IMG/VR virus record: IMGVR_UViG_3300001849_000310
Coordinates: 1 to 20,333 of that record
DNA length: 20,333 nt
Strand: one strand, 5' to 3'
Source of the DNA: a virus
In this document: positions 1 through 20,333 of the stretch, piece by piece
Layout of the letters: each line of letters opens with the position of its first letter
Position numbering within the stretch: the first letter of the stretch is position 1
The notes under the pieces: model-generated
What the model was told of the DNA's origin: nothing
Databases searched by the model: none
The model's input: the letters and a program-made list of their open reading frames with translations, nothing else
Translations under genes and position numbers: made by a program

Positions 1-132
1 AAGATCGGCTTCAAGACACGTTACGGTATGGTTGCAAATCCATTTGCTCAGGGTCTAACAGTAGGTTCCGGTAACTTGTATGTTAACAGCAACTATTATT
101 ACCGTAGAACAATTGTAAATAATCTTATGTAG
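1..132 (+). CDS. 23: Major capsid protein, C-terminal fragment (T4 gp23-like)
   Basis: Open from the left edge and ending at TAG 130-132; only the last 43 codons are present. The peptide has the segment GFKTRYGMVANPFAQG and an aromatic end (NSNYYYRRTIVNNLM). This resembles the C-terminus of T4-like gp23 capsid proteins, where a KTRYG..NPF motif precedes a Y-F/Y-RR stretch near the end. gp23 forms the hexamers of the prolate head shell. Two hairpins, the second a strong terminator, follow directly, as expected after a very highly expressed late gene. The family call rests on this short tail, so identity is likely but the start, size and cleavage site cannot be seen. Confidence 0.8.
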   Translation, partial: KIGFKTRYGMVANPFAQGLTVGSGNLYVNSNYYYRRTIVNNLM

Positions 133-140
133 GACGCGCT

Positions 141-167
141 TATTAGGTTGTTAACTATAACCTAATA
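141..167. repeat. Perfect 9-bp inverted repeat downstream of gp23
   Basis: TATTAGGTT (141-149) and AACCTAATA (159-167) are perfect reverse complements around a 9-nt loop, starting 8 nt after the gp23 stop. It lacks a U tract. It may protect the 3' end of the capsid mRNA or act with the terminator just downstream; the role is inferred. Confidence 0.6.
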
Positions 168-173
168 TAGTAT

Positions 174-209
174 AAAAAAACCGCTAGAGGGAAACTTCTA
201 GCGGTTTTT
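174..209 (+). terminator. Rho-independent terminator after gp23
   Basis: CCGCTAGA (181-188) pairs with TCTAGCGG (197-204). A G-U and a G-C pair extend the stem to a GAAA tetraloop (191-194). A run of A (174-180) precedes it and TTTTT (205-209) follows, so it may work in both directions. It separates the capsid gene from the endonuclease that follows. Confidence 0.9.
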
Positions 210-212
210 CAT

Positions 213-220
213 TATAAATA
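213..220 (+). promoter_or_regulatory. T4-type late promoter TATAAATA
   Basis: Exact match to the T4 late consensus TATAAATA (213-220), read by host RNA polymerase carrying gp55. It lies between the gp23 terminator and the endonuclease gene at 292, so that gene has its own late promoter. The window encodes gp55 itself (4107-4616). Confidence 0.8.
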
Positions 221-225
221 GCTTT

Positions 226-255
226 ACCTGTCGCGGATCGGCAAATCCCACAGGT
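226..255 (+). promoter_or_regulatory. Structured 5' leader hairpin of the endonuclease mRNA
   Basis: ACCTGT (226-231) pairs with ACAGGT (250-255). Inside are a 5' CGC bulge (232-234), a second stem GGAT/ATCC (235-238, 245-248), one unpaired C (249) and the loop CGGCAA. It begins 6 nt after the TATAAATA box, so it should lie at or near the 5' end of the late transcript. The same architecture with different paired bases occurs at 11853-11878. AGGTTC (252-257) could instead pair with GAACCT (281-286), which overlaps the end of the ribosome binding site (AGGAAGGA, 275-282); that switch is speculative. Confidence 0.55.
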
Positions 256-291
256 TCTAAGGCTAACAAATTTTAGGAAGGAACCTCAGCA

Positions 292-954
292 ATGGATACT
301 TATACAACACCTTACACGTATCATATAGCTTGGACTCAATTAGGTCAACATTATTATGGTGTTCGATACGCCAACGGATGTTCTCCGGAAGACTTTTGGG
401 TTAGATATTTCACTTCAAGCGAAACTGTAAGACAATATAGAGAACAATACGGCGAGCCAGACGTTATTGAAGTTCGCAAGACGTTCGATTGTCCCGAGAA
501 GGCTATGCTTTGGGAATGTAAAGTATTGAAGCGTTTGAAGGCTGCTCAATCTGATAAGTGGTTGAATAAGAACAACGGGTACAAAGATTTTGTAATTGGA
601 CCTGGAATACTTGCTCCTCATTATGGTAAGAAACATTCCGACGAGACTAGACAGAAGATGTCAGAACAACGTCAAAAAGAAAACAATGGTTTTTTCGGGA
701 AACAACATTCTGAAGAAGCTAAACAAAGAATGTCAGAAGCTAAAAAGGGGAAGCCAGGATTAAAGGGAAAATCCGCTCCTCATTACGGAAAACAACATTC
801 TGAAGAGACAAAGCGTAAGATTTCCGAATCACAAAGGGGCGAAAACAGCGCTTGGTTCGGTAGGAAGCATTCAGAAGAGACTAAAGCCAAACTCAAGGAA
901 GCTTGGAAGAAAAGAAAAGAGCAAAGGTTAAATAATAATATTACCGTTATTTGA
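292..954 (+). CDS. Free-standing homing endonuclease with NUMOD3-like repeats
   Basis: 220 aa. Residues about 7-95 form a divergent GIY-YIG-like nuclease domain of the kind seen in T4-like phage homing endonucleases, with a YYGVRYA core, TSS motif, a GEPDVIEVRKTF segment and a WE..VLKRL helix. Four NUMOD3-like DNA-binding repeats follow (about 110-205), each with an aromatic-FG/YGK/R core, HS(D/E)ETK/R and a basic helix: HYGKKHSDET, FFGKQHSEEA, HYGKQHSEET, WFGRKHSEET. The tail is very basic. Such proteins cut the equivalent site in genomes lacking the gene and are copied in by repair. The start is set by AGGAAGGA (275-282), 9 nt upstream. It has its own late promoter and structured leader and sits directly after the gp23 terminator, as for an inserted element. 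Nuclease activity is inferred from the family. Confidence 0.8.
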   Translation: MDTYTTPYTYHIAWTQLGQHYYGVRYANGCSPEDFWVRYFTSSETVRQYREQYGEPDVIEVRKTFDCPEKAMLWECKVLKRLKAAQSDKWLNKNNGYKDFVIGPGILAPHYGKKHSDETRQKMSEQRQKENNGFFGKQHSEEAKQRMSEAKKGKPGLKGKSAPHYGKQHSEETKRKISESQRGENSAWFGRKHSEETKAKLKEAWKKRKEQRLNNNITVI

Positions 955-966
955 TGGGAAATTAAG

Positions 967-1209
967 ATGTTATTCGAACCTAAGCGCAGAACCATTATCA
1001 CATTAGACATCTTTTACTATTTGCCAGATCATCAAAGTCTTATACAAGAATTCCTTTGGCAAACAGAAGATTACGCCCCAGATTATCAACGAATGCATAA
1101 GTTTTTAAATTATTGGAGATTGAATGTGAACGCTGTGATAAAAGAAATTTTGTTCAAAGAATCTGAAACCGCTAAATGGAGAAATGTTGATTATTTGATC
1201 AAAACTTAA
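967..1209 (+). CDS. Usg-like family protein
   Basis: 80 aa. The N-terminal two-thirds match my memory of the Usg family (PF06233), small proteins of unknown function encoded near trp genes in Alphaproteobacteria. The shared pattern is a short strand, Y-x-(M/L)PDH-x-(S/P)LIQEF-x-WQ, then D-x-AP-(D/E)-(Y/F)-x-R-(M/L)HKFL-x-(Y/F)W. Here YLPDHQSLIQEFLWQ is at about 19-33 and DYAPDYQRMHKFLNYW at about 36-51. The C-terminus is less conserved. The start ATG has only a weak upstream GGGA. The stop overlaps the next ATG (TAATG), so the two are probably co-translated. No function can be given. Its presence suggests gene exchange with an alphaproteobacterial host. A profile search is needed to settle the family; I rate the motif match as good. 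Confidence 0.65.
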   Translation: MLFEPKRRTIITLDIFYYLPDHQSLIQEFLWQTEDYAPDYQRMHKFLNYWRLNVNAVIKEILFKESETAKWRNVDYLIKT

Positions 1210-1505
1210 TGACCAAGTATATCTATGTAATAGCTCCTGTCAATACAGACAAACCTCCTTGTAAGATAGGAATAAGCGATAATCCCGACAAACGAGTCAA
1301 ACAGTTGCAAACAGGGCATCCTGAGAAGCTTGAAGTCAAATACTTACTTGAAGTGAATAATGCGGAATTTTACGAACGTTTGTTACATAAAGACATCAAA
1401 CACAAACGCAAAACTGGAGAATGGTTCGATTTAACTGTTAAAGAAGCTATTGATCAAATAGGATTCACGATGATACATTATCAAGAATCTGAATTAACGT
1501 TTTGA
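1209..1505 (+). CDS. Small GIY-YIG-superfamily protein (T5orf172/MUG113-like)
   Basis: 98 aa. It begins YIYVIAP, followed by PCKIGISDNPDKRVKQLQTG at about 17-36, the core of the T5orf172/MUG113 branch of the GIY-YIG superfamily: strand, K-I-G-x-(S/T) in place of YIG, then x-x-R-x-x-x-LQTG/H-P. A later ALLH-like helix with an E (EFYERLLHKDI) and GEWFDL complete the domain, so almost the whole protein is this one domain. Members occur in phages and bacteria, often as nuclease-like domains or in T5-type proteins, and few have tested activity. The start codon overlaps the stop of the Usg-like gene. It has no DNA-binding repeats, unlike the endonuclease upstream, so it may be a stand-alone nuclease or a decayed mobile gene. 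Family is confident, function is not. Confidence 0.65.
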   Translation: MTKYIYVIAPVNTDKPPCKIGISDNPDKRVKQLQTGHPEKLEVKYLLEVNNAEFYERLLHKDIKHKRKTGEWFDLTVKEAIDQIGFTMIHYQESELTF

Positions 1506-1554
1506 TAAATACAGTTTAAGAAGAAGCGATTAATCGACGGAACTTATCAATTTT

Positions 1555-1577
1555 AAGGAGCTTCGGCTCCTTTTTTT
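1555..1577 (+). terminator. Rho-independent terminator with UUCG loop
   Basis: AGGAGC (1556-1561), loop TTCG, GCTCCT (1566-1571), followed by TTTTTTT (1571-1577). C(UUCG)G is an unusually stable tetraloop. It closes the 292-1505 gene group and isolates the structural gene at 1606. Confidence 0.92.
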
Positions 1578-1605
1578 ATAGTTACAATGACATTGGAGTG
1601 TTCGA

Positions 1606-2121
1606 ATGACATCAGTAGATATTACAAATAAAAACTTTCTTTCTCAAATCAATTTTAAATTCGTTTTGAAACGAGCTCCGTACGTTGATTTTTTCGTGCA
1701 GAGTGTCAATTTACCTGGTATCTCTTTACCTCCTGTAGACGTTAACAACCCTTTGATTCGTATCCCTTATCCTGGCGATCATTTGAATTACGAAGAATTG
1801 GAATTGTCGTTTAAGGTTGATGAAGATTTTCAAAACTACTTTGAAATTCACAATTGGATAAGGAATTTGGGTAAAAGAGATTTTAACGAATACAAATCGA
1901 TTTCGTCAAACCCAGATTATTCTGGTGATGGTATAAGATCAGACATCTCTTTATTTGCCTTGACTAGTCAAAAAAATCCAAATTACGAAATTGTATTCAA
2001 AGACGCTTTTCCTATCAGTTTGTCTGGATTAGAGTTTAGATCTACAGACGAATCAGTTGATTACATTGAAGCAAAGGCTGTTTTTAACTACATCACTTAC
2101 GATATCAACAAAACTACTTGA
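1606..2121 (+). CDS. T4-like tail-tube-fold structural protein (gp19/gp54-like)
   Basis: 171 aa. The sequence resembles a family widespread in T4-like phages of cyanobacteria and marine hosts, often annotated as tail-tube or gp19/gp54-like. Features: an N-terminal strand NFKFVLKRAPYVDFFVQSVNLP (spoken here in pieces: FKFVLKRAP, then FFVQSVNLPGISL), a conserved IPYPGDHLNYEELELSF segment with VDED, EIHNWIRNLG at about 80-89, then SLFALTSQKNPN, IVFKDAFPISLSGLEF, and a final VDYIEAKAVFNYITYDI strand. This order fits the beta-barrel of tail tube proteins. It is not close to T4 gp19 in sequence, and whether it is the tube, the gp54 tube initiator or another tail component is open. ATG follows a GGAG site. 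No strong late promoter is visible immediately upstream. Confidence 0.5.
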   Translation: MTSVDITNKNFLSQINFKFVLKRAPYVDFFVQSVNLPGISLPPVDVNNPLIRIPYPGDHLNYEELELSFKVDEDFQNYFEIHNWIRNLGKRDFNEYKSISSNPDYSGDGIRSDISLFALTSQKNPNYEIVFKDAFPISLSGLEFRSTDESVDYIEAKAVFNYITYDINKTT

Positions 2122-2146
2122 TTTTTTGTTAGGTTCGTAGTATATT
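2118..2146 (+). promoter_or_regulatory. Sigma70-type promoter for uvsY-uvsW operon
   Basis: TTGATT (2118-2123), 17-bp spacer, TATATT (2141-2146). The -35 overlaps the end of the tail-tube-like gene. Start would fall near 2153, giving a short leader before uvsY at 2180. Likely an early promoter used by host polymerase. Confidence 0.65.
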
Positions 2147-2179
2147 GACTTATTAAAGAATTAGTTTAAGGTCGTTACT

Positions 2180-2614
2180 ATGAATTTCGAAAAACTGTTC
2201 AATGAATGGGAATTGGATTCTAATATAGACAAATCGGAATTAGCCGACGAATCTTTGAAAATTCCCAAACTACACCACAAGTACTACACCTTTCTTATAA
2301 CAGAAAAATCGATTCTTAAAAGATTAGAATCTGATATGAAAGTTTTGAAAACTGAAAAATACGAATTTTACACTCAAGGGCATACTGAAGAATCTAAAGC
2401 AAAAGGTTGGACTTTGCCAGCTAGAGGTCTAATACTAAAAGCGGATGTTCCTATGTATATGGAATCGGATAAAGAAATTATTGATCTGTCTCTTAAGATT
2501 GGTATGCAACAAGAGAAAATCGAATTCCTAGAGTCTGTAATCAGAACAATACAAAATCGGAGTTACTCGATTAGGAATGCAATTGATTTCATTAAATTCA
2601 CTATGGGTGGATGA
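2180..2614 (+). CDS. uvsY: UvsY recombination mediator
   Basis: 144 aa, close to the 137 aa of T4 UvsY. UvsY loads the UvsX recombinase onto single-stranded DNA coated with gp32. The pattern fits the family: an acidic N-terminus, DESLKIPKLHHKYY at about 23-36 (T4 has a related YSKWL block), a long charged helix ending KTEKYEFYTQG (T4: KARLDYYSGRG), an acidic DKEIIDLSLKIG segment, and a C-terminal amphipathic helix with IRTIQNRSYSIRNAIDF (T4: LDAIKSRGFAIKHIQD). No ATPase motifs, as expected. It is the first gene after the promoter at 2118 and its stop overlaps the ATG of uvsW (ATGA), as expected for translational coupling. Placement beside uvsW matches the T4-like layout. Confidence 0.88.
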   Translation: MNFEKLFNEWELDSNIDKSELADESLKIPKLHHKYYTFLITEKSILKRLESDMKVLKTEKYEFYTQGHTEESKAKGWTLPARGLILKADVPMYMESDKEIIDLSLKIGMQQEKIEFLESVIRTIQNRSYSIRNAIDFIKFTMGG

Positions 2615-4059
2615 TGACTGACGTAATAACAATTAAAAAGTACGACGAAGTGTATAACAAACTGATCTGCGATCCCGGGATTATGATGGAGATTTCAGAT
2701 TATTTTACATTCGATGTTCCAGGAGCTAAATTCACTCCCGCTTACAAAAGTAAGTTTTGGGATGGTAAAATACGGCTTGTTAACATTATGTCAGGTCTTC
2801 TTTACGCTGGATTAAAAGATCAAGTAGAACTGTTCTGTAAGAATAGAGAATACGAATTTCAACAAGAAGGCGATTTTGGCGATCAAGAATTTTCTGTTAA
2901 TGAAGCTAATTCTTTTATTGAAAAACTGAAACCAAAACATCTACCAAGAGATTATCAGTTTGATGCTTTCTTACACGCAGTAAGAAAGAAAAGAGCCGTC
3001 CTTCTTTCTCCTACAGGTTCTGGTAAATCCTTAATCATTTACCTTCTTTGTTGTTGGTACAGAAAGAAAACGTTGATTATCGTTCCAACTACATCGTTAG
3101 TTCATCAGATGTCTTCAGATTTTGTTGATTATGGGTTGCCGGAAAAAGGTTACATACACAAAATTATGTCGGGCGAAGAAAAAGCTTCTGATTGCTTATT
3201 CACCGTTTCCACTTGGCAATCCATTTACAAAATGCCAAAATCTTGGTTTGATCAATTTGATGTTGTAATTGGAGACGAAGCTCATACATTCAAAGCAAAA
3301 TCCCTAACATCCATTATGACTAAACTAACAGATTGCGAATATCGATTCGCGTTCACAGGAACGTTAGACGGAACGTTAACTAATAAGCTCGTATTAGAAG
3401 GTTTGTTTGGGACCGTAAGAAAGGTTGCCACTAGCTCCGAGCTTATGGAAAAGAAACAGCTTTCTGACCTAATAATCAAAGCGATCGTCTTACAATATCC
3501 TGAAGATATCAAAAAAACTTTTTGTAAGGTTGATTATCAAGTTGAGATGGATTACATTGTACAAAACTTGAAACGAAATAACTTTATTAAGAACCTAGCT
3601 CTTTCGTTAGAAGGTAACACGTTACTGTTGTTCCAATACGTGGAAAAACAAGGTAAGGTGATACACGATTTGATATCAAAAAATTCTGCAGAACGTAAAA
3701 CATTCTTGATTCACGGTTCAGTCGATGGAGAAAAAAGAGATGAGATTAGAAAGATTCTTAAAGACGAAACTAACGCTATCTTAACAGCTAGTTATGGAAC
3801 CACACAAGCAGGTATCAATATACCTAACCTTTCTAATCTTATATTCTGTTCCCCTTCAAAGTCTGTAGTAAGAAACTTACAGTCGATTGGTAGAGTGTTG
3901 AGAACAGCTGAAGATAAGAAATTTGCTACACTATATGATATAGCTGATGACCTTAGTTGGAAATCTAAAAAGAATCATACGTTGGGTCATTTCGTTGAAC
4001 GTATCAAAATCTACAACAACGAACAGTTCAACTACAAGATATACAACGTAACACTTTAA
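2611..4059 (+). CDS. uvsW: UvsW ATP-dependent DNA/RNA helicase
   Basis: 482 aa (T4 about 500). UvsW is a superfamily 2 helicase that unwinds R-loops and branched DNA and switches T4-like phages from origin- to recombination-driven replication. The N-terminal domain (1-110) carries the family block FTPAYKSKFWDGKIRL at about 41-56, as in T4 (FNPRFRYGNWDGRIRL). Helicase motifs: Walker A SPTGSGKS 133-140, motif Ia VPTTSLVHQM at about 158, DEAH 222-225, motif III AFTGTL at about 247-252, motif V ASYGTTQAGIN at about 394, and motif VI QSIGRVLR at about 424-431. T4 UvsW has a degenerate P-loop (TSAGRS); here it is canonical. Start: tandem ATGATG overlapping the uvsY stop; either Met is possible. Confidence 0.95.
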   Translation: MMTDVITIKKYDEVYNKLICDPGIMMEISDYFTFDVPGAKFTPAYKSKFWDGKIRLVNIMSGLLYAGLKDQVELFCKNREYEFQQEGDFGDQEFSVNEANSFIEKLKPKHLPRDYQFDAFLHAVRKKRAVLLSPTGSGKSLIIYLLCCWYRKKTLIIVPTTSLVHQMSSDFVDYGLPEKGYIHKIMSGEEKASDCLFTVSTWQSIYKMPKSWFDQFDVVIGDEAHTFKAKSLTSIMTKLTDCEYRFAFTGTLDGTLTNKLVLEGLFGTVRKVATSSELMEKKQLSDLIIKAIVLQYPEDIKKTFCKVDYQVEMDYIVQNLKRNNFIKNLALSLEGNTLLLFQYVEKQGKVIHDLISKNSAERKTFLIHGSVDGEKRDEIRKILKDETNAILTASYGTTQAGINIPNLSNLIFCSPSKSVVRNLQSIGRVLRTAEDKKFATLYDIADDLSWKSKKNHTLGHFVERIKIYNNEQFNYKIYNVTL

Positions 4060-4106
4060 TCATTATCACCACATTAGTGATTATACCCGATTATAAAGGA
4101 ATGGCA

Positions 4107-4616
4107 ATGAAAAATTTGAGACCAAAGAGACATTATGTCAATAACAAAGATCTGTTCGAAGCTTTGAAAGATTATAAAATTAAATTGATAGAGAAACCAG
4201 AAGCTAAGATTCCAGATTACATAGGAATCTGTATACAAAAAATTTGCACTAGATTGGCTACCAAAAGCAATTTCATAGGTTACTCGTTCAAAGATGAAAT
4301 GATTTCTGACGGTATTGAAAATTGTATCTACGCAGTTCCTTTGTTTGATCCGAACAAAACTGACAATCCTTTCGCCTATTTCACACAAATCTCATACAAC
4401 GCATTCCTTCGCCGTATCGCTAAGGAAAAGAAACAACAATACATCAAACACAAAAATCTACAAAACTACCATACAGAGTTGGAGTTTGATGATAACGCCA
4501 TAATGCATAAGAATAACGATTTGTCGAATCAAGTGATTGAAGAGTTCGAGAAAAAGTTGACTAAACCCAAAAAATCTAGTATAGTAGGTCTAGAGAAATT
4601 CGTAGAAACGGAGTAA
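4107..4616 (+). CDS. 55: Late-transcription sigma factor gp55
   Basis: 169 aa from the ATG at 4107; T4 gp55 is 185 aa. gp55 replaces sigma70 on host RNA polymerase and recognises TATAAATA. Conserved blocks: HYVNNKDLFEALKDYK near the N-terminus (T4: YNYVNNKELLQAIIDWK), IGICIQKICTRLATKSNF followed by SFKDEMISDGIENCI (T4: QEMIADGIEASI), FDPNKTDNPFAYFTQI and NAFLRRIAKEKKQ, the sigma region 2-like helix. A GTG at 4077 is in frame but lacks a site; AAGGA at 4096-4100 lies 6 nt before ATG 4107, and that start matches the family N-terminus. The window has three exact TATAAATA boxes, its probable targets, so the regulator and some target sites are in the same stretch. Confidence 0.93.
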   Translation: MKNLRPKRHYVNNKDLFEALKDYKIKLIEKPEAKIPDYIGICIQKICTRLATKSNFIGYSFKDEMISDGIENCIYAVPLFDPNKTDNPFAYFTQISYNAFLRRIAKEKKQQYIKHKNLQNYHTELEFDDNAIMHKNNDLSNQVIEEFEKKLTKPKKSSIVGLEKFVETE

Positions 4617-4619
4617 ATA

Positions 4620-4871
4620 ATGAATAAGGAACAAATTCCACAGGCTGTAATTGATTCGGTTGAAGGTATGTTCAACCCGTTGTATAACGATCACGTAAAA
4701 CAAAATTTTGAAGATCGCGTTGTTTCTATAGTTCAATTCTGTAACGAATCGTTGAAACAGAGAAAATTCAAAAAGACCCCACAATGGTACGTCAATAACA
4801 GACAGAAAGACCCTACTTACGTTATGGTTGAAAAAACAAATAAGATTCTAGAAAACGAATACCGTAAGTAA
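4620..4871 (+). CDS. Conserved hypothetical protein between 55 and 47
   Basis: 83 aa, not recognised. It starts 3 nt after the gene 55 stop; the purine-rich GGAG of the upstream gene end serves as the binding site. The protein is mixed alpha-helical in appearance, with an acidic/hydrophobic N-terminus (EQIPQAVIDSVEGMF), a basic centre (ESLKQRKFKKTPQWYVNNRQKD) and a helical end. No signal peptide, membrane segment or cysteine. It ends 5 nt before gene 47, so it belongs to the same operon. T4 also carries small genes of unknown role between 55 and 47, but I see no clear match to any of them. Confidence 0.75.
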   Translation: MNKEQIPQAVIDSVEGMFNPLYNDHVKQNFEDRVVSIVQFCNESLKQRKFKKTPQWYVNNRQKDPTYVMVEKTNKILENEYRK

Positions 4872-4876
4872 TCCTT

Positions 4877-5950
4877 ATGACAAAGATAGCTGTTATTTGC
4901 GATTCGCACTGGGGCGTTCGAGGGGACAATGTTCATTTCCTTGATATGAACAAAAGATTTCTAGAAAACGTCTTTTTTCCAACTATTGATGAACAACGTA
5001 TCAAGTGTGTGTTACACTTAGGTGATGTGGTTGATAAAAGAAAACAAATTAGTTTCCAAACAGCTAATTGTCTACGTAAAGATTTCCTAGAACCTCTTGC
5101 AGATAGAGGTGTTAGAACAATTGTAACTGTTGGTAATCACGATTGTTTTTATAAAAACACGAACAAAATCAATGCGTTGACCGAATTGGTTCAAGATAAG
5201 TACACGAATTTTGAAGTTTTGATCGATCCGACCGAAATGGAATTGTATAATCAAAAGATTCTTATGCTTCCTTGGATTTGTCAAGAGAATCAAGAAAACT
5301 CTATGCGTATGATAAACGAAACGAATGCTTCGATTTGCTTAGGTCATCTAGAAATCGAAGGGTTTGAAATGTACAAAGGATTAGTTAACGAACATGGGAA
5401 AAGTAGGCAACTTTTTGATAAATTTCATATGGTGTTGTCTGGTCACTATCACCATGTTTCTTCTGATGGAAGTATTAATTATCTGGGTTCTCACGGTGAG
5501 TTTACTTGGTCTGATTATAACGACCCTCGTGGTTTTCACATCTTGGATTTACAAAAAAAGGATTTGACGTTTTGTCAAAACCCTTATACTATGTTCTCTA
5601 AGATCTGGTACGATGATAATGGAAAAGAATTGAAAGACCTACTTGCTACAGATTTTTCTCTTTACCAAAACAAAATAGTTAAGTTGATTGTTCAGAACAA
5701 AACAAATCCTTATTGGTTTGACAGATTTTGTGAAAAGCTAGAATCAACTGGGTTGATCAACTTACAAATTGTTGAAGATCATCTTAATTTGAACGTAGAA
5801 AATCCAGAAGATATTGTAGACGAAGCCCAATCAACGATTGATATCTTTAGAAAACATATAAGTCAGATTTCGGATTTTGATGATAACAATCGTTCTAAAC
5901 TCGAAACCTTGATTGTAGAACTGTATAATAATGCTATAACAGTGGAATAA
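4877..5950 (+). CDS. 47: Recombination endonuclease subunit gp47 (Mre11/SbcD-like)
   Basis: 357 aa (T4 gp47: 339). With gp46 it forms the phage Mre11-Rad50 complex that resects double-strand ends for recombination-dependent replication. Calcineurin-type metallophosphatase motifs are in order: CDSHWG 8-13, LGDVVDKR 48-55, GNHD 86-89, GHLE 156-159, and GHYHH 189-193, the last giving metal ligands. The segment CLGHLEIEGFEMYKG parallels T4 CVGHWELNGFYFYKG, and NDPRGFHILD parallels NDPRGFWMFD. The C-terminal 130 residues are acidic and helical, fitting the gp46-binding part. ATG is preceded by no clear ribosome binding site. It is 3 nt from gene 46, so the two subunits are made together. Confidence 0.95.
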   Translation: MTKIAVICDSHWGVRGDNVHFLDMNKRFLENVFFPTIDEQRIKCVLHLGDVVDKRKQISFQTANCLRKDFLEPLADRGVRTIVTVGNHDCFYKNTNKINALTELVQDKYTNFEVLIDPTEMELYNQKILMLPWICQENQENSMRMINETNASICLGHLEIEGFEMYKGLVNEHGKSRQLFDKFHMVLSGHYHHVSSDGSINYLGSHGEFTWSDYNDPRGFHILDLQKKDLTFCQNPYTMFSKIWYDDNGKELKDLLATDFSLYQNKIVKLIVQNKTNPYWFDRFCEKLESTGLINLQIVEDHLNLNVENPEDIVDEAQSTIDIFRKHISQISDFDDNNRSKLETLIVELYNNAITVE

Positions 5951-5953
5951 CCA

Positions 5954-7678
5954 ATGGCTATTAGATTCAAAACAATACGATGGAAAAATTTTCTTTCTAC
6001 AGGTAATCAATGGACAGAACTAGATCTAGATAGTCAAGGAACTACGTTGATCGTAGGCGAAAACGGCGCCGGTAAATCCACTCTACTAGACGCTTTAACA
6101 TTCGCTTTGTTTGGTAAACCTTTCAGAAACATCAACAAACCTCAATTGACTAACACTATAACAAAGAAAAGCTGCTCAGTCGAATTAGAATTCTTTGTAT
6201 CTTCTAATCATTACAAAATCATCAGAGGTCTTAAACCTAATGTGTTCGAGGTTTATTGTAATGATTCTCTACTGAATCAATCGGCTGATAATAGAGACTA
6301 TCAAGAAATCCTAGAACAGAATATCATCAAAACCAATTACAAAACGTTTTGTCAGGTTGGGATTCTAGGTAGCGCGGCATACGTTCCTTTTATGCAGTTA
6401 CCGGCTGCTCAACGTAGATCTGTTATTGAAGATTTGTTAGAGCTTCAAGTGTTCACCGTTATGAATGTGTTATTGAAAGAACGTATTCAAACAAACAACG
6501 AAGATATACGACAAAACGTTTCAGAACAAAAATTAATCAGCGCCAAAATTAACTTAGTCAAACAACACTTAAACGAATTGTTAACTAAAACAGAATCGTT
6601 TGTACAAGAAAAAACAGTGGCTATTGATAACATAACAAGTAAGATTGTTGATGCTAAGAGACAAATAACTGATAACGAAAATTTGGCTAACCAGTTGAAC
6701 TCCCCTTACGCAGAGCTTTCCCTACGCCAAAAACTGAAAAAACTTGAAGGTTTAAGAACTCAATTAGAAACAAAACTTTCTACGTTACGTAACGAAATTA
6801 ATTTTTTCGTAAAACATCAAAACTGCCCTACTTGCACTCAAGAAATTTCAGAACAATTTAGGTGCGAAGCTGTTGAGTCTAAAAATACAAACGTAAACGA
6901 AATTGTCCAAGGAATTGAAAAGCTAGATGAATTGCTTGATGAAACTAACAAAAAGCTAAACGAGACGGTAGAATTAAACAACAAAATAGCCAAAACTTTG
7001 GAACCTAATAGCATTTTGAAGGTCCAGATTAGGCATTGGACAGAACAGATTGAAGGTCTAAAGAAAGAGATTTCAAATGTAAACACAGACATTACGGAAA
7101 ACTCTGAAACTAAGATTTTTGATTTAGAGTTAGATCAAAGCGAAATCCTTAAATCTTACACTAAGCTACAAGACGATAGGTTGGTTTTGAGCGCGGCAGC
7201 TTCTTTGTTAAAGGATGGCGGTATCAAAACGAAGATTATCAATCAATATGTCCCTATCATAAACAAATTGTTGAATAAGTACTTGAGCGATTTTGATTTA
7301 TTCGTTGAATTCAATTTAGACGAACAGTTCAATGAAAACATTAAATCAAGGTATAGAGACGATTTTTCTTATCCTTCATTCAGCGAAGGCGAAAAGCAAA
7401 AAATCGACCTTGCCATACTATTCACTTGGAGGGCTGTTGCTAAATTAAGAAATTCGTTGAACACTAATTTGTTGATAATGGATGAAGTGTTCGACAGTTC
7501 TTTAGATGGGAACTCGGCTGATGATCTTTTGAAGATACTCAAAATCTTAAGTAAAGAAACCAACGTGTTTGTGATTTCTCATAGAGAAAGCTTACAAGAT
7601 AAGTTTGATAACACCATTAAATTTGTGAAACAAAAGAATTTTAGTAGGATTGAAGAAAATGAATCTAGTCAATTATAA
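5954..7678 (+). CDS. 46: Recombination endonuclease subunit gp46 (Rad50/SbcC-like ATPase)
   Basis: 574 aa (T4 gp46: 560). ABC-type ATPase partner of gp47. The N-terminal lobe has RFKTIRWKNFLSTGN and Walker A GENGAGKST 35-43, followed by a Q-loop region at about 133-160 (CQVGILGSAAYVPFMQLP). Residues about 170-420 are coiled coil, interrupted by the zinc hook CPTC at 291-294, which joins two dimers. The C-terminal lobe has the signature FSEGEKQKIDLA at about 476, Walker B LLIMDEVFD at about 505-513 and the H-loop VISHRE at about 541. All catalytic elements are intact. The last 20 nt overlap the deformylase gene that follows. Confidence 0.95.
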   Translation: MAIRFKTIRWKNFLSTGNQWTELDLDSQGTTLIVGENGAGKSTLLDALTFALFGKPFRNINKPQLTNTITKKSCSVELEFFVSSNHYKIIRGLKPNVFEVYCNDSLLNQSADNRDYQEILEQNIIKTNYKTFCQVGILGSAAYVPFMQLPAAQRRSVIEDLLELQVFTVMNVLLKERIQTNNEDIRQNVSEQKLISAKINLVKQHLNELLTKTESFVQEKTVAIDNITSKIVDAKRQITDNENLANQLNSPYAELSLRQKLKKLEGLRTQLETKLSTLRNEINFFVKHQNCPTCTQEISEQFRCEAVESKNTNVNEIVQGIEKLDELLDETNKKLNETVELNNKIAKTLEPNSILKVQIRHWTEQIEGLKKEISNVNTDITENSETKIFDLELDQSEILKSYTKLQDDRLVLSAAASLLKDGGIKTKIINQYVPIINKLLNKYLSDFDLFVEFNLDEQFNENIKSRYRDDFSYPSFSEGEKQKIDLAILFTWRAVAKLRNSLNTNLLIMDEVFDSSLDGNSADDLLKILKILSKETNVFVISHRESLQDKFDNTIKFVKQKNFSRIEENESSQL

Positions 7679-8141
7679 TGAGTTGATCCTAAAACAAAAA
7701 CAAGAACAATTTGATTTTTACCATCCGCCATACGACCCTATAGAGTTCTCGCAGGAACTAGTTAAAATGATGCACGAAAGCGGAGGAATCGGCTTATCGG
7801 CTCCTCAAGTAGGAGTTCCTCATAGAATCTTCGCTATGAGGGGAAATCCCAACTTTGTTTGTTTCAACCCAAGAATCGTTATGAAAAGCGAAGATTCTGT
7901 TATGTTGGAAGAAACCTGTATGAGCTATCCTCAACTCTTAATTAAGATCAAACGTCCGCAACATATAAGAGTTAGATTTCAAACGCCAAACGGCGAAACT
8001 AGAACAGAACAGTTTACCGGTCTAACCGCAAGAGTGTTTCAACACGAAATGGAACACCTAGACGGTAATATGTTTTATAAAGACGCAACCTTCTTTCATA
8101 GGACTACTGCCCTTAAAAAATGGATTAGAAAAAACTCTTGA
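7659..8141 (+). CDS. def: Phage peptide deformylase
   Basis: 160 aa from ATG 7659. Peptide deformylase removes the formyl group from the N-terminal Met of new proteins using Fe2+ or Zn2+. All three motifs are present: motif I GIGLSAPQVG 43-52, motif II ETCMS 85-89 (usual EGCLS; the metal-binding Cys87 is kept but Gly is Thr and Leu is Met) and motif III QHEMEHLDG 128-136 with HExxH. It lacks the long C-terminal helix of many cellular enzymes, as in other viral deformylases. TTG at 7650 is in frame, but ATG 7659 with AGGA at 7646-7649 is better. The gene overlaps the end of 46 by 20 nt, so it belongs to the operon. Viral deformylases are known from T4-like cyanophages and vibriophages; they probably help process phage proteins. 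Confidence 0.92.
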   Translation: MNLVNYNELILKQKQEQFDFYHPPYDPIEFSQELVKMMHESGGIGLSAPQVGVPHRIFAMRGNPNFVCFNPRIVMKSEDSVMLEETCMSYPQLLIKIKRPQHIRVRFQTPNGETRTEQFTGLTARVFQHEMEHLDGNMFYKDATFFHRTTALKKWIRKNS

Positions 8142-8166
8142 CATTTTAGCGATTCGGGCGTATATT
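8138..8166 (+). promoter_or_regulatory. Consensus sigma70-type promoter
   Basis: TTGACA (8138-8143), exactly 17 bp, TATATT (8161-8166). The -35 begins inside the last codons of the deformylase gene. This is the closest match to consensus in the window and heads the 8192-10522 gene group. Likely an immediate-early promoter. Confidence 0.8.
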
Positions 8167-8191
8167 AAATTCGTGAGAAGGAGAATGCGTT

Positions 8192-8731
8192 TTGAACATT
8201 TTTATGGTTGACGAAGATCCGGAGATTGCCGCTCGATCGTTGGTTGATCGTCATTGCGTCAAAATGATTCTTGAATCGGCTCAGCTACTATCTACCGCTC
8301 ATCGGATTCTCGATGGTATCCGATATGAAGGTAAATCAAAAAGCGGTCGCAAGCAGACCACTTGGCATTTCAATGACGCGCGCGAGCTCGTTCTATACAA
8401 AGCCACTCATATCAATCATCCCAGCGCTGTCTGGGCTCGCCAATCAGTTGAAAATTACAACTGGTTGGTCGAACACTTTTTCGCTCTTATGGACGAATAC
8501 ACTTACCGTTACGAAAAAAAACATAAGTGTTCCGAAGGCGATCTAGCATGTATGCTTCAATCTCCACCTCATAATTTGCGCGAATACACAATGACCGTTA
8601 TGCCATCGGCTATGGCACCAGAATTCGTTGTTAGCTACAACCCTGTAGAAAACTACCGTAATTATTACAAGAACGGTAAAAAGCATTTGTTCGCTTGGAA
8701 AAAGCGAACTCCACCAAATTGGATAAACTAA
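8192..8731 (+). CDS. Conserved phage protein of unknown function
   Basis: 179 aa. TTG is the likely start: AAGGAG (8178-8183) lies 8 nt before it, while an ATG at 8185 is too close and opens only an 8-codon frame, and the in-frame ATG 8204 would remove MNIF. The N-terminal pattern D-E-D-P-x-x-A-A...D-R-H-C-V-K-M-I-L-E-S-A-Q-L-L-S-T-A-H-R is one I recall in T4-like cyanophage and large-virus proteins, often unnamed or loosely labelled as pyrimidine-dimer glycosylases; I do not see that enzyme's signature clearly. Other conserved-looking parts: HPSAVWARQS at about 73-82, and C-terminal SYNPVENYRNYY with FAWKKRTPPNW. Rich in His, Trp and Tyr. First gene after a strong early promoter. No function is claimed. 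Confidence 0.8.
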   Translation: MNIFMVDEDPEIAARSLVDRHCVKMILESAQLLSTAHRILDGIRYEGKSKSGRKQTTWHFNDARELVLYKATHINHPSAVWARQSVENYNWLVEHFFALMDEYTYRYEKKHKCSEGDLACMLQSPPHNLREYTMTVMPSAMAPEFVVSYNPVENYRNYYKNGKKHLFAWKKRTPPNWIN

Positions 8732-8741
8732 GGAAATCTCA

Positions 8742-9110
8742 ATGACTCCATATTCACTAACTGACTCCGAGATCGAATCATTACGAGCAATTCAACGTAA
8801 ACTGCATAAGCAAGCAACCGATATGGGTTGGCATAACAAACCTCGCGAGATTGGCACTATGATCGCTCTGTGTCATAGTGAATTATCAGAAGCTTTAGAA
8901 GGCGCAAGAAAGAATCGAATGGACGATCATCTAACAACCCGTAAAATGCTAGAGGTGGAATTGGGCGATTGTATCATTCGAATCTTAGATCTAGCTGGTC
9001 GAGATGGTTTAGATGTTGCTGGCGCTATTGCAGAAAAGCACGATTACAACTATTCTCGTGCAGATCATCAATTGACTAATCGTATGGCTGAAGGTGGAAA
9101 GGCGTTTTAG
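8742..9110 (+). CDS. MazG-like nucleotide pyrophosphohydrolase
   Basis: 122 aa, a single all-alpha MazG-like domain. The metal-binding ExxE...ExxD arrangement is present: E47-E50 in SELSEALE, with E53, and E73-D76 in EVELGD, followed by CIIRILDLAG. The C-terminus K-HDYN-YSR-DHQL-NR-AEGGKAF fits a subfamily common in phages. Such enzymes hydrolyse (d)NTPs to the monophosphate plus pyrophosphate. In phage they have been proposed to adjust nucleotide pools or ppGpp. Start by AAGGA 6-8 nt upstream of ATG 8742; it lies 10 nt after the previous gene. In this neighbourhood, upstream of base-modifying enzymes, it could purge a nucleotide or shift pools for altered DNA synthesis, but that is inference. 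Confidence 0.85.
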   Translation: MTPYSLTDSEIESLRAIQRKLHKQATDMGWHNKPREIGTMIALCHSELSEALEGARKNRMDDHLTTRKMLEVELGDCIIRILDLAGRDGLDVAGAIAEKHDYNYSRADHQLTNRMAEGGKAF

Positions 9111-9151
9111 AAGTCGTATAACTATAGTCGTACGCTTATAGGAGAAAGATT

Positions 9152-10522
9152 ATGGTTAACATTATCGTTGCAAAAGAAAAACACGACTGTCAACACTTAT
9201 TAGGTAACTATCTAGATAGCAGTCATTATGATGTGTTGGTTGAATCCGATACAGATTGTTATATGCCACCAATGTGTAGTGTTGCAGAAAAGGCTAATTG
9301 CGAATCTGATTGCGCTCGTTGTTTTAAAGGTAGCGACGAGTTACGTATCGCTTTCAAGTTTCGTAAAAACTACTTCACCGAAAAAGAATGCGATCTAGCG
9401 TATCAGGGTTTGCGAGGTGCTGCGACCGAAAGCCAAAATCGAGGTTTAGCAGCAGGTCCACGTGGTGAATCTTTATCTACTGATGGTAGAGGAGGTAGGG
9501 ATTGGGTTACTCAATATCAGGAAGAGATTCTAGAATACCTACTAGACGATAATAACACTCTCTTTCAAGACGTTTCGATTGCTAGTATTCGTCAGAAATA
9601 TTTGGGCAAACCAAATAGCGAAGAAGGTGATACCAGAGGTCGAGTTTGGCTAAGGTCTCAAGTTTGTAAAGTGTATCCTGAATATCACGGGTGGTTTGAT
9701 AAATGGGTTGATGGTCTTGGTAACAAACCTAAAGAAATGCAAACAGAAGAAGCTAGGGAAATTGCCGAACATTGGGTTTCTACTACTAATTATGCTAAGT
9801 CTGTCTATTCAGGCGTTGCTGGATGGTACGATCGATACCCTAGAATTCCATATGGAAGAGCTACAGCTTATACTGAACAAAATCCAGACTTGTTCTCTTT
9901 ATCTTATCCATTCCTTCAATCATTGAACCGTGGATTTAGAGACCTTCTTCCTTGGCGATGGAATAATCAAAAACAAGCGGCTGATAAACTTGATCCTAGA
10001 TTCCTAGTTCCAGGAACTGTCTTCACTACAATCACAGTGAACAAAACTTTCCGTACAGCCGCCCATTTCGATGCTGGAGACTTACACGAAGGTTTGAGTA
10101 ATCTTCTAGTTCTCGGAACGGGTGATTATACAGGTGGTTACCTAGTGTTTCCTGAATATCGAGTAGCTGTTAACGTACGACCAGGAGATCTGTTGTTAGT
10201 TAACAATCACGAAGTGTTACACGGTAACACTCCAATCGTATTGAATCGACCAGACGATCCCTCGTGTGAACGTCTATCTATTGTTTGTTACTTTAGAGAA
10301 AAGATGTTGGAACTAAAATCTTATGATTATGAGGTTTTACGCCGTCAATACGTCGAAGAACGTAGAAAGAACAAGAATCATACGCTTTGGCGTCCATTGT
10401 GGAACGGAGTTTCACCAGGGATGTGGGACGATCAAGAATGGTATGACTATATGAAAACACATAACATTCAAAACCCATACGAGAAAGAACAGTTCGCGAC
10501 GTTGGAATCTTTGTTCGAATAA
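9152..10522 (+). CDS. TET/JBP-like 2-oxoglutarate Fe(II) dioxygenase
   Basis: 456 aa. TET/JBP enzymes hydroxylate the methyl group of 5-methylcytosine or thymine in DNA. The double-stranded beta-helix core is at about 285-385: FTTITVNKTFRTAAHFDAGD carries the HxD iron ligands H305 and D307 (written with short context AAHFDAGD), then a Gly-rich GLSNLLVLG.GDYTGGYLVFPE, NVRPGDLLLVNNHEVLHGN with distal H357, and R374 in ERLSIVCYFRE, the probable 2-oxoglutarate contact. The H-x-D...LVFPEY...GDLLL..HEV.HGN layout is typical of this family rather than of AlkB. An N-terminal cluster of C36, C42, C50, C54 and C57 may bind zinc. SD: AGGAGA before ATG 9152. A TET-associated-type glycosyltransferase is next, the pairing described for phage base-modification systems. 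Substrate base unknown. Confidence 0.82.
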   Translation: MVNIIVAKEKHDCQHLLGNYLDSSHYDVLVESDTDCYMPPMCSVAEKANCESDCARCFKGSDELRIAFKFRKNYFTEKECDLAYQGLRGAATESQNRGLAAGPRGESLSTDGRGGRDWVTQYQEEILEYLLDDNNTLFQDVSIASIRQKYLGKPNSEEGDTRGRVWLRSQVCKVYPEYHGWFDKWVDGLGNKPKEMQTEEAREIAEHWVSTTNYAKSVYSGVAGWYDRYPRIPYGRATAYTEQNPDLFSLSYPFLQSLNRGFRDLLPWRWNNQKQAADKLDPRFLVPGTVFTTITVNKTFRTAAHFDAGDLHEGLSNLLVLGTGDYTGGYLVFPEYRVAVNVRPGDLLLVNNHEVLHGNTPIVLNRPDDPSCERLSIVCYFREKMLELKSYDYEVLRRQYVEERRKNKNHTLWRPLWNGVSPGMWDDQEWYDYMKTHNIQNPYEKEQFATLESLFE

Positions 10523-10544
10523 TCTTTTGATTAGATGATTACAT

Positions 10545-10573
10545 TTGACTTGTTCCACTAATAGTAGTATAAG
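10545..10573 (+). promoter_or_regulatory. Sigma70-type promoter for the glycosyltransferase
   Basis: TTGACT (10545-10550), 17-bp spacer, TATAAG (10568-10573). It lies between the dioxygenase and glycosyltransferase genes and gives the latter its own start. It is overlapped by the long inverted repeat at 10551-10588. Confidence 0.7.
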
Positions 10574-10588
10574 ATTATTAGTGGAACA
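10551..10588. promoter_or_regulatory. Perfect 13-bp inverted repeat straddling the -10 element
   Basis: TGTTCCACTAATA (10551-10563) and TATTAGTGGAACA (10576-10588) are exact reverse complements separated by 12 bp that contain the -10. The dyad centre is at the -10 itself. It could be an operator for a dimeric regulator, or a hairpin that forms only in transcripts reading through from the dioxygenase gene, because a transcript starting at this promoter (about 10580) lacks the left arm. Confidence 0.7.
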
Positions 10589-10611
10589 CCTTAAACATTT
10601 GAGGTATTATA

Positions 10612-11403
10612 ATGATTGATTACAAAATCGCGATTCCTAGTTACAAAAGATCAGAAACGGTTAAAAACAAAACTCTAAAAATCTTAGAGCAATACAACGT
10701 TGATCCTAACAAAGTCACTATCTTTGTTGCTAATGAAGAAGAGCTCGCTAAATATAAAGAGTCGTTAAAATCAACTCCTTATACAAATATTGTAGTTGGT
10801 GAAGTTGGAATGGGTGCTATTCGCCGTTTCATTCAACAGTATTACGAAGAAAACACTTACGTAATGCAGTTCGACGATGACATTCAACAGATTCTAAGAA
10901 AGGTTGACGACAAGGTTTTTGAACCTATCGAAGACTTAGAAAAAGAAGTAATCCTAAAAGGATTTCAAGCTTGTATTGATAATAATGCATACCTTTTTGG
11001 TGTGTATGCTGCTGCAAATCCTATGTTTATGAAACATAAAACTTCTGTTGGTCTTTACTATTGCATAGGAAGTTGTTGGGGAATTATCAATCGTCACGAT
11101 TCCGATCTTGTTGTTACTTTAGATGACAAAGAAGATTACGAAAGAACTCTTCAACATTATGTTAAAGATGGTAATGTAGTTCGTTTGGATAACATCACAG
11201 TCAAATCTAAATATTACACCGAAGAAGGTGGTATGCAGGTTGAAAGAACCAAAGAACGAATCCTAACTAGTGCTCAAAACCTAGCACATAGATTTCCTGG
11301 TTTGTGCACTATGTATATCCGCGAAACGACTGGACACGCGGAACTCCGTTTAAGAGATTCAAGAAAATCCACCGGTTCTAGCTTAGAACATTTTTTCCAG
11401 TAA
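10612..11403 (+). CDS. TET-associated glycosyltransferase (TAGT-like)
   Basis: 263 aa. It starts MIDYKIAIPSYKR, followed by a Rossmann-like GT-A core: strand, TLKILEQYNVDPNKVTIFVAN at about 21-41 (in short: TLKIL..YNVDP..VTIFVA), a VVGEVGMGAIRRFI block, and the metal/nucleotide-sugar motif FDDDI at about 87-91 with the DDD triad 88-90. Aromatic YYCIGSCWGII, E-D-Y-E-R and a C-terminal basic stretch (HAELRLRDSRK) follow. This matches the family described next to TET/JBP oxygenases in phages (TET-associated glycosyltransferases), which add sugar to the hydroxymethyl group on the oxidised base. No signal peptide or membrane segment: cytoplasmic. It has a dedicated promoter with an inverted repeat. 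The sugar donor cannot be told. Confidence 0.78.
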   Translation: MIDYKIAIPSYKRSETVKNKTLKILEQYNVDPNKVTIFVANEEELAKYKESLKSTPYTNIVVGEVGMGAIRRFIQQYYEENTYVMQFDDDIQQILRKVDDKVFEPIEDLEKEVILKGFQACIDNNAYLFGVYAAANPMFMKHKTSVGLYYCIGSCWGIINRHDSDLVVTLDDKEDYERTLQHYVKDGNVVRLDNITVKSKYYTEEGGMQVERTKERILTSAQNLAHRFPGLCTMYIRETTGHAELRLRDSRKSTGSSLEHFFQ

Positions 11404-11430
11404 ATAATCTTAAAGACGTATAGGATGACG

Positions 11431-11817
11431 ATGAACGATAGTGGTGTATATGACGACGAATGGAAGAACCAAATTGTCAATGCTGGTGCGATTTGGATAG
11501 GTAACAACTTAACGTTTTCAACTGTGGTCGAAACGTATAAGATCAACTACAAGTATGCAGAAGATCGAATTCTAGAAGATCTTAAAGCGTATGTTGATAG
11601 CACATACGAACAACATTACAAAACCAATAAAGACAAAGGTCTAGAAGCCTTCGATGTTTGGATTGCTCTTGGTGACGCGACAAGTTCGTTCAGAGACACG
11701 GCAATCAAGTACTTATGGAGAGCCGGTAAAAAGGGAACGTCTGAAGATGAAAAGAAGGATCTTATGAAAGCAATGCATTACATTATGCTTTGCCTTTATT
11801 CAAATCATTACCGGTAA
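11431..11817 (+). CDS. DUF3310-containing protein
   Basis: 128 aa from ATG 11431; an ATG two codons upstream (11425) is in frame, but its A is part of the AGGA that is ideally spaced for 11431. The C-terminal half carries the DUF3310 (PF11753) pattern: ALGDATSSFRDTAIKYLWRAGKKG, here at about 79-102 and given in parts as ALGDATSS, DTAIKYLWRAGKKG, then KKDLMKAMHYIM. In the T7 family a related domain occurs in nucleotide kinase gp1.7; in most phages its role is untested. The N-terminal half (about 75 aa) is not recognised. It follows the glycosyltransferase by 27 nt and may be part of the modified-nucleotide pathway; this is a suggestion only. Its stop codon lies within a perfect 20-bp palindrome. 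Confidence 0.75.
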   Translation: MNDSGVYDDEWKNQIVNAGAIWIGNNLTFSTVVETYKINYKYAEDRILEDLKAYVDSTYEQHYKTNKDKGLEAFDVWIALGDATSSFRDTAIKYLWRAGKKGTSEDEKKDLMKAMHYIMLCLYSNHYR

Positions 11818-11822
11818 TGATT
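11803..11822. repeat. Perfect 20-bp palindrome over the stop codon
   Basis: AATCATTACCGGTAATGATT is its own reverse complement and has no loop. It spans the last codons and TAA of the DUF3310 gene, 14 bp before the TATAAATA box of the HNH endonuclease. A gapless palindrome suits a dimeric protein site more than a terminator. It could be a regulator site, or part of the endonuclease recognition/insertion region. Confidence 0.7.
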
Positions 11823-11836
11823 AATTTGCTGTTTGC

Positions 11837-11844
11837 TATAAATA
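11837..11844 (+). promoter_or_regulatory. T4-type late promoter TATAAATA (HNH endonuclease)
   Basis: Exact TATAAATA at 11837-11844, itself centred in the inverted repeat TTGCTA-TAAA-TAGCAA (11833-11848). It drives the HNH endonuclease at 11905. The palindrome at 11803-11822 is upstream. Confidence 0.75.
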
Positions 11845-11852
11845 GCAATGTA

Positions 11853-11878
11853 ACCATCGCGGGCTGCAACCCCATGGT
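11853..11878 (+). promoter_or_regulatory. Structured 5' leader hairpin of the HNH mRNA
   Basis: ACCAT (11853-11857) pairs with ATGGT (11874-11878). Inside are CGC (11858-11860), GGG (11861-11863) with CCC (11870-11872), one C (11873) and the loop CTGCAA. This is the same plan as 226-255, with both stems differing in sequence but still paired. TAGCAAT (11843-11849) can also pair with ATTGCTA (11883-11889) just before the ribosome binding site, in transcripts long enough to contain it. Confidence 0.55.
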
Positions 11879-11904
11879 CTCTATTGCTAGAAGGAACAAC
11901 AGCT

Positions 11905-12354
11905 ATGACTATATATCACAACCACCATTTATTTCCAAAGCATGCTGGTGGCACAGACGATCCAAGCAACATCATCAGAGTCTCTATAAAAGAGCACGCC
12001 GAATTTCATTACGAAAGATGGGTGCTCTTAGGCGAACAATACGACAAAATTGCCTGGAGAATGTTATCCGGGCAAATCTCTGTCGCCCAAGCTATTAAAG
12101 AAAAACAAATAGAAAGCGGTAGGAAAGCCGGGCTTCTTGGAAAGGGTAAGCCCAAATCTTTAGAGCATAACCGTAAAAACGCCGCAGCTCAAATCGGGAA
12201 CGATTATTCGAAAAACAAAAGATGGATGAACAAGGATGGAAAACATACAAGAGTTTCTTACGAATACGTTCATCAATATCTAGATTCCGGTTGGAATGAA
12301 GGTAGATTATTAACAAGAGACCCTTCGGGTCGTTTTAAAGGAATGAATACATAA
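11905..12354 (+). CDS. HNH homing endonuclease
   Basis: 149 aa from ATG 11905; AAGGA at 11891-11895 lies 9 nt upstream. TTG at 11884 is in frame but precedes the binding site. The N-terminus has an HNH-type fold: HNHHLFPKHAGG (H7, H8, H13), DDPSNI with N22, then SIKEHAEFHYERW with H31 and H35, as in phage His-Me finger nucleases. The C-terminal half is basic, with GKGKPKSLEHNRKN and the motif RWMNKDGKHTRVS ... HQYLDSGWNEGR, a helical DNA-binding module common at the end of phage HNH homing enzymes. The stop overlaps the downstream glycosyltransferase ATG (TAATG), so insertion left translation of that gene intact. It has a late promoter with structured leader. The target site is probably nearby, at the junctions of the insert. 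Confidence 0.85.
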   Translation: MTIYHNHHLFPKHAGGTDDPSNIIRVSIKEHAEFHYERWVLLGEQYDKIAWRMLSGQISVAQAIKEKQIESGRKAGLLGKGKPKSLEHNRKNAAAQIGNDYSKNKRWMNKDGKHTRVSYEYVHQYLDSGWNEGRLLTRDPSGRFKGMNT

Positions 12355-13202
12355 TGGAAATTAAAATTGATTTAGACGAACTAAGAAAGCGCAGCATTTT
12401 TCTAGCTGCGCCAATGTATGGTGGTCAATGCGCTGGTATGTTTGCTAAGTCTGTCGCGGATCTAGCTTCGATTTGCACAGCTAACGGAATTACGTTAAAG
12501 TCTTACTTTCTTTTCAATGAAAGCTTAATCACACGCGCTCGTAACTATTGCGTTGATGAGTTTATGCGTTCTGATTGCACGCATATGATGTTCATTGATT
12601 CTGACATTGGTTTTGATCCTCGCGATGTGTTGGCTCTTTTGGCTTTACAATCTGACGATTCAGAGTATGATGTACTAGCTGGACCTTATCCTAAGAAGTG
12701 TATTAGCTGGGAAAAGATCAAGCTAGCTGTTGATAAGGGTATTGCCGACGAAGATCCTAATGTTCTAGAAAAGTTTGTAGGTGATTACGTCTTCAATCCG
12801 AAGGGCGGCATTACATCGTTCCGTATTGACGAACCAATCCAAGTGGGCGAAGTAGGAACAGGGTTTATGATGGTTAAGCGTTCGACGTATGAACGTTTTA
12901 GGGATTCGTATCCCCAGTTTTCTTATAAGCCAGATCACGTTCGAACAGAACACTTTGATGGTTCTCGTGAGATTATGATGTACTTCCAAGCTGAGATTGA
13001 GCCAGAATCAAAGCGTTACCTAAGCGAAGATTATTGGTTCTGTCATTATCTACAAAAGGCTGGTGGTAAGATTTGGTATTGCCCTTGGATGCGTCTACAA
13101 CACGTTGGTAGTTATATCTTTGGCGGTTCTCTAGCTGATTTAGCTAGTATCGGCGCGCCAGCTACAGCCGACCCATCTATGTTGAAAAAGAATCGTTCCT
13201 AA
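12354..13202 (+). CDS. GT-A-type glycosyltransferase
   Basis: 282 aa. The sequence has a nucleotide-sugar-binding core: FLAAPMYGGQC at about 16-26, SLITRARNYCVDEFM at about 57-71, then MMFIDSDIGFDP with the DxD at D82-D84, followed by DVLALLAL. Later come LAGPYPKK, GTGFMMVKR at about 168-176 (family F-M-hydrophobic block), SEDYWFCHYLQKAG at about 223-236 with an acidic pair, and HVGSYIFGG. Such proteins are frequent in T4-like cyanophages, where the acceptor is unknown. Here it is the second glycosyltransferase downstream of the TET/JBP-like dioxygenase, so it may extend or alternate the sugar on the modified base; glycosylation of a virion or host polymer is possible too. ATG overlaps the HNH stop; an AAGGA lies about 11 nt upstream. 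It is followed 15 nt later by gene 45. Confidence 0.8.
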   Translation: MEIKIDLDELRKRSIFLAAPMYGGQCAGMFAKSVADLASICTANGITLKSYFLFNESLITRARNYCVDEFMRSDCTHMMFIDSDIGFDPRDVLALLALQSDDSEYDVLAGPYPKKCISWEKIKLAVDKGIADEDPNVLEKFVGDYVFNPKGGITSFRIDEPIQVGEVGTGFMMVKRSTYERFRDSYPQFSYKPDHVRTEHFDGSREIMMYFQAEIEPESKRYLSEDYWFCHYLQKAGGKIWYCPWMRLQHVGSYIFGGSLADLASIGAPATADPSMLKKNRS

Positions 13203-13217
13203 CAAGGAGTTTATATT

Positions 13218-13871
13218 ATGAAGATCAGCGCGAAAACTATCGGTATTCTAAAGAATTTTTCCACAATCAATCCCTCTATTGTGATCAAAGAGGGAAACGT
13301 TCTATCGACTATGTCAACAAGCAAGACGATCATTGCTAAGGCTACTATCGACGAAACGTTTCCTAGGGTTGTTCCAATCTATCAACTTAATCAGTTTCTA
13401 GGTGGTTTGTCTCTGTTCGAAACACCAGAAGTCGAGTTTGAAGATAAGTTTCTTGTAATCAGCGAAAACTTATATCAAAACCGTCAAGTGTATGGTGATG
13501 TTTCGTTAATCTCTTCTCCGCCAGATAAGGAACTGAAGCTACCATCAATTGATGTAGATGTTAAGTTGACCAATAAGGATTTTAGCACGGTTAAGCGAGC
13601 TTTGGCTAATTTCGGTTTACCAGAAATTGCTATTGTTGGCGACGGCAATAACGTTTCTGTTGAAACCGTTGACGTTAAGAACGAAGCTTCTAGCTCTTTT
13701 CGAGTGATTGTTGGAGAAACCGATAAGTCGTTCAAAGCGGTTTTTCGCGCTGAGAATATGAAGATGATGGATGGTGATTACAACATTCAAATCTCTTCTC
13801 GTCTAATCTCTAAGTTTGTTGGCGTAGATGTAACATATTGGATCGCAGTAGAATCTTCAAGCGTGTTTTGA
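13218..13871 (+). CDS. 45: Sliding clamp gp45
   Basis: 217 aa (T4: 228). gp45 forms a trimeric ring that tethers the DNA polymerase and, with gp55 and gp33, activates late transcription. Matches to T4: MKISAKTIGILKNFSTINPSI (T4 MKLSKDTTALLKNFATINSGI), IYQLNQFLGGLSL (T4 IYDLNGFLGILSL), and near the C-terminus FRAENMKMMDGDYNIQIS (T4 INMANMKMQPGNYKLLL), each written here in portions, with a final YWIAVESSSVF (T4 YVVALEADSTHDF). AAGGAG precedes ATG 13218. Its normal T4-like neighbour is gene 44; here a leftward endonuclease gene separates them. gp45 and gp55 from this window would act together at the TATAAATA promoters. Confidence 0.93.
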   Translation: MKISAKTIGILKNFSTINPSIVIKEGNVLSTMSTSKTIIAKATIDETFPRVVPIYQLNQFLGGLSLFETPEVEFEDKFLVISENLYQNRQVYGDVSLISSPPDKELKLPSIDVDVKLTNKDFSTVKRALANFGLPEIAIVGDGNNVSVETVDVKNEASSSFRVIVGETDKSFKAVFRAENMKMMDGDYNIQISSRLISKFVGVDVTYWIAVESSSVF

Positions 13872-13877
13872 TTTTAG

Positions 13878-13906
13878 TTGACCTAGAGTGAAATCTAGGT
13901 CATACT
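13878..13906 (+). promoter_or_regulatory. Sigma70-type promoter with embedded inverted repeat
   Basis: TTGACC (13878-13883), 17-bp spacer, CATACT (13901-13906). GACCTAGA (13880-13887) and TCTAGGTC (13894-13901) form an 8-bp hairpin with a 6-nt loop that overlaps both elements. It may end gene 45 transcription weakly (no strong U tract), or act as an operator. If it is a promoter it serves gene 44 and passes through the leftward endonuclease as antisense RNA. The -10 CATACT is the same as that in the mirrored pair at 19698 and 20154. Confidence 0.45.
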
Positions 13907-13970
13907 TCTTTATGGTGTAGTGATTATAGGATTAGATTATGCTAGAACAATTCTTTATTTAGAACTGCTT

Positions 13971-14546
13971 TTAATTAAGACTTTTATTTTTTCTACGAGT
14001 TTTTTCCCTCAAACGGTAAAAATCCGGATATTTTGGATTATCCAATCGTTTTCTTACGTCGATTCCTTTGTGATGTTCTTGGGCTTCGCCGATCGAATTG
14101 TAAATTTTGCCTAGACAAACAACAGGACAACGATTGGACTCTATCATTTTTTCTTTTGCTTCTAAAAGATATTTCGTTGTGTCAGTTCTTATTCTGCCAA
14201 ACATAGGATTTTTTGAACCAGATAAGTCCCTTTTTGACATACCGATTTTGTAGTTAATCGATTCTGATGTGTCGCCACCGTCTCCGCCTTTAGTCATGTT
14301 ATATTCTGGTGATAATTTTGAAATCCAAAATTTTTCACGTTCATCAATAGAATTTTTAACTTCTTCTAGAATCGAAACAACGAAATTTTCGATTCCGTGT
14401 TTCCTCATAGCAGAGTAAAGATGCGTTTTACCGCTTTTGTGGTTGTATATGTGACGTTGAAATCGTTCTTCAACAGATTTCGTTGTTTTACCTATATAAA
14501 ATTTTCCGTTGACTTTATTTGTGATTTGATATATAATCTTAGGCAT
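13971..14546 (-). CDS. GIY-YIG homing endonuclease, leftward
   Basis: 191 aa, the only leftward gene among the replication genes. N-terminal nuclease: IYQITNKVNGKFYIGKTT at about 5-22 with the variant IYQ...YIG, then S-V-E-E-R-F with catalytic Arg28, RKHGIENF at about 49-56, and YNMTKGGDGGD at about 82-92, the usual end of this domain in phage enzymes. A NUMOD3-like segment (GSKNPMFGR) follows, then CLGKIYNSIGEAQEHH...VRKRL, a NUMOD1/IENR1-like helix-turn-helix. It sits exactly between 45 and 44, genes that are adjacent in T4. Its own late promoter and leader hairpin lie just upstream, within the leader region of gene 44. AGAGGT lies 4 nt before ATG. Low expression, antisense to the operon, is expected. 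Confidence 0.9.
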   Translation of the reverse strand: MPKIIYQITNKVNGKFYIGKTTKSVEERFQRHIYNHKSGKTHLYSAMRKHGIENFVVSILEEVKNSIDEREKFWISKLSPEYNMTKGGDGGDTSESINYKIGMSKRDLSGSKNPMFGRIRTDTTKYLLEAKEKMIESNRCPVVCLGKIYNSIGEAQEHHKGIDVRKRLDNPKYPDFYRLREKTRRKNKSLN

Positions 14547-14581
14547 AGCGACCTCTTCGTTAGGTTGTTGCGCTTAGGGCG

Positions 14582-14608
14582 AGAGTGGTTGTTACCAGCT
14601 TCCACTCT
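14582..14608 (-). promoter_or_regulatory. 5' leader hairpin of the GIY-YIG mRNA
   Basis: On the minus strand AGAGTGG pairs with CCACTCT (7 bp, plus positions 14602-14608 and 14582-14588) across a 13-nt loop, beginning 7 nt after the TATAAATA box. It is in the same place as the hairpins at 226 and 11853 but lacks their inner stem. Confidence 0.5.
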
Positions 14609-14614
14609 TGTCTG

Positions 14615-14622
14615 TATTTATA
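14615..14622 (-). promoter_or_regulatory. T4-type late promoter TATAAATA, minus strand
   Basis: Plus-strand TATTTATA (14615-14622) is TATAAATA on the minus strand, about 70 bp before the leftward GIY-YIG gene. It is the third exact late box, and all three found in this window precede endonuclease genes. It lies 20 bp from the gene 44 start codon, so the divergent signals are interleaved. Confidence 0.75.
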
Positions 14623-14641
14623 ATGGAAGGAAATTTAGCTA

Positions 14642-15580
14642 ATGTTAGAACATTACCTATGGTGCGAACGTTACCGTCCAAAGACAATCTCTGATACGAT
14701 TCTACCACCAGACCTAAAGAAAACGTTTCAGACATTTGTTGATCAGAAAAATATTCCTAATCTTCTACTAACAGGTTCGGCTGGTGTTGGTAAAACAACG
14801 GTAGCTCGTGCTATGCTAGAAGAACTAGAATGTGATTATCTTATCATCAATGGTTCAATGAACGGAAACATTGACACGTTACGTAATGAAATTCTAAATT
14901 TCGCTTCCGCCGTTTCGTTCAGCGGAGGTCGAAAGTACGTGATTCTAGACGAGGCTGATTACCTCAACCCCAATTCTACGCAACCAGCGCTACGTAACTT
15001 TATGGAAGAGTTTAGTAAGAACTGCGGGTTTATCCTAACTTGTAATTTCAAAAACAAGATCATTAAGCCTCTACATTCTAGATGTTCTGTTATCGACTTC
15101 AAAATTTCAAAGAATTGTGTTGCCAAGCTAGCTTCACAGTTTATGAAGCGAGTCGAAACAATTCTAGTCGATAACAATATCACTTACGATAAGTCTGTTA
15201 TCGCGTCAGTTATCAACAAATATTATCCCGATTGGCGTCGAGTTCTAAACGAACTACAACGGTATTCGGCAACAGGTTCTATTGACTCCGGCATCCTAAC
15301 TAATCTACAGGATCTTTCCGTTCGCGAAGTGTTAGCAGCCTGTAAGAATAGAAACTTTGACGACATCCGTAAATGGGTTCACGACAATTCGGATCAAGAT
15401 CATAGCTCTGTCTTTCAGAGTGTATATGATGCTGGAACGGATTTCATTGATAGGAAGAGCCTTCCCGAGTTCATTGTGATTCTTGGTGATTACTCTTACA
15501 AATCGGCTTTCGCTGTCAACCAAGAAATCAATATGATGGCATTCTTTGTAGAACTGATGATGAGGTTGGAATGGCTGTGA
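14642..15580 (+). CDS. 44: Clamp loader large subunit gp44
   Basis: 312 aa (T4: 319). AAA+ ATPase; four gp44 and one gp62 open and load the gp45 ring. Features: LWCERYRPKTISDTILP near the N-terminus (family W.EKYRP), Walker A TGSAGVGKTT 44-53, NGSMNGNIDTLR, Walker B VILDEAD 100-106, TQPALRNFMEE (sensor region), ILTCNFKNKI with sensor 1 Asn, and SRC 146-148 with the arginine finger. The C-terminal 110 residues are the helical collar. A GGAAGG site is at 14625-14630. It ends 10 nt inside gene 62, so the two subunits are translationally coupled, as in T4. Confidence 0.95.
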   Translation: MLEHYLWCERYRPKTISDTILPPDLKKTFQTFVDQKNIPNLLLTGSAGVGKTTVARAMLEELECDYLIINGSMNGNIDTLRNEILNFASAVSFSGGRKYVILDEADYLNPNSTQPALRNFMEEFSKNCGFILTCNFKNKIIKPLHSRCSVIDFKISKNCVAKLASQFMKRVETILVDNNITYDKSVIASVINKYYPDWRRVLNELQRYSATGSIDSGILTNLQDLSVREVLAACKNRNFDDIRKWVHDNSDQDHSSVFQSVYDAGTDFIDRKSLPEFIVILGDYSYKSAFAVNQEINMMAFFVELMMRLEWL

Positions 15581-16071
15581 CGAAATCAAAGAAAAAAAAT
15601 AGCGTGGAAAGCGGTATGGCTTCCACGCTATTCGGCTTGACTAAGGTTGAGCAACAAGTAGAAGAAAAGAACGAGAAGGTGTCTCCGTTCGAATTCATCA
15701 AAGATTTGTCTCAAAACAAGGAATACCTTTTTTCCGAAGAAACTAAATCTGGTTTCAGTCCATTCATAATCAACAAATCTTTTAGTTCTCATCCGGATAC
15801 TTTATTCGACGCGGTTTTTCTCAACTCCAACTCGCATCTTCCCTTACAGATGCAACACGATTACCTTTATTATAAGGTGCCTCGTCGTAAAAGGTGGAAA
15901 GAATGGTTGAGTAAAAGCGAAGCCGAAAAGAAAACTATACAGGCTCAGCAAAAATTATCTTCAGTTCTAGGTTGTGGCGAAAAAGACATCAAATTCCTAT
16001 GGTCCATCTTAAGCGATTCCGATAAGAAAGATTTGATAAAGAAATATGTAGAAGAAAAGGTTTCTGTATGA
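15571..16071 (+). CDS. 62: Clamp loader small subunit gp62
   Basis: 166 aa (T4: 187). gp62 is the non-ATPase clamp loader subunit and evolves fast. Evidence: position and overlap with 44, plus the central block FSSHPDTLFDAVFLNS, HLPLQMQHDYLYYKVPRRKRWKEWL (in parts: QHDYLY, VPRRKRWKEW), which parallels T4 FPECMPAVYAMNL and NYLMAAVPRGKRYGKW. The N-terminus (1-30) is lysine-rich and extra; its codons contain a 12-bp inverted repeat with an in-frame Met16 codon in the loop. Start ATG 15571 has GAGG 8 nt upstream. The stop overlaps the ATG of the following oxygenase (ATGA). Confidence 0.88.
   Translation: MAVTKSKKKNSVESGMASTLFGLTKVEQQVEEKNEKVSPFEFIKDLSQNKEYLFSEETKSGFSPFIINKSFSSHPDTLFDAVFLNSNSHLPLQMQHDYLYYKVPRRKRWKEWLSKSEAEKKTIQAQQKLSSVLGCGEKDIKFLWSILSDSDKKDLIKKYVEEKVSV
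15592..15632 (-). terminator. Antisense Rho-independent terminator inside gene 62
   Basis: AATAGCGTGGAA (15598-15609) and TTCCACGCTATT (15621-15632) form a perfect 12-bp stem with an 11-nt loop. On the minus strand the stem is followed by eight U (plus-strand A 15592-15599), a textbook terminator. It would stop leftward transcripts before they run antisense through gene 44. In the sense mRNA the same hairpin lies near the gene 62 start and may affect translation. Confidence 0.65.
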
Positions 16072-17102
16072 TACGCGTAGAAGATAATTTTCTACCAGAA
16101 GACGTGTTTGAGAGATTCCGTAGAGATATGGAAGGTCTCTCTATGCGTTATGGATGGAAAGCGAATAAAGACACTGATCCTCACGGGCACTGGAATCGTG
16201 ATCTAGGTTTAGTTAAAAGCGAAAACCTAGCCAACATTTCGAGTAGACTACTCGGACCGGTTAAAGAATCATGGGAATACCTAATAGAAAACGTACCAGA
16301 GATCAAAGACAATCTCTTGGTACGTTTTTACATGAACGGTCATACATATGGAGTCGATGGTTACTATCACGTTGACACTAAGCGTAAAGACGAAACAACC
16401 ATAATCGTCTATTTGAACGAAACCTGGGACAAAGATTGGGGTGGAGAAACTTTTTTCGTTGATAGTAACGACGATATCATCAAAGGTGTATTACCTAAGA
16501 AAAACCGTGTTGTTATCTTTGATTCTAACATACAACATTGCGCTAGAGGCGTTTCTAGGAAGTTTAACGGAATACGCAGAACGTTTATGTTTAAATCGAG
16601 AAAACAAAGATCCTTTAGGTTTGAACGTCTTAGCTCTTGGTTGTTCAATCATAAGGCTACAGATCTACCTCACGCGAACGGATCTTTACACGATCATCTT
16701 GTTAGAACGTATCAATTGTTAGAAGATAAGGGAATAGAAAAAGAGATTTGTCTGGCAGGCGGTTTACATTCCGTGTTCGGTACAAAGTATTACCAGAATT
16801 CTCTAATCCCAGTAACACACAAAGATTATATCACTAATCAATTTGGCGATAAGGTGTCTAACCTAGTTTTGTTGTTCTATCAGATTGATAGACCTGATGT
16901 GTTGGAAAACCCAACAATGGAAGGATCTGAATATTTGTTAAGAACCGTTAACGGACCTAGTCTTAATGTTAGCGAAGAAGATTTCGTAGCTCTTAGATTG
17001 ATTGAGTGCGCTAACCTAATCGATCAAGAATCATTAGACATTAATAAGTACCCTAACTTACACGCCTTTTGGAATTCTCAGTTACAAACAAATTTAAAAT
17101 AA
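16068..17102 (+). CDS. 2OG-Fe(II) oxygenase fused to a DUF6817-like domain
   Basis: 344 aa. Residues 1-175 are a prolyl-4-hydroxylase-like oxygenase: RVEDNFLPEDVF start, GYYHVDT with iron ligands H101 and D103, ETTIIVYLNETW, WGGETFF at 124-130, VLPKKNRVVIFDS, distal H157 in IQHCARG, and R170/R171 for 2-oxoglutarate. Residues about 195-330 look like DUF6817, an HD-like alpha domain: ATDLPHANGSLHDHL with H202, H208-D209-H210, then CLAGGLHSVFGT with H234. This pairing in one chain is unusual. It lies between 62 and regA, where T4 has no such gene. The substrate could be a protein, small molecule or nucleotide; the operon position suggests a link to DNA metabolism, but this is inference. ATG overlaps the gene 62 stop. 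Confidence 0.75.
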   Translation: MIRVEDNFLPEDVFERFRRDMEGLSMRYGWKANKDTDPHGHWNRDLGLVKSENLANISSRLLGPVKESWEYLIENVPEIKDNLLVRFYMNGHTYGVDGYYHVDTKRKDETTIIVYLNETWDKDWGGETFFVDSNDDIIKGVLPKKNRVVIFDSNIQHCARGVSRKFNGIRRTFMFKSRKQRSFRFERLSSWLFNHKATDLPHANGSLHDHLVRTYQLLEDKGIEKEICLAGGLHSVFGTKYYQNSLIPVTHKDYITNQFGDKVSNLVLLFYQIDRPDVLENPTMEGSEYLLRTVNGPSLNVSEEDFVALRLIECANLIDQESLDINKYPNLHAFWNSQLQTNLK

Positions 17103-17117
17103 ATAAAGGAAAAACCA

Positions 17118-17171
17118 ATGGGGCGTTCTTATGTCTATATTAGATTCTTTATTAGAGGTGACTCTAGTTGA
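17118..17171 (+). CDS. Possible 17-codon leader ORF overlapping regA start
   Basis: ATG 17118 has AAGGA (17106-17110) 7 nt upstream and reads 17 codons to TGA 17169-17171, in a different frame from regA, overlapping its first 41 nt. Its binding site is better than that of the regA ATG at 17131. It may tune regA translation, which is autoregulated in T4. No homology can be judged. Confidence 0.3.
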   Translation: MGRSYVYIRFFIRGDSS

Positions 17172-17538
17172 AAGTGAAAATTTCCTTAAAGTAAAGGAAA
17201 CGTTAACGAGAATTGGTGTTGCTTCTAAAAAAGACAACACCCTTTTCCAATCTTGTCATATACTTCACAAACAAGGCAAGTACTATATTGTTCATTTCAA
17301 GGAACTTTTCATATTGGATGGGAAACCGTCTAATTTCAGCGAAGACGACCTAGGAAGAAGAAACACGATAGCTTGTTTGCTTGAAGATTGGGGTTTGATT
17401 GATATAGTGACTGACGATGAGCTACATCCTACGACTCCCTTGAATCAGATCAAGGTGTTATCGTTCAAAGAAAAGAAAGATTGGAACCTAGTGACAAAAT
17501 ATACAGTTGGGAAGAAAAGGTTGAATGAAATTTCTTAA
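17131..17538 (+). CDS. regA: RegA translational repressor
   Basis: 135 aa (T4: 122). RegA binds start regions of early phage mRNAs, including its own, and blocks ribosomes. The match to T4 is close: FLKVKETLTRIG (T4 FLKVKETLTRMG), QSCHILHKQGKYYIVHFKEL (T4 QSCHILQKKGLYYIVHFKEM; core IVHFKE), R-R-(N/D)-(T/S)-IA and LLEDWGLI(D/E)IV, VLSFKEKKDW and final KYTVGKKR. It has six extra N-terminal residues if ATG 17131 is the start; only GGGG (17120-17123) precedes it, and GTG 17158 is an alternative. It overlaps the next gene by 14 nt. In T4-like phages regA lies after 62; here the oxygenase separates them. Confidence 0.93.
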   Translation: MSILDSLLEVTLVESENFLKVKETLTRIGVASKKDNTLFQSCHILHKQGKYYIVHFKELFILDGKPSNFSEDDLGRRNTIACLLEDWGLIDIVTDDELHPTTPLNQIKVLSFKEKKDWNLVTKYTVGKKRLNEIS

Positions 17539-17869
17539 TAAGCTTAGAAGAAAAACTGTTGTTGTTCGTAATGAAGAATTGGAAAAGATAACAAAATTAT
17601 TGTTTCCAGAATTAAAGACAGTCAAACATAACGAAGAAATCTACCAGATAGACTATTCGGTTGATATGAATCTAGAATCCGCCTTAGAAGATTTGAGGGA
17701 TGGAAAAAACGACAAGGTCGCTCAAGATTCAATCAATTACGTATTGAAGAGATTGATTGAGGTAAGGAAGATCTTACAGGCTTATCCTGAATTGGACGAT
17801 AGGTCTAGGTATGTGATTGTAGATTGCTTACCAGACGCCCAAAATGAAATAGAGGCAGTAGACGATTGA
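17525..17869 (+). CDS. Conserved hypothetical protein downstream of regA
   Basis: 114 aa, function unknown. It overlaps the end of regA by 14 nt. Blocks LLFPELKTV, YQIDYSVDMNLESALEDLRDG and INYVLKRLIEVRKILQAY plus RYVIVDCLPD recall small proteins found after regA in T4-like cyanophages. Mostly helical, with an acidic C-terminus (EIEAVDD). No membrane segment or metal motif. Its stop codon is in the loop of the terminator that ends the replication operon. In T4 the polymerase gene 43 follows regA; here it does not. Confidence 0.75.
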   Translation: MKFLNKLRRKTVVVRNEELEKITKLLFPELKTVKHNEEIYQIDYSVDMNLESALEDLRDGKNDKVAQDSINYVLKRLIEVRKILQAYPELDDRSRYVIVDCLPDAQNEIEAVDD

Positions 17870-17890
17870 TCTACTACCTCTTTATTTTTA
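17851..17890. terminator. Bidirectional terminator ending the replication operon
   Basis: AGAGGCAGTAGA (17851-17862) pairs with TCTACTACCTCT (17870-17881), 11 of 12 positions, 7-nt loop, followed by TTTATTTTT on the plus strand. On the minus strand it is followed by an A/T-rich ATTTCATTTT, so it may also stop the converging leftward cluster. A further 7-bp stem GAGAGTA/TACTCTC is at 17901-17922. Confidence 0.8.
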
Positions 17891-17920
17891 AACTTTTTAC
17901 GAGAGTACATTTTCTTACTC

Positions 17921-18451
17921 TCAACAACCCTTTTTGAGAATAAGGGTGTGCGTAGTATTCGCGCTATCGGATTGCGCTTTTTTATCTTTCGCATTTAGTT
18001 TTCTCCAATGTTCTACGAACCTGTTATATAAACCTATTTCTCTACCGTAAGCTTCAATCTCCCAAGGGAGATCCCAATAATCGGTACCGTTTTCATCAAA
18101 CGGTTTACCCAACCATTTAATGTCGTAAGGTCCTCTTAACATATCCCTAATTTCGCCTTTGGCGTACTGTTTAACGTGTACCATTTCGTGCGCCAAAGAC
18201 GAAAGCGTAGACTTAACACCTAAATCATAGTCTAATTCTATACAAAATTCTCTAGGTTTGTAATTATCGTCTTCCCATATGCATTGAGCGTCGATTTTAC
18301 GATCTTTACGTAAACCTTTAACAAATTTAACTTTTATAACAATTGATTTAGATAATCTTTTAGAGAGCAACTTATCAGCATAAAAGATAAGAGCGCAAAA
18401 GACTCGATTAGTGTTAATCGAGTCCGGAGCGTTAATTAATGTTACTTCCAT
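17921..18451 (-). CDS. SprT-like zinc metallopeptidase-fold protein
   Basis: 176 aa. The HExxH motif is AHEMVHVKQYAKGE at about 87-100 with H88, E89 and H92, after a hydrophobic helix STLSSL; the third ligand may be in PWEIEAYGRE at about 136-145. This layout (HEMVH..Q, W-E-x-E-A) is typical of SprT/minigluzincin-like domains seen in T4-like cyanophages. Members may cleave DNA-bound proteins or act as structural zinc domains; activity here is untested. The N-terminus (about 1-60) is a beta-rich segment with FVKGLRKDR. No signal peptide, so cytoplasmic. It is the last gene of the leftward cluster, 6 nt after the previous stop, with AAGG before the ATG, and converges on the terminator at 17851-17890. 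Confidence 0.7.
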   Translation of the reverse strand: MEVTLINAPDSINTNRVFCALIFYADKLLSKRLSKSIVIKVKFVKGLRKDRKIDAQCIWEDDNYKPREFCIELDYDLGVKSTLSSLAHEMVHVKQYAKGEIRDMLRGPYDIKWLGKPFDENGTDYWDLPWEIEAYGREIGLYNRFVEHWRKLNAKDKKAQSDSANTTHTLILKKGC

Positions 18452-18457
18452 ACAACC

Positions 18458-18751
18458 TTACGTAGTCATTACAGCTTCCTTATATTTAGCCAGAAAAGCC
18501 TCTAGGCTCTTCTTAGCCTCTTCATCGGTGGACTTATCCAAGAAAGACTTAGCCATCCGATCGGCAGGATCCTTAATCTCAAACGTGTCCTGAAGAGGAA
18601 TGGTAGCCATCGCCTCAGCAAAACTGTTGAAGTAGCGATCGTCACGGAGATGTTTGGAAACAACGTCCATAACCATAAAATTGCCCGGAACGACCTCGGA
18701 CTCTACGATCTGCCAACGATTGCAGTACACGCTCGACTTGTATTGATTCAT
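18458..18751 (-). CDS. Hypothetical protein
   Basis: 97 aa, not recognised. It opens NQYKSSVYCNRWQIVESEVVPGNFMV, short beta-like strands, then a helical acidic/basic half (NSFAEAMATIPL..., ADRMAKSFLDKSTDEEAKKSLEAFLAKYKEAV). The ATG overlaps the stop of the upstream gene (ATGA), so it is translated as part of the leftward cluster. No metal motif or membrane segment. Codons are more GC-rich than in the replication genes. Confidence 0.7.
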   Translation of the reverse strand: MNQYKSSVYCNRWQIVESEVVPGNFMVMDVVSKHLRDDRYFNSFAEAMATIPLQDTFEIKDPADRMAKSFLDKSTDEEAKKSLEAFLAKYKEAVMTT

Positions 18752-18933
18752 ACGCCGATACCCTTCTTAGCCAGAGCTTCTAGAATTACCTCTTTACGTT
18801 CTTTACGAACGTTTGGTGAGCTCAACTCCTTGAGTAGAGAATCAACAACGTCTGAATCATCCCAATTTGGAGGAAGATCCGGTAACTTGATTTTTTTATA
18901 TGCCATACAGAAAAGAGATTGGTGATTACTCAC
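18748..18933 (-). CDS. Small hypothetical protein
   Basis: 61 aa from GTG at 18933, or 52 aa from ATG at 18906. GTG is favoured because AGGAGGT (plus 18939-18945) lies 5 nt upstream; the ATG has no visible site. The GTG start lies 8 nt inside the upstream gene. The body MAYKKIKLPDLPPNWDDSDV is followed by a helix with LLKELSSPNVRKERKEVILEALAKKG. Acidic WDDSD and the basic helix suggest a small interaction protein, but no family is recognised. Confidence 0.6.
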   Translation of the reverse strand: MSNHQSLFCMAYKKIKLPDLPPNWDDSDVVDSLLKELSSPNVRKERKEVILEALAKKGIGV

Positions 18934-19465
18934 CAACCACCTCCTCCGCAACCTCAGCCTTCGCCGCCTTAACGCAAGGCGGTTCGTCGTAGAAGAACAT
19001 CCACATATGACGTTCCTCGTTGAAGAACGGTTCGGTGATATTCGTCGCGCCGTAACGCTCGAACACCTTGATCAATTGACCAGCGCCGACGCGCGTAAGA
19101 GCGGTCGCGGCGACGTTAGTATCCGTCTTATCGGACATAGAACCGTTGCTCGTACGATCCTCGTCAACAGCGCGACGAGACATCAACTCGGCGACGGCGG
19201 TGCGCTTCGCCTTCGGAGCCTTAGCTTCCTTCGGAGCCTTGGGTTCCTTCGGAGCCTTGGGCTCAGCTGCAGCGCGCGGAGCCTTAGCCGGAGCGTCGAA
19301 ACCGTCAGGCAGTTTGCCGCTAGTGAACGTCCAACGGTAATAACCCTTACCGTCGCCGCCGATAGCCTCGTCGATCATTGCGATGACCTCGTCACGGGTC
19401 TTGGAGTTATGGTTGGCAGTGACGATGTCGATAGCGATTTCGCGCTTAGAACGCTTCTCAGTCAT
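18926..19465 (-). CDS. Lysine/alanine/proline-rich hypothetical protein
   Basis: 179 aa, clearly more GC-rich than the replication genes. Three parts: an N-terminal domain (about 1-55) with KREIAIDIVTANHNSKTRDEVIAMI and GKGYYRWTFTSGKLP; a flexible linker (about 60-90) of PKAPKE-type repeats, encoded by three 18-nt tandem units; and a C-terminal domain (about 95-165) with TALTRVGAGQLIKVFERYG and HMWMFFYDEPP, then an acidic tail (EVAEEVVGE). The basic linker resembles histone-H1-like or nucleoid-binding tails, so DNA binding is possible. First gene of the leftward cluster, with AAGGG before ATG. Not assigned to a family. Confidence 0.75.
   Translation of the reverse strand: MTEKRSKREIAIDIVTANHNSKTRDEVIAMIDEAIGGDGKGYYRWTFTSGKLPDGFDAPAKAPRAAAEPKAPKEPKAPKEAKAPKAKRTAVAELMSRRAVDEDRTSNGSMSDKTDTNVAATALTRVGAGQLIKVFERYGATNITEPFFNEERHMWMFFYDEPPCVKAAKAEVAEEVVGE
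19210..19263. repeat. Three 18-nt tandem repeats in the PKAPKE linker
   Basis: Units CCTTCGGAGCCTTAGCTT, CCTTCGGAGCCTTGGGTT and CCTTCGGAGCCTTGGGCT occupy 19210-19227, 19228-19245 and 19246-19263. They encode the repeated K-A-P-K-E/P linker on the minus strand. Slippage could change linker length. Confidence 0.85.
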
Positions 19466-19524
19466 ATTTTACACCCTTTCGTTATATCGTAAACTTACCC
19501 GATTACTGAAAAAAAGCAAGGAGG

Positions 19525-19549
19525 AAAATCCGGTTTTTCGGATTTTTTT
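19525..19549. terminator. Intergenic terminator hairpin
   Basis: AAAATCCG (19525-19532), loop GTTTTT, CGGATTTT (19539-19546), with T continuing to 19549. It lies between the small leftward gene (stop at 19548-19550) and the PKAPKE gene. The U tract is best on the plus strand; on the minus strand only TTTT belongs to the stem, so leftward termination would be weak. Confidence 0.7.
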
Positions 19550-19691
19550 ACCCGAAAAACACGACAGCCGCGATCCCGGCAGCGGCGAACAAAATGGCTT
19601 CCGGGAGGAACTCGAGAACCACGGTCCAAACCAGTTTGCCGTGCAGAGCGCCCAACCGAGAATTCATATCAGCTTTTCCCTCGTTCATCAT
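19548..19691 (-). CDS. Small single-pass membrane protein, 39-47 aa
   Basis: 47 aa from the first ATG (19691), 46 from the adjacent ATG (19688) or 39 from ATG 19667. The C-terminal half LVWTVVLEFLPEAILFAAAG followed by IAAVVFFG is a predicted transmembrane helix interrupted by E-F-L-P-E, and the N-terminus is charged. A mirrored promoter lies just upstream (-10 at 19698-19703), so ATG 19691 would be almost leaderless. GAGGG (codons 4-5) lies 10 nt before ATG 19667. The rightward hexapeptide gene has the same plan: an ATG near the transcript start, then GAGG and GATATG, so 19667 may be the true start. Holin-like or other small phage membrane roles are possible; none is claimed. Confidence 0.5.
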   Translation of the reverse strand: MMNEGKADMNSRLGALHGKLVWTVVLEFLPEAILFAAAGIAAVVFFG

Positions 19692-19697
19692 ATTCAG

Positions 19698-19726
19698 AGT
19701 ATGCCTGAATTTCCGTAAAAAGTCAA
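19698..19726 (-). promoter_or_regulatory. Leftward sigma70-type promoter (mirrored pair, left member)
   Basis: Minus strand: TTGACT (plus 19721-19726), 17 bp, CATACT (plus 19698-19703). It is nearly the mirror image of the rightward promoter at 20131-20159; both have TTGACTTTTT and TTCAGGCATACT-like ends (left: AATTCAGGCATACT; right: GTTTCAGGCATACT). Confidence 0.75.
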
Positions 19727-20130
19727 TCCACGTAAAATCAATGACTTAGCCGATGCAGCCGTCTAACCTATTGAAATCGCTAAATTTTATTTTTCCTGGG
19801 TCGTAGGGTTTTTTATAAAAAAATTCAAAATGTAAGAATTTCAATGGATTACCGATTTTGAGCGGTTTTGAGTGGGTTAGGGCGTAACAATACCCGTTTG
19901 CGATCATCTAACCGATCCACAGACGACGAAATTCGGCTAAGTCATTGAAATCGCTAGATTTTCTTAAAAACCGAAAGGTGAGTAAAATCAATGACTTAGC
20001 TATTTCCTTATCGGCAAAATCTCCGGGTCAAACCCTAGCTGAAAATTTTTCTAAAATAGTCGATTTTTTTTATATAAGGATTTCAATCGGTTAGATGGAA
20101 ACCTCACCTAAGTCATTGATTTATAAGGGA
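19727..20130. repeat. Noncoding region with mirrored operator-like repeats
   Basis: 404 bp with no convincing gene, AT-rich. Repeat A (TCAATGACTTAG or its complement) occurs four times, at 19738-19749, 19937-19948 (inverted), 19988-19999 and 20108-20119 (inverted). GTAAAATCAATGACTTAGC is identical at 19732-19750 and 19982-20000. Repeat B (TCTAACC-(T/G)-ATTGAAATC) is at 19762-19778 and, inverted, at 20079-20095; shorter relatives are at 19907-19916 (TCTAACCGAT), 19944-19962 (ATTGAAATCGCTAGATTTT, also near-identical at 19770-19788) and 19836-19850. Outer A and B are 12 nt apart on both sides, and 11 nt separate each outer A from its -35. Candidates: operators for a phage regulator, or an origin. 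Confidence 0.8.
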
Positions 20131-20159
20131 TTGACTTTTTTCTAGGTTTCAGGCATACT
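20131..20159 (+). promoter_or_regulatory. Rightward sigma70-type promoter (mirrored pair, right member)
   Basis: TTGACT (20131-20136), 17-bp spacer, CATACT (20154-20159). Transcription would start near 20166, so the first ATG (20169) is almost leaderless; the second ATG 20187 has GAGG (20178-20181) 5 nt upstream. Confidence 0.75.
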
Positions 20160-20186
20160 GACAATACGATGAACGTTGAGGTTGAT

Positions 20187-20333
20187 ATGACGGTTTTTGA
20201 TTTCGGCTCTGGTCCGGTGCCGGCTCATCGCCACTCTGATGGCGGCGGCTGGGTCGCCGATACGGCTATGGTCGCCGATACCGCTTACGTAAGTCCGAAC
20301 GCTAAGGTGTTCGGTAACGCTCGGGTGTTCGGT
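20187..20333 (+). CDS. Hexapeptide-repeat (left-handed beta-helix) protein, N-terminal part
   Basis: Partial, open at the right edge; 49 codons from ATG 20187. It begins MTVFDFGSGPVPAHRHSDGG, then GWVADTAMVADTAYVSPNAKVFGNARVFG, listed here only as its units: VADTAM, VADTAY, VSPNAK, VFGNAR. These are hexapeptide repeats typical of left-handed beta-helices, seen in phage proteins with this D-x-G-S/T-GPVPAHRH leader. The helix may be a structural fibre or an acyltransferase-like fold; the full length is not visible. ATG 20169 is in frame, but GAGG is 5 nt before 20187 and the family normally starts at this point. Driven by the mirrored promoter at 20131. GC-rich codons, unlike the replication genes. 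Confidence 0.75.
   Translation, partial: MTVFDFGSGPVPAHRHSDGGGWVADTAMVADTAYVSPNAKVFGNARVFG

Follow-up and report, generated by a model that had tools for sequence, protein, structure and literature searches.

Mirrored outward promoters with IHF-type sites in a T4-like virus fragment: a probable bidirectional early-promoter hub

Introduction

What kind of element lies between two divergent genes when their promoters, and the repeats upstream of them, are near mirror images of each other? The question is raised by the right-hand end of a virus fragment of 20,333 bp (IMG/VR record IMGVR_UViG_3300001849_000310, positions 1-20,333), the whole of which is hereafter called the window. The fragment carries T4-like replication genes, namely those of a sliding clamp, a clamp loader and UvsW, and among named phages the clamp loader is closest to that of Stenotrophomonas phage DLP6 (58.5% identity). 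Homing-endonuclease-like genes (292-954, 1209-1505, 11884-12354 and 13971-14546) lie among the replication genes, and the classes represented are NUMOD3, T5orf172, a weak homing-endonuclease PHROG and GIY-YIG. A sequence-only reading of the locus had described two mirrored repeats, A and B, and had proposed a phage regulator acting on both genes, a control element or a replication origin. We show here that the region between the two divergent genes is a real, conserved and symmetric element (hereafter the hub), and we examine which protein is likely to bind there.

Results

The mirrored element in the window

The features of the locus are as follows.

19548-19691, minus strand: left gene; 47 aa from the 5'-terminal ATG, 39 aa from the internal in-frame ATG at 19667 (MNSRLGALHGKLVW...)
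19682-19785: left arm of a 104-nt inverted repeat, from the arm comparison
19698-19726, minus strand: left outward promoter TTGACT-17-CATACT, from the sequence; RNA start predicted near 19691
19735-19749, minus strand: outer left IHF-type site CTAAGTCATTGATTT (repeat A), the strand being the one that reads CTAANNNATTGA; repeat A itself at 19738-19749
19763-19777, plus strand: back-to-back partner of the outer left site, CTAACCTATTGAAAT (repeat B); matrix, 22.6 bits
19838-19852, minus strand: weaker inner IHF-type site GTAATCCATTGAAAT; matrix, 11.5 bits
19853-19936: central segment without a strong IHF-type site; partial CTAAC/GTTAG inverted pieces present
19937-19951, plus strand: inner IHF-type site CTAAGTCATTGAAAT; matrix, 20.6 bits
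19985-19999, minus strand: inner IHF-type site CTAAGTCATTGATTT; matrix, 19.7 bits
20072-20175: right arm of the 104-nt inverted repeat, from the arm comparison
20080-20094, minus strand: back-to-back partner of the outer right site, CTAACCGATTGAAAT (repeat B); matrix, 25.4 bits
20108-20122, plus strand: outer right IHF-type site CTAAGTCATTGATTT (repeat A); pattern and matrix; repeat A itself at 20108-20119
20131-20159, plus strand: right outward promoter TTGACT-17-CATACT, from the sequence; RNA start predicted near 20166
20169-20333, plus strand: right gene, open at the window end; ATG near the expected RNA start, internal in-frame ATG at 20187

The layout described in the sequence-only reading was recovered in full. 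Between the -35 boxes of the two outward promoters there are 404 bp. On each side, repeat A is found 11 nt from the -35 (19738-19749 and 20108-20119), and another 12 nt separate it from repeat B, nearer the centre (19762-19778 and 20079-20095). Two further copies of A are present in opposite orientations, at 19937-19948 (+) and 19988-19999 (-), and 19838-19852 holds a weaker relative of the site. Repeat A (CTAAGTCATTGATTT) and repeat B (CTAACC-N-ATTGAAAT), however, turned out to be two variants of a single site, CTAANNNATTGAWWT, and not two separate repeats. Six copies of the CTAANNNATTGAWWT pattern family are present in the window, and every one of them lies in this region; the weaker one at 19838 comes in addition. 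A matrix built without the window's own sites found seven sites in the hub, scoring 9-25 bits; in the other 19.8 kb of the window it found one 12.5-bit site at 5166 and two weak ones, while shuffles give 2.6 per 20 kb.

Comparison of the arms, 19682-19785 and 20072-20175, showed that 78 of 104 positions are identical as an inverted repeat (75%); when the same DNA was shuffled 200 times, the highest count was 51. A blastn search of the region against its own record gave an E value of 1e-16. The symmetry, as had been claimed, is beyond chance. It extends into the 5' ends of the predicted transcripts, which share CAGGCATACT...ATGATGAACG. The central segment of the window showed no significant fold (z 0.2).

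The right gene has a weak match to PHROG families of unknown function. The 179-aa left neighbour of the hub had no match among named phages and one good relative in IMG/VR (contig L008, which stops short of the hub). It is worth noting that around the hub and its left-hand genes (17900-20333) the G+C content climbs from about 36% to about 50%, which may be a sign of recently acquired DNA.

Conservation of the hub in related contigs

Related loci were found via the clamp loader, via a neighbouring gene and by an IMG/VR scan for the back-to-back pair. The same hub was found in about 20 related T4-like contigs, which share outward-pointing promoters of sigma70 type, each with an IHF box 8-10 nt from its -35, as well as the back-to-back pairs and the site-free centre. 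The common plan runs from an outward promoter through an outer site, a partner in the opposite orientation and an inner site to a site-free centre of about 85-105 bp, and from there through 1-3 more sites to the mirrored pair and promoter. The sequence-only reading had named as its own test whether the A and B sites and their spacings are kept in relatives; in these contigs they are. The flanking genes vary from locus to locus. Four long contigs (38-61 kb) carry 2-3 hubs each, about 8-17 kb apart: G041 has hubs at 8.6, 24.7 and 41.8 kb, and G049, G005 and G048 have two each. Nearly all motif matches in these long contigs sit in hubs.

In DLP6 the motif count was 16, against 0 for the reversed control pattern. 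No excess over this control was found in T4, S-PM2, Sf-CH11, Mosig, C48C1 and Melnitz, and the candidate of a universal T4-like motif was rejected on this set, which includes two cyanophages. A blastn search of the hub against named phages returned nothing meaningful. Two other scans were discarded. The first DNA scan (A and B with an 8-16 nt gap) returned four hub-less contigs, three of them at 61-65% G+C, which were taken as chance; for the back-to-back pair pattern in bacterial genome contigs, the matches listed were scattered over unrelated bacteria, as chance predicts.

Some contigs showed other arrangements. Several one-sided promoter units, each an IHF box with the leader ATGATGAGGAATGAGG, follow in succession within 10 kb in L268 and L269. 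Perfect back-to-back pairs such as ATCAATAACTTAG-N12-CTAAGTTATTGAT occur in apparently noncoding DNA of L183, L194, L201 and L236, some of them near promoter-like sequence, and these contigs are possibly other users of paired IHF sites. In L030 (7680-7880), two long near-perfect inverted repeats with stems of about 25 bp lie beside a promoter-like TTGACT...TAATAT.

IHF signature of the sites

The nature of the sites was analyzed on the basis of 107 distinct sites from 21 hubs. Their logo is WWWTCAATNNNTTAG, and the other-strand reading of the site is AWWTCAATNNNTTAG. The consensus of IHF is WATCAANNNNTTR, and flanking A/T elements play a role (PMC10380432). An exact match to WATCAANNNNTTR is present in 73 of the 107 sites, and WWTCAANNNNTTR, with W at the second position, in 104. 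IHF sites carry an A/T tract on one side only, and here a run of A4 or T4 lies upstream, on the 5' side of the core, in 90/107 sites and on the mirror side in 11/107. Since the outer sites run into the promoter, the 74 inner sites were counted separately: 61 have the run upstream and 10 on the mirror side, and the A/T stretch begins sharply at -8, which is where lambda H' has its A6 tract. The tract lies 8-18 bp upstream of the core, as in lambda H'. When the matrix trained on the 107 phage sites was applied to a 451-bp stretch of lambda attP, the three known IHF sites of attP, H2, H1 and H', ranked 1-3 of all placements.

No DNABII (IHF/HU) gene was found in the 21 phage records, which are contig fragments, by a search that scored 9 of 14 control genomes positive, and a phage-encoded IHF/HU was rejected as the binder. 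Since the sites are of IHF type and no phage DNABII gene was found, host IHF appears to be the best candidate; with IHF assumed to be present in the host, it would most likely be the protein that binds these sites. The earlier proposal of a phage regulator acting on both genes was right in part: a control element common to both promoters is very likely, but the IHF-type (DNABII) sites point to host IHF and not to a phage protein.

The logo contains conserved positions beyond the E. coli consensus, namely AA at -4/-3, T at +7 and G at +14. Given these extra bases, a variant in the host, or a different protein with a similar site, could be what binds here.

The window also encodes a 456-aa protein (9152-10522) with a Tet/JBP oxygenase domain. 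Because of this domain, the phage may carry modified DNA; it is a matter of speculation that the minor-groove contact of IHF might tolerate such DNA.

Spacing of the sites and the central dyad

The distances between sites of the same role are discrete across hubs. They fall at 15-16 or 26; at 54-57, 63-66 or 75-77; and at 89-90, 100-101 or 110-111, with further classes at 85, 93-97 or 103-105 and at 35 or 45. Same-role spacings thus differ between hubs by whole helical turns, and the combined statistic peaks at 10.5 bp. A test of helical phase by role, with role classes drawn up once the data had been seen, gave p of about 5e-5, also against a null model that keeps clusters together. When all neighbour distances were pooled by strand pair, the helical phase was not significant (p 0.15-0.45).

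A central dyad was found in some relatives. It is strong in L109 (z -7.1) and L050 (z -4.3), moderate in a few, and below significance in most hubs, the window's included. The candidate of a central hairpin, in RNA or DNA, as a key part of the element was rejected, since it is strong only in L109 and L050 and absent in the window. Because the centre lies upstream of both promoters, the hairpin would not be expected in RNA.

Promoters and the first ATG

In 29 promoter arms, the IHF box ends 8-10 nt before the -35. The hexamers are TTGAC/TATAAA-like and are spaced by 17 bp in 24 of the 29. The promoters are of sigma70 type, with a -35 and a -10 about 17 bp apart and no MotA box in place of the -35. 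The outer box occupies the place of the UP elements in T4 early promoters. The flank expected for IHF at the outer site takes in the -35 itself, and the A/T tract overlaps the -35. Because of this overlap, IHF and RNA polymerase may compete at the outer site; the predicted footprint over the -35 argues against simple activation by the outer site. Inspection by eye revealed no terminator-like stem-loop beside the hub promoters.

The sequence-only reading had placed the first ATG of both transcripts almost at the 5' end, and this holds beyond the window. The first ATG lies exactly six bases past the -10, that is, at about +1, in most hub arms. This ATG shares its frame with an internal start, usually one preceded by an SD sequence, in 23 of 33 arms. 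Both arms of the window show this arrangement (19691-19667 (-) and 20169-20187 (+)). An ATG at about +1 together with an in-frame internal start suggests leaderless or doubly started translation.

Discussion

The site family, its IHF signature, the conserved layout, the helical phasing by role, the link to promoters in the relatives and the failure to detect a phage IHF/HU gene are shown by the comparisons above. We infer from the DNA that IHF occupies the sites, that the promoters are active, that they act early and that both are controlled together. In our judgement the element is probably, at a probability of about 0.72, a bidirectional early-promoter hub organised by host IHF. About seven IHF-type sites are arranged in near mirror image and in helical register. 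IHF dimers bound to them would bend and fold the roughly 400 bp between the outward sigma70-type promoters into a single compact nucleoprotein complex, so that both promoters would be coupled to one structure and set together when infection starts. At the outer sites, competition between IHF and RNA polymerase is possible, as is a handover from the one to the other, and the inner sites would shape the loop. Activation and occlusion by IHF at the promoters are both possible, and the sign of the effect cannot be read from the sequence.

Repression or timing by occlusion alone is an alternative to which we give an appreciable though minor chance. IHF on the outer sites would cover both -35s, and the hub would be a paired off-switch that senses the host IHF level and hence growth phase. 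This would agree with the distance from the box to the -35, fixed at 8-10 nt, and with the expected IHF footprint, which includes the promoter TTGACTTTT. The near-consensus promoters, however, look made for immediate strong use, and occlusion alone would need neither the inner sites nor the helical phasing. A further possibility, which we regard as unlikely, is that the arms represent nothing more than a mobile promoter cassette of which recombination has placed copies in opposite orientations, in the manner of PeSL cassettes, and that they have no joint control. The arms are indeed alike as far as the start codons, promoter-plus-leader units recur throughout L268 and L269, and gene shuffling by PeSL cassettes has been reported for T4-like phages, as cited in PMC4503421. 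A cassette of this kind, however, does not account for inner sites beyond the arms, a site-free centre and helical-step spacings that are conserved among hubs with different flanking genes.

It is rather improbable that the sites serve a phage-encoded or other host DNA-binding protein which shares an IHF-like sequence by chance. The conserved bases beyond the E. coli IHF consensus would fit such a protein, as would the confinement of the sites to some phage groups though IHF-bearing hosts are widespread; the core, the spacing and the one-sided A/T tract all fit IHF, however, and in lambda it is the three IHF sites that the matrix picks out. A replication origin seems very improbable. At such an origin, IHF sites and a central dyad would open the DNA, and the divergent transcripts would prime forks both ways, in an R-loop type of initiation as at T4 origins. 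IHF arrays, A/T-rich stretches, divergent promoters and the central dyad in L109 and L050 are origin-like traits. The presence of 2-3 hubs, about 8-17 kb apart, on contigs of 38-61 kb nevertheless speaks against one dedicated origin; the dyad is not significant in the window or most hubs, and no initiator repeats were recognised at the hub. The earlier choice between control element and origin is thereby narrowed: the control element is very likely, and the origin, with several hubs per contig, lacks specific support.

If the preferred reading of an IHF-organised hub is correct, the hub would be a compact natural test system for several IHF dimers folding DNA between divergent promoters, and the site signature could help to recognise IHF-bearing hosts of uncultured phages. 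A broader proposition is that early transcription in a lytic T4-like lineage is organised around multi-IHF complexes which recur along the genome, in helical phase and back to back between paired promoters; at each of several places, a single nucleoprotein structure made by the host would set both directions at once. We hold this proposition tentatively, at slightly less than even odds.

Comparison with known systems

Phage promoters assisted by IHF are already known. Lambda pL is one of them, and Mu Pe and lambda pL each have one or two IHF sites that serve one promoter. The hub differs from both in its mirrored array of about seven predicted sites and its two outward promoters. In phage Mu, loss of the IHF site lowers transcription from the early promoter Pe (PMC3820752), and the likeness lies in the support of a phage early promoter by host IHF. 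The lambda attP intasome region likewise contains several IHF sites, which agree with those of the hub in their core and in the A/T tract upstream of it. The region serves recombination, however, and has arm and core sites for integrase, none of which were recognised at the hub. As regards a lambda-type attachment site, with its recombinase core and nearby integrase gene, no integrase was found in the subset of window proteins examined.

PeSL cassettes of T4-type phages (Arbiol 2010 and Comeau 2014, cited in PMC4503421) are similar in being recurring early-promoter units around shuffled small genes. They differ in that the promoter is paired with a stem-loop terminator, and the citing text, as far as it deals with them, reports no IHF array or mirror pair (PMC4503421).

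A close likeness is found in DLP6, also a T4-like phage, where the same IHF-type box, AAATCAACGACTTAG, lies upstream of sigma70-like promoters of gene clusters. At the DLP6 loci this element is repeated, usually in tandem 25 bp apart. The DLP6 boxes differ from those of the hub in that all are on one strand, in tandem, in the opposite orientation and at a variable distance to the promoter, with no divergent hub. The DLP6 paper described 25 'phage promoters' found with PHIRE, of which 22 stand in pairs ahead of gene clusters (PMC5349666). To judge from position and pairing, the DLP6 boxes appear to be these published elements, which were presented as promoters and with no mention of IHF (PMC5349666); the hub reading would thus reinterpret them.

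A search of the open literature, as distinct from subscription papers, returned no description of a multi-IHF hub, a symmetric hub or the use of IHF in T4-like phages. The earlier statement that no T4-like element with this plan had been described thus stands for the symmetric hub, but the same boxes, in tandem, were apparently published in DLP6 (PMC5349666). T4 early promoters, built of UP, -35, TGn and -10 elements, are likewise strong, near-consensus promoters of host type, but have a UP element where the window phage has an IHF-type box (PMC2988021). The review of T4 transcription makes no mention of IHF (PMC2988021). In T4 itself, transcription is taken over by means of strong promoters and phage proteins. 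A related lineage that appears to base its early control on a host DNA-bending protein would represent a different solution from that of T4.
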